From the NCBI RefSeq assembly GCF_013267195.1, contig NZ_CP053941.1, positions 2,170,001 to 2,234,000 of the forward strand: a DNA stretch of 64,000 bases, written 5' to 3'. The notes below the pieces were generated by a model that was given only the letters and a program-made list of their open reading frames with translations, was not told the origin of the DNA and ran no database searches. The translations under genes were made by a program, and so were the position numbers. Within the stretch, counting starts at the first letter, position 1. The number at the start of each line of letters is the position of its first letter. This document shows positions 1 through 64,000 of the stretch, piece by piece. This DNA is from Halorubrum salinarum (lineage in GTDB: Archaea > Halobacteriota > Halobacteria > Halobacteriales > Haloferacaceae).

Positions 1-51
1 CCGGAGCTCGACGACCTGATCCTCCCGCCCGGCCCGTTCACGCGCCGCTGA
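1..51 (+). CDS. C-terminal end of an unidentified protein (partial)
   Basis: The first 17 codons of the window form an open frame that ends with TGA at 49-51. The visible tail is 16 residues and ends in PFTRR. The frame is open to the window edge and no other signal competes with it, so it is probably the 3' end of a gene that starts upstream. No function can be assigned. It runs towards the minus-strand DoxX gene, so the two are convergent. Confidence 0.5.
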   Translation, partial: PELDDLILPPGPFTRR

Positions 52-132
52 GCGCGGATCGCGCGCCGCAAAAATCTCCGTGGCGGACCGCGGCTCGCCG
101 ACCGCCGGCGGCCGCGGGAGGCGCCGGTCCCT

Positions 133-714
133 TCACCCCAGCAGGTACCGGAGCGCCGGCGCGTTCCGAACCAGCTCCGTCTCCTCTAACGCCCGGTCGA
201 TCCCGACGATCCGGCCCGCGCCCCAGGCGCCGAGGCCGAACAGGATCAGCAGGTACACGAGCGAGCTGTCGACGAAGTAGCCGTGCGCGACCGGGAACCC
301 GTCCATGAGTCCGCCCTGCCACGCGGCGGTCCAGAACATCGACATCATGATCGCGCCCATCAGCGCGGCGAACCGGAAGAGGACGCCGAACAGCAGCGCC
401 AGCCCGATCAGGATCTGTCCGAACACGACCATCGGGTCGACGATCGCCGCGTAGTCCGCGAAGAAGAGGAACAGCCCCTGGAGCGGGTTGGCGTCCGCGA
501 CGGCGTTCTGGAGGAACCCGACCGAGCTCCACGCGAGCGGGTCGGCGAGGCCGCCCTCGAACAGCTTCGACAGCCCCGCCTGAAGGAACACCCACGCCAT
601 CACGACCCGGAGTCCGAGCATCGAGTACGCGAGCCAGGTCTCCGAGTAGTTGAAGTCCACGTTGCGACCGAGCAGGTCCGCGCGAAGCGTCCGTTCCGAC
701 GGTTGTGTTGCCAT
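133..714 (-). CDS. DoxX family membrane protein
   Basis: A 193-residue integral membrane protein of the DoxX type. The first hydrophobic stretch, VVMAWVFLQAGLSKLFEGG, has the helix-then-AGxxKL pattern typical of the family. Three further hydrophobic segments follow: FGQILIGLALLFGVLF, the stretch around AALMGAIMMSMFWTAAW, and SLVYLLILFGLG. DoxX relatives are linked to thiosulfate:quinone oxidoreductase or to redox stress, but the biochemical role of most members is unknown. I start at the ATG at 712-714 (MATQPSERT). The longer frame from 744 would run through a perfect palindrome that looks like a promoter-proximal operator. The gene appears monocistronic. Confidence 0.8.
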   Translation of the reverse strand: MATQPSERTLRADLLGRNVDFNYSETWLAYSMLGLRVVMAWVFLQAGLSKLFEGGLADPLAWSSVGFLQNAVADANPLQGLFLFFADYAAIVDPMVVFGQILIGLALLFGVLFRFAALMGAIMMSMFWTAAWQGGLMDGFPVAHGYFVDSSLVYLLILFGLGAWGAGRIVGIDRALEETELVRNAPALRYLLG

Positions 715-723
715 TATGTAACA

Positions 724-735
724 CCTCACGTGAGG
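724..735. promoter_or_regulatory. Perfect 12-bp palindrome upstream of the DoxX gene
   Basis: CCTCACGTGAGG is a perfect dyad that ends 10 bases upstream of the DoxX start codon. An AT-rich stretch with a possible TATA element (minus-strand GTAGATTA, about 755-762) lies just upstream. A dyad between TATA box and start codon is where haloarchaeal repressors usually bind. The regulator is unknown. Confidence 0.45.
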
Positions 736-876
736 AAGTTTCACACATCAGCAATAATCTACCGACGGATCCGATGCTCGTCGGTTCTACGCGAAGCGTA
801 AATCAAAACCACCGAACATATTCGGCCCGGGCTGACGGTCGGGAGCGGGGACCCCGGGCCGAACCGGCCCGACAGG

Positions 877-3057
877 TCAGAACGACTCGGCGACGGCGGC
901 GACGACGGCGTCCTCGACCGCGTCGCGCTCGCCGGAGAGGAACTCGATTTTGCCCTCGCGGACGCCGGCGGTCGCGATGTCGGCGTTCGGCGCGAGCTCG
1001 GCCGCGCGCTCGGCCACGTCGCGGACGGAGATGTCCGCGGTCGTGCGCACGTACAGCTCGTCGGTGCCGACGCCGACCGTCGCGAACGGCTCGCCGTCGG
1101 CGCGGCGCCGGTGGAGGTCGTCGAGCAGCAGCGGCGTCGGCGGGAAGTCGTAGCGGTGCGTGTAGCCGTCGGTGTCGAGCAGCGCGAACTCGACGCCGTC
1201 GACCGCCTCGGTCACGACGTTCGCGTCCGCGGTCTGGACCTCCGTCTCCAGCTTCTCGCGGAACTGCTCGGAGACGTGCGCCGCGAGGTTGCCGCCGTCC
1301 GAGAACAGGAGGTCGGCGATGAGCTCCCGCTTGTCCTGGTACGACTGGTAGTACGCCTCCAGCGCGACGGCCTCGCGGAGCTCCGCGACGCGCTCGGCGT
1401 CGTAGCCCGCGTCGCGGGCGAGGTCGACGTAGCGGTCGGGGGCGTCCGCCCAGTAGCTCACGGCGGGCAGGTGCCGCAGGTCCTCGCGGACCTCGCCGTT
1501 GATCGCCGACGCCAGCGAGGTGACGAGCGCGCCCGTCGAGAGCGTCTCGTCGCCGCCCACGTCGGACAGCTCCGGCGAGACGAGCGTGTCGACCGCGTCC
1601 CGGGTCTCGGGGTCGGCGACAGCGGCGTCGACGACGACCGCGTCGACCCCGTACACCGACAGCAGGTCGATGCCGTCGGCGGATTCGGTCGTCGAGCCCG
1701 CGCCGACGAGCAGGAACAGGGGGAGCTTCTCGTCGTGGCGGTCGCGGTCCTGGAGCATCCGCGTCGCGTCGTTGGTAGCCGCGTCCATCCCGTACACCGG
1801 CTCGTCGAGCGGGCGGCGGGTGAAGTAGTGGTACTCGGCGTCGCTCTTCGCGTGCTCGTCGCGGATCAGCGGGAGCACGGCGCGCTCGACCGCGGCGCCC
1901 GCGACGTAGCCGTCGGCGGTCGCCGGGTGGCGGACGACGATCGGCCGCGATTCGAGGACCGCCCGGCGGACCGCCTCGGCCGCGTCGAGGAGGCCGTCGG
2001 CGAGTTCGGCGACCGTCTCGTCGCCGGCCAGCGGCTGGAGGCCCTCCGGCCGCGCCTCGTCCGTGAGCGCCTCGGCCAGGCGGCGGCGGACCGCCTCGGC
2101 CGCCTCGCCGTCGAGGAGGGCGAGCGCCTCTGACTCGACCTGGATGTCGCCGCGGTGGCTCTCGACTTCCCCGTCGACCCGCACCGCGTCGCCGACCTCG
2201 ACGTCCGGGTGCGCCCGGACGCCCGGCTCGACGAACGCCGCCACGTCGACGGCGCCCGTCTCGTCGCTGACCTCGAACACCGTCGGGCCGCCGGTCTGAC
2301 GGACGCCGACGACCTCGCCCTCGATCCGGACCACGTCGCCGACGGCGTCCCCGAGCGTCGCGATCGACGCGCGCTCCGGTTCCGCGTCGTCCTCGTCGGT
2401 CTCGGCCTCCGGCGTCTCCTCGTCGTCCGCGGTCGCGACGTCGTCGGTCTCGGGCTCAGCGGCCTCCGTCTCGTTCGCGGATTCCGTGTCACCCTCCGCC
2501 TCGTCGTCGGGTTCGGCGGTCTCGGCGGATTCAGGCGCCTCGTCTTCCGGCGCCGCCGTTTCGGTGCCGGCGTCGGCCTCGGTGGACTCCTCGGCCGCCT
2601 CGTCGTCGCTCTCGTCGGTCGGCTCCGCGCTCTCGTCGGACTCATCGGTCGTCGGCTCGTCGTCGTCCGGGTCCTCGTCGGGGAGGTGTTCCCCGGAGGA
2701 CTCCTGGACGAGGACGCCGCGGAACTCGCGGTCGGCCTGCCGGATCGACCACGCGAGGTCGACGTTGCCGTTGTCGCGGACGCCCTTCACCTGGACGAAC
2801 ACGTCGTCGCCCGGCTCCCAGCTGAGGCTGTCGAGCCGGCGGTCGAGCTCGGAGCGGTGGAGCAGCCCGGTGACGCCCGGCGCGAGGTCGACGAACACGC
2901 CGAACTCGGCGTACCCGTCGACGACCCCCCGGTAGAACCGGCTCGGAACCAGGTCTTCGGGGGAGTCGCCGCGGAAATCGAACACGACGTCCTCCTGGTG
3001 CGAGTCGCAGACGCGACCGCCCCCGACGTCGGTGCCACAGATGATACAGGATCCCAT
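877..3057 (-). CDS. RecJ/DHH-like nucleic-acid-binding protein (zinc finger, S1, acidic linker, OB fold, degenerate DHH domain)
   Basis: A 726-residue protein with this order: an N-terminal zinc-finger-like segment (CIICG, then CDSH, residues 4-20); an S1-type RNA/DNA-binding domain (about 38-110, with GVVDGYAEFGVFVDL); a very acidic low-complexity linker (about 120-230); an OB-fold (about 230-320); and a C-terminal RecJ/DHH-like domain. Haloarchaea carry several RecJ paralogues, which belong to the family that includes the Cdc45/GINS-associated nuclease. Here the motif I region reads HPATADGY rather than an HxDADG type, and the position expected for the DHH triad reads VVVDAAVAD. The nuclease site therefore looks altered or lost. 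A structural or binding role in replication or repair is my inference. The start is ATG, just before the zinc finger. Confidence 0.75.
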   Translation of the reverse strand: MGSCIICGTDVGGGRVCDSHQEDVVFDFRGDSPEDLVPSRFYRGVVDGYAEFGVFVDLAPGVTGLLHRSELDRRLDSLSWEPGDDVFVQVKGVRDNGNVDLAWSIRQADREFRGVLVQESSGEHLPDEDPDDDEPTTDESDESAEPTDESDDEAAEESTEADAGTETAAPEDEAPESAETAEPDDEAEGDTESANETEAAEPETDDVATADDEETPEAETDEDDAEPERASIATLGDAVGDVVRIEGEVVGVRQTGGPTVFEVSDETGAVDVAAFVEPGVRAHPDVEVGDAVRVDGEVESHRGDIQVESEALALLDGEAAEAVRRRLAEALTDEARPEGLQPLAGDETVAELADGLLDAAEAVRRAVLESRPIVVRHPATADGYVAGAAVERAVLPLIRDEHAKSDAEYHYFTRRPLDEPVYGMDAATNDATRMLQDRDRHDEKLPLFLLVGAGSTTESADGIDLLSVYGVDAVVVDAAVADPETRDAVDTLVSPELSDVGGDETLSTGALVTSLASAINGEVREDLRHLPAVSYWADAPDRYVDLARDAGYDAERVAELREAVALEAYYQSYQDKRELIADLLFSDGGNLAAHVSEQFREKLETEVQTADANVVTEAVDGVEFALLDTDGYTHRYDFPPTPLLLDDLHRRRADGEPFATVGVGTDELYVRTTADISVRDVAERAAELAPNADIATAGVREGKIEFLSGERDAVEDAVVAAVAESF

Positions 3058-3131
3058 TTGAGTACACCGAGAGTCTCGGGCCTAAAACGGTTGTCGAAAG
3101 CCCGCTGGCGGCGGCGCGAGCGCCCGGCGCG

Positions 3132-3743
3132 TCACGCGCCGAGCAGCGTTCGCGCGGCGGCCACGGCGCGGTAGCCGACCCCGTAGCCGAGCGCGGCCGG
3201 CGGCACCGCGGCGACGGCCGTCCGGAGCGGTCCCAGCCCGTGGACTTCACGGAACCCGACGAACAGAAGCACCGCCGCGTACGCGCCGCAGGCGACCCTG
3301 AGCTCCGGGATCACTGGGCCGGCCAGCGCCATCGGCGAGCTCGCGTACGCCACGGCCTGAACCGTCTCGCTCACGCCCCCGCGGTCCCGCAGGGCGAAAT
3401 GTCCGTCGGCGATCTCGACGCTCGCGACGACGACGGCGACGGTCGCCGCCGCCGCGGTCAGGTGGAGGCCGACCGGCGCCGCCAGCGCGACCACGACGAG
3501 GAAGACCACGGCCTGCGAGAGCAGGGGGGAGGAGGGGACGACGGCGGGCATCGCGGCGGGGTCCGACGCGATCCACCCGAGCGTGAACGCCGCGGCGACC
3601 GCCACCGCGAACGTCAGCGCGGGCGCCTGGTCGCCGGGCGTGATCCCGTTCGCGAACGCCCGCCGCGGCCGGACGAGCACCTCGGCCCACGTCCGCGCTA
3701 TCCCCCGCGGGCCGCGGGGCCGACCGCCCGACGAACCGCTCAT
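3132..3743 (-). CDS. Yip1-like multi-pass membrane protein
   Basis: A 203-residue membrane protein. The N-terminal segment (ARTWAEVLVRPRRAFANGI) and about five hydrophobic segments after it match the general look of the archaeal Yip1 domain family, where a 'W..vl..P..fF' motif precedes the membrane part. Function is unknown for archaeal members. I take the ATG at 3741-3743. A GTG four codons upstream (3755) is an alternative start. It is divergent from the pilin-like gene at 3906 and shares with it a 160-base intergenic region that holds a perfect palindrome. Confidence 0.6.
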   Translation of the reverse strand: MSGSSGGRPRGPRGIARTWAEVLVRPRRAFANGITPGDQAPALTFAVAVAAAFTLGWIASDPAAMPAVVPSSPLLSQAVVFLVVVALAAPVGLHLTAAAATVAVVVASVEIADGHFALRDRGGVSETVQAVAYASSPMALAGPVIPELRVACGAYAAVLLFVGFREVHGLGPLRTAVAAVPPAALGYGVGYRAVAAARTLLGA

Positions 3744-3845
3744 CCGAGAGGTCACGCGGGTAGTTCGACCGCGCGGAATAACCCGTTTCCGGTTCGGTCC
3801 CGTCCGCGGAGTCGGCCCGCGCGTTCGGGAGGCCGCCGCCGAACT

Positions 3846-3859
3846 TATCAGCGCTGATA
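3846..3859. promoter_or_regulatory. Perfect 14-bp palindrome between Yip1 and pilin-like genes
   Basis: TATCAGCGCTGATA is a perfect dyad. It ends 15 bases upstream of the TATA element that precedes the pilin-like gene. This position suits an activator or BRE-overlapping regulator. No known binding protein can be named from sequence. Confidence 0.4.
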
Positions 3860-3874
3860 CGCGGCGCGCAAACC

Positions 3875-3881
3875 CTTATAT
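3875..3881 (+). promoter_or_regulatory. TATA box of the pilin-like gene (leaderless arrangement)
   Basis: CTTATAT is centred about 28 bases before the ATG at 3906. At that distance transcription should begin at or next to the start codon. This predicts a leaderless mRNA, as is common in haloarchaea. Confidence 0.55.
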
Positions 3882-3905
3882 CGGCCCTCTCTGACTGTCG
3901 CTCGA

Positions 3906-4370
3906 ATGGCCGCGTTCAGCACCGACGAGCGAGGGTTCACCCCGTTGGCGGGGACGGGTCTGCTGGTCGGGGTCGTCGTGCTGCTGCTCGCGCTCGTCGG
4001 CGCGGCGGTGTTCGGACTCATCGACGGCGTCGCCCCGCCGGACGCCGAGTTCGAGGGGCAACAGCAGAACGGCTCCCTCGTCGTCGTCGCGCTCGGTCCC
4101 GAGCCGGTCCCGGCCGAGGAGCTGTACGTCCGCGGCGAGGACCCGGACGGCAACGTCCAGTTCGGCGCGTGGCCCGGCGACGGGATCGTCAGACCGGGCG
4201 ATCAGGTCGTCGTGCCCAACGCGACCGGCAACGAGAACTTCGAGGTCGTCTGGGAGCCCGTGGCGTTCGACACCCGCGAGACGCTCGGCAGCTACAACGG
4301 CGAGGACTCCGCGATACAGGAGTGGAGCGAGGAGAACGGGGGCGCCGCGGGCGGGGCCGTGGGCGTCTGA
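3906..4370 (+). CDS. Type IV pilin-like secreted protein
   Basis: A 154-residue protein that starts MAAFSTDERGFTPLAGTG and continues into one long hydrophobic helix (LLVGVVVLLLALVGAAVFG). This layout of a short charged leader, a processing site and a hydrophobic H-domain is that of haloarchaeal type IV pilins (DUF1628-type), which are cut by the prepilin peptidase PibD. The rest is an acidic beta-rich ectodomain ending in a glycine/alanine-rich tail. It stands alone, without other pilus genes, so it may be an adhesion pilin or another cell-surface protein that uses the same export route. Confidence 0.7.
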   Translation: MAAFSTDERGFTPLAGTGLLVGVVVLLLALVGAAVFGLIDGVAPPDAEFEGQQQNGSLVVVALGPEPVPAEELYVRGEDPDGNVQFGAWPGDGIVRPGDQVVVPNATGNENFEVVWEPVAFDTRETLGSYNGEDSAIQEWSEENGGAAGGAVGV

Positions 4371-4415
4371 GACCGATCGTCGCTCGACTTCGGGGCGGCG
4401 CCCGTCCCCGACCGC

Positions 4416-5549
4416 TCACTCGACCGCGACCCGTTCGCCGCGCTCGTCGGCGCGCTGGATCGCCGCGAGGACTTTCTGGACCTCGTAGCCGTCCTCGAAC
4501 GACGGCTCGAACGACCGCCCCTCGGCGACCGCCGAGAGGAACTCGTAGCTCTCGTGGACGAACGTGTGCTCCCACCCGATCACGTGTCCGGGGGGCCACC
4601 AGCGGTCGACGTACGGGTCCGACTCCTCGGTGACCAACACCGTCTCGTAGCCGCGGTTCCCCTCGCGGAGGACCTCCAGTTCGTTGAGTCGCTCCAAGGA
4701 GAACTTCAGGCTCCCCTCCGTCCCGTGGACCGCGACCGTGTGGTCGTTCTTGTGGCCCGCGGCGACGCGGCTCGCCTCGAAGGTCCCGGTCGCGCCGGAC
4801 TCGTAAGCGACCTGCGCGCCGTACGCGTCGTCGACGGTCACGTCGCGGTACTCCGCGACGTTGCCGTCGTCGTCGTAGACCGGGCGCTCGTCGGTGAACG
4901 TCGTCAGGCGCCCCGACACGCGCTCGATCTCGCCGACGCGGTCGCCGACGAGGAAGTTCGCGAGGTCGATGGTGTGCGCGCCGAGGTCGCCGAGCGCGCC
5001 CGACCCCGCCATCTCGGCGTCCATCCGCCACGCCCACGGCGCCTCGGGGTCGACGAGCCAGTCCTGGAGGTACCGCCCGCGGACCTGTCGGATCTCGCCG
5101 AGTTCGCCGTCCTCGATCAGCCGCTTCGCGTGCCGGATCGCGGGGACGAACCGGTAGTTGAACGCGGTCCCCGCGGTGACGCCCGTCGCCGCGGCGGCGT
5201 CGCGCATCGCCGCCGCCTCCTCGACCGTCGGCGCGAGCGGCTTTTCACAGAGGACGGGGACCCCGGCCTCGAGGGCCGCGATCGACGGCTCGGCGTGGAC
5301 GTGGTTCGGCCCGAGGTTGTAGAAGGCGTCCACCTCGTCGATCACCGCCTCCCAGTCGGTCGCGGTGTTCGCGAAGCCGAACCGCTCCGCCGCCTCGGCC
5401 AGCGCTTCCTCGTCGCGCCCGACGAGCGTGTGCCGCTCGACCTCGGGCGCGTCCGGGAAGAACATCGGGAGCCGCGCCAGCGCGTTCGCGTGCGCCTTGC
5501 CCATGAATCGATACCCCAGTACGCCGATCCGCAGTGGTTCGTCGGTCAT
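4416..5549 (-). CDS. Gfo/Idh/MocA family oxidoreductase
   Basis: A 377-residue NAD(P)-dependent sugar or inositol dehydrogenase-like protein. The N-terminal Rossmann motif is RIGVLGYRFMGKAHANAL, the conserved CEKPLAPT motif lies near residue 105, and the C-terminal alpha/beta domain contains DLGAHTIDLANF with its conserved Asp and His. I start at the ATG at 5547-5549 (MTDEPLRIG); the frame stays open much farther upstream only because it shadows the next gene. It lies 23 bases downstream of a TIM-barrel isomerase gene on the same strand. The two probably form one operon for oxidation and isomerisation of a sugar or polyol; the substrate is unknown. Confidence 0.9.
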   Translation of the reverse strand: MTDEPLRIGVLGYRFMGKAHANALARLPMFFPDAPEVERHTLVGRDEEALAEAAERFGFANTATDWEAVIDEVDAFYNLGPNHVHAEPSIAALEAGVPVLCEKPLAPTVEEAAAMRDAAAATGVTAGTAFNYRFVPAIRHAKRLIEDGELGEIRQVRGRYLQDWLVDPEAPWAWRMDAEMAGSGALGDLGAHTIDLANFLVGDRVGEIERVSGRLTTFTDERPVYDDDGNVAEYRDVTVDDAYGAQVAYESGATGTFEASRVAAGHKNDHTVAVHGTEGSLKFSLERLNELEVLREGNRGYETVLVTEESDPYVDRWWPPGHVIGWEHTFVHESYEFLSAVAEGRSFEPSFEDGYEVQKVLAAIQRADERGERVAVE

Positions 5550-5572
5550 TGTTGGATTCCTCGGTCGCCGCC

Positions 5573-6544
5573 TCACTCCGCCCAGTAGGCGTCGCCCGGC
5601 TCCGTCTCGAAGACGGCGCGGTCGAGCACGTCGACCGCCTTCTCTAACCCCTCGCGCGCCGAGGTGAGCGAGTCCTCGTGTTCGATCGACAGCGCGCCCT
5701 CGTAGCCGACCATCCGCAGCGTCGAGACCACGTCCTTCCAGTGCTCCTCGCCGTGCCCGTAGCCGATCGAGCGGAACAGCCACGAGCGGTCGGCCTCCTC
5801 GGCGTAGCCCGTCGTGTCGAGGACCCCCTTCACGCGCGAGTTGGCCTCGTACACCCGCGTGTCCTTCGCGTGGACGTGGTGGATCGCGTCGCGCTCGCCC
5901 AGGAACCGGATCGCCTCGGTCACGTCGATCCCCTGCCAGTAGAGGTGTGAGGGGTCGAAGTTGGCGCCGATCCGCTCGTTCGTCGCCTCGCGCAGCGCGG
6001 CCATCCCGGTCGGCTCGTAGACGAGCATGTTCGGGTGCATCTCGATCGCCACGTCGACGCCGTGATGCGCGGCGTGTTTCGCCAGGTCGCGCCAGTACGG
6101 GACCGCCACCTCGTCCCACTGGTAGTCGAGCGCGTCGGCGTGCTCCGTCGGCCACGGCGCGGTCACCCAGTTCGGCGTCGAGTCGCCGGGCGCGCCCGCG
6201 GGGAGCCCGGAGAAGCAGGTCACCGTCTCGACGCCGAGCAGGTCGGCCAGCTCGATCGCCTCGCGCAGCTCGCGGTCGGCCGCCGCGGCCCGCTCCTCGT
6301 CCGGGTGGAGCGGGTTGTTGTGGGTCGCCAGCGCGGAGATGCGAAGTCCGTGCCCGTCGAGCAGGCGGACCAGCTCGTCGCGCGCCTCCCCGTCGCCGAG
6401 GAGCCGCTCGCGGTCGACGTGGTCCTCGCCGGGCCAGCCGCCGACGCCGAGTTCGACGGCGTCGACGCCGAGGCCGTCGAGGTACGCGGCCGCGTCGTCG
6501 ATCGGTTCGCCGCCGAGGGGGACGGTCAGCACGCCGATGTCCAT
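5573..6544 (-). CDS. Sugar phosphate isomerase/epimerase-type TIM-barrel protein
   Basis: A 323-residue member of the xylose isomerase-like (AP endonuclease 2) TIM-barrel family. It has ALATHNNPLHPD near the first strands, VAIEMHPNMLVYEP and GANFDPSHLYWQG in the middle, and IHHVHAKDTRV and ALSIEHEDS near the C terminus. The Glu, Asp, His and Glu residues in these segments are the usual divalent-metal ligands, so the active site looks intact. It is upstream of, and probably co-transcribed with, the Gfo/Idh/MocA gene, a pairing typical of inositol or unusual-sugar degradation. The substrate cannot be read from sequence. Confidence 0.88.
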   Translation of the reverse strand: MDIGVLTVPLGGEPIDDAAAYLDGLGVDAVELGVGGWPGEDHVDRERLLGDGEARDELVRLLDGHGLRISALATHNNPLHPDEERAAAADRELREAIELADLLGVETVTCFSGLPAGAPGDSTPNWVTAPWPTEHADALDYQWDEVAVPYWRDLAKHAAHHGVDVAIEMHPNMLVYEPTGMAALREATNERIGANFDPSHLYWQGIDVTEAIRFLGERDAIHHVHAKDTRVYEANSRVKGVLDTTGYAEEADRSWLFRSIGYGHGEEHWKDVVSTLRMVGYEGALSIEHEDSLTSAREGLEKAVDVLDRAVFETEPGDAYWAE

Positions 6545-6722
6545 GCGCGGGCCTACACCGACGCCCCCGATAAGTGTTCAGGGAGCGCCGACGGGCGGGG
6601 CTCCGTCCGGCCGACCGGACGACCGCGCGGCCGTCTCCGTGACCGTGCGTTCCCGCCGCGAACCGCGTCGCTCCGCCGCGAACCGCATGAGGTTTTAACG
6701 GGTGGAACGCGTATGACGGGAC

Positions 6723-7613
6723 ATGGGAATCCTCTCGCGCGCCTCCTACGTCGTCCGCTCGAAGGTGAACGCCCTCCTCAACCGGGCCGAAGACCCGACG
6801 GAGTCGCTCGACTACTCGTACGAACAGATGCGCGACGAGCTCCAGGATGTCAAGCAGGGGATCGCCGACCTGACGACCCAGAAGAAGCGCCTGGAGATCC
6901 AAAAGCGCAAGCTCGAAGAGAACGTCGAGAAGCACAACCGCCAGGCCCGCGAGGCGGTCCAGCAGGACCGCGACGACCTCGCGCGGAAGGCCCTCGAGAA
7001 GAAGAAGTCGAAGATGAACCAGATCGAGGAGCTGGAGGGCCAGATCGCCGAGCTGAACAACACTCAGGAGCAGCTCGTCGAGAAGAAGAACAAGCTCCAG
7101 AACCGCATCGAGGAGTTCCGCACGAAGAAGGAGACGATGAAGGCGCGCTACGAGGCGGCCGAGGCCTCCTCTCGCGTCTCCGAGGCCATGACGGGCGTCG
7201 GCGACGAGATGGAGGACGTGAGCCGCTCCATCGAGCGCGCCGAGGAGCGCACCGAGGAGATGGAGGCGCGCGCGGAGGCGATGGACGAGCTGGAGGACTC
7301 CGGCGCCTTCGAGGACGCGCTCTCCGACAAGGACAGCATCGACCGCGAGCTTGAGAGCCTCTCGACGGACAGCGAGGTCGACGCCGAGCTGGAGACGCTC
7401 AAGGGCGAGCTCGGGAAGGGTGAATCGGCCGGCGACGGCGACGCCGCCGTCAGCGACGAGGATGTCGACGCCGAGCTGGCGGACATCGAGTCGGAGATCG
7501 ACGCCGACGAGTTAGAGAGCGACCTCGATGGTGATTCGAGCGCCGACCTCGACGAGGAGCTGGACGTCGAGCTAGAGGAGTCGGAGTCCGACGCGGACGA
7601 GCAGCGGAACTGA
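6723..7613 (+). CDS. PspA/IM30 (ESCRT-III-like) family protein
   Basis: A 296-residue, mostly coiled-coil protein. The N-terminal part (MGILSRASYVVRSKVNALLN, then DPTESLDYSYEQM) is the amphipathic helix and start of helix 1 typical of PspA/Vipp1/IM30. The coiled coil continues to about residue 190. The last 90 residues are very acidic and of low complexity. PspA proteins coat and stabilise membranes under stress and share the ESCRT-III fold. The acidic tail is a haloarchaeal addition. It is transcribed alone and is convergent with dgcA. Confidence 0.9.
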   Translation: MGILSRASYVVRSKVNALLNRAEDPTESLDYSYEQMRDELQDVKQGIADLTTQKKRLEIQKRKLEENVEKHNRQAREAVQQDRDDLARKALEKKKSKMNQIEELEGQIAELNNTQEQLVEKKNKLQNRIEEFRTKKETMKARYEAAEASSRVSEAMTGVGDEMEDVSRSIERAEERTEEMEARAEAMDELEDSGAFEDALSDKDSIDRELESLSTDSEVDAELETLKGELGKGESAGDGDAAVSDEDVDAELADIESEIDADELESDLDGDSSADLDEELDVELEESESDADEQRN

Positions 7614-7678
7614 GTCCCCCGTCAGATCCCCGGTCGGTCCCCGCGGTCCCCGCCTTCCGGTTCCCGTTTCCGAGCTGT

Positions 7679-8725
7679 TCAGTCCGAGGCCAGGCGCGCG
7701 CCGGTCCCCGCGCGGTCCTGGTCGGCGAGTCGGATCTCGCCGTCGGTCAGGTCGACGCCCGCGTACGGGTCCTCGGCGAGCAGCAGCGAGCCGTCGAGGT
7801 CGGCGTAATCGAGGAGCGGCGCGAGCTGCGCGGCGGCCGCGATGGACGCGTTCGACTCGATCATACAGCCGCACATCACCTCTAAGCCGTGGGCCCGCGC
7901 GGCGGCGATCAGTCGCCGCGCCTCCGGGAGGCCGCCGGCCTTCATCAGCTTCAGGTTCGCGATGTCGCAACGGTCGGCGATCGCGGGCACGTCCGCCGCG
8001 GTGACGCAGGACTCGTCGGCGGCGATCGGGAGCTCGGACCGCTCGTAGACGTAGCGGAGCCCCTCGGGGTTCTCGGCGGGGACCGGCTGCTCGACGAACT
8101 CCACGTCGCGGTCGGCGAGCCACGCGCTCTTCGCGACCGCCTCCTTCGGCGTCCACGCCTCGTTGGCGTCGACGCGGAGCCGGGCGTCGGGCGCGGCGTC
8201 GCGGACCGCGTCGATCAGCTCGCGGTCGCGGTCCGTGCCGAGCTTGATCTTCAACACGTCGTACCCGGCCGCGACGGCGTCGGCCGCCTTCTCGCGCACG
8301 CGGTCGGTCTCGTCGAGCCCGACCGTGAACGAGGTCTTCGGCGCGTCGCTCGGGTCGAGGCCCCACAGGCGGTAGAGCGGCACGCCGAGCCGCTTCGCCG
8401 CGAGGTCGTGGACGGCGATCGAGACGGCGCAGCGGGCGGCGGGGTTGCCGTTCACCACCTCCCGGAGCTCGGACTCGATCTCGCGATTCGCGTGGGGGTC
8501 GCCGACGCGCTCGACCGCATCGAGGAGCGCCGGCAGCACCGCGGTCACGGTGTCGGCCGTCTCGCCGTAGTGCGCCGACGGCGCAGCCCCGCCGACCCCG
8601 GTCATTCCCGCCTCGTCCGTGATCCGAACGACCACGTTCTCCGCCTCGGTCTGCGTCCCCCGCGAGATGGTGAACGGGTCGTCGAGCGGTAGCGAGACCC
8701 GCTCGAACTCGGCGTCGAGGCTCAT
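7679..8725 (-). CDS. dgcA: DgcA-type N-acyl-glutamate racemase / dipeptide epimerase family (enolase superfamily)
   Basis: A 348-residue enolase-superfamily protein related to L-Ala-D/L-Glu epimerases. The barrel shows the catalytic pair KIKLG (near 162), the metal ligands in LRVDANEAW, VEFVEQPV and IAADESC, and the second lysine in IANLKLMKAGG, so the active site is complete. The start ATG (8723-8725) overlaps the end of the DUF1611 gene by 4 bases. In marine Proteobacteria and halophilic archaea this pair has been reported as DgcN-DgcA: D-glutamate is N-acetylated and the product racemised to the L form. The genomic pairing is the main reason to prefer this role over peptidoglycan dipeptide epimerisation, which is meaningless in an archaeon without peptidoglycan. 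Confidence 0.8.
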   Translation of the reverse strand: MSLDAEFERVSLPLDDPFTISRGTQTEAENVVVRITDEAGMTGVGGAAPSAHYGETADTVTAVLPALLDAVERVGDPHANREIESELREVVNGNPAARCAVSIAVHDLAAKRLGVPLYRLWGLDPSDAPKTSFTVGLDETDRVREKAADAVAAGYDVLKIKLGTDRDRELIDAVRDAAPDARLRVDANEAWTPKEAVAKSAWLADRDVEFVEQPVPAENPEGLRYVYERSELPIAADESCVTAADVPAIADRCDIANLKLMKAGGLPEARRLIAAARAHGLEVMCGCMIESNASIAAAAQLAPLLDYADLDGSLLLAEDPYAGVDLTDGEIRLADQDRAGTGARLASD

Positions 8726-9780
8726 CGGCCGCCGAGCCCCGCGTCGACGATTCCGTCCACGATCCGCTCCGCGCCGTCGCGGACGGGGTCGGCGGCCGGG
8801 ACGCCGACCGCGTCGCCGAACTCGGTCACGGCCTCGGCGGCGGCCGCGTCGTCGCTCACGTCCTTCGTGTTGAGCGCGCCGGCGACGACCGCGGTCTCGC
8901 GGACGGGCGCCGCGAGGTCCTCGTAGAGGTCGACGTAGTCGGCCAGCGGCGGGAGGTCGAACGACTCGTAGCCGTGGACGGCCTCGCGGCCCGCAGCGTG
9001 ACAGAGGACGAGGCCGTCCGCCATCGACCCGTGGAGGATGCCGCAGGTGACGGCCGAGTAGGCGGGGTGGACGATGCTCCCCTGCCCCTCGACGACGAGC
9101 AGGTCGTGGTCGTCGCCGACCGCGACGAGCATCTCCTCGACGGCGCCTGCGGTGAAGTCGGAGACGACGCGGTCGATCGGGTTCCCCCAGCCGGCGATCA
9201 TGATCCCGGTCTGTCCGGTGGGGACGAACGCGGCGTCGATGCCGCGCTCGCGGGCGGCGGCGACGATCTCCAGCGAGGCGGTCATCTTCCCGACCGAGCA
9301 GTCGGTCCCGACCGTGAGCACCACGTCGGCGTCCACGTCGCCGGACGCCCCGGTCGCCACGCTGAGGTCGTCGTCGGGCTTCCGCACGTCGATGAGATCG
9401 ACGCCGTGTTCGGCGGCCAGCGCGGCCAGTTCCTCGTCCTCGTTCAGGAAGTAGTGGAGGCCGCTCACCACGTCGCAGCCGGCCTCGATCGCGGCCTCGA
9501 CGTCCGCGCGCCACGACTCGTCGAAGCCGCCGCCGATCGGCGCGATACCGATGTATAAGGCGTCGAGGTCGCCGTCGGCCGCGGCGTGCGCGTCCGCGAA
9601 CGACGAGACGATCGGCGCGTCGGAGACGTCGGCGACGTGGTCCGCCACGCGGTCGCCGGCGCGGTCGCGGTCGAGGACGGCGCACACCTCCTGGTCGCCG
9701 TAGCGCAGCACGCCGAGTGCGGTCTTCGCGCGGTCGGGGAACTTCTCGTGGGCGAGGACGGCGATCCGCTCGTTGTCCAT
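8722..9780 (-). CDS. dgcN: DgcN-type D-glutamate N-acetyltransferase (DUF1611 P-loop family)
   Basis: A 352-residue DUF1611 protein. The N-terminal half is Rossmann-like. The C-terminal half has a P-loop-like GTDCSVGKMTAS motif, followed by FVPTGQTGIMIAGWG and LLVVEGQGSIVHPAYS, which are hallmark segments of the family. In the published D-glutamate pathway DgcN acetylates D-glutamate before racemisation by DgcA. It is first in a two-gene operon with a 4-base stop/start overlap, implying coupled translation. The 527 bases upstream are non-coding and repeat-rich. The start ATG at 9778-9780 is the first in frame after an AT-rich stretch. Confidence 0.8.
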   Translation of the reverse strand: MDNERIAVLAHEKFPDRAKTALGVLRYGDQEVCAVLDRDRAGDRVADHVADVSDAPIVSSFADAHAAADGDLDALYIGIAPIGGGFDESWRADVEAAIEAGCDVVSGLHYFLNEDEELAALAAEHGVDLIDVRKPDDDLSVATGASGDVDADVVLTVGTDCSVGKMTASLEIVAAARERGIDAAFVPTGQTGIMIAGWGNPIDRVVSDFTAGAVEEMLVAVGDDHDLLVVEGQGSIVHPAYSAVTCGILHGSMADGLVLCHAAGREAVHGYESFDLPPLADYVDLYEDLAAPVRETAVVAGALNTKDVSDDAAAAEAVTEFGDAVGVPAADPVRDGAERIVDGIVDAGLGGR

Positions 9781-9884
9781 GATGGGTCGCTCGCCCCGGG
9801 AGTTCTTAAAAGAGTCGAGGGTTGACCGGGCGATCGACTCGACCGCGCCGATTCCGTCCGACGAGATCCGAACGACAGCTGCGA

Positions 9885-10200
9885 CACTTACAACCGAACT
9901 GCGGTGGCGCGTGCCTGCGAGCGGCCGGAGCGAAGCGGAGGCCGCGAGGAGCACGCGCGAGGGACGCCGCGAGCGACCGGAGGGAGCGAGCGGCGAGGCT
10001 GGGGAGGTGTGAGGCTGCGGTTGCGGTGCGAACCGGGGCGGGACTCAAATGGGCAGCCGGGAGGCGGGCGCAGGCGACGCAAGCACCGCAACGAGGGAGC
10101 GGTAGCGACCGAGTGAGGAGCGCAGCGAGCGTGCGCCCGCCTCCCGGCTGGGGATTTGGAGGTATTCGTCGCCGATTCACCGTCAGTCATTTATAACTGA
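9885..10200. repeat. GC-rich non-coding repeat region with perfect inverted repeats
   Basis: The 527-base gap between dgcN and the DUF5785 gene has no convincing gene. It holds a perfect 18-base inverted repeat (10055-10072 and 10132-10149, left arm AGCCGGGAGGCGGGCGCA). The 59-base loop between the arms is made of short GCGAGC/GAGCG-type repeats. A second dyad lies upstream: GCGCGTGC at 9907-9914 and GCACGCGC at 9951-9958, with nested GCGGCC/GGCCGC arms. The segment ends in CATTTATAACTGAAC. I recall this general style from intergenic regions of Halorubrum-type genomes, so a dispersed repeat family is likely, but I cannot count copies here. Confidence 0.55.
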
Positions 10201-10307
10201 ACGGCCGGGGCTCTGGAGGCAGTGGTCGTCGTTCCGCCAGCAGCCATTTCCAAGCGAGCTCTTGAGGATTCCTCGGAGAGAACGACCCTGCGATCAAAAA
10301 GCGCGTC

Positions 10308-10625
10308 CTATGCGCTGCCGTCGACGAACTGGTCGGCGCCCTCGTAGAACCAGTAGCCGTTCTCGCGCATCGCCCGGCCGAGTTCCTGGTGGAACTCGAC
10401 GAAGTCCGCGAACTCCTCCTTCTCGACGTGCTCGAAGATCTCCTCGACGGAGACGACCGTCTCGAAGTCGATCCGGATCGGGTGGTCGCCGTACTGCTCG
10501 ACGTACTCCGCCGCCGTGAGCGGGAAGTCCTCCTCCTCGTCGATCTTCTTCGCGAGCACGGCGTGGCCGTACTGCCGCATGCCCTCGCTCCCCTGCTCGC
10601 CGTCGGGGTCGTGTGGCCAGTCCAT
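10308..10625 (-). CDS. DUF5785-like haloarchaeal conserved protein
   Basis: A 105-residue acidic protein that starts MDWPHDPDGEQGSEGMRQYG and contains FETVVSVEEIFEHVEKEEFA, then ends in a short region with NGYWFYEGADQFVDG. It matches from memory a small haloarchaea-specific family (DUF5785). There are no membrane segments and no cysteines. Function is unknown. I start at the ATG at 10623-10625 because the longer frame upstream is unlike the family. It is divergent from the lipoprotein gene at 10753. Confidence 0.75.
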   Translation of the reverse strand: MDWPHDPDGEQGSEGMRQYGHAVLAKKIDEEEDFPLTAAEYVEQYGDHPIRIDFETVVSVEEIFEHVEKEEFADFVEFHQELGRAMRENGYWFYEGADQFVDGSA

Positions 10626-10752
10626 GTGGGGAAGTTCGCCGGATCGGGGATAGTGGTTTCGGATGCGGCGGTGGCGGCCGACCGCGCGCGACGCGGCTCC
10701 ACACCCCGACCGGCGCACAAGACATTTCCCGCCAGTCCGCGTCGCCTTCAGT

Positions 10753-11217
10753 ATGCGCCGCAGAGCCCTCCTCGCGTCCGCGGCCGCCGCTTCGACCGCC
10801 TCCGTCGCGGGTTGTCCCACGCCGCCGTGGACCGACGACCCCACCGAAATCGACGGCGCCGACGTGACGTTCCGGCGCGAGTACGACGGCGAGATCGACG
10901 CTCCCGGCGGCGGGAACGACGTCGCCGAGGTCCGCCGCCGCCTCAACGAGGACCCGCCGCGGCTGGTCGTGGCTGGCTCGCTCCTCGACGGACCCCGGAG
11001 CTGCTACCGCGTCACGCTGTTCGAGGCCGCGCTCGACGAGGGGGCGCTCCGCCTCCGGATCGTCGCCGAGGACGACCCCGATTCGGACGTCGACCGCTGT
11101 TCGGACGTCGCCGAACCTCACCCGTACTCGGTCGCCGTCGCGTTCCCCGAGGCGCCCGTGCCGGAGCGGGTCGTCGTCCACCACGGCGACGAGACGGTGC
11201 TGGAAGAGGGCGTCTGA
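10753..11217 (+). CDS. Putative Tat-exported lipoprotein, unknown function
   Basis: A 154-residue protein. The N terminus, MRRRALLASAAAASTASVAG followed by Cys, combines consecutive arginines, a hydrophobic run and an AGC lipobox, which suggests Tat export and lipid anchoring. The mature part is small, beta-rich and has two more cysteines (SCYRV and DRCSDV) that could form a disulfide. No enzyme motif is seen. It is convergent with the formate dehydrogenase gene, with 15 bases between the stops. Confidence 0.65.
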   Translation: MRRRALLASAAAASTASVAGCPTPPWTDDPTEIDGADVTFRREYDGEIDAPGGGNDVAEVRRRLNEDPPRLVVAGSLLDGPRSCYRVTLFEAALDEGALRLRIVAEDDPDSDVDRCSDVAEPHPYSVAVAFPEAPVPERVVVHHGDETVLEEGV

Positions 11218-11232
11218 AAACTCCGACGCCGC

Positions 11233-13374
11233 TCAGTCGTCGGCGGACGCGGCGCCGTCGCCCGCGGGCTCGATGCCGACCTCGATCTCTGCCGAGGCGG
11301 CCTTGTACTCCGGAATCTTGGCGCGCTCGTCGAGCACGTCGTTGGTGAGGCGGTTCGCGGACGCGGCCGCGAAGTGCGGCGTGGTCCAGACGACGCCCTC
11401 CTTGATGTCCTCGGTCACGTCGGCGCGGACGGTGATCTCGCCGCGCCGGGACTTCAGCGTCACGTGGTCGCCGTCCTCGATGCCGTACCGCTCGGCGTCG
11501 TTCGGGTGGACGTCGACGAAGTTCTCCGGGTGCTGCTTCGAGAGCGTGGGCGAGCGGCGGCTCATCGTCCCGGTGTTGTAGTGCTCTTCGAGCCGCGCCG
11601 TGGTCAACACGAGCGGGTACTCCTCGTCGGGGGTCTCCTTCGGCTCCTGGTGGACGACGCCCTCGATGCGGCCGAGGCCGTCGTCGGTCTCGAAGGAGTC
11701 CTCGTAGAGGAACGAGTCGCCCTCGTCGCCCTCCTCGTAGCAGGGCCAGTGGATCCCGGCCTCGCCGAGCGCGTCGTAGGTCATCCCGTGCATGATCGGG
11801 CAGACCTCGCGCAGCTCCTCGAACACCTCCTCAGGCCCGTCGAAGTCGAACTCGTCGCCGTCGAACAGCCGCGTCCCGACCTCACAGAGGATGTCGAGGT
11901 CGTGGCGCGTGTTCTCGTGGACCTTGTGGACGCCGCGCATGCGCTGGACGCGGCGGTCGGTGTTGGTGACGGTGCCGTCGCGCTCGGCCCACGTCGTCGC
12001 CGGGAGGACCACGTCCGCGAGCTCGGCGGTCTCGGTCATGAAGATGTCCTGGACCACCATGAAGTCGAGCTCCTCGCGGAAGCGGCGCTCCGTCTCGTTG
12101 CCGTCGGGCTCGCTCATGATCGGGTTCTCCCCCATGACGTAGAGCCCGTGGACGGTGTCGCCGATCGCGTGGGATATCTCGACGTTCGTCAGCCCGGGCT
12201 CTTCCGGGACCTCGAAGCCCCACACCTCCTCGACGCTCTCGCGCGCCTCGTCGTCGTCGACGAGCTGGTACCCCGGGAGCACGTTCGGCATCGCGCCCAC
12301 GTCGCAGGTGCCCTGGACGTTGTTCTGCCCGCGCAGGGGGTTGACGCCGGTGCCGGGCCGGCCGAGGTTCCCCGTGACCAGCGCGAGGTTGATCTCGTTC
12401 TGGACGTTATCGACGCCGCAGGTGTGCTGGCTCATCCCCATCCCGGTGAAGATGGCGGCGTCGTTCGCCATCGCGTACTTCTCGGCGGCGAGTTCGATGT
12501 CCTCCAGCGGGACGCCGCACTCCTCGGCGGCCGCTTCCACGTCGAAGTCCGCGAGCGTCTCCTTCAGGTGGTCGAACCCCTTCGTGCGCTCCTCGACGAA
12601 TTCCTCGTCGATCCAGCCCGCGTCGGGCTCTTCCTCGTGACGGTCCAAGATCGTCTTGAGGACGACGTTCAGGAGCGGGATGTCGGTGCCGGGCTTCAGC
12701 TGGAGGTGCATGTGCCGGTCGGTCTCGTCGATCTCGAACGACCGGGTGGTCTTGTTCGCGTGCGGGTCGACCTGGATGACGGTCGCGCCCTCCAGGACGG
12801 CCTGCCGGAAGTACTGGCTGTTGGCGATCGGGTGCTGCTCGCCGGGGTTCGCGCCCTGGATCCACAGCACGTCCGCCGAGTCCTCCAAGTCGGCCATGCT
12901 GTTCGTCATCGCGCCCATGCCGAGGCTGGTGCGAAGCGCCCAGACGGTGGAGGCGTGGCACATCCGCGTGCAGTTGTCCACCTGATTCGTCCCGTACCGG
13001 CGCGCCAGCTTCTGGATGAGGTAGTTCTCCTCGTTGAACGTCTTCGAGGAGCCGAAGAATCCCATCCCGTCCGGACCGTGCTCCTCGCGGATCGACCTCA
13101 TCTCGTCGACGACGCGGCCGAGCGCCTCCTCCCAGGTCGCCTCGCGGAACTCGCCGTTTTCCTTGATCAGCGGCTCCGTCAGCCGGTCCTCGTGGTCGAC
13201 GACCTGCGTCGCCGCGCCGCCCTTGATACAGACGCTCCCCTCGTTCACCGGCGCGTCGCCCCACGGCATGAAGCGCATCTCGCCCGGCTCGTCGCCTTCG
13301 AGCACGCGGATCCCGCACCCCACGCCGCAGTACGGGCAGATCGTCTTCGTCGCGTTGTCCGGTTCACTGGACAT
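11233..13374 (-). CDS. fdhF: Formate dehydrogenase catalytic subunit (molybdopterin, Cys form)
   Basis: A 713-residue molybdopterin oxidoreductase. Four N-terminal cysteines (C13, C16, C20 in CPYCGVGC and C49 in GSVCIKG) bind a 4Fe-4S cluster. The bis-MGD ligand region reads NCTRMCHAST; Cys139 sits where E. coli FdhH has selenocysteine and is followed by the catalytic His. Other family marks are GMGMSQH, NPLRGQNNVQG and VLPATTWAERDGT. The C-terminal MGD-binding domain contains EHYNTGTMSRRSP. It oxidises formate to CO2, or is a close relative. No beta or gamma subunit lies next to it, so its electron acceptor is unclear. The start is the ATG at 13374; a GTG lies three codons upstream. Confidence 0.9.
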   Translation of the reverse strand: MSSEPDNATKTICPYCGVGCGIRVLEGDEPGEMRFMPWGDAPVNEGSVCIKGGAATQVVDHEDRLTEPLIKENGEFREATWEEALGRVVDEMRSIREEHGPDGMGFFGSSKTFNEENYLIQKLARRYGTNQVDNCTRMCHASTVWALRTSLGMGAMTNSMADLEDSADVLWIQGANPGEQHPIANSQYFRQAVLEGATVIQVDPHANKTTRSFEIDETDRHMHLQLKPGTDIPLLNVVLKTILDRHEEEPDAGWIDEEFVEERTKGFDHLKETLADFDVEAAAEECGVPLEDIELAAEKYAMANDAAIFTGMGMSQHTCGVDNVQNEINLALVTGNLGRPGTGVNPLRGQNNVQGTCDVGAMPNVLPGYQLVDDDEARESVEEVWGFEVPEEPGLTNVEISHAIGDTVHGLYVMGENPIMSEPDGNETERRFREELDFMVVQDIFMTETAELADVVLPATTWAERDGTVTNTDRRVQRMRGVHKVHENTRHDLDILCEVGTRLFDGDEFDFDGPEEVFEELREVCPIMHGMTYDALGEAGIHWPCYEEGDEGDSFLYEDSFETDDGLGRIEGVVHQEPKETPDEEYPLVLTTARLEEHYNTGTMSRRSPTLSKQHPENFVDVHPNDAERYGIEDGDHVTLKSRRGEITVRADVTEDIKEGVVWTTPHFAAASANRLTNDVLDERAKIPEYKAASAEIEVGIEPAGDGAASADD

Positions 13375-13535
13375 CCGTCTCACCGCCCCCGTGTGTGTTC
13401 ATACCACACGATCTATCGTCGGCGTCCATCAGTGTACCGGTGGGCTGGAGCCCCAGCGTCGCCGAACGCGCGGAGTCCGGTCGCCGCGCCGTCCGCTGCC
13501 GTACAACCCTCGTTAACAGCCGGCGTTTCAAAATT

Positions 13536-13601
13536 GCTAAGCATAATTATAATGGAAAAACATTTACTACGGATTGTTAACACGTTACAATTGGGATCAA
13601 C
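13536..13601 (+). promoter_or_regulatory. AT-rich promoter region of the formaldehyde dehydrogenase-like gene
   Basis: This 66-base stretch is strikingly AT-rich against its surroundings. It holds ATAATTATAAT (13543-13553) and TTTACTA (13563-13569) as TATA candidates. An imperfect dyad follows (ATTGTTAACACGTTACAAT, 13573-13591) just before the start codon at 13602. The dyad may be an operator between the promoter and the gene. Confidence 0.5.
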
Positions 13602-14771
13602 ATGAGAGCAGTTGTTTATCAAGGCCCGTACGAAGTGGCCGTCGAGGACGTGGACGAACCGGAGATCGAACACCCGAACGACGTCGTGGTCGACATCACG
13701 ACCTCCTGTATCTGCGGGTCGGACCTCCACATGTACGAGGGGCGGACCGCGGCCGAGGAGGGGATCGTCTTCGGTCACGAGAACATGGGGATCGTCAGCG
13801 AGGTGGGCGACGCCGTATCGACGCTGGAGGAGGGCGACCGCGTCGTCATGCCGTTCAACGTCTCCTGCGGCTTCTGTCAGAACTGCGAGGAGGGGTTCAC
13901 CGGCTTCTGTACCAACGTCAATCCCGGCTTCGCGGGCGGCGCGTACGGCTACGTCGCCATGGGCCCCTATCCGGGCGGACAGGCCGAGAAGCTTCGCGTC
14001 CCGTACGCCGACCACAACGCCCTGAAGCTCCCCGAAGGACGCGAACACGAGGACGCGTTCTCGCTGCTCGCAGACATCTTCCCGACGGGCTGGCACGGCA
14101 CCGAACTGGCGAACCTCCAGCCCGGGGAGTCGGTCGCCATCTTCGGCGCCGGTCCGGTCGGACTGATGGCCGCCTACAGCGCGAAGATCAAGGGCGCCGC
14201 CGAGATATACGTCGTCGACCAGGTACCGAGCCGACTGGAGCTCGCGGAGGAGCACTGCGACGCCCACGCCATCGACTTCTCGGAGGGCGACCCCGTCGAC
14301 CAGATCATCGAGGAGCACGGCGGCATGGTCGACAAGGGGGTCGACGCCGTCGGCTACCAAGCGACGGACCCCGACGACGTCGACACTGAGACCGAGGACT
14401 ACTCCTACCAGCCGGCCAAGGAGAATCCCGCGGTCGTGATCAACAACCTGATCCGGGTGGTCCGGCCGACCGGCGAACTGGGGATCCCCGGCCTGTACGT
14501 CCCGGAGGACCCCGGTGCGCCCGACGACATGGCCGCGCAGGGGCGGCTCGGCATCGACTTCGGGAAGTTCTTCGAGAAGGGGCTCAAGTGCGGCACCGGC
14601 CAGTGTAACGTCAAGGAGTACAACCGGTACCTGCGCGACATGATCATCGAGGGCCGCGCCGACCCGAGCTGGGTCGTCTCCCACCGGGTCGACCTCGAAG
14701 ACGCGCCGGAGATGTACGAGGCGTTCGACGCCCGCGAGGAGGGCGTCACGAAGGTCCTGTTAGAGCCCTGA
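13602..14771 (+). CDS. Zinc-dependent dehydrogenase, glutathione-independent formaldehyde dehydrogenase-like
   Basis: A 389-residue medium-chain dehydrogenase. The catalytic zinc site is built from Cys38 in CICGSDLHMYEG and the GHENMG motif. The structural zinc site shows four cysteines in CGFCQNC and GFC. A Rossmann motif GAGPVGLMAAY follows. Long insertions and the DIFPTGWHGTELA motif are those of the glutathione-independent formaldehyde dehydrogenase branch rather than simple alcohol dehydrogenases. It is divergent from formate dehydrogenase, so the two could carry formaldehyde through formate to CO2. That pairing is inference from context. The promoter is strong and AT-rich. Confidence 0.85.
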   Translation: MRAVVYQGPYEVAVEDVDEPEIEHPNDVVVDITTSCICGSDLHMYEGRTAAEEGIVFGHENMGIVSEVGDAVSTLEEGDRVVMPFNVSCGFCQNCEEGFTGFCTNVNPGFAGGAYGYVAMGPYPGGQAEKLRVPYADHNALKLPEGREHEDAFSLLADIFPTGWHGTELANLQPGESVAIFGAGPVGLMAAYSAKIKGAAEIYVVDQVPSRLELAEEHCDAHAIDFSEGDPVDQIIEEHGGMVDKGVDAVGYQATDPDDVDTETEDYSYQPAKENPAVVINNLIRVVRPTGELGIPGLYVPEDPGAPDDMAAQGRLGIDFGKFFEKGLKCGTGQCNVKEYNRYLRDMIIEGRADPSWVVSHRVDLEDAPEMYEAFDAREEGVTKVLLEP

Positions 14772-14819
14772 GACCGACCGCGTCGCGCCCCGAGAACCGC
14801 TATTTTTCCGCGCCCGCCG

Positions 14820-14987
14820 TCACGCCCTGAGCCACGCCTTCGGGTGGTCGCTCCGGAGGTGCGCTTGGTACTCCCGGACGAGCGCCGGGTACGAGTCAGC
14901 CACGCAGTGCCAGTCGCAGAGGTCGCACTCCCGTTCCACTCCGTCGTCGTCGCCGCGGACGTGGCCGCCGCGTCTGTAGGTCGGCAT
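14820..14987 (-). CDS. Small zinc-finger protein (C2H2-like)
   Basis: A 55-residue protein (MPTYRRGGHVRG) with CDLCDWHC near residue 20 and EYQAHLRSDHPKAW near the C terminus. The CxxC plus HxxxxH arrangement fits a single C2H2-type zinc finger. A longer start at 15041 would add 18 residues that look unlike a conserved domain, so I use the ATG at 14985-14987. Haloarchaea encode many such one-finger proteins, of mostly unknown role. It neighbours another very small zinc-binding candidate and a CobW metallochaperone. Confidence 0.6.
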   Translation of the reverse strand: MPTYRRGGHVRGDDDGVERECDLCDWHCVADSYPALVREYQAHLRSDHPKAWLRA

Positions 14988-15147
14988 TTGATGCTCCGTC
15001 GACTCGGGTCGCGCCCGCGTCTGAGTCGTGTACGCACTCACCAGGGTTCAGGCTGTCGACGGCCGCCGCGCGAGGCCCGCCGCAGAGTGAGGCGGTCGGA
15101 CCCGTCCCGGCGAAACGGGTATGTCACTCCGGGGCGTGGTGACGGCC

Positions 15148-15300
15148 ATGTGTCAGTACTGTAACTGGGCCTTCCACGACGGGTGGGGGGAGCTCCTGAA
15201 GTACGACGAGACGTACCAGTCGGCGGTCGGCGCGGAGACGGAGTCGACCCACGGGTTCCACGACGAGTGGGACGACCTCCGGAGCGAACTGGGAATCTAA
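15148..15300 (+). CDS. 50-residue zinc-binding-type microprotein
   Basis: A short frame encoding MCQYCNWAFHDGWGELLKYD, then an acidic region, then HGFHDEWDDLRSELGI before TAA. CxxC near the start and HxxH near the end suggest a single zinc site. A ribosome-binding-like GGTGA (15138-15142) lies 5 bases before the ATG at 15148 and decides this start over the in-frame ATG at 15121. The 3' end overlaps the stop of the convergent CobW gene by 4 bases. The protein resembles the tiny CPxCG/zinc-finger proteins of haloarchaea, but I cannot name a family. Confidence 0.6.
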   Translation: MCQYCNWAFHDGWGELLKYDETYQSAVGAETESTHGFHDEWDDLRSELGI

Positions 15301-16451
15301 ATTGGGAACACCGCACCGGGGTCCGCCGTCGGCCCGCCCTCGTCCGCCGCCAGCCCGCCCAACTCCTCGCGGATCCGCGCCTCGTCGAGGTCCTCGCCGA
15401 TGAACACCAGCCGCGTCCGGCGGTCGTCGTCGGGGCCCCACTCGCCGATCGGTCCGGCTTGGACCGACGGGCCGGCCTGGCTCACGCCGATCACCTCGTC
15501 GGTGCCGGCGACGCGGACCACGCCCTTCGCCCGGACGATCGACCCGTCCCAGTCGTCCAGCCACTCGGCGAGCCCGCCCGGGTCGAGGGGGTCACTCGAC
15601 CGGTAGACGAACGACCCGACTCCGTGGGCCGCGGCGGCGCCCTCCGGATGCGCGTGGTCGTGGCCGCCGCCTCCGTCACCCTCATGAGCTCCTCCTCCGT
15701 CCCCGTCGTGGTCGTGACCGTCCGCCTCCTCGTCGGCGATGGCGCGCTTCCACCCCGCCGACCCCTTCGCCGCCGCGAAGTCGAACCGGCCGGTGTCGAG
15801 CACCTCGTCCGGGTCGACCGCCGAGTAGGTGGTCCGGATCCGCTTCGCCCTCGGTCCCAGCCGCTCCGCGACCGACTCGATCCGGTCGAGCACGTCGTCG
15901 GGGACCATGTCGGTCTTGTTCACGAGGAGAACGTCGCAGAACTCGATCCCCTCGACGAGCACGTCCGCGAGCGGGCGGTCCGTCTCCGGCTGTGCGCCCC
16001 CCGGCAGCGTCTCGCCCGCGTCGAACTCCTTCCAGAAGCCGTACGCGTCGAGGACGGTCACCATCGTGTCCAGCCGGAACCGCTCCCGCGGGTCGACGTC
16101 GCTGTCGTCGGTGCCCTCCGTGAACGCCCGCGCGATCGGCACCGGCTCCGAGATGCCCGACGACTCCACGAGGAGGTAGTCGAACTCCCGGGAATCGGCC
16201 AGGGCCGCGGCCTCCGAGAGCAGGTCGTCCTGAAGCCGACAGCAGATACAGCCGTTCGAGAGGTCGACGACCCCCTCTTCGTCGTTCTCGCGGGCGATCT
16301 TCTCGGCGTCGACGTTCACCTCGCCCATGTCGTTCAAGATGACGGCGATCCGCCGGTCCCCCGGGTTCGAGAGGAGGTGGTTCACGAGCGTTGTCTTCCC
16401 GGCGCCGAGGTAACCGCTGAGGACGGTGACCGGGATGCGCGCGTCTGTCAT
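15297..16451 (-). CDS. CobW/ZNG1 family GTP-dependent metallochaperone
   Basis: A 384-residue G3E GTPase. It has a Walker A motif SGYLGAGKTTL (12-22), the metal-binding CxCC motif in NGCICC (66-71), and an NKTD-type guanine motif (LLVNKTDMV). A histidine/aspartate/glycine-rich insert (GHDHDGDGGGAHEG and GGGGHDHAH) before the C-terminal domain should bind metal. CobW relatives hand zinc, cobalt or iron to target proteins. Two small zinc-finger genes lie immediately next door, which fits a zinc role, but this is inference. The start ATG is at 16449-16451. Confidence 0.88.
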   Translation of the reverse strand: MTDARIPVTVLSGYLGAGKTTLVNHLLSNPGDRRIAVILNDMGEVNVDAEKIARENDEEGVVDLSNGCICCRLQDDLLSEAAALADSREFDYLLVESSGISEPVPIARAFTEGTDDSDVDPRERFRLDTMVTVLDAYGFWKEFDAGETLPGGAQPETDRPLADVLVEGIEFCDVLLVNKTDMVPDDVLDRIESVAERLGPRAKRIRTTYSAVDPDEVLDTGRFDFAAAKGSAGWKRAIADEEADGHDHDGDGGGAHEGDGGGGHDHAHPEGAAAAHGVGSFVYRSSDPLDPGGLAEWLDDWDGSIVRAKGVVRVAGTDEVIGVSQAGPSVQAGPIGEWGPDDDRRTRLVFIGEDLDEARIREELGGLAADEGGPTADPGAVFPI

Positions 16452-16539
16452 GTGTGCTACCAGTGACCACGGCTGTATGAAACGATCGATCGGGTGGGTC
16501 GGGGAACGTTCATCCGTCCCACCGCCGTACCGCGAGGCG

Positions 16540-17184
16540 ATGGACCTGAGCGAGTCGACCGTGCGGGACCGCGCACGGGCGTACGCGGAGACGGAGCCGC
16601 TGTACGACGTGGAACGCCAGCACGTCGAGACGGTCCCGAAGACGTTCGCGGGCGACGAGTACGGCCGCCGCGACGCCCAGTGGATCGTCCGGTGGTACTT
16701 CCGGCGGTACCTCGGCGAGTACCCGGACCGGGAGCGGCGGGAGCGCGAGGACGCCTTCCGCGACAACGACTTCGGCGACGTGATCGACGCGCTCGACGCC
16801 GCGCTCGACGCGCTCGACGCCGGGGACCCCGATGGGGACGCCCCGTCCGACGAAGGCTCCGACGCCCCCGCCGACGGGGACCGCGACGTCGACGCCGCCC
16901 TCTCGGCGCTCACCGCGCTCGGCGGCGTCGACGTCGCGGTCGCGTCCGCCTTCTGCCAGTTCCTCGCGCCCTCGCGGTTCGTCGCGATCGACCGCCGGAC
17001 CTGGGCGGTGCTGGTCGCGGCCGGCGAGCTCGACGGCGACTATCCGGACCCGCCGTCGGCGGCCGACTACCGGCGGTTCGACGACGCCTGCCGGGCCGTG
17101 ATGGACCGGACCGGCGTCGACGCGTGGACGCTGTACCGGGCGCTGTGGCGGTCGTTCGAGGGGGTCTCCGGGGGGAGCCCGTAG
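16540..17184 (+). CDS. Conserved hypothetical protein with a helix-hairpin-helix-like segment
   Basis: A 214-residue protein. After an acidic linker (about 95-125), the segment ALTALGGVDVAVASAFCQFL followed by PSRFVAIDRRTW resembles the HhH-GPD fold of base-excision DNA glycosylases (LxGVGxxxAxxxL, then a conserved Asp). No Fe-S cysteine cluster is present. The C-terminal segment is helical (RRFDDACRAVMDR, LYRALWRSFEG). I cannot place it in a named family, and a glycosylase-like fold is only a suggestion. It is divergent from CobW and its stop lies 2 bases from the end of the convergent yqeC. Confidence 0.55.
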   Translation: MDLSESTVRDRARAYAETEPLYDVERQHVETVPKTFAGDEYGRRDAQWIVRWYFRRYLGEYPDRERREREDAFRDNDFGDVIDALDAALDALDAGDPDGDAPSDEGSDAPADGDRDVDAALSALTALGGVDVAVASAFCQFLAPSRFVAIDRRTWAVLVAAGELDGDYPDPPSAADYRRFDDACRAVMDRTGVDAWTLYRALWRSFEGVSGGSP

Positions 17185-17186
17185 CG

Positions 17187-17918
17187 TTACTCGACGACCT
17201 CGACCACCGGGTCGCCCGCGATCAGGCGCGTGAGGAGGACGCGCGGCACGTCGGCGCGATAGAGGATCTCCCCGGCGACCGCCCGCGCCGCGGCGGCGTC
17301 CGCGTCGTCGTCGACCTTGTTCACGACCGGGATCGCGGTCGCGCCGCTGGGCACGCCCTTCAGCCCGCCGGCCGGGCTCGCGAGGACGGTCGCCACGTCG
17401 GCGGGGTGGATCTCCGATCCCACCTCGCGACCGGTGATCGCGGCGACCTCCTCCGGCCGGTGGACGAGGTCGTCGGTGAGCGGCTCGCCGACGACGTGCG
17501 CGCTCGCGATCGGGACGACGACGTCCGCGTTCGACGGGATCTGCGGCTCGCGCTCGCCGGGGGCCTTGAACTCGCGGAGGCGCGCCCCGTCGGCCTTCAC
17601 CAGCGTCGCACCGGGCGCGGCGTCGGCGACCTCCGCGACGGTCGCGGTGTCGTACCCGAGGTATCGGTCCGACCGGTCGCGCTCGGGGACCAGCCCCAGC
17701 GGCCAGTCGGCCTCCTCGGCCTCGTCGAGCGCGGCCACGGGGTCCTCGGTCACGCGCACCGCGGCGACCCGGTCGTCGAAGATCGGTATCCGGACGCTCG
17801 CGGTCACGACCGCCCGGTCGAGCCGGTCGGCGAGCGCGAACAGCGTCGACTTCTTGCCGCCCGCGCCGACGACGCAGACGGTCGCGTCGCGGGCGTCGAG
17901 CGCGGTCGTCAGGTCCAT
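17187..17918 (-). CDS. yqeC: YqeC-like protein (putative selenium-dependent hydroxylase accessory protein family)
   Basis: A 243-residue YqeC-family protein. It has the P-loop-like VVGAGGKKST (15-24), TASVRIPIF, and ATLVKADGARLREFKAPGER, which are signature regions of the family. YqeC is associated by genome context with maturation of molybdenum hydroxylases that carry labile selenium. In this organism the formate dehydrogenase uses cysteine, so a selenium link is not supported in the window. The gene is divergent from an aldehyde:ferredoxin-oxidoreductase homologue (120-base gap), which suggests a function with a tungsten or molybdenum pterin enzyme. Confidence 0.8.
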   Translation of the reverse strand: MDLTTALDARDATVCVVGAGGKKSTLFALADRLDRAVVTASVRIPIFDDRVAAVRVTEDPVAALDEAEEADWPLGLVPERDRSDRYLGYDTATVAEVADAAPGATLVKADGARLREFKAPGEREPQIPSNADVVVPIASAHVVGEPLTDDLVHRPEEVAAITGREVGSEIHPADVATVLASPAGGLKGVPSGATAIPVVNKVDDDADAAAARAVAGEILYRADVPRVLLTRLIAGDPVVEVVE

Positions 17919-18038
17919 GCCCGGTCGTTCGCCCGCCGCCGGGGTCACTCTAACGGTGGGGCGAGCGGGAGGCGGTCGGGCGGGCCTCAACCCGCGCGGC
18001 GAACAGATTGATACGTCTCCGCCGCGCAGAGCGCCTGA

Positions 18039-19898
18039 ATGAGTCGGAGCCGCACCCGCGTCCTCCGGGTCGACCTCTCTGCGGGCGAGACCGCCCGCGA
18101 GCGCGTCCCCGAGGGGTGGCGGCGCGACTACGTCGGCGGGAAGGGGCTGGGCGCGCGCTACCTCTACGAGGAGCTGTCGCCGGGGACGGACCCGACCGGC
18201 CCGGGGAACGTCCTCGCGCTCTTCGTCGGGCCGCTCGCGGGCTACCTCCCGGGCGAGACGCGCTACGCCGCCGTGACGAAGTCGCCGCTCACCGGCGGGT
18301 TCCTCGACTCGTACGCCGGCGGCGACTTCGCCGACCGCCTCGCGGGGTCGCTCGGCGACTGCCTCGGCCTGCTCGTGACGGGCGCCGCGGACCGCCCGGT
18401 GCGAATCGAGGTCGAAGGCGGGCGCGCACGGATCGAGCCGAGCGACGCGTGGGGCGACGACGCCGCCGAGACGGCCGCGCGGTTCCCGGACGCCGGCGTG
18501 GCCTGCGTCGGCCCGGCGGGCGAGCGCGGGGCGGCCTACGCGACGGTCGCGAGCGACGGCGGCGACCACCACGCCGGCCGCGGCGGCGCCGGCGCGGTGA
18601 TGGGCTCGAAGCGGCTGAAGGCGATCGTCGCGCGCGACCCGCCGCCCGCGGTGCCGGACGACCTCGCCGCGCTCCGCGACCGCGACGCCGCGGCGTACGG
18701 CCGCGACCCGACCGGCGAGTGGCAGGCCGCGGGCGAGACGGTCGAGACGGTCGACTACGCCGACGAGGTCGGGATCCTCGCGGCGGAGGGGTGGACGGCG
18801 ACCGGCTTCGACGGCGCCGACGACATCGGCGTCGAGGCCGCGCTGGAGCGCGCAACGGGGCGGGAGGGCGAGGATCAGACCGTCTCAGGCGGCTTCCGGA
18901 TCGACACCCCTGACGGCGAGGTGGTCCCGCGCGGCGCGGCGCCGATCACGCTCGGCGCGGGGCTCGGGATCGACGACTTCGACCGCGTCGTGGAGCTCTG
19001 CGGGCTCTGCGACCGGCTCGGTCTCGACGTGATCGGCGCGGGCAACGCGGTCGCGTGGGCGGTCCGCGCGGGCGAAGCGGGGGTCGTCGACTGTCCCGTC
19101 TCGTTCGGCGACGCCGACGGCGCGGAGCGGCTGCTGGAGTCGATCGCGGCCCGCGAGCCGTCGTCGGGACTCGCCGTCGACCCGGACCTGCCGGACGCGC
19201 TCGCCGACGGGATCGACGCCGCCGTCGACCGGTTCGGCGGCGCGGCCCTCGTGCCCACGGTGAAGTCGATGGCGCTGCCGGGGTTCGACCCCCGCGCCGC
19301 CGTCGGGGTCGCGCTCGCGTACGCGACGAGCGACCGCGGCGCGTGCCACCGCCGGGCGCGGCCGCAGGACACCGAGCCCCTCGCCCGTCCGGACCGTTCT
19401 CCCGCCGATCAGGTGCGGGACGTGGTGGGCGAGCAGAACGCCCGCTCCGTGCTGTGGAGCCTCGTCGTCGACGACTTCGTCGGGGAAGCGGTCTGGGCCG
19501 ACCTCGGTGCGGAGTGGCTCGCGGCGGTCGACCACCCCGCGGTCGACCCCGCCGGGCGCGACGACGACGCCGCGGACGACCCGGTCGACGCGCTCGCGGG
19601 GACCGGCGAGCGGATCTGGACGCTCGCGCGGCTGTTCAACGCCCGCGAGGGGTTCGACCGCGCGGACGACGCGCTCCCCGAGCCGCTCCGCACGCCCGCC
19701 GCGGACGGGACGCCCGGGGTCGACGCCGACGCCTTCGACCGCCTGCTGGACCGCTACTACGCCGCGCGGGGGTGGGGCGAGCGCGGCCTCCCGACGCCAG
19801 AGACGCTCGACCGCCTCGGCCTCGCGGGGGTCGCCGACGACGCGACCCCGCTCGACGAGCGGCCGATCGACCCCGCGGCGGCCCGTTCGGACGACTAA
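18039..19898 (+). CDS. Aldehyde:ferredoxin oxidoreductase family protein lacking the usual Fe-S cysteines
   Basis: A 619-residue AOR-family protein. The tungstopterin-binding features are present: GGKGLGARYLYEEL (29-42), SPLTGGFLDSYAGGDFADRL, GAGAVMGSKRLKAIVA, DRLGLDVIGAGNAVAWA and AYATSDRGACHRR. In normal AORs a CxxCxxxC motif and a fourth distant Cys bind the 4Fe-4S cluster. Here the region where that motif should lie (about 275-300, GREGEDQTVSGGFRID) has no cysteine. The usual SLGxCKF segment reads SLVVDDF. The protein has only six cysteines in total. It may therefore be a cluster-less or non-catalytic paralogue. It is divergent from yqeC. Family assignment is firm; activity is doubtful. 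Confidence 0.85.
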   Translation: MSRSRTRVLRVDLSAGETARERVPEGWRRDYVGGKGLGARYLYEELSPGTDPTGPGNVLALFVGPLAGYLPGETRYAAVTKSPLTGGFLDSYAGGDFADRLAGSLGDCLGLLVTGAADRPVRIEVEGGRARIEPSDAWGDDAAETAARFPDAGVACVGPAGERGAAYATVASDGGDHHAGRGGAGAVMGSKRLKAIVARDPPPAVPDDLAALRDRDAAAYGRDPTGEWQAAGETVETVDYADEVGILAAEGWTATGFDGADDIGVEAALERATGREGEDQTVSGGFRIDTPDGEVVPRGAAPITLGAGLGIDDFDRVVELCGLCDRLGLDVIGAGNAVAWAVRAGEAGVVDCPVSFGDADGAERLLESIAAREPSSGLAVDPDLPDALADGIDAAVDRFGGAALVPTVKSMALPGFDPRAAVGVALAYATSDRGACHRRARPQDTEPLARPDRSPADQVRDVVGEQNARSVLWSLVVDDFVGEAVWADLGAEWLAAVDHPAVDPAGRDDDAADDPVDALAGTGERIWTLARLFNAREGFDRADDALPEPLRTPAADGTPGVDADAFDRLLDRYYAARGWGERGLPTPETLDRLGLAGVADDATPLDERPIDPAAARSDD

Positions 19899-19946
19899 CG
19901 GGCGGAGGAGAGCGGGCACCGACCGCCGACCGCGGGCCCGACCGGC

Positions 19947-20282
19947 TCAGCGACGCAGCCCGCCTTCCGACTTGATCCGCATGATGTGCCGGACGTTGAG
20001 GTATATCTCCTCGGGAGAGGTCTCCTCGCCGGCGTCGTACAGGTCCGACACGCGGTAGAGTATCGCCGAGAGCTGCTTGCTCTCGGAGCTGTCTCCCCGC
20101 ACGTCCTCGGCGACCTCGCGGAGGAACTCGCGGACCTCCTCGTCCGCGGCGAACTCGCCGCCCCCCGCGTCCTCCGGCACGACCGGATCGACGCCGGCGG
20201 CCGCGAGGGGGTCCTCGCGGTCGTCACCGCTCGCGGCGCCGTCCGAAGCCATTCCGCCGTCGTCGTCGTCCGCGTCGGTCAT
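19947..20282 (-). CDS. Acidic conserved haloarchaeal protein of unknown function
   Basis: A 111-residue protein. The N-terminal 45 residues are acidic and of low complexity. The C-terminal 65 residues (VREFLREVAEDVRGD, SKQLSAILYRVSDLYDAGE, PEEIYLNVRHIMRIK) look helical and conserved. Its start overlaps the stop of the Mrp gene by 4 bases, so it is translationally coupled to that Fe-S carrier. This suggests an accessory role, which is inference. No motif is recognised. Confidence 0.65.
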   Translation of the reverse strand: MTDADDDDGGMASDGAASGDDREDPLAAAGVDPVVPEDAGGGEFAADEEVREFLREVAEDVRGDSSESKQLSAILYRVSDLYDAGEETSPEEIYLNVRHIMRIKSEGGLRR

Positions 20283-21316
20283 CGGCCCTCGCCCACCCCG
20301 CGGCGGCGCACGACGCCGGCGTTGTTCGCGACGTTCTCGACGAGCACCTTGAACGCGTCCGCGGTCTCGCCGTCCTCCAAGACGACCGGCTCGCCGTCGT
20401 CGCCGCCGGTGCGCACGTCGGGGTCGAGCGGGATGCCGCCGAGGAACGGGAGGTCGTGCTCCTGCGCGAGCCCCTTCCCGCCGCCGGAGCCGAATATCTC
20501 GTGGAAGCCGCCGCAGTCGGGACAGCGGAAGCCGGCCATGTTCTCCGCGATGCCGAGGACGTTCGTGTCGTGTTTGCCGAACATCCGGAGCCCCTTCACC
20601 GCGTCGTCGAGGGCCACGTCCTGCGGCGTCGTGACGATCACCGCCCCCGTCAGCGGCAGCGTCTGGAGGATGGTGAGCTGCGTGTCGCCGGTGCCCGGCG
20701 GGAGGTCCATCACGAGGTAGTCGAGGTCGCCCCACTCCACGTCCTCGACGAGCTGGGTGATGATCTTGTGGACCATCGGGCCGCGCCAGATCACGGGGTC
20801 GTCCTCGCCCGTGAGGAAGTCCATGCTCATCAGCTTCACCCCGAACCGCTCGGGGGGGACGATCGTCTCGCCGTCCGTCTCCGGCCGCTGTTCCGCCGAC
20901 ACCATCCGGGGCACGTTCGGCCCGTACACGTCGGCGTCGAACAGGCCGACGCGGGCGCCGAGCGCCGAGAGCCCGGCCGCGAGGTTCACCGCGACGGTCG
21001 ACTTCCCGACGCCGCCCTTCCCCGAGGCGACCGCGATCACGTTCTGGACGCCCGGCAGGACCTGCTCGTCGGCCGAGAGGTCGTCGGGGATCGACGCCGA
21101 CAGCTCCACGTCGAGGCCGGTGTCCGCGAGCGCGTCGCGCACGTCGTCGGCGATGGCCGACTCGGTCGGCGAGAAGGGGGCGCCGAGCGCGAGCGAGATC
21201 CGGGCGGTCCCGTCCGCGACCGCGACGTCGTTCACCAGCCCGAGCGAGACGATGTCGCCGCCGAGGTCCGGGTCGCGCACGTCCGCGAGCCGCTCCCGCA
21301 CGTCCGATTCGTTCAT
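20279..21316 (-). CDS. Mrp/ApbC/NBP35 family Fe-S cluster carrier ATPase with N-terminal MIP18 domain
   Basis: A 345-residue protein. An N-terminal DUF59/MIP18-like domain (MNESDVRERLADVRDPDLGG) is followed by a ParA/MinD-type ATPase with the deviant Walker A SGKGGVGKST (98-107), MDLPPGTGD, and the CxxC motif of the family in FRCPDCGG. Mrp proteins bind and transfer Fe-S clusters as dimers and belong to cytosolic Fe-S assembly. The start ATG at 21316 is preferred to one two codons upstream. It is first in a two-gene operon with the acidic hypothetical protein. Confidence 0.92.
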   Translation of the reverse strand: MNESDVRERLADVRDPDLGGDIVSLGLVNDVAVADGTARISLALGAPFSPTESAIADDVRDALADTGLDVELSASIPDDLSADEQVLPGVQNVIAVASGKGGVGKSTVAVNLAAGLSALGARVGLFDADVYGPNVPRMVSAEQRPETDGETIVPPERFGVKLMSMDFLTGEDDPVIWRGPMVHKIITQLVEDVEWGDLDYLVMDLPPGTGDTQLTILQTLPLTGAVIVTTPQDVALDDAVKGLRMFGKHDTNVLGIAENMAGFRCPDCGGFHEIFGSGGGKGLAQEHDLPFLGGIPLDPDVRTGGDDGEPVVLEDGETADAFKVLVENVANNAGVVRRRGVGEGR

Positions 21317-21397
21317 GCCCAAGGGGAGGGCCGTGGGTCGAATAAGGGTTCTGTACCCGGGCGCGCCGCCGTTCCCGGCGCGACCGCGGTCGCCAGG

Positions 21398-22222
21398 TCA
21401 GTCGATCCGGGTCCCGGCGTCCTCGCCGCGCAGGAACGGCGCCAGCCCCTCCGCGCCGAACACGTGCGCCGGCGCGTCGAGCGCGAGCAGCTCGCGCACC
21501 TTCGCGGCCATCCCGCCCGACACGTCGGTGGCGTCGCTCGCGCCGAGCGCGTCCGCGACCGCCTCGAACTCGTCGATCGCGTCGATCACGTCGCCGTCGC
21601 CGTCGAGGACGCCGGGCACCGTCGAGCAGACGCCGACTCGGCGCGCGCCGAGCCCCGCCGCGAGCTCGACGACCAGCTCGTCGCCCGAGACGACCGTCAC
21701 CCCGTCGCCCGCCGTCGCCACGCCGTCGCCGTGGAGGACCGGGACGAACCCCTCGCCGAGGAGCGTCGCCGTCGACCCGAGCGGGAGATCGAGGTCGCCG
21801 CCCGTCCCCGCCGCCCGCGCCGCGAGTGACAGCGGGTGAACGGGCACCGCGGGCACGCCCCGCTCCCGGAGCCGGTCCAACACGTGCGCGTTCAGCCGCT
21901 TCATCGCGCCGTGGACCGCCGCCACCGCGTCCGCGTCGCGCGTGCCGGCCGTCGTCGACACGCCGTGTTCGCTGGCGTGGTGGTGCCCGAAGCTCCCGCC
22001 GCCGTGGACGACCGCGAGCCGGTCGACGTCGCCCGCCGCGAGCGCGTCGGCCACCGCGTCGCAGGCGGCGTCGAGCGCGTCGCCGTCGAGGGTCTCGGGC
22101 CGGTCCTTCTCGGTGATCAGGCTGCCGCCGAGCTTGAGGACGACCGGCGGCGCGCCGGCTTCGGAGTCGGCGGCGTCGTCCGCGTCGTCCGCACCGCCCC
22201 TCGCCGCGCCGGGGCCCGTCAC
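21398..22222 (-). CDS. ipk: Isopentenyl phosphate kinase
   Basis: A 274-residue amino-acid-kinase-fold protein. It has VVLKLGGSLITEKD (27-40) and HGGGSFGHHHASEHG, the latter with the signature His of isopentenyl phosphate kinases. A later segment reads ATDVSGGMAAKVRELL. It makes isopentenyl diphosphate in the archaeal modified mevalonate pathway. The start is GTG at 22220-22222, overlapping the mevalonate kinase stop by 4 bases. The first 25 residues are an acidic extension. The two kinase genes form one translation-coupled unit for isoprenoid lipid synthesis. Confidence 0.93.
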   Translation of the reverse strand: MTGPGAARGGADDADDAADSEAGAPPVVLKLGGSLITEKDRPETLDGDALDAACDAVADALAAGDVDRLAVVHGGGSFGHHHASEHGVSTTAGTRDADAVAAVHGAMKRLNAHVLDRLRERGVPAVPVHPLSLAARAAGTGGDLDLPLGSTATLLGEGFVPVLHGDGVATAGDGVTVVSGDELVVELAAGLGARRVGVCSTVPGVLDGDGDVIDAIDEFEAVADALGASDATDVSGGMAAKVRELLALDAPAHVFGAEGLAPFLRGEDAGTRID

Positions 22223-23235
22223 GGCTCCACCACCCGGACGCCCTCGGTCGCCAGCTCGGCGCGGAACGCCTCCTCGCAGCCCTGGGTGAACGAGAGCGCG
22301 GTCTCCGTCGCGTCGCTCTCGTCGAGCGCGACGATACAGCCGCCGCCCCCCGCGCCGGTGAGCTTCGCGCCGTGCGCGCCCGCGTCCCGAGCGGCCCACA
22401 CCATCGCGTCGAGCGACCGGGCGGAGACTCCCAGCGCCGCGAGCAGCCCGTGGTTGAAGTCCATCAGCTCGCCCAGCGCCGCGAGCAGCTCCGGGTCGGG
22501 ATCGCTCTCGGGGTCGGCGTCGGCGAGGAGCCGCTCGCCCTCCCGGACGAGGTCGCCGACGGACTCGACGGTGTCCGCCGCGAACTCGTGTTCCGCGCGG
22601 AGCGCGCGGACCCCGGCGACCAGTTCACCCGTGTCCCCCGCGCCGCCGTCGAAGCCGACGACGAATGGGAGGTTTGGGGCGTCGATCGGCTCGCAGTCGT
22701 CGCCCTCGACCCGGACCGCGCCGCCCATCGTCGAACAGAAGGTGTCCGCCCTGGAGGCCTGCCCGTCCTGGACCTCGAACTCGGCCCGATACGCCCGCTC
22801 GGCGAGCTCGCGGCGGTCGAGCGGCTCGCCGAGCGCGCGCGTCGCGGCGTCGATGCCGGCCACGACCACCGCCGCGGACGACCCCAGCCCCGCGCCCAGC
22901 GGGATGTCGCTCTCCACGGTGATGTCGAAGCCGGCGTCGGGGGCGTCCGCCGCGTCGCGCGCCTGCTCGACGGCGGCGTCGACGTACCCCATCGCGGCCT
23001 CGACGAGCGGCGTCGGCACGTCCACGTCCGGGCGGTCGCTCGTCCCCCCGGAGTACTCCACGGTGAACCCGTCCAAGGAGAGGTCTTCCGCCTCGACGCG
23101 CACGTGGTCGTCCGCGCGCGGCTCGGCGGTCACCGCGGCGCGTCGCTCGATGGCCGCCGGCACGGCCGGCTCGCCGTAGACGACGGCGTGTTCGCCGAAG
23201 AGGTACACCTTCCCCGGCGCCTCGCAAACGGTCAT
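22219..23235 (-). CDS. mvk: Mevalonate kinase
   Basis: A 338-residue GHMP kinase. It has the N-terminal substrate-binding segment APGKVYLFGEHAVVYG (6-21), the ATP-binding PLGAGLGSSAAV (112-123), and the C-terminal GAKLTGAGGGGCIVAL. These are the three GHMP motifs in correct order. It phosphorylates mevalonate in the pathway to archaeal membrane lipids and respiratory quinone side chains. It is directly upstream of isopentenyl phosphate kinase. Confidence 0.95.
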   Translation of the reverse strand: MTVCEAPGKVYLFGEHAVVYGEPAVPAAIERRAAVTAEPRADDHVRVEAEDLSLDGFTVEYSGGTSDRPDVDVPTPLVEAAMGYVDAAVEQARDAADAPDAGFDITVESDIPLGAGLGSSAAVVVAGIDAATRALGEPLDRRELAERAYRAEFEVQDGQASRADTFCSTMGGAVRVEGDDCEPIDAPNLPFVVGFDGGAGDTGELVAGVRALRAEHEFAADTVESVGDLVREGERLLADADPESDPDPELLAALGELMDFNHGLLAALGVSARSLDAMVWAARDAGAHGAKLTGAGGGGCIVALDESDATETALSFTQGCEEAFRAELATEGVRVVEP

Positions 23236-23305
23236 ACGACGACGGTCGCTCCGCGGGCTTACAGTCGTTGCGCTTGCCGGAGCGGCGCGTTCCGCGGTCG
23301 CGCCG

Positions 23306-24316
23306 CTACTCCGCGTCGCGGACCGGCTCGCCGCACCGGACCGCCCGCCGGAGCCCGACCTCGGCCACGTCGCCCGCGCGCTCAGCGGTCCGCCGGAGCG
23401 CGCGCGAGGCCCATCGCAGCTCCGCGGCGCTCGCCCCCGCCTCGTCCAACCGCCGGTCGAAGGAGTCGATCCGCTCGCGCGCCTCGCGGGCGGCGACGAC
23501 CGCGTCCCGAGCGACGGCGACGGGCTCGTCGCCGAGGGCCACGCCCACCCCGTCGACGACGACCTCGCGGACCGTTCGGCCGACCTCGCGGAACGCCTCC
23601 AGCGGCGGCCCGTCCGGCGGCTCGTCGAGCGCGGCGGCGGCGGCGCCGATCTCCGACGCGGCGTCCCCGAACCGGCGGAGCTCGCGCATCGCGGTCCACG
23701 ACTCGAACAGCTCCGGCCGCGTCGCGCCGAGCGCGTCGACCTCGCTCAGGTCAGCCGCCCCCCGCGACACGGACCGCTCGACCATCGCCGCGAGGCGCTC
23801 GACCTGGTCGTCTCGGGAGCCGACCGGCGACTCGTCGGGCGCCGCCGCGAGCGCCTCGACGGCGTCCGCGTGGATCGAGCGCGCGGTGAACGACAGCTGG
23901 CGGAGCGACTGGCTCACGGAGACCTCCTCCGAGTCCAGCATGATCCGCACCGTCGTCTCCGTCTCGGACTCCGCGGCCACGGACATCCCGATGCGACCCC
24001 GGGCGGTCCGCTCGACGACGCGCCGCTGCGCCGAGGTGAGCGGCCCGTTGCGCTCGACCGTGACCTCTCGGAGACCGGCGGCGTAGGCCGCTCGCAGCGC
24101 CCGCGCGATCACCTCCGGATCGGTCGACTCGATCCGGCCGGCGGCCGGCGCGTCGGCGTCGCAGCCCTCCGGCGTCTGGACCGCCAGCACGCCGTCGATG
24201 TGGTCGTGGAGGCTCACGGTGTCGCCGGCGGTGACGCCCTGCGACTCCGCCCACTCCTTCGGCAGCGAGACGGTGTACGTTCCGTTTCCGACGGTCTGGA
24301 CCTTACGGGTTTCCAT
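23306..24316 (-). CDS. AbrB-PhoU fusion regulator of phosphate uptake
   Basis: A 336-residue protein. Residues 1-45 (METRKVQTVGNGTYTVSLPK, then EWAESQGVTAGDTVSL) form an AbrB/SpoVT-type swapped-hairpin DNA-binding domain. The rest is a long helical region with PhoU-like bundles (e.g. AERAGDVAEVGLRRA). Such fusions are known haloarchaeal phosphate uptake regulators. It is the last gene of the pst operon, 2 bases after phoU, and probably senses Pst transport status and controls the operon. The start ATG is at 24314-24316. Confidence 0.88.
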   Translation of the reverse strand: METRKVQTVGNGTYTVSLPKEWAESQGVTAGDTVSLHDHIDGVLAVQTPEGCDADAPAAGRIESTDPEVIARALRAAYAAGLREVTVERNGPLTSAQRRVVERTARGRIGMSVAAESETETTVRIMLDSEEVSVSQSLRQLSFTARSIHADAVEALAAAPDESPVGSRDDQVERLAAMVERSVSRGAADLSEVDALGATRPELFESWTAMRELRRFGDAASEIGAAAAALDEPPDGPPLEAFREVGRTVREVVVDGVGVALGDEPVAVARDAVVAAREARERIDSFDRRLDEAGASAAELRWASRALRRTAERAGDVAEVGLRRAVRCGEPVRDAE

Positions 24317-24318
24317 GC

Positions 24319-24990
24319 TCAGTAGAGTAGTTCCGGGTCGTTCTCGACCATGTACAGGGTTCGCGCCGCGATGTTCACCGCGTGGTCGCCGACTCGCTCC
24401 AAGTCCCTGACCGTCAACAGCACCCGCGACACGTCGTCCAACAGCCGCTCGGCCGCCCACCCGTCGTCGTCGGTCTCGGCGATCAGCTCGCGGGTGACGC
24501 TCTCGCTCGCGCGCTGGCAGAGCGCGTCCACCTCGTCGTCGCCGGCGGCCACGGCCCGACACGCCGCGGCGTCGCCGGTCTCGTAGGCCGCGAGGCTCCG
24601 TTCGAGGAGATCGAGCGCCGCCGCGCCGATCGCGTCGACCGCCACCTCGGGGGCGACCGTCTCCCGCGCCGCCAGCGAGTAGTTCGCGAGGTTCACCGCG
24701 AGGTCGCCGATCCGCTCTAAGTCGGTGATGATCTTGAACGAGGCGGTGACGAACCGGAGGTCGCCGGCGACCGGCTGCTGGAGGGCGAAGAGGTCGACGC
24801 AGCGGTCCTCCAGGGCGAGGTACGTCTCGTTGACCTCGTCGTCGCCTTCGGCGACGGCCCGCGCCAGCGACTCGTCCCGGGTCTCGACGGCCTCCAGGCT
24901 GTCTCCGAGCCGCTCCGTCACCAGGTCGCCCATCGCGAGCACGTCCGACCGGAGCTCGTCGAGCGAGTCGCGGTACCGTTCTCGTGGCAT
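24319..24990 (-). CDS. phoU: Phosphate signalling protein PhoU
   Basis: A 223-residue protein with two PhoU helical repeats. Each repeat carries the family's metal-binding motif: DLERIGDLAVNLANY in the first and DLERVGDHAVNIAART in the second. PhoU couples the Pst transporter state to gene regulation. It lies 5 bases downstream of pstB and just upstream of the AbrB-PhoU gene, so the operon encodes two PhoU-type proteins. Length is as expected for the family. Confidence 0.94.
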   Translation of the reverse strand: MPRERYRDSLDELRSDVLAMGDLVTERLGDSLEAVETRDESLARAVAEGDDEVNETYLALEDRCVDLFALQQPVAGDLRFVTASFKIITDLERIGDLAVNLANYSLAARETVAPEVAVDAIGAAALDLLERSLAAYETGDAAACRAVAAGDDEVDALCQRASESVTRELIAETDDDGWAAERLLDDVSRVLLTVRDLERVGDHAVNIAARTLYMVENDPELLY

Positions 24991-24995
24991 CGGAG

Positions 24996-25919
24996 TCACC
25001 CGAACTTGCCGGTGATGTAGTCCTCCACGCGCTCGCTGTGGGGGTCCTCGAACACCTGGTCCGTGTCGCCGTACTCGACCAGCTCGCCGCCCGTGAGAAA
25101 CACCGCCGTCTGGTCGGAGATGCGCGCGGCCTGTTGCATGTTGTGCGTGACGATGACGACGGTGTACTCCTCCGCGAGGTCGTCGATCAGGTCCTCGATC
25201 TTCGCGGTGGCGATCGGGTCCAGCGCCGACGCGGGCTCGTCCATCAGGATGACCTCCGGGTCGACGGAGAGGCACCGGCCGATACAGAGGCGCTGCTGTT
25301 GGCCGCCCGAGAGGCCGAGCGCGTTGTCGTCGAGTCGGTCGCTCACCTCGTCCCACAGCGCCGCGTCGCGGAGGCAGCGCTCGACCAGCTCGTCGCGCTC
25401 CTCGGCGTCGCTCCGGTTCAGCAGCCGCGCGAGGAGGCCCGTGTCGAGGTCGCCGTGCTTCTCCGGCCCGTAGGCGATGTTCTCGCGGATCGACTTCGGG
25501 AACGGGTTCGGGGACTGGAACACCATCCCGACCCGCTTTCGGAGCTCGACGAGGTTGACGCCGTCCTGGTATATCTCCTGTCCGTCCAGCTTCACCGACC
25601 CGTCGATCCGGGCGGAGCTGACGCGGTCGTTCATCCGGTTGAGACACCGGAGGAACGTCGACTTCCCGCAGCCGGAGGGGCCGATCAGCGCGGTGACGCT
25701 CTTCTCGGGGATCTCCATCGAGACGCCCTTCAGCGCGTGGTCGTCGCCGTAGTGGACGTGGAGGTCCTCGACGGCCATCTTCGCGTCGCCCGGGAACTCG
25801 TAGTCGGTCCACTCCGACCGCGTCTGCTCGGCGGTCTCGCCGGCGGTCGTCGTGAGTGGTTGGTCGCTCTCCGCCGCCGCGGTCGTGGTCTGGGTCTGTG
25901 GTGTCGTGTTCTCGCTCAT
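24996..25919 (-). CDS. pstB: Phosphate ABC transporter ATP-binding protein PstB
   Basis: A 307-residue ABC ATPase. Walker A is GPSGCGKST, the signature is LSGGQQQRL, Walker B is [13 protein letters not shown], and the switch His is in [11 protein letters not shown]. The family-typical [10 protein letters not shown] follows Walker A. The first 45 residues are an acidic, Thr-rich extension common in haloarchaeal homologues. It energises phosphate uptake through PstC-PstA. It is 6 bases downstream of pstA. Confidence 0.96.
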
Positions 25920-25925
25920 CGGTGA

Positions 25926-27554
25926 TCAGGTGTGCTTGAGCCGCCGCCGGAAGTAGTAGCGCGTCGCGATGCCGATCGCGTAGAAGGAGAGGACGACGAC
26001 GAGCAGGACCAGCGCCGTCGCCCACCGGAACTCGTCCGCGTTGCCGACGTTGCTGCTCGCGCCGACGCCGGCCGCGATGAGGGCGTACAGCTGGTACGGG
26101 AGCGCAGACGTGGCCTCCATCAGCGCCGGGTTCGCCACGAACGGCGGCGCCGTCGTGAACTGGAAGCTGCCGAGGACGTCGGCCGTCTGCGAGCCCGGGA
26201 GGAACGTCCCGCCGGCCATCGTCAGCAGGATCGGCGCCGTCTCGCCGGCGATGCGACCGACGCCGAGGATGACGCCGGTGACGACGCCCGGGAGCGCCGC
26301 CGGGAGGACGACGCTGCGGATCGTCTGCCACTTCGACACGCCGAGGGCGGCGCTCGCGTCGCGGTACTCGTCGGGGACCGAGAGCATCGCCTCGCGGGAG
26401 GTGATGACGACGAGCGGGAGCAGCATGAACCCGAGCGTGATCATCCCCGAGAGCAGCGACTTCCCGTTGCCGAACCGCGGGACGAGGAACGCGAACCCGA
26501 ACAGGCCGAAGACGATGCTCGGGGTGCTCCACAGCCCGTTGGTGGCGATCTCGACGACCTGCGTGAACCGGCCGCGGTCGGCGTACTCGGTGAGGAAGAC
26601 GGCCGCGCCGACGCCGAGCGGGACGGCGAGCACGACGGCCCCGGCGACGAGCCACAGCGTGCCGACGATGGCCGGCAACACGCCCTGGAAGTCGTTGAAC
26701 AGCGCGACGCCGTTCATCACGAACGGGACCGACGCCGGGAGGGTGACCGACGCGCCGAGGATCGTCGTCTCCGGTCCGGTCCCGAAGCCGAACTCGGCGC
26801 CGTTCAGCAGGCCGGGGAGCCCCTGAACGACCACGAAGGCGACGAGGATGAAGAGGAAGGCGACGATGGAGACCGCGTTCAGGTAGACGAGGACGTACGC
26901 GCCCATGTGCCGCCCCCGAGCGCCGAAGCCGCCGTACGCCTTCGCCGACGCCCACCCGCCGTACAGGGCGGCGAACAGCGTCGACGCGGGGATGAGGAAC
27001 TCGGCGGTGATCGCGGCCTGCTGGGCCCAGTCGAGCTCCCACACCCACTCCGGACCGATGACGCCGGTCAGGAACACGAGCCCGGTCAGCGCGAGGAGGC
27101 TCCCGAGCGGGAGCGTCGACCCGAGGTCCTCCCGCGGGAGCACGGTGAGTGCGAACGCGACGCCGCCGGCGGCGATCCCGGCGACGGCGCCGCCGGCGGT
27201 GCCGAGGCCGAGCGTCTGACTCGCGACGCCCCCGCCGACGGCGACCCACGGGACCGCGGCGCCGAAGCCCGCGACGAGCCCGGCGCTCGGGTCCGGGTCG
27301 GTCTCGACGTAGCCGAGCCGCGACCCGGCGCCGAAGGCGACCACCGCGACGCCGAGGGCGGTCAGGAGCCCCCCGAGCAGCGTCACGGTCCGGACGCCGA
27401 ACAGCGAGCCGGTGAGGCTGACGCGCTCGAACAGCGCCGCGACCGCGAGGGCGAACAGGACCGCCGAGAGGCCGACCGCCACCCCGGCGACCGCGTCCGT
27501 CTCGGTGGTCTCGGACTCGACGAGCTTCGCGTCGGTCTCGTTGGCACCGGCCAT
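25926..27554 (-). CDS. pstA: Phosphate ABC transporter permease PstA with long membrane N-terminal extension
   Basis: A 542-residue permease. The C-terminal 300 residues are the usual PstA core with the EAA-like loop (SALGVSKWQTIRSVVLPAALPG), a TM bundle and GETAPILLTMAGG. The N-terminal 230 residues contain about six extra hydrophobic segments and no recognised domain. Bacterial PstA is about half this length. The start overlaps the last base of pstC, so translation is coupled. Confidence 0.94.
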   Translation of the reverse strand: MAGANETDAKLVESETTETDAVAGVAVGLSAVLFALAVAALFERVSLTGSLFGVRTVTLLGGLLTALGVAVVAFGAGSRLGYVETDPDPSAGLVAGFGAAVPWVAVGGGVASQTLGLGTAGGAVAGIAAGGVAFALTVLPREDLGSTLPLGSLLALTGLVFLTGVIGPEWVWELDWAQQAAITAEFLIPASTLFAALYGGWASAKAYGGFGARGRHMGAYVLVYLNAVSIVAFLFILVAFVVVQGLPGLLNGAEFGFGTGPETTILGASVTLPASVPFVMNGVALFNDFQGVLPAIVGTLWLVAGAVVLAVPLGVGAAVFLTEYADRGRFTQVVEIATNGLWSTPSIVFGLFGFAFLVPRFGNGKSLLSGMITLGFMLLPLVVITSREAMLSVPDEYRDASAALGVSKWQTIRSVVLPAALPGVVTGVILGVGRIAGETAPILLTMAGGTFLPGSQTADVLGSFQFTTAPPFVANPALMEATSALPYQLYALIAAGVGASSNVGNADEFRWATALVLLVVVLSFYAIGIATRYYFRRRLKHT

Positions 27555-28684
27555 CAGACCTCACCCCCGAGCCGCTTGTGCATCCGCCACTCGATGTACT
27601 GCGCGCCGATCGAGATGACGAGGACGGTGACGAACAGGATGACGCCCGCGACGAACAGGGCGTCCATCTGGAGCCCGTCCGCCTCCCCGTAGTTCCGCGC
27701 GATGATCGAGGTCAGCGTCTCCTGGCCGTAGAAGACGTTGACGAGCGGGTCCGTGAGCCGCGGCACGCCGCGGAGCATCACCGTGGCGGCCATCGTCTCG
27801 CCGATGGCGCGGCCGACGCCGAGCAGGACCGCGGCCGACACGCCGGAGAACGCCGCCGGGAGCGTGATCGAGGTCATCGTCTGCCAGTCGGTCGTGCCCA
27901 TCGCCAGCGAGCCGCTCTTCATCGACTCGGGGACGCTGCTCAGCGCGTCCTCCGCGACGGAGACGACCGTCGGCAGCGCCATCAGGCCGACGACGATCCC
28001 GACGAACAGGTACGACCCCTGCCCGGTGGTCTGGAACTGGTCCGAGGCCCACGGGCCGAGCACGGTGAACCCGATGAACCCGTAGACGATCGAGGGGACC
28101 CCGGCGAGGATCTCGACGCCGGGCTTGACGACCTCGCGGACGGTCGGCGGGGCGATCTCGGAGAGGAACAGCGCCGCCGAGACCCCGAGCGGCGCGGCGA
28201 CGGCCGACGCGATGAGCGTCACCATCACCGTCCCGTGGATCATCGGGACCATCGAGTACCGGATCGGCGGCGAGACGGCGTCCCAGTTCGGCTGGATGAA
28301 CATCCGGATCCCGGGGACGGTGACGCCGAACACCGTCGCGCTCTCGTACCGGATCACCGGGATCGACTCCCGGAAGATGAACACGATGATCAGGCCGAGG
28401 ATGAGGATCGTCGAGGCCGTCATCATCAGCGCGACGGTGTACGCCGTCTCCTCCTGATACCGGAACCAGCCGATCCCCGCGGCGCCGAGGAAGACGACGA
28501 AGGGCACGATCGTCAGGTCGGAGACGGCGAGGAACCCGACGAGCGTGGCGAAAAGCGACAGCGTCATCGTCGCGACGATCGCCAGCGCCGGGGGTTCGGT
28601 GTCGTCGACGAACTCGCTGAGCCGTCGCAGCTGCTCGCCGAGCGCCCGACTCGCGCGCCCGCGGAGTCGGCCTACCGACGACAT
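27554..28684 (-). CDS. pstC: Phosphate ABC transporter permease PstC
   Basis: A 376-residue membrane permease. It shows the PstC core GVPSIVYGFIGFTVLGPW, the coupling loop SLAMGTTDWQTMTSITLPAAFSG, and GRAIGETMAATVMLRG. About 60 cytoplasmic residues precede the first helices. It forms the phosphate channel with PstA. It is separated from pstS by 141 bases, a gap that may hold a processing site or secondary promoter. Confidence 0.95.
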   Translation of the reverse strand: MSSVGRLRGRASRALGEQLRRLSEFVDDTEPPALAIVATMTLSLFATLVGFLAVSDLTIVPFVVFLGAAGIGWFRYQEETAYTVALMMTASTILILGLIIVFIFRESIPVIRYESATVFGVTVPGIRMFIQPNWDAVSPPIRYSMVPMIHGTVMVTLIASAVAAPLGVSAALFLSEIAPPTVREVVKPGVEILAGVPSIVYGFIGFTVLGPWASDQFQTTGQGSYLFVGIVVGLMALPTVVSVAEDALSSVPESMKSGSLAMGTTDWQTMTSITLPAAFSGVSAAVLLGVGRAIGETMAATVMLRGVPRLTDPLVNVFYGQETLTSIIARNYGEADGLQMDALFVAGVILFVTVLVISIGAQYIEWRMHKRLGGEV

Positions 28685-28825
28685 GGGTCTGTTAGCGGTG
28701 TCATCTGTGCGTGGCGTCTCTCGCAGAAGTGGAGTTCATTGTGAACGTGTGTTTCGGGGTGTAACGGCGGGGTCAGCCGGTGAACCGGCGACCCGTGGCG
28801 CGATCGAGGACCGGACTCCGGTCCG

Positions 28826-30076
28826 TTACGGCGAGATGAGGTCCTCGGTGGCGACCGCCGAGACCTTCTCTTTCATCGCTTCGAGGTCGCTGGTCGGGAG
28901 CGGGATGTAGTTGTTCCCCTCGACGAAGACGCTCTGGCCGAACTCGTTGAGGAACATGTTGACGAACGCCGCCTCGCGCGGGTCGTACCCGCCGCCGTCG
29001 GGGTTGTCCTCCTCGATGAGCGTGTACATGTGGAGGTCGCGGTTCAGCGGGTACTCGCTGTCGAAGATGGTGTTCTCCGCGTCCCGGCTGGTCTCGTACA
29101 GCGTGCCGTCGAACTCGATCGCGATGGGCGTCACTTCCGGCCCCGTGAACGCGAGCGCCATGTACGCGATGGCGCCCTCGTTCTGGGCGACGGCCTGCGC
29201 GACCTGCTGGTTCTGCCCGAAGCGCGTGTCGACGCCGGACATCGAGGCGTCGGCCTCACCGAGCATGTTCAGGCGGAACGAGGTGTCCGTCCCGGAGCCC
29301 TCGGCGCGGCCGATGACGTAGATCTCCTGGTCGTAGTCGACGCCGTCGATCTCGCTCCAGTTGGTGATCTCGTCCTGGTAGATCGCGCGGATCTCCTCGC
29401 CCGTCAGCTGACTGACGCCGGCGTCGGCGACGTCGGAGCTGATAACGACCGGCTGGCCGTCGCGCCCGACGACGTTGTCGACGACCGTGCTCTGGGCCTT
29501 CTCCTCGCTCCAGTCGAGCTCGGCCGTGATCGGGCCCGAGGAGTTGCCGATGTCGACGAGCCCCTCGGTGACGGCCTCGCAGCCGGTGCCCGAGTGGCTC
29601 AGGCCGACGGTCGTCGGGAACGGCGGCGAGGAGCGCTGCTCGCTCGGCTCGAAGCCGAACTTCGACGCGAAGTAGTCGGCGATGAGCATGTCGTCCGCGC
29701 CGTCGGCCGAGAGCTGGTTCCAGCCCGGGACCGACCCCTCGTCGTTCGACCCCCAGTACTCGCCGTCGCTCGGCGGCGCGTTGGAGTTCCAGTAGGAGCT
29801 GCCCGTGTTCGAGATGGGGTACACCGTCGAGGACCCCTCGGCGTTGAGCAGCGCCGTGCTCTGTCCGGAGCTGTCGTCGCTGCTGCCGGAGTCCCCGTCG
29901 CCGCCGTCGCTTCCGTCGCTTCCATCGCCGCCGGAACCGCCGGAGCCGCCCGAACCCCCGTCGCCGCCGTCGCTGCTGCCCCCGCAGCCCGCCAATCCGG
30001 CGGACCCGAGCGCCCCGGACGTGATGAGAACTTTCCGCCGCGACACGCCGCCGTCGACCCAGTTCCGGTCTGACAT
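28826..30076 (-). CDS. pstS: Phosphate-binding lipoprotein PstS
   Basis: A 416-residue substrate-binding protein. A Tat signal (SRRKVLITSGALG) ends in the lipobox LAGCGG. It is followed by a Gly/Ser/Asp-rich linker of about 50 residues that sets the domain off from the membrane. The phosphate-binding fold contains GSSTVYPIS, GTGCEAVTEGLVDIGNSSGP and AEGSGTDTSFRLNM. It captures phosphate outside the cell for PstCAB. It is first in the six-gene pst-phoU operon and is preceded by a clear AT-rich promoter. Confidence 0.95.
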   Translation of the reverse strand: MSDRNWVDGGVSRRKVLITSGALGSAGLAGCGGSSDGGDGGSGGSGGSGGDGSDGSDGGDGDSGSSDDSSGQSTALLNAEGSSTVYPISNTGSSYWNSNAPPSDGEYWGSNDEGSVPGWNQLSADGADDMLIADYFASKFGFEPSEQRSSPPFPTTVGLSHSGTGCEAVTEGLVDIGNSSGPITAELDWSEEKAQSTVVDNVVGRDGQPVVISSDVADAGVSQLTGEEIRAIYQDEITNWSEIDGVDYDQEIYVIGRAEGSGTDTSFRLNMLGEADASMSGVDTRFGQNQQVAQAVAQNEGAIAYMALAFTGPEVTPIAIEFDGTLYETSRDAENTIFDSEYPLNRDLHMYTLIEEDNPDGGGYDPREAAFVNMFLNEFGQSVFVEGNNYIPLPTSDLEAMKEKVSAVATEDLISP

Positions 30077-30109
30077 CGAGTGGAGACAGGAAGTAGTGTA
30101 TTAAACTGG

Positions 30110-30118
30110 TTTATATTT
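30110..30118 (-). promoter_or_regulatory. TATA box of the pst operon
   Basis: TTTATATTT on the plus strand (AAATATAAA on the coding strand) is centred about 38 bases before the pstS start codon. It gives a predicted short leader of about 10 bases. It sits in a 200-base AT-rich region shared with the divergent gene at 30278, which has its own candidate TATA element CATAAATA at 30229-30236. Confidence 0.6.
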
Positions 30119-30164
30119 CTGATATGTCGGTATCCGTGGCAGGGTAGAGGCGTCTGTAGATCCC

Positions 30165-30177
30165 ATATTAGTAATAT
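30165..30177. promoter_or_regulatory. AT-rich dyad upstream of pstS
   Basis: ATATTAGTAATAT is a perfect 6-base inverted repeat around a single G. It lies about 50 bases upstream of the pstS TATA box, between divergent promoters. It is a candidate site for a phosphate-responsive regulator such as the AbrB-PhoU protein of this operon. No experimental consensus is assumed. Confidence 0.4.
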
Positions 30178-30277
30178 CGAGTTCAATAGAATATATAGAC
30201 AAATATAGCGCTTTACTGGCTTCTATCGCATAAATACGTATCTGACCGAAGGTATTACTCCGCCGCGTCGAAAACGG

Positions 30278-31249
30278 ATGGACATGTCTCGACCCGCGAC
30301 AGAAGACGTTTCAGTCGACGTACTTGTCGACGAGGTCTCCGATCGAGTCGATGCGGATCCGGAGTCGATCCGCCGTCGGCTCGACCCCGTCACCGACGAC
30401 GGGACCGTGACGGCCGCTGCCTTCGAGTCGACCGTCACGGACGTGTCGCAGATCCTCGCCACCGCCGAGACCCGCGTCGACCTCGCGACGCGCGCTCACG
30501 AGGACGCGACCGCGGCCGCCGACGACGCGCCCGACCTCGACGTCGTCGAGGTCCGCAGGCGGGCGTTCGGGGCGCGGCTCGACGACCTCCGGGCGGAGGT
30601 CAAGGCGCTCGGCGACGACCTCGCGGCGGCCAGGGCGGACCCCGAGTCGCCGATGGACGTGTACCGCGCCGCGGTCGACCTCCACGAGGTGACGACCGGC
30701 GCACAGGACGTGGTCCGGGTCGCCCACGACCTCGAAACCGAACTCGAGGCGTTCGAGGCGTGGCTCTCTTCCGCGAACCGCCGCCACGACGGCCTCGTCG
30801 ACGAGGTCGAGGCCGCCGAGGAGTCCGCCGAGTCCCTCGCGGAGACCGTCGACCGGCTCCGGGCCGCCGAGGCGCCCGACCCGGAGCGCCGGTTCGACGC
30901 GGGCGTCCAGGCGCGCGTCCTCGACCTCGTCGTCGCCGACCTCCGCGCCGAGGCGGAGGATCTCCGCGCGTGGGCCGAGCGCGACGGCGTCGCCTTCCCC
31001 GACGGCGTCCACGCGCGGCTCGACGGCCTCGCGGCCGAGGTGACCGCGAGCGCCTCGGCGCTCGCCGACGGTCCGGAGCCGGACGACCGGTTCGCGGCGC
31101 GGCTCGACGCCCTCGACGCGGAGCTCGGCACCGTCGAGCCGCCGGTCGCGTGGAGCCGCGTCGACGGCGCGGTCGCGGAGGCGCGGGCGGCGCTGTCGAC
31201 CGACGAGCGGGACGGTCACCGGGGCTCGGTCGCCGGAACCGCCGAGTGA
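30278..31249 (+). CDS. Halo-transducer-like coiled-coil protein
   Basis: A 323-residue soluble acidic protein, almost entirely helical with heptad-rich stretches. The N-terminal 90 residues (VDEVSDRVDADPESIRRRLD, TVTDVSQILATAETRVD) resemble proteins annotated in haloarchaea as halo transducer or HTR-like. It has no methyl-accepting signalling hairpin and no membrane segment, so a chemotaxis role is doubtful. A second ATG two codons in (30284) is equally possible. It is divergent from pstS and shares its control region. Confidence 0.6.
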   Translation: MDMSRPATEDVSVDVLVDEVSDRVDADPESIRRRLDPVTDDGTVTAAAFESTVTDVSQILATAETRVDLATRAHEDATAAADDAPDLDVVEVRRRAFGARLDDLRAEVKALGDDLAAARADPESPMDVYRAAVDLHEVTTGAQDVVRVAHDLETELEAFEAWLSSANRRHDGLVDEVEAAEESAESLAETVDRLRAAEAPDPERRFDAGVQARVLDLVVADLRAEAEDLRAWAERDGVAFPDGVHARLDGLAAEVTASASALADGPEPDDRFAARLDALDAELGTVEPPVAWSRVDGAVAEARAALSTDERDGHRGSVAGTAE

Positions 31250-31399
31250 CGACGACCGGCCCGTCCGCCGTCGACCGGGCTGGTCGCTCCGTCGCGCCCG
31301 ATCGCTGTGACTGCCCCCGAACGAGACCGATCCCGCCGACGCGAACCGGCCCCGTCGCGGCCCCGTACCTTTTCCATCCGGGCGCGCGTCCGGGTCGGC

Positions 31400-31987
31400 A
31401 TGACGCGGATCTCGTCGCTCGCCGCCCGATCGCTCGCGAACTTCGTCGAGGGGCTGGTCGTCGCGGTCCCCCGACTGCTCTCGGGACTGATCTTCCTCGC
31501 GCTGGCGTACGCCACGGTCCGGGTCGTCCTCGCGCTCGTCCGGCGGTCGATCGGGCGGCTGTACGTCGGCGACCGCGAACTGGTCGGCGACCTGATCGTC
31601 ACACTCGTCTCCATTTTCCTCTGGTTCGGCGTCGCGCTCACGTTCCTCAAGGTGCTCGGCATGGGCGACATCGCGGCGAGTCTGGGCACCGCCGTCGGCT
31701 TCATCGCCCTGGGGGTCTCCTACGCGCTCTCCGAGATGATCGAGGACACGGTCGCGGGCGTCTACCTCCTGCGCGACCCCGACTTCAACGTCGGCTATCG
31801 CGTCGAGGCGAAGGGCGTCACCGGCACCGTCGCCGCCATCGAACTCCGGAAGACGCGGATCGACACCGACGCCGGCGACCGGATCGTGGTGGCGAACCGC
31901 GAGATAGAGCCGCGGTGGACCCACGACGTGCCCGCGGAGGCCGGGGACGGCGCGACGGGCGACGACGCCGCGTCGACGGCCGACTGA
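31400..31987 (+). CDS. Short MscS-type mechanosensitive channel protein
   Basis: A 195-residue membrane protein. Three hydrophobic segments are followed by the MscS pore-helix-like run GDIAASLGTAVGFIALGVSYALSEMIEDTVAGVYLL and then a short beta domain (VGYRVEAKGVTGTVAAIELRKT). The large C-terminal vestibule domain of full MscS is absent, so it is a minimal form. It should gate on membrane tension and help survive osmotic downshift. An acidic tail ends the protein. The start is the ATG at 31400, just before the first hydrophobic segment. Confidence 0.75.
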   Translation: MTRISSLAARSLANFVEGLVVAVPRLLSGLIFLALAYATVRVVLALVRRSIGRLYVGDRELVGDLIVTLVSIFLWFGVALTFLKVLGMGDIAASLGTAVGFIALGVSYALSEMIEDTVAGVYLLRDPDFNVGYRVEAKGVTGTVAAIELRKTRIDTDAGDRIVVANREIEPRWTHDVPAEAGDGATGDDAASTAD

Positions 31988-32071
31988 CGCGGGCGGCGGT
32001 CGACGGATTCCCGACGAGCGGCGTGCCCTCTCCCAAAGCTTATCTCTCAGCTACGAAACCAAACTCCCGCT

Positions 32072-32422
32072 ATGTCGACACCAGCCACTGACACCGGGAA
32101 CGGTCGCGTCGACGGCGACACGACGTTGGCGGCGCTCTCTCACGCGTCGGCGCTGTTCGCCTCCTTCCTCGGGCCGATCCTGTTCCTGATCCTCGCGGAC
32201 GACGACGACGAGCTCGTCAAGCAGAACGCGAAGAACTCGCTGAACTTCCAGATCGTCGTCTTCGCCGCGCTCATGCTCGCCGCCGTGCTGAGCTTCGTGT
32301 TCGTCGGGCTCCTGCTGTTCCCGGTCATCGCAATCGTCGACCTGGTCTTGGTCCTCGTCGCGACGGTGAAAGCGAACGACGGGCAGGTCTACTCGTACCC
32401 GTTCACGCCGGACATCGTCTGA
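32072..32422 (+). CDS. DUF4870 family membrane protein
   Basis: A 116-residue protein. It begins with LAALSHASALFASFLGPILF, continues with DELVKQNAKNSLNFQIVVFA, and ends with a second and third hydrophobic segment. This is the DUF4870/Tic20-like pattern, in which a charged loop with KxNAxxxLNFQ lies between helices. The function is unknown. It is preceded by an AT-rich stretch with a likely TATA element near 32038. Confidence 0.85.
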   Translation: MSTPATDTGNGRVDGDTTLAALSHASALFASFLGPILFLILADDDDELVKQNAKNSLNFQIVVFAALMLAAVLSFVFVGLLLFPVIAIVDLVLVLVATVKANDGQVYSYPFTPDIV

Positions 32423-32537
32423 GGTCGTCGTCCGGCACGTCTTCTCGCCGGAGTCGGGGCGTTCGAGCAAGAAGCCGGTTGAGAACGACCGCCTCCGATC
32501 AGGAGGCTCGTAGCGGCGGCGTATTTCCCCGACGGCG

Positions 32538-33908
32538 TTACGCCGCACCGATCCAGTCGTCGAACGCAGACGATCCCGTCACCCGCACGTTCGTAACCAT
32601 GTTCGTGTGGCCCGCACCGCAGTACTCGCGACAGACTCCGGCGTACTCGCCGGAACCACTCGGTGTCACCACGTCGGTGAACCGCTCGATCCCTGGATAG
32701 ATGTCGTACACGAGTTCGGGGTCAGAGTCCGGGACGTGTAGTCTGTGGTGAACGTCTTCGCTTTTGAGGCCGAACGCTACCGGCCGATCAACGGGGACGA
32801 CGAGTTCCTCTCGGCCCGTCACACCGTACTGCGGGTAACTGAACCGGAATTCATACTGCCTCGCCGTCACTTCGACGATCAGCAGGTCGTCCACCCCGCG
32901 CGGCCGCAGGTACGGGTTGCGTCCGTCGTGGGGCTCTCCGTCACCCGATGCGGTCACGGTCACCGTATTCCCCTCGACCGACGCCGTGTCCGCGTCCACG
33001 TGAACGAACTCCGACTCGTCGATGGCCCCGACAACGCGGGGACCGGCCACTCCGTCGTCTCCGCCGGTATAGTGTTCTCCCCACTCTTCGGGGAGCGCGT
33101 CGACTACCGGCCGCGTCGACGCTTCCCCCTCCGGGAATCCGACGGCCAGTTTTGTTTCGACGCTCGGCCCACCGATCGAATCGCCGACGGCAACTCCCCA
33201 GGCGGCCGCCCGAGCGCCGGGCACGAACCGCGTTTCGGGCCCGAAGGCGTCTCCGTTCAACGGGACGGCGACCGACCGCAGCGCGTCGGCCTCTACGGCG
33301 TCGACGACCGATTCGACCGCGGCCCGTTCGGTCGTCGTCGCGGTCGAACCCTCAGTCGACTCGCCCTCGATCACGCGGCGCACCAATTCCCGCGGCGAAA
33401 GCGAGAGCGAGTCGTCCGCCCGAGCCAGTAGCAGCCGACGACCGTCGATCGCAACGACGCCGTCGTCGACCGAGTAGAGGTCGAACGCGCCGATCTGCTC
33501 ACTGCTGCCTTCGAGCCCCGAGACGGCCGATTCGAACGAGCCGTCACCGGGGGCCGTCAGCTCGACCAACGTCCCGTCCGATACTACCACCGCGTCGGCG
33601 AGCGACCCGAGGTCGATATCGAGCGACATTGGGATCGCCGCGTCCAGGCGCCTGAGATACGCCATCGACTCCTTGACTCCGCTGAGGTCGTTCGGCGAGA
33701 ACGTCCGAACCACGAGCGCCTCGGCGTCGTACTCGTCGATGTCGATCCGCGCGAGGCCCGTCGAGAGCCGTGAACGCGTCTCCGAAGCGGAGTCGTCGCC
33801 GCTCGCGCCCCCCTGATCGTCTACCGCGTCGATCCACTCGGTGGAACAGCCGGCGAGGGACGCCGTCACCGACACACCGACAGCGCCCAGCAGTTGCCGT
33901 CGTTTCAT
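32538..33908 (-). CDS. Lipoprotein with unknown N-terminal domain and C-terminal CuA (cytochrome oxidase subunit II-like) domain
   Basis: A 456-residue protein with a Tat-type lipoprotein signal (MKRRQLLGAVGVSV to SLAGC, lipid on Cys21). Residues 30-310 form an unrecognised domain. The last 120 residues match the extracellular domain of cytochrome oxidase subunit II: ARQYEFRFSYP, SEDVHHRLHVPD with the first His ligand, then CREYCGAGHTNM, which carries the complete CuA set of Cys, Glu, Cys, His and Met. No COX1 gene is next to it. It may be an electron shuttle or a sensor at the outer membrane face. Base composition is somewhat less GC-rich than neighbouring genes. Confidence 0.75.
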   Translation of the reverse strand: MKRRQLLGAVGVSVTASLAGCSTEWIDAVDDQGGASGDDSASETRSRLSTGLARIDIDEYDAEALVVRTFSPNDLSGVKESMAYLRRLDAAIPMSLDIDLGSLADAVVVSDGTLVELTAPGDGSFESAVSGLEGSSEQIGAFDLYSVDDGVVAIDGRRLLLARADDSLSLSPRELVRRVIEGESTEGSTATTTERAAVESVVDAVEADALRSVAVPLNGDAFGPETRFVPGARAAAWGVAVGDSIGGPSVETKLAVGFPEGEASTRPVVDALPEEWGEHYTGGDDGVAGPRVVGAIDESEFVHVDADTASVEGNTVTVTASGDGEPHDGRNPYLRPRGVDDLLIVEVTARQYEFRFSYPQYGVTGREELVVPVDRPVAFGLKSEDVHHRLHVPDSDPELVYDIYPGIERFTDVVTPSGSGEYAGVCREYCGAGHTNMVTNVRVTGSSAFDDWIGAA

Positions 33909-34012
33909 ACAGATCTGCCCGTGGATCGCCTAACGGACCGCCGAGTAAAAAGAATTAGTCAAAAAACCGAGTAATTTTTTAAATCTGTCATTTCTACAAC
34001 CGTCATGTTCGC

Positions 34013-34082
34013 CACGCAGTTCGGTCGGTGCCGCGACAACTGCGTGAGGCGTTACGGGACCGAACTGACGAACCCGTAACGC
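34013..34082. repeat. Three overlapping perfect inverted repeats that exclude each other
   Basis: Stem A pairs CACGCAGTT (34013-34021) with AACTGCGTG (34038-34046). Stem B pairs CAGTTCGGTC (34017-34026) with GACCGAACTG (34058-34067). Stem C pairs GCGTTACGGG (34049-34058) with CCCGTAACGC (34073-34082). All three are perfect. B shares bases with both A and C, so an RNA could form either A plus C or B alone. The block lies between the divergent CuA lipoprotein gene and the small membrane protein gene at 34112. Confidence 0.6.
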
Positions 34083-34111
34083 TTTGTCGGAAGCGGGTGT
34101 CCTCCCACCCG

Positions 34112-34366
34112 ATGAACGTCGGTGAACTGTCGCTCGCAATCGGGCTCCTGCTATTCGGCGCGTTTCTGATGTATTTCGGCTCCGTCGCAGTGTTACGGCC
34201 GGACGGGTCGTTCTCTCGCGGATACAAAGCGAAAGAACGAGTCGAGAGCGCTGGCCCGATAGCGCAGGCCGTGGTCAAGGGATTAGTCCGAATTCTCGGA
34301 CTCGTGTTCATCGCAGTGGGTCTGATGACCGGCGGGCTCGGACTGTTAGGTGTCTCTGCGGCGTGA
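34112..34366 (+). CDS. Small two-helix membrane protein
   Basis: An 84-residue protein with an N-terminal helix (LAIGLLLFGAFLMYFGSVAVL), a charged middle (GYKAKERVESAG), and a C-terminal helix (ILGLVFIAVGLMTGGLGLLG). No family is recognised. I use the ATG at 34112 (MNVGELS) because the longer in-frame start at 34028 would place the stem-loop block inside the coding region and give an unusual N terminus. It is divergent from the CuA lipoprotein. Confidence 0.6.
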   Translation: MNVGELSLAIGLLLFGAFLMYFGSVAVLRPDGSFSRGYKAKERVESAGPIAQAVVKGLVRILGLVFIAVGLMTGGLGLLGVSAA

Positions 34367-34488
34367 TGAGTTCGACCACCCGCGTCCGTCCCTAATATCA
34401 CCTGAGCGCGCCGCGCGTCGGGTCGCTTTGCCGGCGGCTGGCGAGCGGCGACAGAACGAAACGAAAGTGGACTCGAAAACCGACCGCG

Positions 34489-35301
34489 TTAGAGTTCGTC
34501 CTCGAAGTCTTCGAGGGCGAACACGGTGTCGGCGCCGCGGCGGTCGAGCGTCTCGTTGGCGAGGAGCCAGTAGACCACCGACAGCGCGCGGCGACCCTTG
34601 TTGTTCGTCGGGATGACGAGGTCGACGTTCGACAGCTGGTTGTTGGAGTCGCACATCGCGATGACCGGGATGCCGACGGTGATGGCCTCCTTGACGGCCT
34701 GCGCGTCACCGATCGGGTCGGTGACGACGACGACGTCCGGCTCGATGTAGCCGGCGTAGTCGGGGTTCGTCAGCGTGCCCGGGATGAAGCGCCCGGTGCG
34801 GGCGCGGGCGCCGATGGCGTCCGCGAACTTCTCGGCCGGGAACCGGCCGTACTGCCGCGAGGACGTGACCAGGATCTGCTCCGGGTCGTAGCTCTCGAGG
34901 AAGTCCGCGGCCGTGCGGATCCGCTCGTCGGTCAGGCTCACGTCGAGGACGTACAGCCCGTCGTCGCGGACGCGGTGGATGAACCGCTCCATGTCCTTCG
35001 TCTTCTGCTGGGTCCCGATGTGGACACCGGCGGAGAGGTAGTCCTCGACGGGGATCAGCAGGTCGACGTCGTCGTCGGGCATGACGTCGTCGTCGAACGG
35101 GGAGGCCTCTTCTTCGTCCTCCTCGGCGGCCTCGCTCTCGGCGTCGGCCGGCGCCCCAGTTTCGGCGTCAGCGGACGCCCCCTCGGCGCCCGCGTCGGCG
35201 GTCGGTTCCTCGGTCGTGTCGGCCTCCTCCTCGACCCCCGCGTCGACCGCCTCGGTCTCCGCGTCGTCGTCGAGTTCGACCGCGTCGTTGTCTTCGCTCA
35301 T
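34489..35301 (-). CDS. rpsB: 30S ribosomal protein S2 (uS2) with acidic N-terminal extension
   Basis: A 270-residue protein. The conserved S2 core begins near residue 80 ([20 protein letters not shown]) and contains [12 protein letters not shown] and PNKAVVVTDP-like [12 protein letters not shown] and [16 protein letters not shown]. The first 75 residues are an Asp/Glu/Ala-rich tail found in haloarchaeal S2. It sits at the distal end of the ribosomal/RNA polymerase operon, 16 bases after enolase. Confidence 0.97.
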
Positions 35302-35317
35302 GCGTGGTGTGGGCCCG

Positions 35318-36520
35318 TCATACCGCGTCGTCCGCGATGCGGACCAGTTCGTTCAGCTTGGCGGTGCGCTCGCCGCCGACCGTGCCGGTCTTGATGTAGC
35401 CGGCGTCGGTCGCCACGGCGAGGTGTGCGATGGTCGCGTCCTCGGTCTCGCCCGAGCGGTGCGAGATGACCGTCTCGTACCCGTTGCGGGCGGCGAGTTC
35501 GACGGCGTCGAACGCGTCCGACAGCGTCCCGATCTGGTTCGGCTTGATCAGGATGCTGTTGGCCGCGCCCGCGTCGATCCCGTCCTGGAGCCGCTCGACG
35601 TTGGTGACGAACAGGTCGTCGCCGCAGATCAGCGTCCGGTCGCCGACCCGGTCGGTCAGCTCCGCGAACGCCTCGTAGTCGTTCTCGTCGAGCGGGTCCT
35701 CGACGTACGCGAGGTCGTACTCGTCGACGAGGCCGGCGACGTACTCGATCTGCTCGTCGGCCGACTTCGTCTCGTCGCCGTAGACGTACGCCTCGGCGTC
35801 GTCGTCGTACAGCTCCGCGGCGGCCATGTCGAGCCCGAAGCGGATCTCGAAGCCGACCTCCTCCTCGACCCGGTCGACCGCCTCGTCGACGACCTCGAAC
35901 GCCTCCGCGTCCGAGATGGGGGGCGCCCACGCGCCCTCGTCGCCCTTCGCCGCGGGCACGCCGCGCTCGTCGAGCACGTCCGCGACCGCCGCGTGGACCG
36001 CGGCGTTCGCGAAGACGGCCTCCGAGACGCTCGGCGCCCCGACGGGGGCCGCGAGGAACTCCTGGATGTGGGTCGCCTCCTTGGCGTGTTCCCCGCCGCC
36101 GACGACGTTGCCGAGCGGAACGGGGAAGTTCTCGCCGCGGAACGCGCCGCCGAGGTGCTGGTACAGCGGCGCGCCCAACACGTCGGCGGCCGCCTTCGCC
36201 GCCGCCATCGAGATGGCGACCGCGCTGTTGGCGCCGATGGCGGAGAAGTCGTCCGTCCCGTCGGCGGCGCGCAAGGCGTTGTCGACCGCGCGCTGGTCGC
36301 CCGCGAAGACGCCTTCGAGGCGCGGCACCGCGTGCTCGCGGGCCTTCGCGATGGACTCGCTCGCGGGCAGTTCGATCGCCTCGTACTCGCCCGTCGAGGC
36401 CCCGCTGGGGGCCGCGCCGCGGCCGAAGCCGCCGGACTCGGTGAGCACGTCGGCCTCGACCGTCGGGTTCCCGCGCGAGTCGAGGACGCGGCGGAGCGAG
36501 ACGCTGGTGATCCGCGTCAT
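35318..36520 (-). CDS. eno: Enolase
   Basis: A 400-residue enolase. It has [18 protein letters not shown] at the N terminus, [27 protein letters not shown]-like [24 protein letters not shown] and the catalytic-loop segments [10 protein letters not shown] and [11 protein letters not shown]. It converts 2-phosphoglycerate to phosphoenolpyruvate. Its start overlaps the rpoK stop by one base (TGATG), so it is part of the ribosomal protein operon, as is usual in haloarchaea. Confidence 0.97.
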
Positions 36521-36696
36521 CAGCTCTCCCTCCGGACCGTGAACGGGAGCGCGCCCGCGTCGTACTCCTCCGCGGCGACGAGGATGGGCTCCGTCTGGTC
36601 CGTGTCGATCAGCACGGGCGCCCCGTAGGACACCTGTAGCGCTCGCGCGCCGAGGATGCGTGCCTTCTCGTATCGATTGTATCGCTGTCCTGACAT
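36520..36696 (-). CDS. rpoK: DNA-directed RNA polymerase subunit K (Rpo6)
   Basis: A 58-residue protein, [20 protein letters not shown] and then [14 protein letters not shown], ending TVRRES. This is the archaeal RpoK/eukaryotic RPB6 core with its conserved [14 protein letters not shown] motif. The start ATG lies at 36694-36696. It is placed between rpoN and eno, overlapping the eno start by one base. It stabilises the RNA polymerase core. Confidence 0.93.
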
Positions 36697-36698
36697 GG

Positions 36699-36893
36699 TT
36701 ACTGGTACGGCGAGACGACGTCGACCAGGTCGCGGTGGCTGACCAGCATGCGCCGGCAGCAGTGCCGGTCGACCCCGAGGTCGTCGAGCACCTCGCCGGG
36801 GTCCTCGTCGCCCTCGCGAGCCCGCTCTTTGAACTCTTCCCAGTGTTCACCCACGACGTTGCCGCACGTGAAACACCGGACCGGGATCATCAT
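36699..36893 (-). CDS. rpoN: DNA-directed RNA polymerase subunit N (Rpo10)
   Basis: A 64-residue zinc-binding subunit that starts [20 protein letters not shown] and contains [11 protein letters not shown]. The CxxCG and CC pair form the zinc-bundle site shared with eukaryotic RPB10. It lies 2 bases upstream of rpoK and 12 bases after rpsI. Length is typical. Confidence 0.97.
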
Positions 36894-36905
36894 GACTGGA
36901 TCACC

Positions 36906-37304
36906 TCAGCGGTAGGACTTCTGGTAGCGAGCGCGCGCGCCGGGTCCGCCCCACTTCTTGGGTTCGGACTGGCGCACGTCGTTGACCAGCAGGGTGCGGT
37001 CGAAGTTCATGTACGCGTCGCGCAGCTCGGCGTCGCCGAGGTGCTGGACGAGGCCGCGGGCGATCGCGGTCCGCGCCGCGTCCGCCTGGCCGCTGAAGCC
37101 GCCGCCCTCGACGTCGATGTCGATGTCGACGCCCTCGCGGAGCTCCTCGCCCGCGATGCGGAACGGTTCCAGCATCTTGAGCCGCGCCTGTTCCGGTTCG
37201 ACCAGCTCGACTGGCTGGGAGTTGATGCGCACGCGACCCTCGCCCTCGCGCACGGTGGCGCGGGCGACGGCCGTCTTCTTCTTGCCTGAGGTGTTCGTTA
37301 CCAT
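36906..37304 (-). CDS. rpsI: 30S ribosomal protein S9 (uS9)
   Basis: A 132-residue protein. It has [20 protein letters not shown] near the start and the typical C terminus [14 protein letters not shown], which reaches into the ribosomal P site region. The start overlaps the end of rplM by 7 bases. It is in the conserved order rpl18e, rplM, rpsI, rpoN, rpoK. Confidence 0.97.
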
Positions 37305-37747
37305 GTGACGTTGGCTCCCAGAGACTCGGAGATGTCCCCGAGCGTCGTGAATTTGATGTTCGAGAGGCGGTCGAGCGAGGTGCCGTCGAGGACGACGCTC
37401 TCGACGTCCTCGTCGCGCTCGTAGGGGTTCCCGACGTACACGCGCACGTTCGAGAACGCCTCGCGGCCGTCCTCCGACTTGTACGGCAGCATGCCGCGGA
37501 TGGCGCGCTTGAAGATCCGGTCCGGGCGCTTGGGGTAGTACGGCCCGCTGTCCGAGCCGAGCTCCGCGCGCTTGTGGTACGTCTCCATCGTCGCCTCCTC
37601 GTTGCCGGTGATGACGGCGCGCTCGGCGTTGACGACGGCGACGGTCTCCCCGGCGAGGGCGCGCTGCGCGACCTCGGAGGAGACGCGACCGAGGATACAG
37701 TCGCGGGCGTCGACCACGACGTCCGCGTCGATCTTCGCGAGACTCAT
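37298..37747 (-). CDS. rplM: 50S ribosomal protein L13 (uL13)
   Basis: A 149-residue protein with [30 protein letters not shown] and [17 protein letters not shown], all L13 signatures. The start overlaps the rpl18e stop by 4 bases, so the genes are translation-coupled. Length and acidity are as expected for haloarchaea. Confidence 0.97.
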
Positions 37748-38097
37748 CGGATCACCCGCACGTCGCTTCCTTCGGGGTTCTGTTCGATGAACTGTTCCAG
37801 CGTCACCGCTTCGCCGGCCTGGTCGATCTTCGTCCGGGCGGTCCCGGAGAAATCGACGGCGGCGACGGTGACGTTCGTTTCGAGCACACCGCTGCCCAGC
37901 ACCTTGCCGGGGACGACGACCGTCTCGTCTTCCTGAGCGTACCGCTCGATGCGGCCCAGGTTGACCTCAGCGTGCGTGCGCCGTGGCTTCTCCAGTCGGT
38001 CGGCGACGTCCTGCCACACGTTGGCACCGGAGTCACGCGAGACCGACTTCAGATCGGCGATGAGGTTCTGTAGTTTCGGGTTCGTCTTGCTACTCAT
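37744..38097 (-). CDS. rpl18e: 50S ribosomal protein L18e (eL18)
   Basis: A 117-residue protein starting [20 protein letters not shown]. It contains [20 protein letters not shown] and [13 protein letters not shown], which are L18e signatures shared with eukaryotes but not bacteria. It follows tRNA-Leu after 40 bases and begins the second half of the operon. Confidence 0.96.
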
Positions 38098-38137
38098 AGC
38101 TGTCCCTCCTGAACGGAGAGTTCGTGGAAAACGGAGT

Positions 38138-38221
38138 GCAGGGAGCAGGATTTGAACCTGCGGACCTCTACAGGACAGCGCCCTGAACGCTGCGCCGTTG
38201 GCCTGACTTGGCTATCCCTGC
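38138..38221 (-). tRNA. tRNA-Leu (anticodon CAG)
   Basis: An 84-base minus-strand gene. The acceptor arms GCAGGGA and TCCCTGC pair fully. The T arm carries GGTTCAAATC. A long variable arm is present, as in all leucine tRNAs. The anticodon loop GTTCAGG holds CAG (complement of 38183-38185). It lies between rpoD and rpl18e, so it is probably excised from the operon transcript. No intron is seen. Confidence 0.93.
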
Positions 38222-38370
38222 GTGCACTCCACCGTATTCCGGCTCCCTTCAAACCACTTTCGGTCCCGCCGTCCGCCGCGTCGGCCGCGGGCGCTCCGGC
38301 GGTCGGAGCGGCGCCGCGGCTGTCGGCGGGGGCGACGGTCAGGGTGTTGGTTCGAAGGGCCGTCATTTCC

Positions 38371-39123
38371 TTAGACTGCGACTTTCGTCTGTAGTTCGTC
38401 CGCGCGCTCCTCGATGGAGTCGATGGCGCGGAGCAGCAGTTCCTCGACGTCGAACGAGCCGTCCGTCTCGATGTGGAAGACGAACGCGCCCGGCACGTCC
38501 TCGACCGCGACCTCCTTCCCGGGGAACCGTTCCGAGAGGTCGTTGTCGAACTCGTCCGTGAGCTCGATGTCGCCCTCGGGCGTCTCGATGACGCCGCGGA
38601 GGATGTTCGGCTCGTCGTCGTCGAACTCGCCCCGGTCGCCCTCGACCGTGACGCGCTGGAGGTGGCGGTAGCCGACGGAGACGCCGCCCTGGTGTTTGGC
38701 GTGCTCCTTGCCGGTGTCGAGGACCGCGTCGGCCTCGAACTCCAACCGCTGTCCCTCCTTCAGCTCGATGATCGGGACGTTCTCGTCGGCGACCTCGACG
38801 AGCGGGTCGCTGCTCTCGATGTCGCCGGAGTACGCCGTCGCCGGGCCTTCGACGTCGAGCGCGAGGGTGACCTCGTCGCCGAGTTCGAAGTCGTCGAGCG
38901 GCGTCGTCAGGGGCACGAGCCCCAGACGCAGGCCGATCATCTCGTCGAACATGACCGAGGAGTTCTCGACGAACCGAACGGTGTCGATCGAGAACGTCGG
39001 GACGTCGGCGATCATCGCACGGCGGATGCCGTTGGCGAACGCCGGCGTGAGCCCGCGGATCAGCACCCGCGCGCTGCGTTCGTCCCGTTCGACGTACTGG
39101 ACGTCGAATTCGTCTTCGGTCAT
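38371..39123 (-). CDS. rpoD: DNA-directed RNA polymerase subunit D (Rpo3)
   Basis: A 250-residue subunit, [20 protein letters not shown] followed by [19 protein letters not shown], which is the alpha-like dimerisation core. It equals bacterial alpha N-terminal domain and eukaryotic RPB3. Some archaeal D subunits carry an Fe-S cluster domain; this one has no cysteines at all, so no cluster can form. I start at the ATG at 39121-39123, one base after the rpsK stop region. Confidence 0.96.
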
Positions 39124-39124
39124 G

Positions 39125-39514
39125 TCAGACTCGCTTGTTCTTCGGCGCCTTCGTCCCGTCGTGCGGGATCGGCGTGACGTCCTCGATGCGCCCGATCTCG
39201 ACGCCCGCACGCGAGAGCGCGCGGATCGTCGCCTGCGCACCGGGACCGGTGGACTTGTTGAGGTTGCCGCCGGGACCGCGCACGCGAACGTGCACGCCCT
39301 CCAGACCGGCGTCCTTGACGCGCTCGGCGACGACCTCCGCCATCTGCATGGCGGCGTACGGCGACGCCTCGTCGCGGTTCTGCTTCACCACGGTGCCGCC
39401 GGACGACTTGGCGATCGTCTCGGCGCCCGTCTCGTCGGTGACCGTGATGAGCGTGTTGTTGAACGACGCGTACACGTGGGCGATGCCCCACTTTCCGTCC
39501 TCGGATTCACTCAT
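39125..39514 (-). CDS. rpsK: 30S ribosomal protein S11 (uS11)
   Basis: A 129-residue protein with [19 protein letters not shown], the S11 motif [20 protein letters not shown], and the terminal [20 protein letters not shown], followed by KNKRV. It forms part of the small-subunit platform. It lies between rpsD and rpoD, one base before the latter. Confidence 0.97.
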
Positions 39515-39520
39515 GGTTGG

Positions 39521-40048
39521 TTACTCCTGTGACTCCGCGCGCTCGGGGTGGAGATCGTCCGCGAGCGGGCTCGTCTCGTCGAAGGCGATGGCGCCTTCGT
39601 CGTCGACGTCCACCTTCACCGACGGGCGCGTGACGCGGGCGCCGTTGACGGTGATGTGGCCGTGGACGATGAACTGGCGGGCCTGCTGGGTCGAGGAGGC
39701 GAAGCCCTGTCGGTAGACGACCGTCTGGAGGCGACGCTCCAGGAGGTCGGTCACGTCGAGCGACAGGACCGTCGAGATGTCGTCGTTGTCGCCGAGGATG
39801 CCGATGCGGCGGAGCCGGGTGACGAACTCCGCGCCGGCGTCCTGGGCGGCCTCGACGTCGCCCTGCGCCTCGCCGAGCAGCCGTCGGGCCTCCCGACGCA
39901 TGTTACGCAGCTCGGACTGGGCGCGCCAGAACTCCTCTTTGTTCTTCAGGCCGTACCGCGAGAGGAGGTCGGACTCCTCGGCGATGCGCTCGCCCTGGTA
40001 CGGGTGGTTCGGCGTCTCGTAGCCCTTGGTGTTCTTTCCGGTGCTCAT
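39521..40048 (-). CDS. rpsD: 30S ribosomal protein S4 (uS4)
   Basis: A 175-residue protein with the S4 RNA-binding domain near residues 104-150 ([20 protein letters not shown] and [14 protein letters not shown]). The N terminus contains [21 protein letters not shown] typical of archaeal S4. The start overlaps the rpsM stop by 4 bases. It organises 16S rRNA folding. Confidence 0.97.
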
Positions 40049-40566
40049 TCGTCGTCACCGCCTTCGTCGTCCGCCATCTCCTCGCGGATCTCCTCGACGT
40101 TGACCCCGATGGTCCCCTCCGAGCGACCCGTGGACTTAGTGCGCTGGCCGCGGACCTTCTGCCCGCGCTTGTGGCGCACGCCCTTGTACGATTCGATGAC
40201 CTTCATCCGGTTGATGTCGTGACGGCGCTTCTCGCTGACGTCGGTGCCGACGAGGTGCGTCGTCTCTCCGGTGAAGAAGTCGTTCTGTCGGTTCGTCATC
40301 CACGACGGGACGTGGTCTTCGAGGTTCTCGGCGATGTCGACCACCGCGTCGATGTCCTCCTCGTCGAGGAGCCCGAACGTGGCGTTGCGGTCCACGTCGG
40401 CCTTCTCGGCGACCAGCCGCGCCGTGCGCGTGCCGATGCCGTCGAGTTCGGACAGGCTTCGCTCGACCGTCTTCGTCCCGTCGAGGTCCGCGCCCCCGAT
40501 CCGAACGAAGTACTGGAGGTCTTCCTCCTCCTCCGGCGAGTCGTCCTGTGATTCTTCCGTGCTCAT
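40045..40566 (-). CDS. rpsM: 30S ribosomal protein S13 (uS13)
   Basis: A 173-residue protein. After an acidic 18-residue lead, it shows [20 protein letters not shown], an HhH-like [14 protein letters not shown], and the basic tail [19 protein letters not shown]. It contacts the large subunit at the head. The start ATG is at 40564-40566, 57 bases after tRNA-Ser. It is the first protein gene of the operon. Confidence 0.97.
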
Positions 40567-40622
40567 GTGTTGGTTGTGGTGAGCCCTACCGACGCGAATC
40601 GGCGGTACTCGTCCGTTCGAGC

Positions 40623-40707
40623 GTTGCGGCGGGGATTCGAACCCCGGAGGCAGTGACGCCACAGAGTTAGCAACCCTGCGCCTTGGGCCAGGCTTGGCTA
40701 CCGCAAC
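40623..40707 (-). tRNA. tRNA-Ser (anticodon GCT)
   Basis: An 85-base minus-strand gene. The acceptor arms GTTGCGG and CCGCAAC pair fully. A long variable arm and the T-arm segment GGTTCGAATC are present. The anticodon loop TTGCTAA holds GCT (complement of 40669-40671), reading AGC/AGT serine codons. It leads the ribosomal protein operon, the usual haloarchaeal arrangement. Confidence 0.94.
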
Positions 40708-40785
40708 CCGCGTTGTATCATCGCCCTTGCGGACTCGGGGCCCGACGCCCCTGCAGTTCGTGCGTTCGTATGCTCCCGCTTTCGG

Positions 40786-40795
40786 TACTTAAACA
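40786..40795 (-). promoter_or_regulatory. Likely TATA element of the tRNA-Ser/ribosomal operon
   Basis: The coding strand reads TGTTTAAGTA about 80 bases before the tRNA-Ser gene, in the only AT-rich spot of the 228-base divergent region. It is a plausible operon promoter, but the distance to the tRNA leaves room for another start site. Confidence 0.4.
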
Positions 40796-40935
40796 TCACG
40801 AAACGGTCGGGTCGCTGTGGGCCACTCGCACGGTCGGTGCGCGCGCAGTCCCGTGTATTCGCGGTCGCGACGAGAGGGTGATCGCCCGCTTCCGTGAAGC
40901 GTACTGTTTAGTGGGTCCCGCGGGAGGGTCCGGGC

Positions 40936-41976
40936 ATGAAGGCCGTTCAGTTCGACGACCACGGCGACCGCGACGTGATCGAGTACGGCGAGTTCCCCGA
41001 CCCGGAGCCGGACCGCGGCGAGGTCCTCGTCGACGTGAAGGCCGGCGCGTTGAACCACCTCGACATCTGGACGCGACGCGGGATGCCCGGCATCGACCTG
41101 GAGATGCCGCACATCCCCGGCAGCGACGCGGCGGGCGTCGTCGAGGCCGTCGGCGAGGGCGTGACGCGCTTCGAGCCGGGCGACCGCGTCGCCGTGAGCG
41201 CCGGCGTCTCCTGCGGGGACTGCGAGTTCTGTCGCAACGGCGAGGAGTCGCTGTGCGTCTCCTTCCACATCATCGGCGAGCACGTCCGCGGCGTCCACGC
41301 GGAGAAGGCGACGGTGCCAGCCGCGAACCTCATCCCGGTCCCGTCCGGCGTCGACTGGGAGGTCGCCGGCTCCGCGTCGCTCGTCTTCCAGACCGCGTGG
41401 CGCATGCTCCAGACGCGCGCCGACATCGAGGCCGGCGAGAAGGTGCTCGTCTTGGGCGCCTCCGGCGGCGTCGGCCACGCGGCGGTCCAGATCGCCGACC
41501 ACGCGGGCTGTGAGGTGTACGCGACCGCCTCCTCCGAGGAGAAGCTCTCGCACGCCGAGGCGTGCGGCGCCGACCACGTCATCGACTACGAGGCGAACGA
41601 CTTCGCCGAGGAGATCACCGCGCTCACCGGTAAGCGCGGCGTCGACGTGGTCGTCGACCACGTCGGCGAGGCCACCTACCCCGACTCGCTGAAGTCGATG
41701 GCGAAAGGCGGCCGGCTCGTCACCTGCGGGGCCACGACCGGCCCGAACCCGGGCGCCGGGCTCAACCGCATCTTCTGGAACCAACTGTCCGTCATCGGCT
41801 CCACGATGGCGACCCCCGGCGAGGTCGACGACGTGCTGGAACTCGTCTGGGACGGCACCTTCGAGCCCCGCGTCCGCGAGGTCCTCCCGATGACCGAGGC
41901 CGCGCGCGCACACGAGATGATCGAGAACCGTGAGGGCTTTGGCAAAGTGGTGGTAAAGCCGGACAGTGAGCTCTGA
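40936..41976 (+). CDS. Zinc-binding alcohol dehydrogenase / quinone oxidoreductase-like enzyme
   Basis: A 346-residue medium-chain dehydrogenase. It has GALNHLDIWTRRGMPG at the catalytic region, IPGSDAAGVVEAVGEGV, a structural zinc segment CGDCEFCRNGEESLC with four Cys, and the Rossmann motif GASGGVGHAAVQIA. The catalytic-zinc Cys is replaced by Asn in NHLDIW, as in quinone oxidoreductase-like members, while the structural zinc site is kept. The substrate is unknown. It has its own promoter region and its stop overlaps the GTG start of the next gene. Confidence 0.88.
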   Translation: MKAVQFDDHGDRDVIEYGEFPDPEPDRGEVLVDVKAGALNHLDIWTRRGMPGIDLEMPHIPGSDAAGVVEAVGEGVTRFEPGDRVAVSAGVSCGDCEFCRNGEESLCVSFHIIGEHVRGVHAEKATVPAANLIPVPSGVDWEVAGSASLVFQTAWRMLQTRADIEAGEKVLVLGASGGVGHAAVQIADHAGCEVYATASSEEKLSHAEACGADHVIDYEANDFAEEITALTGKRGVDVVVDHVGEATYPDSLKSMAKGGRLVTCGATTGPNPGAGLNRIFWNQLSVIGSTMATPGEVDDVLELVWDGTFEPRVREVLPMTEAARAHEMIENREGFGKVVVKPDSEL

Positions 41977-42331
41977 GACCGACGCCGGCGCGGACGCGAC
42001 CGCCGACGGCACCACCGACGGCGGCTACGTCCACGTCCCGGGCACCGACGACGGCGCCGACGCGACCGACAGCGACGGCGCCGGCGGCCCGACCGCCGCC
42101 GACGAGCCCGCGGCCGACGGTTTCGGCCGCAAGGGGTGGGCGCTGACGGCGGCGATATTCACCTGCGCGCTCGTCATCCCCGGGATCATCTACGTCTACC
42201 CGTACGCCGCGGGCTGGTTCGGTCTCCCCTTCTTCGCGACCTACCTCGCGCTCCCGCTCGTCCCCGCGCTCCTCCTCGGCCTCGTCGCGGTCTGGTCGAT
42301 GACGGCCGCGACGGCCGACGACGAGCCCTGA
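41966..42331 (+). CDS. Small membrane protein with acidic N terminus
   Basis: A 121-residue protein. The first 50 residues are rich in Asp, Ala, Gly and Thr. They are followed by two hydrophobic helices ([20 protein letters not shown] and [23 protein letters not shown]). The start is GTG at 41966, which overlaps the upstream dehydrogenase gene by 11 bases. The helices loosely recall DUF3311 proteins, but this is weak. Function is unknown. Confidence 0.6.
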
Positions 42332-42417
42332 CCGAGCGGGGCCGGATTGCCCGCGAACGGACGGCCCCGCCGCGGCCGAACGACAACCGTTTTGAACGAC
42401 ACCCGCGCAGTGGTGAT

Positions 42418-42996
42418 ATGTTGATCACCGTCTCCGGCCCGCCCGGCAGCGGGAAGAGCACTAACGCCGTCCAACTGGCGGACGCGCTCGGCCTCGGACA
42501 CGTCTCCGGCGGCGACATCTTCCGCGAAATGGCGGCCGAACGCGACATGACGCCCGTGGAGTTCAACGAGTTCGCCGAGGAGGACCCCCAGATCGACCGC
42601 GACCTCGACCGCCGGCTCCGCGAGATCGCCGTCGAGCGCGACGACGTGGTCCTCGAATCGCGGCTCGCTGGGTGGCTCGCGGCCGACCACGCCGACTTCC
42701 GGTTCTGGTTCGACGCGCCGCTGTCGGTCCGGGCCGAGCGCATCGCGGAGCGCGAGGCGAAGCCGGTCGACCGCGCGCGGACGGAGACGGAGCGCCGCGA
42801 GGCCTCCGAGCGCAAGCGGTACCGGGAGTACTACAACATCGACATCGAGGACCTCTCGATCTACGACGCCGCGTACAACACCGCCCGCTGGGGCCCCGAA
42901 CCGTTCCTCGACGTCCTCGTCGCGACCGTCGAGGCGTACGACCCCGAGGACGACGAGGGGAAATCGCCCGTCGAGGGCGTCGTGTACGACTTCTGA
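42418..42996 (+). CDS. cmk: Cytidylate kinase
   Basis: A 192-residue archaeal-type (d)CMP kinase. It has the P-loop GPPGSGKST (7-15), the substrate segment [20 protein letters not shown], and the lid-region [21 protein letters not shown], which is diagnostic for archaeal Cmk. It phosphorylates CMP to CDP. It is followed by cbf5 after 19 bases in a conserved archaeal gene pair. Confidence 0.95.
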
Positions 42997-43015
42997 GACC
43001 GTACTCCGCCTCCGC

Positions 43016-44014
43016 ATGACAGACGCCTCAGACTCCGACGCCGACGCTCCCGCCGACGGGCAGGACCCGCTTCGGGCGCCGCCCGGCGAGCGCTCGGTGC
43101 CGGAACTGCTCCGGTTCGGCGTCGTCAACCTCGACAAGCCCGCCGGCCCCTCATCGCATCAGGTGTCGGCGTGGGTGCGCGACGCGATAGACGAAACGCT
43201 CGCCGCGCTCGACCCGGGCGGTCCTCCCACCGGCGGCGTCGCTCACTCCGGCACGCTCGACCCGAAGGTCACCGGTTGCCTCCCCACGCTGACCGGGGAC
43301 GCGACGCGCATGGCGCAGGTGTTCCTCGAAGGCGCGAAGGAGTACGTCGCGGTGCTGGAGCTCCACGGGCCTCCGCCGGCGGACTTCCGCGAGGTGGCTG
43401 CGGAGTTCGAGAGCGAGATATACCAGAAGCCGCCGCAAAAGAGCGCCGTGAGCCGTCGGCTCCGCACCCGGACGGTCCACGACCTCGACGTGCTGGAGGT
43501 CGCCGACCGTCAGGCGCTCCTCCGGATCCGCTGTGAGTCGGGGACGTACGTCCGGAAGCTCTGTCACGACCTCGGGCTCGCGACGGGGGTCGGCGCGCAC
43601 ATGGGGCACCTCCGGCGGACCGCCACCGACCCGTTCGACGACCGCGACCTCCGCCCGCTCCAGGACCTCGTGGACGCGCTCGCGTGGGCTGAGGACGGCG
43701 ACGACGCGCTCCTCCGCGAGGTGGTCCGTCCCGCCGAGGACGCCCTGACGCACCTCCCGGCGGTGACGGTCGCGCGGTCGGCCGCGCGCAGCGTCGCGAC
43801 CGGCGCGCCGGTGTACGCGCCCGGGGTGATCGACGCGGACGACGCGGCGGTCCCCGGCACGGTCAGCGGTCGGGAGACCGACGCCGAAGAGGGGGACACC
43901 CCCCTCGTCGCGTGTTTCACCCCGGACGGCACCGCGATCTGTCTCGGGCGAGTCGTCGGCGACCCGAGCGCAGACGGCGGGAAGGTCGTCGACTTAGAGC
44001 GCGTTCTTTTATAA
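43016..44014 (+). CDS. cbf5: Cbf5/TruB-type RNA pseudouridine synthase (H/ACA RNP subunit)
   Basis: A 332-residue protein. The catalytic motif HSGTLDPKVTGCLP near residue 78 holds the active-site Asp. It is followed by KEYVAVLELHG, GTYVRKLCHDLG and RRTATDPF, which mark the TruB fold. The C-terminal 80 residues form a PUA-like domain. It acts with Nop10, Gar1 and L7Ae on guide RNAs to modify rRNA. It lies directly downstream of cmk. Confidence 0.95.
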   Translation: MTDASDSDADAPADGQDPLRAPPGERSVPELLRFGVVNLDKPAGPSSHQVSAWVRDAIDETLAALDPGGPPTGGVAHSGTLDPKVTGCLPTLTGDATRMAQVFLEGAKEYVAVLELHGPPPADFREVAAEFESEIYQKPPQKSAVSRRLRTRTVHDLDVLEVADRQALLRIRCESGTYVRKLCHDLGLATGVGAHMGHLRRTATDPFDDRDLRPLQDLVDALAWAEDGDDALLREVVRPAEDALTHLPAVTVARSAARSVATGAPVYAPGVIDADDAAVPGTVSGRETDAEEGDTPLVACFTPDGTAICLGRVVGDPSADGGKVVDLERVLL

Positions 44015-44036
44015 GTCAGCCACGCCGGGTTCGGGT

Positions 44037-45266
44037 ATGGACGAGCCGGACGCGGACGGAGAGGCGGACGGACGGATAACGCTCGGGAGCGCGAGCGCCG
44101 CGCCGGGGACGCTCAACAGGGGACAGCTCCCGGTCGCGAACCTGCCGACCGGCGGCTCGGAACGGCTCCCGGTCGTCGTCGCGAACGGCGCCACTGACGG
44201 GCCCACGCTGTGGCTCACGGGCGGCGTCCACGGCGACGAGGCGACGGGCGTCGCGGTCGTCCAGGACGCGGTCGCCGCCCTCGGCGACCGCCTCGCCGAC
44301 CTCGCCGGCGCGGTGGTGGCGGTGCCCGTGGTCTCGCCGGCCGGACTGCGACGGAACGCACGGGAGACGTACTACGCCGACGAGGATCCGAACCGCCACT
44401 TCCCGGACGCGGACGCCGAGTCGGCCCGCCCGCCGAAGCTCCAGGAGCGGATCGACGCCCGGCTGTACGCCGCGATCACCGGCCGAGCAGTCGACGGCAA
44501 CGACGAATTCCCGGCCGGCACCGACGCATTCGCGGGCGACGCGACCGCGGACCCCGTTGACTCCGTCGGGACGAACACGGCCGCGGACGCGCTGATCGAC
44601 TGTCACACCGCGGGGGTCGGCAGCGAGCCCTTCGTCATCCGCGACCGCGTCCTATACGGCGACCGCCGCGACGAGTCCGAGGCGGCCGCGCTCTCCGCCG
44701 AACTCGGTCGGCTCGTCGAGGCGTTCGGCCTCCCGGTCGTGCGCGAGTACCCCGCGGCCGAGTACGTCGAGGAGAACCTCCAGCGCTCGACCGCGGGGGC
44801 CGTGCTCAACGAGGCCGGTATCCCGGCGTTCACGGCCGAACTCGGCGCGCACAGCGTCGTCGACGACGCCCTCCTCGACGCGGGCGTCGCGGGCGTGGTC
44901 GGCGTCGCGGTCGAGATGGGGCTGCTGCCCCCCGGCGACGCGCCCGAGTCGGTCGGCGACCCCGGCGTCGGCGTCGATCCCGCGCCGGTCGATTTCCCCG
45001 TGCGACGATTCCGCGGACCGGCGACGGACGCGGCCGGACTCGTCCGCCACCGCGTCGACGCCGGCGACGCGTTCGGCGAGGGCGACGCGCTCGCCGACGT
45101 GGTCGACGCAGCGGGAACGACGCGCGCGGCGGTCCGCGCTGACCGCGACGGCTACGTCCTCGGCCGGTGCGAGGGGCTGGCCGTCTACGAGGGCGACCCG
45201 ATCGGGAGCCTCGCAGTCCGGGACGACGGCGACCTCGTGGCGTCGCGGGACGCCGCCGACGAGTGA
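44037..45266 (+). CDS. Succinylglutamate desuccinylase/aspartoacylase family hydrolase
   Basis: A 409-residue M14-like zinc hydrolase. Zinc ligands are in LTGGVHGDEATG (His and Glu) and in LIDCHTAG (His). A further segment is NPRHFPD-like EDPNRHFPDAD. The C-terminal 90 residues form a small beta domain (VRADRDGYVLGRCEG, then GDPIGSL). The family removes acyl groups from amino acids or peptides. The substrate here is unknown. It is 22 bases downstream of cbf5, but with no functional link. Confidence 0.88.
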   Translation: MDEPDADGEADGRITLGSASAAPGTLNRGQLPVANLPTGGSERLPVVVANGATDGPTLWLTGGVHGDEATGVAVVQDAVAALGDRLADLAGAVVAVPVVSPAGLRRNARETYYADEDPNRHFPDADAESARPPKLQERIDARLYAAITGRAVDGNDEFPAGTDAFAGDATADPVDSVGTNTAADALIDCHTAGVGSEPFVIRDRVLYGDRRDESEAAALSAELGRLVEAFGLPVVREYPAAEYVEENLQRSTAGAVLNEAGIPAFTAELGAHSVVDDALLDAGVAGVVGVAVEMGLLPPGDAPESVGDPGVGVDPAPVDFPVRRFRGPATDAAGLVRHRVDAGDAFGEGDALADVVDAAGTTRAAVRADRDGYVLGRCEGLAVYEGDPIGSLAVRDDGDLVASRDAADE

Positions 45267-45312
45267 AGCGAAGTCCTTAATTACCGGACCGCCGTTCATC
45301 TGCGTGTAGTCA

Positions 45313-45383
45313 GGGACCGTGGGGTAGTGGTATCCTATGCGGATGGGGTCCGTATGACCTGAGTTCGACTCTCAGCGGTCCCA
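45313..45383 (+). tRNA. tRNA-Pro (anticodon GGG)
   Basis: A 71-base gene. The acceptor arms GGGACCG and CGGTCCC pair fully and the discriminator is A (45383). The anticodon stem TGCGG/CCGTA flanks the loop ATGGGGT, with GGG at 45345-45347. The T arm reads GAGTTCGACTCTC. No intron and no encoded CCA is seen. Confidence 0.93.
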
Positions 45384-45592
45384 TACGGAATTTTACACGA
45401 GGCGTCCGAAACCGGCTAGACTGGCCGCTATTACGGTCATTTGGTGTGACAGTGACCCGCCCGGTTCACCCGTCAGTTACGTCCGTCGAGGACGCGGGAG
45501 ACGACGTTCGGAGTCGGGTCAGACACGCGAGCAGTCAGACGACCGAGCGCGTCTACGACCACCTCGGTCGAGTGGTCCTTCGGGGGCTATCG

Positions 45593-46231
45593 TCAGCTGT
45601 TGGCGGTCACGTCGGTCAGGTACCACGCAATAAGCCGCGCCTGTGCCCGGCGGACGATGCCCGACGCGGTCGACTTGTCCACGCCGACCACGTCGGCGAG
45701 GTCCGCCAGGGTACACTCTCTCGGGACCTCGAAGTATCCCTCTCTGAGGCCGGCGGCGAGGAGCTCCTCCTGTCGTCGTGTGAGGAGTCGGTCCGACCGC
45801 TTCTTGTCCACCTTCGAGAGGAGTTCGTACTCGGTACCGCTCGATTCCAGCGCGTTCCGGAGCTGGTCGAACTCCTCGCGAGTACCGGTTATGTCGAACT
45901 CATAGAACCCGTTCCGAACTTCGATCGGAAACTCAGGCGGGAACCCTCCGGACTCGACGAAGGCGTAGAGGTCGACGTCGGTCGTCTCGTACGTCGCGAG
46001 GAGCCGGTCGTCGGTGCGTTCCAACACCTCGTACGCGTCGACCGCCCCGTGTTCGCGAAACGCCGCTGCGATCGACCCGGGAGTCCGAGTCAGCACCTCT
46101 CCGAGTTCCGTCGCGGTGGCGCCGCTGCGGACGCCGGACAGTAGACGAAAGGTCGCGTCGGGGAACGCCTCCGACAGGTCGGCGATGTACAGGTCCGGCG
46201 GGAGGCGAATGCGGAATCGGGCGTCGATCAT
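45593..46231 (-). CDS. HTH-10 (bacterio-opsin activator Bat-type) transcription regulator
   Basis: A 212-residue regulator. The C-terminal HTH-10 domain (LTRRQEELLAAGLREGYFEV, CTLADLADVVGVDKSTASGI) is the DNA-binding domain of the Bat family in haloarchaea. The N-terminal 140 residues form the usual ligand/sensor-like domain (RFRIRLPPDLYIADLSEAFP). No GAF or PAS domain is present. I start at the ATG at 46229-46231. It is divergent from a membrane protein gene (77-base gap), which it may control. Confidence 0.85.
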   Translation of the reverse strand: MIDARFRIRLPPDLYIADLSEAFPDATFRLLSGVRSGATATELGEVLTRTPGSIAAAFREHGAVDAYEVLERTDDRLLATYETTDVDLYAFVESGGFPPEFPIEVRNGFYEFDITGTREEFDQLRNALESSGTEYELLSKVDKKRSDRLLTRRQEELLAAGLREGYFEVPRECTLADLADVVGVDKSTASGIVRRAQARLIAWYLTDVTANS

Positions 46232-46307
46232 GCTGGGTACTGCCGCTTCGGACAGATACCAACACGTTGGGGTCATTCACACATGAATCGCCCGGCAACA
46301 CTGTAGT

Positions 46308-47138
46308 ATGAACTCCGAGTCGGCCGCTACGGCCACGAGCGGACGGGCGACGCTGCGGACGATCACCGGACCGATCGGAGAGCTGTGGTGCCGCGATCCG
46401 GTTTTGTCCGCCGTGGCCGCGATCAACGCCGTCCTGTTCGGTGCCTTCGCCGTCGGCACCGTCTTGGACCCGACGGTCGTCAACGGGGAGCCGGCGTGGC
46501 TCAAGCCGACGAAGTTCGCCGGTTCGATCGCGCTCGTGTGCGCGACGCTCGGCTGGCTCGGCGTCCATCTCCCGGTCGACCCGGACTTTCGCCGCCGCGT
46601 CTCCCGGATCGTCGGCGTCGGTCTCCTCATCGAAATCGTCCTTATCGGCGGACAGGCCGCGCGCGGCGTCGGTTCCCACTTCAATCGAGCAACGATCCTC
46701 GACGGGGCGATCGGGGGCATCATGGGCGTTACAATCGTCATCGTCACCGTCGCGATCGCCGCGCTGGCGGTCCGCGCGCGCGGCAACGAGTTCGATGTCC
46801 ATCCGGCGTTCGCCGCGGGCATCCTCCTCGGGATCGGGTGGTTCGTCGTCGGCGCGTTCGAGGGGGCGGCGATGATCGCGATCCAGTCCCGGGTCGTCGA
46901 GACGACGGAGCCGACGGTCCCGGTCGTCGGCTGGCAGCTCGTCGGCGACTTCCGTCTGGCACACTTCGTCGGCCTCCACGCCCTCCAGCTGTTGCCGCTG
47001 GCCGGCTACCTCGCGGCAGTTGGACACCGTCGAGGACTCGTCGACTATCCGCGACGCGTGGTCTACCTCGTCACTACCGGGTACGTCGCGGTCCTTCTCG
47101 TGACCGCCGCCCTCGGCGTCGCCCCGGCCCTCATGTGA
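46308..47138 (+). CDS. Multi-pass membrane protein of unknown function
   Basis: A 276-residue protein with about seven hydrophobic helices. Conserved-looking loops include EPAWLKPTKFAGSIAL, GQAARGVGSHFNRATILDG and DFRLAHFVGLHALQLLPLAG. The His, Arg and Asn residues in the membrane-proximal loops could bind a cofactor or metal, but no family name can be given. It is divergent from the HTH-10 regulator, and such regulator/membrane pairs are often light- or stress-linked in haloarchaea. That link is inference. Confidence 0.6.
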   Translation: MNSESAATATSGRATLRTITGPIGELWCRDPVLSAVAAINAVLFGAFAVGTVLDPTVVNGEPAWLKPTKFAGSIALVCATLGWLGVHLPVDPDFRRRVSRIVGVGLLIEIVLIGGQAARGVGSHFNRATILDGAIGGIMGVTIVIVTVAIAALAVRARGNEFDVHPAFAAGILLGIGWFVVGAFEGAAMIAIQSRVVETTEPTVPVVGWQLVGDFRLAHFVGLHALQLLPLAGYLAAVGHRRGLVDYPRRVVYLVTTGYVAVLLVTAALGVAPALM

Positions 47139-47309
47139 CGAGTGATCTCACGAATCCGGGGCGATAACGCTTACAGCAACAGATATTGATACCTGATTAG
47201 CAGCCAAATCACCACGTGCCGAGAGGAACTGCGGCACATGGCGATTTCACGCCAATCGGGACTGAACGTCTCTCCGGCGAGATTTCGCGCCCGCGTGTGC
47301 GCCAGCCCC

Positions 47310-47330
47310 CCATCTCCCCGCGGGAGATGG
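47310..47330. terminator. Strong hairpin in the convergent region before polB2
   Basis: CCATCTCCC (47310-47318) and GGGAGATGG (47322-47330) form a perfect 9-base stem with a CGC loop. It lies in the 273-base gap between two converging genes. No long T-run follows, so a terminator role is only possible. A weaker 6-base stem (GTGCCG 47216-47221, CGGCAC 47232-47237) lies upstream. Otherwise the gap shows no gene I can support. Confidence 0.4.
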
Positions 47331-47411
47331 AGTCGAAATCCCTGCCGACCGAGGCGACACAAGATCAGTTCTGATTAGGGTCAGAGAGACCGGAGAATCA
47401 GATGCCCGTTC

Positions 47412-49598
47412 TCAAAAGCTCGCCAGCGTTTCGTCTCTCGTCTCACTGAGATACTGCCGAATCGCTCCCTCGTCCCAACCGACCACCGACAGCACGCTTT
47501 CGACGGCGCGCACAGCGGCATCTTCGTACCACGCGGCGTCGTACCGTGGTACCTCTTCGAACACCAACCTGACCCGCGACGCGCCTCGTGCGTCCGCATC
47601 AACGACCACGTATCGAACGGCCTGTCCCGGGGATAGTCCCGCACCCTCGATTGACGCCCGCTTCAGCGCTGCGACGGTGAGCGTCTCCATCGAGTAGTCG
47701 TCGACGTCTTTCGACACGCGATTGTCGACGACGAGCGCGTTCGGGTCGACCGTCCCCTCTCGTAGCTCGTCGAGGTGCCGCCGGAGTACGTCGCACACCG
47801 CCTCTGGAGAGCGCGTCTCGTCGAACACACGAAGCGCCTCGCTCTGTACTTCTTCGACCCACGTCGGCGTTGAGCGCTGTCGCCCCTCGATGCCCCGCGT
47901 TTTGACCGCGTCGCCGAGCCCCGCCTCGGGGTAGTCCTCACCGCAGCGCTTGCCGAAGTACCGAGTGAGCGCTCCCGACTCGGAGTTTCGCATCGGACAG
48001 AACGCGACCCACTCGAACTCGCATTCGTACTCTAGCTCGATACCGGCTTCCGCGCTGATCTCGGCGGCGACTTCCTCCAAGGGACGCTGCTCGCGATCGT
48101 CGGCCGGAGTCACCCAGATGGAGTCGACGATGCCGTGTACCACGCGCCAGCCGGCCGCTTCAAGTGCGGTCTTCGCGTCGAGGAGGAGCTCGCGAGCGTA
48201 GGCGTTGATCGCTTCGTGACACTCGATGCGGCCGAACTTGGCGTTCGAGAAGCCCTGATACCCGAAGCAGGACACGAGGATCCACTTGATCGCTGACGAG
48301 GCGGCTTCGAGGCGCTCGCGTTCGTCACCGGCGGCGTCGGGGATCTGTGCTTTGATCTCGCTCCGGGCGTCGATCAGCGGGCCGAGGACCTCCGGCAGGT
48401 AGCCGTCTCGATCACAGACGGAGTAGCCGAGTCCTGGCACTTCCTCGGTGTCACAACACCCGCAGCGGACGGTCTCGGGCGAGATGTTGCGGGTTCGGAT
48501 GATGTTGGGGTACAGGGATGCGAAGTCGAGTTCGTGAACGTCCTCGTGGACGCCGACGTCGGGGGCGAACGTCGTGCCGCCTCGGTCGGCGTCGTCGAGC
48601 GTCGACGCCCGCTTGAACAGTTCCGGGCGCCACGCGCGCCACGGCACGAGCACGTCTCGGTCTCTCGCTTCTCGGATCTGCATCGCCGTCAGCACTCGCC
48701 CGATGGACGCCCACCCGAGTTCCTGTAACGGGAGCCCGGAGCGCTCGACGAGGTCGAGACAGCCCTCCAGCCCGGACTCATGGTAGAAGAAAGAGTTGGA
48801 CTCGTCGATGATGACGCGTCCGGGGACCGCGTACCGGGCCGGCGAGTGCCCCACGTTGCCGTACGAGGTGTACGTCGACTCGCCGGCGAGCTTGATGTAG
48901 CCCTCCCGCCGACCGAGTTCGAGATCGATGCCGTAGGCGTCGGCCGCCTCGAACAGCAGCGGCACGAGGTCCGCGGTCGAGACGACCAGGACATCGGGAT
49001 CGCGTTCGTCGAGAATCGCTTGAACGCCGGCGACGGTCTCACCGGGCGACGTGCCGACTCGGTCACCGTCGACGGTGAGCTGCGGCAGCGACTCGATGCC
49101 CGATTCGTGACTCGGCAAGTCGAGGTGGAGCGTCCGCAGGTCGCGCACCGAGCGGTCCGGAGCGGCGGGCGTGTCTGTTTCGAGGCAGAAGCGGAGCTGG
49201 CGAGTGAAATCAACGTTGTAGCAGGTGTAGGCGTCGGGCTGGCCGAACTCCTGAACGCGACTCGCGATCCTTCGGACCGCCTCGATCGAGGCGGCGTCGA
49301 CGCGGAGCAGCGGCCGGGCGTCGGTCCGGAACGTCTGCCGGTGGGCCTCGACGCTGAGCCGCTCGACCGCGTCCTGTCCGTCGAGGAAGGACCAGAGGTC
49401 TTGGAGCGCGTCCGAGAGCCCGTCGCGGGGCGGCGGCGTCGGATCCGGGCCGCCCGATCGACCGTAGAGATCCCCCGCTGAGTCACCGACGAAGAGCGTC
49501 GGGTGGTGGTCTTCGTGAACCTCGCGAGCGGCGCCGTCCGGAGTGAGCGTCCATCGGGCGACGCGGCCGTCACCGAGGTACTCCAGCGTGAGCGTCAC
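47412..49598 (-). CDS. polB2: Divergent B-family DNA polymerase (PolB2-like)
   Basis: A 728-residue protein. Motif A is intact (ELDFASLYPN, Asp358). Motif B is altered (KWILVSCFGYQGFSNAKF; the usual NSxYG Asn is Ser). Motif C reads HGIVDSIW, so the first Asp of DTD is Ile while the second (Asp492) remains. A later KTRGIEGRQRSTP matches the KxRG region. The exonuclease domain seems dead: LHLDLPS lacks the DxE pair, and the Exo II region reads VVSTADLVPLL. It is shorter than the replicative PolB. It is last in a three-gene operon with a small protein and a RadA-like protein. A role in repair or translesion synthesis is inference. Confidence 0.85.
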   Translation of the reverse strand: MTLTLEYLGDGRVARWTLTPDGAAREVHEDHHPTLFVGDSAGDLYGRSGGPDPTPPPRDGLSDALQDLWSFLDGQDAVERLSVEAHRQTFRTDARPLLRVDAASIEAVRRIASRVQEFGQPDAYTCYNVDFTRQLRFCLETDTPAAPDRSVRDLRTLHLDLPSHESGIESLPQLTVDGDRVGTSPGETVAGVQAILDERDPDVLVVSTADLVPLLFEAADAYGIDLELGRREGYIKLAGESTYTSYGNVGHSPARYAVPGRVIIDESNSFFYHESGLEGCLDLVERSGLPLQELGWASIGRVLTAMQIREARDRDVLVPWRAWRPELFKRASTLDDADRGGTTFAPDVGVHEDVHELDFASLYPNIIRTRNISPETVRCGCCDTEEVPGLGYSVCDRDGYLPEVLGPLIDARSEIKAQIPDAAGDERERLEAASSAIKWILVSCFGYQGFSNAKFGRIECHEAINAYARELLLDAKTALEAAGWRVVHGIVDSIWVTPADDREQRPLEEVAAEISAEAGIELEYECEFEWVAFCPMRNSESGALTRYFGKRCGEDYPEAGLGDAVKTRGIEGRQRSTPTWVEEVQSEALRVFDETRSPEAVCDVLRRHLDELREGTVDPNALVVDNRVSKDVDDYSMETLTVAALKRASIEGAGLSPGQAVRYVVVDADARGASRVRLVFEEVPRYDAAWYEDAAVRAVESVLSVVGWDEGAIRQYLSETRDETLASF

Positions 49599-49601
49599 GG
49601 G

Positions 49602-49859
49602 CTACGCCTCGGTGAGCGCCTCGACCTGGTCTTCCAGTTCGGCGATTCGGCGCTCCTGTTCGAGGGCGATCGCCATCCACATCGGTGCCAGCGGGTCGGC
49701 GGGGTTGAGGTTCCCCGCGGCGTCGGCGTGGTCGCGAGCGTACACGAACAGCCGGTCGAATCGAGACTTGTCCTGCCGCCGGAGGACGCGTCGGAACGGG
49801 CGCCAGTCGTCTTCGATCGCGCTCAACTGGTCCCGGTAGGTCGGGTTCGTCCGGCCCAT
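49602..49859 (-). CDS. Small helical protein between RadA-like and PolB2-like genes
   Basis: An 85-residue protein starting MGRTNPTYRDQLSAIEDDWR, continuing RVLRRQDKSRFDRLFVYARD, with a C-terminal coiled coil (ALEQERRIAELEDQVEALTEA). It matches my recollection of a small haloarchaea-specific family found next to this type of polymerase, whose function is unknown. Its start overlaps the upstream stop (TAATG), and its stop lies 3 bases before the polymerase start. It is thus tightly coupled, perhaps as an adaptor. Confidence 0.7.
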   Translation of the reverse strand: MGRTNPTYRDQLSAIEDDWRPFRRVLRRQDKSRFDRLFVYARDHADAAGNLNPADPLAPMWMAIALEQERRIAELEDQVEALTEA

Positions 49860-50557
49860 TACCGGATGCTCGGCGCGGCCGCGGCGCGGTCGACGGTCGC
49901 TCCCTCGTACATCCGGGCGCGGTGTTCGAGGACCTCCTGCCAGTACGCGAGCGTCGTCTGGAGCCAGCCGTCGTCGGTATGGTAGACGAGCGTCTCCGTG
50001 TCGCCGGCGGCGTCCTCGAAGCGCGGGCCGAAGGGCGTCTTCCGGCAGGTGAGGTGCGTCCCCGCGGCGCGGCGGAGGGGCTTCGAGAACGCGTCGTCGC
50101 GGCACCGCGTCACGAGAACCGGCGTGTCGTGGACGCGAGCGACGCGGGCGACCGACGCGATCGCGCGGATGAACAGTTGCTCGGCGGTGTCGGCGTCGAC
50201 ATCGGCGGCGCGGTACATGCCGTCGAGGCCGGTCGCGACGACGACCGAGGGCGACTCGCGGGCGGCGAGCCGGCCGGCCAATCGGTCGAGCAGCGAGGTG
50301 TGCTGGTGAGCTGTGAACCCGCGAGCGACCTCGATGCGGTCGAGGACGCGGTCGGCCGGGGCGAGTTCGCGGAGGCGCGTCGTGTTGGCCCTGTTCGCGC
50401 CGTCGACCCAGAACGCGGGGCCGTCGGCGCCGAGGACGCGGTCGAGCAGGAGCGCCTGGACAGGGGTGACACCGAGTTCGTCGTCGACGTCGACGAGCGT
50501 GACGCCCGGCGCGAGCTCCGGGAGGTCGGCGGTCGGTCGTCGGGAACGAGTGGACAT
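49859..50557 (-). CDS. RadA/RecA-superfamily paralogue without a Walker A motif
   Basis: A 232-residue protein. The region that should carry the P-loop reads PAFWVDGANRANTTRL, with no GxxxxGKT. Later segments keep the RadA pattern: VARGFTAHQHTSLLDRL (as in the VARxFxxxHQ segment of RadA), VVVATGLDGMYR near the Walker B strand, and HDTPVLVTRC. It is thus a RecA-fold protein that probably does not hydrolyse ATP. It is first in the operon with the small protein and the PolB2-like polymerase. In bacteria, the degenerate RecA homologue ImuA has a comparable place with a translesion polymerase. The start is the ATG at 50557. Confidence 0.7.
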   Translation of the reverse strand: MSTRSRRPTADLPELAPGVTLVDVDDELGVTPVQALLLDRVLGADGPAFWVDGANRANTTRLRELAPADRVLDRIEVARGFTAHQHTSLLDRLAGRLAARESPSVVVATGLDGMYRAADVDADTAEQLFIRAIASVARVARVHDTPVLVTRCRDDAFSKPLRRAAGTHLTCRKTPFGPRFEDAAGDTETLVYHTDDGWLQTTLAYWQEVLEHRARMYEGATVDRAAAAPSIR

Positions 50558-50853
50558 GGTAGGGCCGACGTGGAATTGGGTAAAAGGGGTGAGCCATGGA
50601 CGGGCGGTGAAAGTGGAAGTGGTGACGAGGCCTGGGCCCGTCGAACGACGGGGACGCACACGAGACGGATCTCGGGGTTGTGCCGAGACAAAGTACCCGG
50701 CGGCGTTCCGGATCGCGGACCCGCGGAATGGGAGGCGGGCCTGCTCGAGTACTCCGCACCGATTACCGCTCACCCAGGAGTCAGTTTGCTCTGGAGGTCG
50801 GCGATCCCGCCCGCTCCGCAACCACTAAACGCGGCTCGCTCCTTGCTCCGGTA

Positions 50854-52353
50854 ATGGCCGACTGGACGGAGAAGTACCGCCCGAGCACGCTCTCGGAGGT
50901 GCGCGGCAACGACAAGGCCCGCGACGCGTTCGCGGAGTGGGCCCGGTCGTGGGACGAGCACCGCGAGGCGGTCGTCCTTCACGGCAGCCCGGGCGTCGGG
51001 AAGACGAGCGCGGCCCACGCGCTCGCGAACGACATGGGGTGGGAGACGGTCGAGCTCAACGCCTCCGACCAGCGTACCGCCGACGTGATCGAGCGGTTCG
51101 CGGGCCGGGCGGCCCGCAACGCCACCCTCGGCGGGAGCGCGGCCGGGGGCGGCGCGGCCGGCGGCGACACCGCCTCGCGTCAGCTCGTCGTCCTCGACGA
51201 GGCGGACAACATCCACGGCAACTACGACCGCGGCGGCGCCTCGGCGATCACGAAGCTGGTCAAGGAGTCGGGTCAGCCCATCGTGCTCATCGCCAACGAC
51301 TACTACGACATGTCGCGCGGGCTCCGGAACGCGACCCAGGAGATCGAGTTCCGCGACGTCTCCGCGCGCTCCATCGTCCCCGTCCTGCGCGACGTCTGCC
51401 GCAAGGAGGGGATCGAGTTCGAGTCCGACGCCCTCCAGCGGATCGCGGAGGGGAACCGCGGCGACCTCCGCGGCGCGATAAACGACCTCCAGGCCGCGAC
51501 GCAAGGGCGCGACTCGATTACGGTCGAGGACGTCGTCACCGGCGACCGGGACAAGGCGCTGGGCCTCTTCCCGTTCCTCGACGCGGTCCTCAAGGAGGAG
51601 TCCGCGGAGGAGGCGCTCCAGTCCGCGTACGCCGTCGACGAGACGCCGGACGACCTCTCGCGCTGGATCGAGAACAACGTCCTCGACGTGTACGAGCCCG
51701 CGGAGGCGGTCCGCGCGTACGACTTCCTCGCGAACGCGGACGTGTGGCTCGGCCGCGTGCGCGCCACGCAGAACTACTCCTACTGGCGGTACGCGACCGA
51801 CAACGCGGCCGCGGGCGTCGCGGCCGCCCGCGACGGCGAGAAGGGCGGGTGGACGCGGTACGGCCGCCCGCAGTTCTGGTCGTCGTCGGACGCGACCGCG
51901 GACGAGATCGTCGGCAAGATCGCGGCCGCGAGCGGGTGTAGCGTCGCGACCGCCCGCCGCGAGGTGCTGCCGTTCCTCGAGGCCGTCACCCACCACTGTA
52001 AGCCCCGCGAGCTGACCGTCGCGATGGCGGCGGCCTACGACCTCGACGAGGCGGGCGTCGCCTTCGTCACCGGCTCCGGCGAGTCGACGAACAAGGTGGC
52101 GTCGATCGTCGAGGACGCGCAGGCCCGCCGCGAGGAGCTGATCGAGGAACACGCCGACGGGGCCTTCGCGCTCGACGGCGCCCGCCGCGGCGACGAGGGC
52201 GACGCGGCCGCGGAGACCGCGGACCGCGACGGCGACGGTTCCGGGTCGACCGATCCCGAGAGCGACCTGGCCGACTCGGGTGAGGAGTCGGCCGACGACG
52301 AGTCCTCAGACGAGAGCGACGACGATCAGGCTGGTCTGACCGACTTCATGTGA
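50854..52353 (+). CDS. rfcL: Replication factor C large subunit
   Basis: A 499-residue clamp-loader subunit. It has WTEKYRPSTLSEVRGND at the start, Walker A GSPGVGKT (44-51), Walker B VVLDEADN (112-119), and helical collar regions after residue 230. The tail is very acidic and ends in QAGLTDFM, a PCNA-binding PIP box. It loads the PCNA clamp with the small RFC subunits. It is divergent from the PolB2 operon, separated by 296 bases, in which I see no further gene and no clear TATA box. Confidence 0.96.
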   Translation: MADWTEKYRPSTLSEVRGNDKARDAFAEWARSWDEHREAVVLHGSPGVGKTSAAHALANDMGWETVELNASDQRTADVIERFAGRAARNATLGGSAAGGGAAGGDTASRQLVVLDEADNIHGNYDRGGASAITKLVKESGQPIVLIANDYYDMSRGLRNATQEIEFRDVSARSIVPVLRDVCRKEGIEFESDALQRIAEGNRGDLRGAINDLQAATQGRDSITVEDVVTGDRDKALGLFPFLDAVLKEESAEEALQSAYAVDETPDDLSRWIENNVLDVYEPAEAVRAYDFLANADVWLGRVRATQNYSYWRYATDNAAAGVAAARDGEKGGWTRYGRPQFWSSSDATADEIVGKIAAASGCSVATARREVLPFLEAVTHHCKPRELTVAMAAAYDLDEAGVAFVTGSGESTNKVASIVEDAQARREELIEEHADGAFALDGARRGDEGDAAAETADRDGDGSGSTDPESDLADSGEESADDESSDESDDDQAGLTDFM

Positions 52354-52368
52354 GCCGGAGCCGGTCGC

Positions 52369-53514
52369 TCATCGACTCCCGCCGCCGCTGAGCCGGGGCG
52401 AGTTCGGATCCGTGTCGGTTCCGCTCGGCGTCGGGGAGTCGACCGCGTCCGCGCAGCGGAACTCGAACCGCGCGCCGCCCTCGCGACTCTCGGTCACCGA
52501 GACGGTCCAGTCGTGCGCCGCCGCGATCCGCCCGACGATCGCCAGCCCGAAGCCGGTGCCGTCGGGGGCGGTCGTGTGGCCCGGCTCGAAGACGGCGTCC
52601 CGCTGGTCGGGGTCGATCCCCGGGCCGTCGTCCGCGACGTAGAACCCCTCGTCCGTCCGCCCGACGCGGACGCGGACCGCGGCGGCGTCGGGGGCGCTCG
52701 GGTCGCCGCCCGCCGAACCCGATCCCGGTGCGAACGTGCCCGGCGCGACGCGACCGGCCGAGTCAGATTCGTCGTCCGCGGGGGCGGCGTCGGCCGACCC
52801 GGACTCGTCGGGCGCGCCGTGTTCGATGGCGTTCCGGAAGAGGTTCTCGAGGCACTGCCGGAGTCGCTCCGAGTCGCCCGTCACGGTCGGGAGCGGTCCG
52901 TCCACGACGAGCGCGGCGTCGGCCGGCTCGCCGACGGTCCGCCACGCGCGGTCCACGACCGACCGCAGGTCTGTCGGCTCGGCGGTCCGGACCGTCTTCC
53001 CCTCCTTGGCCAGCGTCAGGAGGTCCGAGATGAGGTCGTCCATGCGGTCGAGCGCGTTGAGGGCGCGGTCCAGCCGCTCGCTCGACGCGTCCCCGTCGAG
53101 CTCGGCGGCCAGTTCGACGTTCCCGAACGCGACCGAGAGCGGGTTCCGGAGGTCGTGCGAGACGACGCTCGCGAACTCGTCGAGCCGCTCTCGCTGGCGT
53201 TCCAGCCGCTTCCGGCGCTCGACGCGCTCGTCCGCGGGGAACAGGTACCCGACCACGTCGCCGCCGTCCGTCGCCCGGCCGCGCTCGTGGACCCACTGCG
53301 GCTCCCCGTCGGAGACGACGCGGTACACCACGTCGACCGGGGCGGCGTCGAGCGCCTCGCGGAGCCGCTCGCGGTCCTCGTCGACCACGCAGTCGAGCCA
53401 GCCGCCCTCCGCGCGCTCCGGGACCTCGATCCGGGACTCCCCGGACGCCTCGATCACGAACCGCGACGGATCCCCCGCAGGCCGGTGGTAGGCGATCCCG
53501 GGGCGTCGTTCCAT
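52369..53514 (-). CDS. PAS-type sensor histidine kinase
   Basis: A 381-residue soluble kinase. The N-terminal part (1-95) is a PAS-like sensor domain (GWLDCVVDEDRERLREAL, VVYRVVSDGEPQWVHERG). A helical linker leads to the H box FASVVSHDLRNPLSVAFGN, with phospho-acceptor His120. The N box is ENLFRNAIEHG, followed by a 40-residue acidic insert. G1 is VADDGPGID and G2 is GTGFGLAIVG. No transmembrane segment is present. No response regulator lies beside it. The start is the ATG at 53514 (MERRPG). Confidence 0.9.
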   Translation of the reverse strand: MERRPGIAYHRPAGDPSRFVIEASGESRIEVPERAEGGWLDCVVDEDRERLREALDAAPVDVVYRVVSDGEPQWVHERGRATDGGDVVGYLFPADERVERRKRLERQRERLDEFASVVSHDLRNPLSVAFGNVELAAELDGDASSERLDRALNALDRMDDLISDLLTLAKEGKTVRTAEPTDLRSVVDRAWRTVGEPADAALVVDGPLPTVTGDSERLRQCLENLFRNAIEHGAPDESGSADAAPADDESDSAGRVAPGTFAPGSGSAGGDPSAPDAAAVRVRVGRTDEGFYVADDGPGIDPDQRDAVFEPGHTTAPDGTGFGLAIVGRIAAAHDWTVSVTESREGGARFEFRCADAVDSPTPSGTDTDPNSPRLSGGGSR

Positions 53515-53550
53515 CGCTGGGGACACGTGTCAACGAGACTACTCGGCCAG

Positions 53551-53560
53551 TATAAACCTT
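53551..53560 (-). promoter_or_regulatory. TATA box of the histidine kinase gene
   Basis: TATAAACCTT on the plus strand reads AAGGTTTATA on the coding strand, about 40 bases before the kinase start codon. The 158-base divergent region is AT-rich in its centre. The plus-strand gene at 53673 probably uses the AAAGTGCGAAAATAACG stretch near 53600-53616. Confidence 0.5.
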
Positions 53561-53672
53561 ACTCGCCTATCACTTGTCATACGCTGAGATCAAGTCTGAA
53601 AAGTGCGAAAATAACGAGAAACGCCCCCGCGACGCCGAGAGACCTTTGTCGCGGCCCCCGATGGATCGTCGT

Positions 53673-54749
53673 ATGCGCGCAGCGATCCTCCAGGAGTACG
53701 GCGAGCCGCTGACCGTCCGCGACCTCCCCGAGCCCGATCCGGACCCGGACGGCGCCGTCGTCAGCGTCGACGCCTGCGGCGTCTGCCGCAGCGACTGGCA
53801 CGCCTGGGCCGGCCACGGCGAGTGGGCGGACGACCGCGTCCCGCGCGGCCAGGTCCTCGGCCACGAGCCGGCCGGCGAGGTGGTCGCCGTCGGCGGCGAG
53901 GTCGACCGGTTCGAACCCGGCGACCGCGTCGTCGTCCCCTTCTCGCTCGGCGACGGCACCTGCCCGCACTGCCGCCGCGGGGCCGGCAACGTCTGCGAGG
54001 ACGGCCGGGCGCTGGGGTTCGAGGCCGCCGCGCCGGGCGCGTTCGCGGAGCGCGTGGCCGTCCCGGCGGCCGACTACAACCTCGTCGAGCGCCCCGAGTG
54101 GCTCGGCGCGACCGCGGCCGCGGCGCTCGGCTGTCGCTACATGACCGCGTACCACGCCCTCGCCGAGCGGACGACCGTCGGCGGGGGCGACGCCGTCGCG
54201 GTCCACGGCTGCGGGGGCGTCGGGCTCTCCGCGGTCCAGATCGCCGCCGCGCTGGGCGCCCGCGTGGTCGCGGTCGACCTCGACCCCGACGCCCTCGCGC
54301 TCGCGGCCGAGTTCGGCGCGGCCGAGACCGTGAACCCGGAGTCGCTCCAAGGAGACGGGTCCGTCCCCGAGCGGGTCCGCGCCCTCACCGACGGCGGCGC
54401 CGACGTCTCGCTCGACGCCCTGGGGATCGCGGAGACCTGCCGCAACTCAATCCGGTCGCTGCGCCCGCGCGGCACGCACGTCCAGGTCGGGCTCACCACG
54501 GACGCGGAACGCGGCGAGGTGTCGCTGCCGACCGACTGGATGACGCGCTGGGAGATATCCTTCCTCGGCTCGCGCGGGATGCCGCCGACGAGCTACCCGG
54601 ACCTGTTCGCGCTGATCGAGGCGACCGGGATCGACCCCGGCGCGCTGGTCGCCCGCGAGCTGTCGCTGTCGGAGGTCTCGGACCGGCTCGCCGCCATGGA
54701 CGAGTACGACGTGCGGGGCGTCGAGGTCGTCACCGACTTCGAGGGGTGA
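53673..54749 (+). CDS. Zinc-dependent alcohol dehydrogenase family protein
   Basis: A 358-residue medium-chain dehydrogenase. The catalytic-zinc site shows CGVCRSDWHAWAGHG and LGHEPAGEVV, so both Cys and His/Glu are present. The structural zinc site shows CPHCRRGAGNVC. The Rossmann motif is HGCGGVGLSAVQIA, and VAVDLDPD suggests NAD binding. The substrate is unknown. An ATG four codons upstream (53661) is an alternative start. It is the second zinc dehydrogenase of this type in the window with unrelated neighbours. Confidence 0.88.
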   Translation: MRAAILQEYGEPLTVRDLPEPDPDPDGAVVSVDACGVCRSDWHAWAGHGEWADDRVPRGQVLGHEPAGEVVAVGGEVDRFEPGDRVVVPFSLGDGTCPHCRRGAGNVCEDGRALGFEAAAPGAFAERVAVPAADYNLVERPEWLGATAAAALGCRYMTAYHALAERTTVGGGDAVAVHGCGGVGLSAVQIAAALGARVVAVDLDPDALALAAEFGAAETVNPESLQGDGSVPERVRALTDGGADVSLDALGIAETCRNSIRSLRPRGTHVQVGLTTDAERGEVSLPTDWMTRWEISFLGSRGMPPTSYPDLFALIEATGIDPGALVARELSLSEVSDRLAAMDEYDVRGVEVVTDFEG

Positions 54750-54752
54750 GCG

Positions 54753-55682
54753 TCACCGCTCCCGGTCCGCCCCGAGCCCGGGGATCGCGACGCGCTCGTC
54801 GACGCGCTCCATGACCTTCGACGCCGTCAACACGAGCGCGAGGTACATCGCGCCGAGCACGAGGAAGACGGTGGTGTACCGGAAGGTGTCGCTCGCGACC
54901 TGATTGGCCAGGTAGTACAGCTCCGGGACCGTGATGAAGCCCGCCAGCGACGAGTACTTGATCAGGTAGACGAACTCGTTCGTCCACGAGGGGATCGCGT
55001 AGCGGAGCGCCTGCGGGAGGACGACGTAGTATATCGACTCCAGCTTCGAGAGCCCGATCGCCCGCCCCGCGGTGATCTGCCCGTCGTCGACGCTCTCGAC
55101 CGCGCCGCGGATGTACTCGGCCTGGTACGCCGCCCCGTTGAGGGTGAACCCGAGAATCGCCACCCAGACCACCTCGCGCGGGAAGACGCCGGACAGCACC
55201 GCCGGGACCGACGCCGCCAGGTTCAGCCCGTAGTAGAGCACGAACAGCTGCGCGAGCAGCGGCGTGCCGCGCAGCAGCTCGGTGTAGCCCAAGGAGAGCC
55301 ACGCGGAGAACCGACCGTACACCCGCGCGACGGCCAGCGGCACGGCGATGAAGAAGCCGCAGACGAGGCTCACGCCGGTGATGACCACGGTGAGCCACGT
55401 CCCCTGCGCGAGGATCGGCGAGAGTTCGACCACGAACGCGGCGTCGGCCGCCAGCCCGGCGAGCCCCGGCACGCCGGCGAGCGCGGCCTCGACGGCGTCC
55501 GGCGAGACGAGCGGCTCGCCGACCGGGGCGATCACGCCGCCGAGCCATCGGTTCCCCCAGCTGACGACGAGCCAGCCCCAGAACAGCGCGCCGGCGGCAA
55601 CCAGCAGTATCCGGCCGGCGGACTCGTCCGCGTCGGCCACGCGCTCGCCGACCGTCCGCGGTCGCGTCGCCCCCGCCATCAC
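54753..55682 (-). CDS. Amino acid ABC transporter permease (second)
   Basis: A 309-residue His/Glu/Gln/Arg-type permease (HisM family). It has about six TM segments, and GYTELLRGTPLLAQLFVLYYG and GRAIGLSKLESIYYVVLPQALR, the latter being the EAA coupling loop. It is the last gene in an operon with the ATPase, another permease and a binding protein. Its start overlaps the ATPase stop by 4 bases. It is convergent with the dehydrogenase at 53673. Confidence 0.93.
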   Translation of the reverse strand: MMAGATRPRTVGERVADADESAGRILLVAAGALFWGWLVVSWGNRWLGGVIAPVGEPLVSPDAVEAALAGVPGLAGLAADAAFVVELSPILAQGTWLTVVITGVSLVCGFFIAVPLAVARVYGRFSAWLSLGYTELLRGTPLLAQLFVLYYGLNLAASVPAVLSGVFPREVVWVAILGFTLNGAAYQAEYIRGAVESVDDGQITAGRAIGLSKLESIYYVVLPQALRYAIPSWTNEFVYLIKYSSLAGFITVPELYYLANQVASDTFRYTTVFLVLGAMYLALVLTASKVMERVDERVAIPGLGADRER

Positions 55683-56425
55683 TCGTGGCTCGCGATTCGG
55701 TCGAGGAAGCGGGCGGTCCGGTCCTTCTCGGGGCGTTCGAACAGCTGCTCTGGCGGCCCGCGCTCGACGACCCGGCCGTCGTCCAGGAAGACGACCTCAT
55801 CGGCGACGGCCCGCGCGAAGCTCATCTCGTGAGTGACGACGAGCATCGTCATCCCGTCCTCGACCAGTCCGCGCATCACCTCCAGCACCTCGCCGATGAG
55901 CTCGGGGTCGAGCGCGCTCGTCGGCTCGTCGAACAGCATGAGCTTCGGCTCCATCGCCAGCGCGCGGGCGATCCCCACGCGCTGCTGTTGGCCGCCCGAC
56001 AGCTCCGCGGGGTACGAGTCGAGCTGGTCGGCGAGTCCCACGCGCTCAAGCTGGTCCGCCGCGCGGTCCCGGGCCGCGTCCTCGGAGAGCCCGAGCACGC
56101 GCCGGGGCCCGAGCGCGACGTTGCCGACCGCGGTGAGGTGCGCGAACAGGTTGAAGCTCTGGAACACCATCCCCACCTCGCGGCGGAGCTCGTCCACGTC
56201 GGTGTCGGGCGAGAGCACCTCCTCGCCGTCCAGCGTGATCGAGCCCTCCTGGGCCTCCGCGAGCCGGTTGACGCAGCGGAGCATCGTCGACTTCCCGGAG
56301 CCGGACGGCCCGATCAGGACGGTCACGTCGCCGCGGTCCATCTCGAAGGAGACCTCGTCGAGCACCTGCTCGTCGCCGTACCACTTCGAGACCGCGTCCA
56401 CGCGGAGGAAGTCGTCGTCAGTCAC
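55679..56425 (-). CDS. Amino acid ABC transporter ATP-binding protein
   Basis: A 248-residue GlnQ-type ATPase. Walker A is GPSGSGKST, the Q loop is VGMVFQSFNLF, the signature is LSGGQQQRV, Walker B is LMLFDEPTSALDP, and the H loop is VVTHEMSFA. The start is GTG at 56423-56425 (MTDDDFLRVD), chosen because it overlaps the upstream permease stop by 4 bases and the longer frame is only a shadow. It powers both permeases of the operon. Confidence 0.95.
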   Translation of the reverse strand: MTDDDFLRVDAVSKWYGDEQVLDEVSFEMDRGDVTVLIGPSGSGKSTMLRCVNRLAEAQEGSITLDGEEVLSPDTDVDELRREVGMVFQSFNLFAHLTAVGNVALGPRRVLGLSEDAARDRAADQLERVGLADQLDSYPAELSGGQQQRVGIARALAMEPKLMLFDEPTSALDPELIGEVLEVMRGLVEDGMTMLVVTHEMSFARAVADEVVFLDDGRVVERGPPEQLFERPEKDRTARFLDRIASHE

Positions 56426-57237
56426 GCCGACTCCCCCTCCGGGATCGCGTAGCGGGTGCCGAGGTAATCGAGCGCGCGGTTCGTCGTGAACGTGAGGACG
56501 AAGTAGATGGCACTGATGAACAGGATGACTTCGAGGACCGCGGTCGTCTGCTCCGTGAACAGGTCGTAGCCGCGGGTCAGGAGCTCCGCGAGGCCGATCG
56601 CGAAGACGATGCTCGTGTCCTTCAACACGATGGTGAACTCGTTCTGGAACCCCGGGATCGACCGGCGGAGCGCCTGCGGGACGACGACGTACCGGATCGC
56701 CTCGAACCGGGAGAGCCCGACGGCCCGGCCCGCCTCCAGCTGTCCGTCGTCGACGCTCGACAGGGACGCGCGGAAGATCTGCGACTGGTACGCCGCGCTC
56801 CGCAGCCCGAGTCCGAGGATACCCGCCGAGATCGCCGGCGAGATCGACCCGACCCCGAGGTTCACCTGCGGGACGCCGAGGACGAAGTACATGACGAGGA
56901 GGATGACCACGATGGGGGTCCCGCGGAGGACGACGCCGGCCGTCTCCACGAGCCGCTTCGAGAGCCCGTCCCCGTACACCTCCACCGCGCCGGCCGGGAA
57001 GCCGACGAGGAAGCCGAGCAGGATCGACGCGACGGTGAGCCCGACGGTCAACAGGAGCCCGCCGCCGAGGTAGTCGGCGTTCCGGACGACGAACCACCAG
57101 TCCGCGGGGTCGCCGACGAGCCACCAGTCGACCGACTCGGCGGCCGACAGGAGGGCGCCGCCCGCCGTCGGGTCCGGGGCCCCGAGGCTGGCGAGGCTGG
57201 CAGCCGCGGCGAGCGCGAGCGACCCCGAAACCGACAT
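56422..57237 (-). CDS. Amino acid ABC transporter permease (first)
   Basis: A 271-residue permease of the same family. It has YLGGGLLLTVGLTVASILLG, ETAGVVLRGTPIVVILLVMYF, and the coupling loop GRAVGLSRFEAIRYVVVPQALR. A signal-like hydrophobic start (MSVSGSLALAAAASLASLG) precedes the core. It would pair with the other permease as a heterodimeric channel. It begins one base after the binding-protein stop region. Confidence 0.93.
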   Translation of the reverse strand: MSVSGSLALAAAASLASLGAPDPTAGGALLSAAESVDWWLVGDPADWWFVVRNADYLGGGLLLTVGLTVASILLGFLVGFPAGAVEVYGDGLSKRLVETAGVVLRGTPIVVILLVMYFVLGVPQVNLGVGSISPAISAGILGLGLRSAAYQSQIFRASLSSVDDGQLEAGRAVGLSRFEAIRYVVVPQALRRSIPGFQNEFTIVLKDTSIVFAIGLAELLTRGYDLFTEQTTAVLEVILFISAIYFVLTFTTNRALDYLGTRYAIPEGESA

Positions 57238-57238
57238 C

Positions 57239-58042
57239 CTACTCCTGCCCGAACCAGGTGTTGGTGATCTCCTGGTACGTGCCGTCGTCGCGGACGGTCT
57301 GGAGGCCGTCGTTGAGCGCGGACTGGAGCTCCGACTCGTTCTGCCGGATGCCGAAGCCGAACTGCTCGCCGGTCTCCTCGACGAACGCGATCGTCACGTC
57401 GCGGTTCGCGGCGAAGGTCTCGGCGACGGGGTTGTCGACGACGACCGCGTCGATGTTGCCGTTCGCGAGGTCCTCGACGGCGAGGACGTAGCTGCCGTAC
57501 GTCGAGAAGCTGTCCGACGAGATGATCCCCTCGTCGACGAGGTTCGTCTCGACCTGGTTCGCGCCGGTGGTGCCGGACTGCGCGCCGACCCGGGTGCCCT
57601 CGAAGTCGCTCCACCCGGACGGCTGGAAGTCGCCGCCCTCGCGCACGAGGATCGCCTGGTCGGACTCCCAGTAGGGGTCCGAGAAGGCGATCGTCTGCCG
57701 GCGCTCCTCGTTGATCGTCATCGCGGCGGCGATGACGTCGATCTCCTCGTTCTGTGTGAGCGCCGGGATGAGCCCCTCGAACTCGAAGGTCGCCCACTCG
57801 CCGATCTCGTAGTCGGTCTCGGCGACGACCGCCTCGAGCAGGTCGATGTCGTACCCGACCAGCTCGCCGTCCTGCCGCATCTCGAACGGCGGGAACCCGG
57901 GGGCGGTCCCGGGGGTGATCGTCGTGGCGCTCCCGCCGTCGCCGAGGCAGCCGGCGACGCCGGTCAGTCCGACGGCGGCCGATCCGCCGGTCAGCTTCAG
58001 GTACGTCCGACGGCTCACGTCGGTGTGGGTGCGGCGTGTCAT
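57239..58042 (-). CDS. Polar amino acid ABC transporter substrate-binding lipoprotein
   Basis: A 267-residue binding protein. The Tat signal (VSRRTYLKLTGGSAAVG) ends in the lipobox VAGCLG. The mature fold is that of GlnH/HisJ: GFPPFEMRQDGELVGYDIDL near the N terminus, IDVIAAAMTINEERRQTIAF, and VGAQSGTTGANQVE. It captures a polar or acidic amino acid outside the cell. It is first in the four-gene transport operon. Confidence 0.94.
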   Translation of the reverse strand: MTRRTHTDVSRRTYLKLTGGSAAVGLTGVAGCLGDGGSATTITPGTAPGFPPFEMRQDGELVGYDIDLLEAVVAETDYEIGEWATFEFEGLIPALTQNEEIDVIAAAMTINEERRQTIAFSDPYWESDQAILVREGGDFQPSGWSDFEGTRVGAQSGTTGANQVETNLVDEGIISSDSFSTYGSYVLAVEDLANGNIDAVVVDNPVAETFAANRDVTIAFVEETGEQFGFGIRQNESELQSALNDGLQTVRDDGTYQEITNTWFGQE

Positions 58043-58162
58043 ACCTGTGCGAGTACGGGGAGCGATTTCAACCTTTCCTCCCTCGGGCGGCCCAGACGCG
58101 CATCTGCCGGTCCGACGCCGCCCGTTCGGGTCGACCGAGGGCGTCCGACGCCGGGGCGCCGC

Positions 58163-59059
58163 TCAGTCGCCGCCGATCGGCGCGGCGCCGTCGCGCATCT
58201 CGTCGGCCCCGCGGAGGGTCCACGCCGCGCCCGCGGCGAGCGCGATCGCGACGCCCAGCGCGACGAGGTTGACCTGCTGCCAGACGGCGGTGTACAGGAC
58301 GAGGTCGCGGCCGAGCAGCAGCGTGCCGACGAGCGCGCCCATCGAGCCGAGGGCGAGCGCGCGGACGCTCCCGGCGGTGCCGGCGTCGAGCCCGTCGTAC
58401 CCGCCGCGGACGGCCTCCGTGGCGTACGCGACCGTCGCGACGAGCCCGAGGTGGCCGGCGAGGCCCGTGATGTAGAACGCCGCCTGCGCGGGCGGCGCGT
58501 AGGTGAGGAACGGCACCGCGCGCGAGAAGGCCGCGCTGGCGACGACGCCGGCGACCGCGATCCCGGCCGCCACCCGGAGGAGCCGCGCGGTCCCGCGCCC
58601 GCCGCCCCAGATGGTCGCCAGTCCGAGCAGCGTGAAGATGGTCAGCGCGACGACCAGGTGCGCGGCGTGCGTCGACACCGTGTACCCGCCGGGGACGAGC
58701 CCGCTGAGGGTGACCGTGATCGCGCCGACGGTGATCTGGAGGGGTAAGATTGCGACCGCGAGCGTCGCCGCCAGCCTGGTCCGCCGGTCGAACCCGGACC
58801 CGAGCCACGTCCACCCGGCGACCCCGATGATGAGGAAGCCGGTCACCATCGCCCACGCGCGGTGGAACCACTCGATGAAGTCGGGGTTGATCGTCAGCGC
58901 CGGGATGAGCTGGTCGGAACACAGCGGCCACTGGGCCTGGCACGCGAGCCCGGAGCCGGTCGCCGCGGTGTAGACGCCGAGCGAGAAGAGGACGAGCGTC
59001 ATCCCCGTCGTCGCCGCCGCGTATCGCCTGAACGTTAGCCACGCGGGCCGAAGACTCAT
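58163..59059 (-). CDS. ctaA: Heme A synthase (CtaA/COX15)
   Basis: A 298-residue membrane protein with eight hydrophobic helices. It shows the conserved His-bearing segments EWFHRAWAMVTGFL in the first half and YTVSTHAAHLVVAL in the second half, near QITVGAITVTLSGL. A short extracytosolic loop has ACQAQWPLC with two cysteines. It oxidises heme O to heme A for the terminal oxidase. No oxidase subunit gene adjoins. It is divergent from the MATE gene. Confidence 0.92.
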   Translation of the reverse strand: MSLRPAWLTFRRYAAATTGMTLVLFSLGVYTAATGSGLACQAQWPLCSDQLIPALTINPDFIEWFHRAWAMVTGFLIIGVAGWTWLGSGFDRRTRLAATLAVAILPLQITVGAITVTLSGLVPGGYTVSTHAAHLVVALTIFTLLGLATIWGGGRGTARLLRVAAGIAVAGVVASAAFSRAVPFLTYAPPAQAAFYITGLAGHLGLVATVAYATEAVRGGYDGLDAGTAGSVRALALGSMGALVGTLLLGRDLVLYTAVWQQVNLVALGVAIALAAGAAWTLRGADEMRDGAAPIGGD

Positions 59060-59152
59060 TGGCGGATTTCGGGCGTGCGCGCACTTAGACCGTTCGGCCG
59101 CTCCTCGTCGCCGGGAAGCGCTCGCCGCGGGCCGCCGGCTTCCGAACCCTTT

Positions 59153-59170
59153 TGACTGACTAGTCAGTCA
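59153..59170. promoter_or_regulatory. Perfect 18-bp operator-like palindrome upstream of the MATE gene
   Basis: TGACTGACTAGTCAGTCA is a perfect dyad 17 bases before the small frame that precedes the MATE exporter. Palindromes of this form are typical of TetR/AcrR-family operators near efflux genes. The AT-rich TATTGGTATACA follows it, so it overlaps the promoter. No TetR gene is next to it in this window. Confidence 0.65.
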
Positions 59171-59187
59171 GTATTGGTATACACCGA

Positions 59188-59277
59188 ATGGCCGACACGG
59201 ACCGCCGGATCCCCGATCCCCCGCACAGTCCCCTCCCCGAACGCGACGGCTCGGCTCCAGCGGAGGCGGTCGCCTGA
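59188..59277 (+). CDS. Short upstream frame of 29 residues coupled to the MATE gene
   Basis: The frame encodes MADTDRRIPDPPHSPLPERD followed by GSAPAEAVA and stops with TGA. The last base of the stop is the first base of the MATE start (TGATG). It is a proline-rich, hydrophilic peptide with no known domain. It could be a leader peptide for translational coupling, or the remnant of a deleted regulator gene. It has no independent homology that I recognise. Confidence 0.4.
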   Translation: MADTDRRIPDPPHSPLPERDGSAPAEAVA

Positions 59278-60779
59278 TGGGCCTCCGCGACGCCGTCGGC
59301 TCGCTGTTCAAGGGCGCCGACGAACTCGACCTCACCTCCGGCGACATCGGGTGGCCGCTGTTCTTCCTCTCCCTCCCGATCGTCGTCCAGAACCTCTTTC
59401 AGGTGCTGTACAACCTGGCGGACACCTTCTGGCTCGGGCGCTACAGCACCGAGGCGCTGTCCGCGATCACGTTCGCGTTCCCGATCGTCTTCCTGATGAT
59501 CTCGCTGGCGCTCGGCGTCTCCGTCGCCGGGAGCGTCCTCGTCGCCCAACACACCGGCGCCGGCAACGAGGAGCGCGCCGCCTACGCCGCCTCGCAGACG
59601 ATGGCGTACGCCGCCGTCATCTCCGTCGTCTTCGGCGTGCTGGGCTACGTCCTCGTCGACGACATCACGGCGCTCCTCGGCGTGAACGAGACCGTCGCGC
59701 CGCTCGTCGTCGAGTACATGCGCGTGTACGCGGTGGGCCTCTTCGCCGTCTTCGGCTTCGCGGTGTTCATGTCGCTGATGCGCGGCTACGGCGACACCGT
59801 GACGCCGATGTACGTCATGGCCGGCTCGGTCGTCCTCAACATCCTCCTGGACCCGATCTTCATCTTCGGGTTCGACGCGAACCCGCTGTTCGGCGCGCTC
59901 GGCCTCGGCGGCGTCGAGGCCGCCGCCCTCGACGCGACCGGGTTCACCGGGTGGGGCATCGGCGGCGCCGCGATCGCGACGGTCGGGTCCCGGGCGCTCG
60001 CGCTCCTCGTCGGACTCCGGATCATGTTCCGCGGGGACCGCGGGGTCCAGATCCGGCTCTCGGAGATGCTCCCCGACCCGGATTTCGGGAAGACGATCCT
60101 CGGCATCGGGCTGCCGGCCTCCGCGGAGGGCGCCGCTCGCTCGGTCTCGATCACCGCGCTCCTCCTCGTCGTCGCCAACTTCCCGAACGCGGTGAGCGGG
60201 GCGTACGGCATCGGGACGCGGATCTTCTCGGTCATCTTCCTGCCGGCGCTCGCCGTCTCGCAGGGGATCGAGACGATGACGGGGCAGAACATCGGCGCCG
60301 GGGAGCTGGACCGCGCCGCCGAGACGAACCACTTCGGCGCCCGCGCCATGCTCGGGCTGCTCACGGTCGGCGGCGGGGTCATCGTCCTCGCCGCGCGACC
60401 GATCGCGGGCGTCTTCTCCCCGGACCCGGCGGTCGTCGACCACGCGACGACGTTCCTCCGAGTGAGCGGTCTGTCGTTCGGGTTCATCGGCGCCATGCGC
60501 GCCTACACTGGCGGCTTTCGCGGCGCCGGCCACACGATGATCGCGGCCGTCATCTCGCTGATCACGCTCGGCTTCGTCCGGCTCCCGGTCGCGTGGGTTG
60601 CGGCCGGCTCGCTCGGGGCGATGGGCCTCTGGATCGCGTTCCCGGTCTCGAACGTCGTCGGCGGCGTCGTCGCGTACCTCTGGTTCAAACGCGACACGTG
60701 GCGCGACGGGAACCTCACCGAGAGCGACTCGCCGGCGGAGGAGATCGGGTCCGACATCCCGTCCGCCGACGGCGACTGA
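59277..60779 (+). CDS. MATE family efflux transporter
   Basis: A 500-residue, 12-helix transporter. It has VVQNLFQVLYNLADTFWLGR in helix 1, LGVSVAGSVLVAQHTGAGNE, and in the second half a matching SQGIETMTGQNIGAGEL. These paired motifs mark the MATE fold. It should export a drug, dye or metabolite by Na+ or H+ antiport. It is preceded by an operator palindrome and the short frame at 59188, so expression is probably repressed and induced. The C terminus is acidic. Confidence 0.92.
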   Translation: MGLRDAVGSLFKGADELDLTSGDIGWPLFFLSLPIVVQNLFQVLYNLADTFWLGRYSTEALSAITFAFPIVFLMISLALGVSVAGSVLVAQHTGAGNEERAAYAASQTMAYAAVISVVFGVLGYVLVDDITALLGVNETVAPLVVEYMRVYAVGLFAVFGFAVFMSLMRGYGDTVTPMYVMAGSVVLNILLDPIFIFGFDANPLFGALGLGGVEAAALDATGFTGWGIGGAAIATVGSRALALLVGLRIMFRGDRGVQIRLSEMLPDPDFGKTILGIGLPASAEGAARSVSITALLLVVANFPNAVSGAYGIGTRIFSVIFLPALAVSQGIETMTGQNIGAGELDRAAETNHFGARAMLGLLTVGGGVIVLAARPIAGVFSPDPAVVDHATTFLRVSGLSFGFIGAMRAYTGGFRGAGHTMIAAVISLITLGFVRLPVAWVAAGSLGAMGLWIAFPVSNVVGGVVAYLWFKRDTWRDGNLTESDSPAEEIGSDIPSADGD

Positions 60780-60844
60780 CGCCCGAATCGTTCAGGGCGT
60801 CGGCGGGCGGGCGCCGTGTCGGCGGATTGGCCTCGTTTCTGTCG

Positions 60845-61300
60845 CTATCCGGACAGCTCCCGCTTCGCCTTCCGGGCCCGCTCGGACATCTCGCCGTTGC
60901 CGTCGACGTCCGCGAGCGTCCCGATCGCCTCCAACTTGCGGACGGAGTCGTCGAGGAAGGAGAGCACGTCGCCGGTGTAGGCGTACACCATGTAGTCGTC
61001 GGTCATCACGTCGACGATGGCCTGCGGCCCGAGCCCCTCGGCGCGCAGTTCGAGGACGTAGCGCATGAACTTCTCCTCGGGACAGCCGCAGTAGGGGTTC
61101 GAATCGCAGTCGCAGTCGAGGAAGTCCTCCGCGAAGTCGAGGACGCGGTCGCGGGTCGTCTCGTCGAGCTTCGAGAGCCCGTCGCCGGTGAACAGCAGGT
61201 CGAGGGTGGCGCCGGCGAACGCCCCCTTCGGGATGTTCGCCTCCAGCTGCGAGGCGAGCTGCCGGTGGTTTTTCACGTAGATCTTGTCGGTGAAGGCCAC
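60845..61300 (-). CDS. DUF5814-like haloarchaeal protein with a cysteine cluster
   Basis: A 151-residue protein starting at GTG (61298-61300) as VAFTDKIYVKNHRQLASQLE. The middle holds FLDCDCDSNPYCGCPEEKF, four cysteines in a short span that could bind zinc or an Fe-S cluster. The rest is helical (AIVDVMTDDYMVYAYTGDVL). It matches from memory a small haloarchaeal family (DUF5814). Function is unknown. The start codon is GTG rather than ATG; the longer frame upstream is unlike the family. Confidence 0.8.
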   Translation of the reverse strand: MAFTDKIYVKNHRQLASQLEANIPKGAFAGATLDLLFTGDGLSKLDETTRDRVLDFAEDFLDCDCDSNPYCGCPEEKFMRYVLELRAEGLGPQAIVDVMTDDYMVYAYTGDVLSFLDDSVRKLEAIGTLADVDGNGEMSERARKAKRELSG

Positions 61301-61457
61301 GGTTATCGGCCGATACGCCGGCGCGCCCCAAAAGCGACGCGGTGAGCGGGGGCTGGCGGCGACTCGCTCGGCCGTTCCGCTCGGGGCGCCACTCGATGCC
61401 ACGCCCGTCCGGGAGTCGTAACCGTTATTTACCGAAGCGAGGTACGTTTCGACGCGT

Positions 61458-61531
61458 GTCCGGGTTAGGGTAGTGGACTATCCTTCAGCCTTGTGGAGGC
61501 TGAGACGCGGGTTCAATTCTCGCACCCGGAC
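61458..61531 (+). tRNA. tRNA-His (anticodon GTG)
   Basis: A 74-base gene. G at 61458 and C at 61531 form the extra G-1:C73 pair specific to tRNA-His, outside a 7-base acceptor stem (TCCGGGT with ACCCGGA). The anticodon stem is CAGCC/GGCTG, and the loop TTGTGGA holds GTG at 61493-61495. The T arm reads GGTTCAATTC. It is the target of the duplicated 3' end downstream. Confidence 0.93.
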
Positions 61532-61646
61532 CTTCTCGCGGCGAGCAACACCGCGAGCCGCGCGGTTGCGCGGAGAATTGAACTAGGGAGCGACGCGAGC
61601 GAACGCGAGCGGCGCGACCGGAGTTCAATTCTCGCACCCGGACCTT
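61511..61646 (+). repeat. Direct repeat of the tRNA-His 3' end, attachment-site-like
   Basis: A 24-base stretch covering the tRNA-His T arm and 3' end (61511-61534, beginning GTTCAATTCTCGCACCC) occurs again, exact, at 61623-61646. The 88 bases between the copies contain an inverted copy of the T-arm motif (GAGAATTGAAC, 61573-61583) and short GCGAGCG-type repeats. A duplicated tRNA 3' end is the usual mark left by a tRNA-targeting integrase. No integrase is in the window. Confidence 0.6.
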
Positions 61647-61664
61647 TGGCAAACCGAGGGTGCG

Positions 61665-62375
61665 TTAGAGCCCGGAGGTCTCGCCGACGGCGTCTTCGAG
61701 CCGGTCCAGAAACCCCGTTTCGTGTTGCTCGTCGACGTGCGCGATGTTCCACAGTCCGGAGTCGGCTATCTCGTCGCGAGGACTCTCCCGCCCTAACCAC
61801 TCGTCGCTCCGGGCGTCGACGGTGTCACGCTCGTAGTTGCTGAGGAGCGCGATCGCGTTCCGCTCGACGTATGCGCGGTCGCTCTCGGGGGCCGGCTCGT
61901 CCTCGATCTCGACCCACAGGAACGGGAGGTCGCGAATGTACTCGCTGACTCGGCGCTCGTGAGCCAACTCCGCGAGGCGACGCTCACGGTCGGCGGTCGC
62001 CCCCTCACCCCAGTGCGGGTACTCGTCGCCGAGCCCGTCCCGCTCGATCATGGCTCGCCCGACGTGCTTGCGGAACACCGAGCCGCGGTGATTCCCGCCG
62101 CCCTCGTAGCTCCCGCGGTTCGCTCCCCGGTGCGTCCGCAGCCGATTCCACAGCGACGTTCCGGACCCCGTCGAGACGGCGTGCGTTCCGACGCGCGTGA
62201 CTCGTAGCTGGTCTGTGGCCTCTCGGGTCTCCCCGCTCGCGAAAAAGAAGTAGACCCCTCGCTCGGGCCAGTCCATGCGTCCGGTACACTCCGCGAGGCG
62301 TCGCTTCCCGCCGACGTTCGCTTCGAGGCGATCGAGGAGGTCGTAGAACCGACCGAGGTCCGCGGCACGGGACAT
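61665..62375 (-). CDS. Possible GIY-YIG-like protein, accessory-type
   Basis: A 236-residue protein. Near residue 38 it has RGVYFFFASGETRE, followed by RVTRVGTHAVSTGSGTSLWN and RLRTHRG. The GVY start, VGTHA second strand, and Arg/His after it recall the GIY-YIG fold in circular order. A later RGSVFRKHVG and a C-terminal Asn (NAIALLSNYE) could complete the active site. I am not certain of the family. It lies next to the duplicated tRNA-His end, and uses more rare-type codons (e.g. Arg AGG/CGA) than its neighbours. I start at the ATG at 62373-62375. Confidence 0.55.
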   Translation of the reverse strand: MSRAADLGRFYDLLDRLEANVGGKRRLAECTGRMDWPERGVYFFFASGETREATDQLRVTRVGTHAVSTGSGTSLWNRLRTHRGANRGSYEGGGNHRGSVFRKHVGRAMIERDGLGDEYPHWGEGATADRERRLAELAHERRVSEYIRDLPFLWVEIEDEPAPESDRAYVERNAIALLSNYERDTVDARSDEWLGRESPRDEIADSGLWNIAHVDEQHETGFLDRLEDAVGETSGL

Positions 62376-62439
62376 GCGAGTCCGTTCCGGGGTGACGCAC
62401 AAAGTCGCCGGGGGTCCGCAGGGTGGAACGGCGTGGCGG

Positions 62440-63174
62440 TTAGAACCCGACCCGCTCCCCGTCCTCGGGAACCAGCACGTCCTCCGTCGCCGCCCGGAGT
62501 TCCTCCCGCGAGAGCAGGCAGTGGTTGATCGCCTCCATGTGGACCACGGCGACCGCGGCGTCGGTCGCCTCGCGCACGGCCCGTACGTCGTCGACGCCCA
62601 TCGTGATCGGCTCGCCCTCGTTGAACCGCGCCGCGCCCCCGTTGAGGACGACCGCGTCGGGATCGAACCGGGCGAGCGTCTCGGCGACGGGCTCGTACCA
62701 GACCGTGTCGCCGGCGAGGTACAGCGTCTCCGCGCCCTCGACGACGAACCCGGAGACGGGCCCCATCGCCTCGGCCAGTTCTCCGTGTCCGTGGCGACCG
62801 GGCGTCCGGTGGAGCGTGACGCCGCCGAACGACGCCGTCTCCTCGACGGGCCGCACGTCGGTGAACCCGTCCTCGACGAACGCGTCTTCTTCGGCCGGCT
62901 GGCAGAACAGCGGCACGTCCGGGTCGAGCGCTTCGACCGCCGCCTCGTCGAAGTGGTCCGGGTGGCGGTGGGTGACGACCACCGCGTCGTGCGACAGGTC
63001 GACGTCCGGCATCGGCACGAGCGGGTTGTTCCGGTCGTTCGGCGTGTCGTCGATCGGCGGCAGCGCGCCCTCCTCGGCGAACAGGGGATCGACGAGGAAG
63101 GTCGTCTCGTCCACGGTCGCGAGGACCGTGGCGTTGCGGGCGAGGGTGACGTCGAGGGCGGCGTCGGTCGACAT
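62440..63174 (-). CDS. MBL-fold metallo-hydrolase
   Basis: A 244-residue metallo-beta-lactamase-fold protein of the UlaG-like type. The metal site shows VVVTHRHPDHFDE (HxHxDH-like) and later LHRTPGRHGHGE and LYLAGDTVWYEP, with a conserved Asp. A terminal His comes in VVHMEAINHCLL. The family hydrolyses phosphate esters, lactones or nucleic acids; the substrate here is unknown. The start is the ATG at 63172-63174. Confidence 0.85.
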   Translation of the reverse strand: MSTDAALDVTLARNATVLATVDETTFLVDPLFAEEGALPPIDDTPNDRNNPLVPMPDVDLSHDAVVVTHRHPDHFDEAAVEALDPDVPLFCQPAEEDAFVEDGFTDVRPVEETASFGGVTLHRTPGRHGHGELAEAMGPVSGFVVEGAETLYLAGDTVWYEPVAETLARFDPDAVVLNGGAARFNEGEPITMGVDDVRAVREATDAAVAVVHMEAINHCLLSREELRAATEDVLVPEDGERVGF

Positions 63175-63365
63175 ACCGCCCCTTCGGCGAGCGCGGTGTT
63201 GTGGCTTGCGGCGGGACCCCCGCCGACCGCGGCGTCCGCGAGTTATTTGTCGGCCGCGGGTCAACCCGTGCGTCATGAACGGATGTGAGTCGACGTGAGC
63301 CCGCGCGGTCTGCGCTCAACGAGCGACGGGACCGGCGACGACCTCTCGGTGCGCGTCGAACCGCG

Positions 63366-64000
63366 ATGAGCGGGTCGACCGAGGGGTCGTCGAGCGCGAG
63401 CGGCGACGCGGACGCCGCCGACGCGGGCGGCACGGACACCGCCGACACGATGCGCGAGCGCGCCGGCGAGAACCGGGTGAAGCTCTGGCTGCTGTTGCGC
63501 GCGGACCGGCTCGTCGTCGCGGCGGTGCTGACGCTCGCCGTCTTCGTCGCGTTCGTCGCCGTCGCGGTCGCGATATCGCCGTCGCTCGCGACGAAGGTCG
63601 GGTCGAGCGACCCCGTCGAGACGCTGTTCGCGTCGATGATCACGGCGATCGTCACGGGGGCGACGCTCGTCGTCACGATCGGACAGCTCGTGCTCACGCA
63701 GGAGAACGGCCCGCTCGGCGACCAGCGGGACCGCATGGACGACACGCTCGCCGTCCGGGACGACATCGCGGACCTGACCGGCGGGCCGACGCCCACGGAC
63801 CCGGCCGCGTTCCTCGACGCGATCCTCGGCGCCGCGGCGGGGCGCGCTCGGGACCTCCGCGACTCGGTTGCGGGGCAGGGTGACGACGGCGACGAGTCGG
63901 ACCGGGACGCGCTCCGAGCGGAGGTCGACGACCTCGCGACGGGGCTCACCGGGAACGCCGACGCCGTGCGCGGCCAGCTCGACGGCGCCGAGTTCGGCTC
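63366..64000 (+). CDS. Two-helix membrane protein, truncated by the window end
   Basis: A frame from the ATG at 63366 that stays open to the window edge (211 codons visible). After an acidic N terminus of 35 residues it has two hydrophobic segments (VVAAVLTLAVFVAFVAVAVAI and TAIVTGATLVVTIGQLVLTQ), then a long acidic, helical soluble region. This two-helix-plus-coil pattern occurs in uncharacterised haloarchaeal membrane proteins. No function can be stated. Confidence 0.7.
   Translation, partial: MSGSTEGSSSASGDADAADAGGTDTADTMRERAGENRVKLWLLLRADRLVVAAVLTLAVFVAFVAVAVAISPSLATKVGSSDPVETLFASMITAIVTGATLVVTIGQLVLTQENGPLGDQRDRMDDTLAVRDDIADLTGGPTPTDPAAFLDAILGAAAGRARDLRDSVAGQGDDGDESDRDALRAEVDDLATGLTGNADAVRGQLDGAEFG

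Follow-up and report, generated by a model that had tools for sequence, protein, structure and literature searches.

A PolB2 mutasome operon in Halorubrum salinarum, with a promoter element in common with radA and RPA and a proposed role in damage-induced mutagenic extension

The window analysed here, a stretch of 64,000 nucleotides of Halorubrum salinarum, carries on its minus strand three tightly packed genes in the order iRadA, PPB2 and PolB2. The first one, iRadA (49859..50557, minus strand), starts with an ATG at 50557, ends with a TAA stop at 49859 and encodes a RadA/Rad51-family protein, 232 aa long, that lacks Walker A and Walker B. The ATG of PPB2 (49602..49859, minus strand) opens on the last base of that stop, giving an overlap of 1 base (TAATG), and its product is a helical protein of 85 aa, of the arCOG07300 type, with an N-terminal MGRT arm. 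The TAG of PPB2 ends at 49602 and is followed by a 3-base gap, CCC, and by the GTG start at 49598 of PolB2 (47412..49598, minus strand), a B-family DNA polymerase of 728 aa whose stop lies at 47412. A previous sequence-only reading had placed the three genes at the same coordinates, overlapping or 3 bases apart, and had proposed that a polymerase, a small adaptor and a dead RadA make up an archaeal mutasome. Both the packing and the interpretation agree with what we find, the latter also with published work (PMC4104785, PMC7390963, PMC8764526, PMC11791011). As judged from sequence, the operon is a haloarchaeal member of the already described PolB2/PPB2/iRadA mutasome; the mutasome idea, reached by that reading from the letters alone, is correct and already in the literature, with the genes reported in 2014 and the model in 2025. 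Since this system is known, the existence of the operon is not in itself news.

The polymerase matches the NCBIfam model NF004418 from end to end, scoring 945.9 bits where the cut-off is 692, and its closest named match belongs to Halorubrum sodomense (94%). Among solved structures it comes closest to the archaeal replicative B polymerases (KOD in the PDB, E=2e-41), and the AF2 model (pLDDT 85.9) matches KOD/9N in Foldseek over the whole length at E~1e-41. Family and fold matches hence assign the protein to the B-family, and neither to the Y-family nor to the C-family; no Y-family match was found among the three operon genes in Pfam and NCBIfam, the sole polymerase being B-family. The sequence-only reading had listed which catalytic residues are kept and which are lost, and an alignment of 118 distinct haloarchaeal PolB2 sequences bears the list out and shows the substitutions to be near-invariant. 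In particular, the Asp of motif A (DFASLYP, D358) and the second Asp of motif C (GIVDS, D492) are present in 118/118 sequences, as are the Lys of motif B (KxxxN) and a D(K/R) dyad ahead of motif A, which is D-R at 338-339 in the window. The first Asp of motif C is replaced by Ile in 117 of the 118 and by Leu in the remaining one, and the Asn of motif B by Val in 117. Alignment to the intact PolB3 of the same genome shows, moreover, that the acidic residues of Exo I, II and III are absent from PolB2. A random decay of the active site was rejected because the substitutions are fixed across PolB2 and dN/dS is well below 1; the alignments indicate that the site is a fixed variant. Specifically, comparison of the window copy with up to seven Halorubrum copies gave dN/dS values of 0.10-0.19 for PolB2, 0.09-0.30 for PPB2 and 0.20-0.40 for iRadA, ratios that place each of the three under purifying selection. 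A split PolB3 gene, considered for two other matches of the PolB2 search (C1:1138713 and C1:2274952), was likewise rejected: PolB3 is complete and has its own PCNA box, and the match at C1:2274952 is a short PolB2-like C-terminal remnant.

iRadA has a weak match to Pfam Rad51, below cut-off (E=0.013), while a profile built from 34 iRadA homologues finds RadA as its best match in the PDB (E=1.6e-12) and the AF2 model (pLDDT 80.9) retrieves DMC1/RadA in Foldseek at E~1e-12. The match begins only beyond the P-loop, the RadA N-terminal helical domain is missing, and a VARGFTAxQH stretch equivalent to the VARAFNSNHQ of RadA is retained. The loss of the P-loop had been recognised before; Walker A is indeed missing, and so is the Walker B Asp. 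Sequence and model together indicate that iRadA is an ATPase-dead homologue of RadA. Neither Pfam nor NCBIfam gave a family match for PPB2. It opens with MGRTNPTYRDQL, and the MGRT start, present in 123/137 haloarchaeal homologues, is the diagnostic motif of PPB2 (PMC11791011), with which the small helical protein earlier taken for an adaptor corresponds.

The three genes travel together. The comparison covered 109 distinct full-length PolB2 genes for which 1.45 kb or more of the upstream region was available; both partners lie upstream on the same strand in 93, a frequency that favours the mutasome reading, for which rare adjacency would have been damaging; of the others, nine have PPB2 only, one iRadA only and six neither, some of these partner-less cases being short loci or loci with inserted genes. 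A PolB2 match was found in 81 of the 146 genomes of an order-wide sample, with several matches in many of them, and 99 plasmid records carry PolB2. The genome of Halorubrum salinarum has three PolB2 operons, two of which are located on secondary contigs (C2 and C3); their PolB2 copies share 85% identity with one another and about 50% with the window copy, which is likewise only about 50% identical to the PolB2 of the Halobacterium plasmid. In the tree, one clade of very similar copies spans several haloarchaeal families. Of 96 haloarchaeal PolB2 genes, 48 have Orc1/Cdc6 genes no more than 6 kb away, and no orc gene adjoins the window operon. Some plasmid operons have a gene for a predicted RNase H-fold 3'-5' exonuclease (RNase_H_2) between PPB2 and PolB2.

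The gene for the clamp loader, rfcL, lies about 300 bp from the operon and is divergent from it, a neighbourhood that the sequence-only reading had pointed out. The neighbourhood is real, and it is neither conserved nor informative. The operon is absent from all 15 congeneric rfcL loci examined, in most of which the gene order on the far side of rfcL is conserved, and the PolB2 loci retrieved from elsewhere never have rfcL beside them. By synteny and blastn against these 15 loci, the segment missing in relatives spans 45397..50810 (no strand assigned), between a peptidase gene and rfcL: on the peptidase side the DNA resembles that of relatives as far as 45396, and ahead of rfcL it does so again from 50811. 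Within this segment of ~5.4 kb lie an HTH_10 regulator and a membrane protein, besides the PolB2 operon. The part with the regulator and the membrane protein (45607-47052) is 91% identical to a plasmid carrying another PolB2 operon. The operon block, genes and promoter together (47347..50621, minus strand), shares 81-92% DNA identity in blastn with copies on plasmids and secondary contigs, and ends just past the promoter element. Repeats in the insertion are only short and weak, with no clear transposon ends. These homology limits indicate that the operon reached the rfcL locus as part of a recent insertion; the adjacency is therefore not a functional clue, and a conserved rfcL association was rejected.

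The main new result concerns the promoter, whose element is of 11-12 bases. Upstream of iRadA, TTCCACTTTCA (50608..50618, minus strand) ends exactly 50 bp ahead of the ATG and matches 10/11 positions of TTTCACTTTCA, the one-base difference being a C at position 3 in the window. The latter motif is reported from Halobacterium NRC-1 (PMC2556686), where radA1 and further genes induced by UV-B have it some 50 bp upstream; in the radA1/top6B/vng280/vng17 group its distance to the start codon is likewise about 50 bp. As that group appears in the text of the paper, it did not include PolB2 operons, and polB2 is not mentioned there. A TATA-like CTTTTAC (50580..50586, minus strand) follows about 24-29 bp before the ATG; its position is kept in close copies and fits what would be a leaderless transcript. 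In an alignment of eight Halorubrum copies upstream of iRadA, TTCCACTTTCA is conserved and conservation stops just beyond CCACTTCCACTTTCAC. No other site in the window comes within one mismatch of the motif, the expected number being 0.03.

Sites of the form TTYCACTTTCAC number five in the 3.34 Mb genome, and each stands ahead of a correctly oriented ORF: 85 bp before RPA, 50 bp before radA, 50 bp before the PolB2 operon, 48 bp before an ORF of 58 aa and 46 bp before a TnpB-like transposase gene. In 12 congeneric genomes searched, the same pattern occurs before radA in nine and before the 58-aa ORF in six. Across haloarchaea, 20 of 98 iRadA genes have, 48-61 bp out, a site that departs from the motif in no more than one base, against an expectation of 0.12 in shuffles, which leave the relatedness among the sequences in place, and 0.6% of control ORFs. 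A second element, GGAA-N4/5-GGAA with a TATA-like box after it, characterises 52/99 haloarchaeal iRadA promoters, compared with 3.6% of controls. When the patterns are relaxed slightly, 21 of the 99 promoters have the first element and none has the two together, and on the tree the two promoter classes need just four changes. Elsewhere in this genome the strict pattern of the second class has one match. In Sulfolobus, the damage element ANTTTC is bound by Orc1-2, which activates Dpo2 (PMC9738581). The ACTTTC inside the first element matches it, and this likeness is only suggestive, ANTTTC being too short to establish common regulation. Taken from the sequence, the operon is probably damage-inducible, for which the element is indirect support, and a motif of this damage type also strengthens the mutasome reading; in the literature, as far as the texts covered go, damage induction of PolB2 was found only for Sulfolobales.

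A further feature concerns a probable contact with the clamp. PolB2 ends in a PCNA-box-like tail, DETLASF (47412..47435 with the stop codon, minus strand). An LxxF/Y/W pattern occurs in the last 14 residues of 108/118 PolB2, versus 17.7 in shuffles (maximum 32) and three in an internal control stretch, figures that overstate the certainty because the tails are related and not independent sequences. The commonest forms are (D/E)xSLxxF, and a degenerate PCNA-box-like tail looks near-universal on haloarchaeal PolB2. In the published analysis, as its text has it, PCNA motifs occur in a small fraction of PolB2 and oftener in iRadA (PMC11791011). A PCNA box on iRadA was rejected here, as a strict QxxLxxF-type box is found in 3/103 tails and the window iRadA is not among them. 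In the plasmid clade the last residues of iRadA are PLLDAW, perhaps a variant of the PCNA box.

According to the parts of the published record consulted, the three genes were linked by Makarova in 2014 (PMC4104785), Feng reported in 2020 that Dpo2 of Sulfolobus is induced by damage and that targeted mutagenesis is due to it alone (PMC7390963), PolB2 was described in mBio in 2022 as an active extender without exonuclease that extends mismatches (PMC8764526), and the PolB2-PPB2-iRadA 'mutasome' was modelled by Timinskas in 2025 as a heteropentamer of one PolB2, one iRadA and three PPB2, with the D(K/R) dyad ahead of motif A contacting PPB2 (PMC11791011). The Dpo2 operon of Sulfolobus islandicus has the same three families in the same order, iRadA-PPB2-PolB2, the same MGRT arm and D(K/R) dyad, and the same missing first motif C Asp, dead exonuclease and dead RadA. 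The haloarchaeal operon differs from it in a promoter with TTYCACTTTCA, in its position within a recent insertion and in a PCNA-box-like tail, known here from sequence, on PolB2 and not on iRadA. As for bacterial counterparts, the ImuA-ImuB-DnaE2 analogy of the sequence-only reading holds in so far as a damage-inducible cassette there joins a RecA-like protein to a specialised polymerase, and does not hold as the closest parallel: DnaE2 is C-family and ImuB a dead Y-family protein, and neither has a homologue among the three genes. Pol V (UmuC, UmuD', RecA), with MucAB/RumAB, is the better parallel, as the 2025 authors argue (PMC11791011). There too, a polymerase that lacks proofreading is combined with a small oligomeric arm protein and a partner of RecA fold, and there are plasmid-borne relatives and damage induction, which on the haloarchaeal side is predicted. 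Unlike in the operon described here, however, UmuC is a Y-family polymerase, RecA is an active ATPase encoded outside the operon, and UmuD' is a cleaved LexA-like protein unrelated to PPB2; no family relationship was found between PolB2 and the polymerases of either bacterial system. What is new here are the promoter classes, the element common to radA and RPA, the near-universal tail of PolB2, the insertion at rfcL and the exonuclease-bearing plasmid operons, which were not found in the parts of the literature consulted.

Taken together, we consider it very likely that the locus is a haloarchaeal PolB2 mutasome operon acting through a damage-induced mutagenic extension mechanism of the following kind. 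DNA damage would elicit transcription from the leaderless promoter via the TTYCACTTTCA element common to radA and RPA. PolB2, iRadA and a trimer of PPB2 would then assemble, the MGRT arm of PPB2 lying, in the published models, between PolB2 and iRadA near the DNA; iRadA, with no ATP hydrolysis, would act in these models as a RadA-shaped dock. Free of proofreading, PolB2 would extend distorted or mismatched primer ends past lesions, as demonstrated for Sulfolobus Dpo2, and its degenerate C-terminal PCNA box would probably recruit the complex to the clamp. The outcome would be survival paid for in mutations, with an operon that appears to move between plasmids and chromosomes. Both the damage induction and the mutagenesis role are inferred for the haloarchaeal operon by analogy and from sequence; no activity assay of any haloarchaeal PolB2 was found in the literature consulted, and Halobacterium and Haloferax are viable without polB2.

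It is unlikely, though it deserves most weight among the alternatives, that the operon serves plasmids and mobile DNA, in their own replication or repair, and that the chromosomal copy is merely a passenger. The 99 plasmid records, the two of three copies on secondary contigs, the insertion that brought in the chromosomal copy and the very close copies across families all suit such a role; the chromosomal clade is, however, under purifying selection in all three genes and has kept the element common to the host radA and RPA, the Sulfolobus polymerase works in host damage tolerance, and plasmid carriage is equally compatible with a mutagenesis cassette such as mucAB. Slightly less probable still is a catalytically dead PolB2 within a structural or regulatory complex, for instance one clearing stalled forks or, following the 2014 proposal as worded in its text (PMC4104785), one linked to Orc1/Cdc6 in alternative replication initiation. 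It would explain why the first Asp of motif C, the Asn of motif B and the residues of the exonuclease are lost, and Orc1/Cdc6 genes do stand near half of the PolB2 genes surveyed; against it, the motif A Asp, the second motif C Asp and the motif B Lys never vary, Dpo2 polymerises robustly despite a substitution of the same kind, and the window operon has no neighbouring orc. That the operon is functionally tied to rfcL is highly improbable, their divergent arrangement in the window being outweighed by the 15 congeneric loci without the operon, by the lack of rfcL at the PolB2 loci fetched elsewhere and by operon homology that stops at 50621, short of the rfcL-side homology starting at 50811.

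Returning to the mutasome with a role in mutagenic extension, a broader proposal can be put forward only tentatively. Haloarchaeal PolB2 mutasomes might be plasmid-mobile, damage-inducible mutagenesis cassettes, a counterpart of mucAB/rumAB, belonging to a radA/RPA regulon via one of two interchangeable elements and including some whose exonuclease would restore editing in trans. That the active-site substitutions are near-invariant speaks against keeping the old name 'inactivated polymerase' for PolB2 in haloarchaea. The damage response of these organisms is poorly mapped, and the radA, RPA and PolB2 operon of one genome, with their common element, would offer a cheap and direct test of a haloarchaeal damage regulon that includes error-prone synthesis.

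Beyond the haloarchaea, the complete trio, composed of the ATPase-dead RadA homologue iRadA, the small helical protein PPB2 and the B-family polymerase PolB2, is present in Leptospira phages. In phage KF114878.1 (locus L219), an iRadA-like gene (2766-3332), an MGRT ORF corresponding to PPB2 (about 3297-3558) and PolB (3539-5818) are found; the existing annotation of the Leptospira phage PPB2, which starts with MGRT, covers no more than a 43-aa fragment. In L021, L023, L100, L101, L105, L147 and L165, loci mostly from Haladaptatus, a PPB2 devoid of the MGRT arm precedes PolB2, and no intact iRadA adjoins the polymerase gene.

A second promoter element, GGAA-N4/5-GGAA, is located upstream of iRadA in 52 of the 99 haloarchaeal loci (for example, L011, L012 and L118), about 20 bp before a CTTAT box, and never co-occurs with the TTTCACTTTCA-type element in any of the 99. 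The TTYCACTTTCAC element of the window's operon also precedes two other genes of the same genome (G000), namely a conserved 58-aa ORF (L195, G000:C1:2385673; element at 48 bp) and a TnpB-like transposase gene (L196, G000:C2:148346; element at 46 bp). In Halobacterium, a transposase gene carrying a near-match to the element is UV-B-induced (PMC2556686).

The insertion that holds the window's operon also encodes a membrane protein and an HTH_10 regulator (45593-47138); this part shares 91% identity with plasmid DNA close to a different PolB2 operon. In G000, SRAP and Orc1/Cdc6 genes (L036:8029-8796, L036:14774-16009 and L035:5597-7105) flank the PolB2 operons other than the window's. Orc1/Cdc6 lies at most 6 kb from PolB2 in 48 of 96 loci, and none is found within 6 kb of the window's operon. 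In addition, the chromosome retains a PolB2 C-terminal remnant at G000:C1:2274952-2275098 (L169:2884-3273), apparently a dead fourth copy.

In operons of the plasmid clade, a separate RNase_H_2 (PF13482) protein with a DIETTG motif is encoded between PPB2 and PolB2, as at L035:11512-12231 (G000:C2); the gene also lies inside the operon in L044, L047, L050, L130 and L146. Another relative is found in L121, about 2 kb upstream of the PolB2 operon. A possibility is that the RNase_H_2 protein is a 3′-5′ exonuclease standing in for the activity that PolB2 lost.
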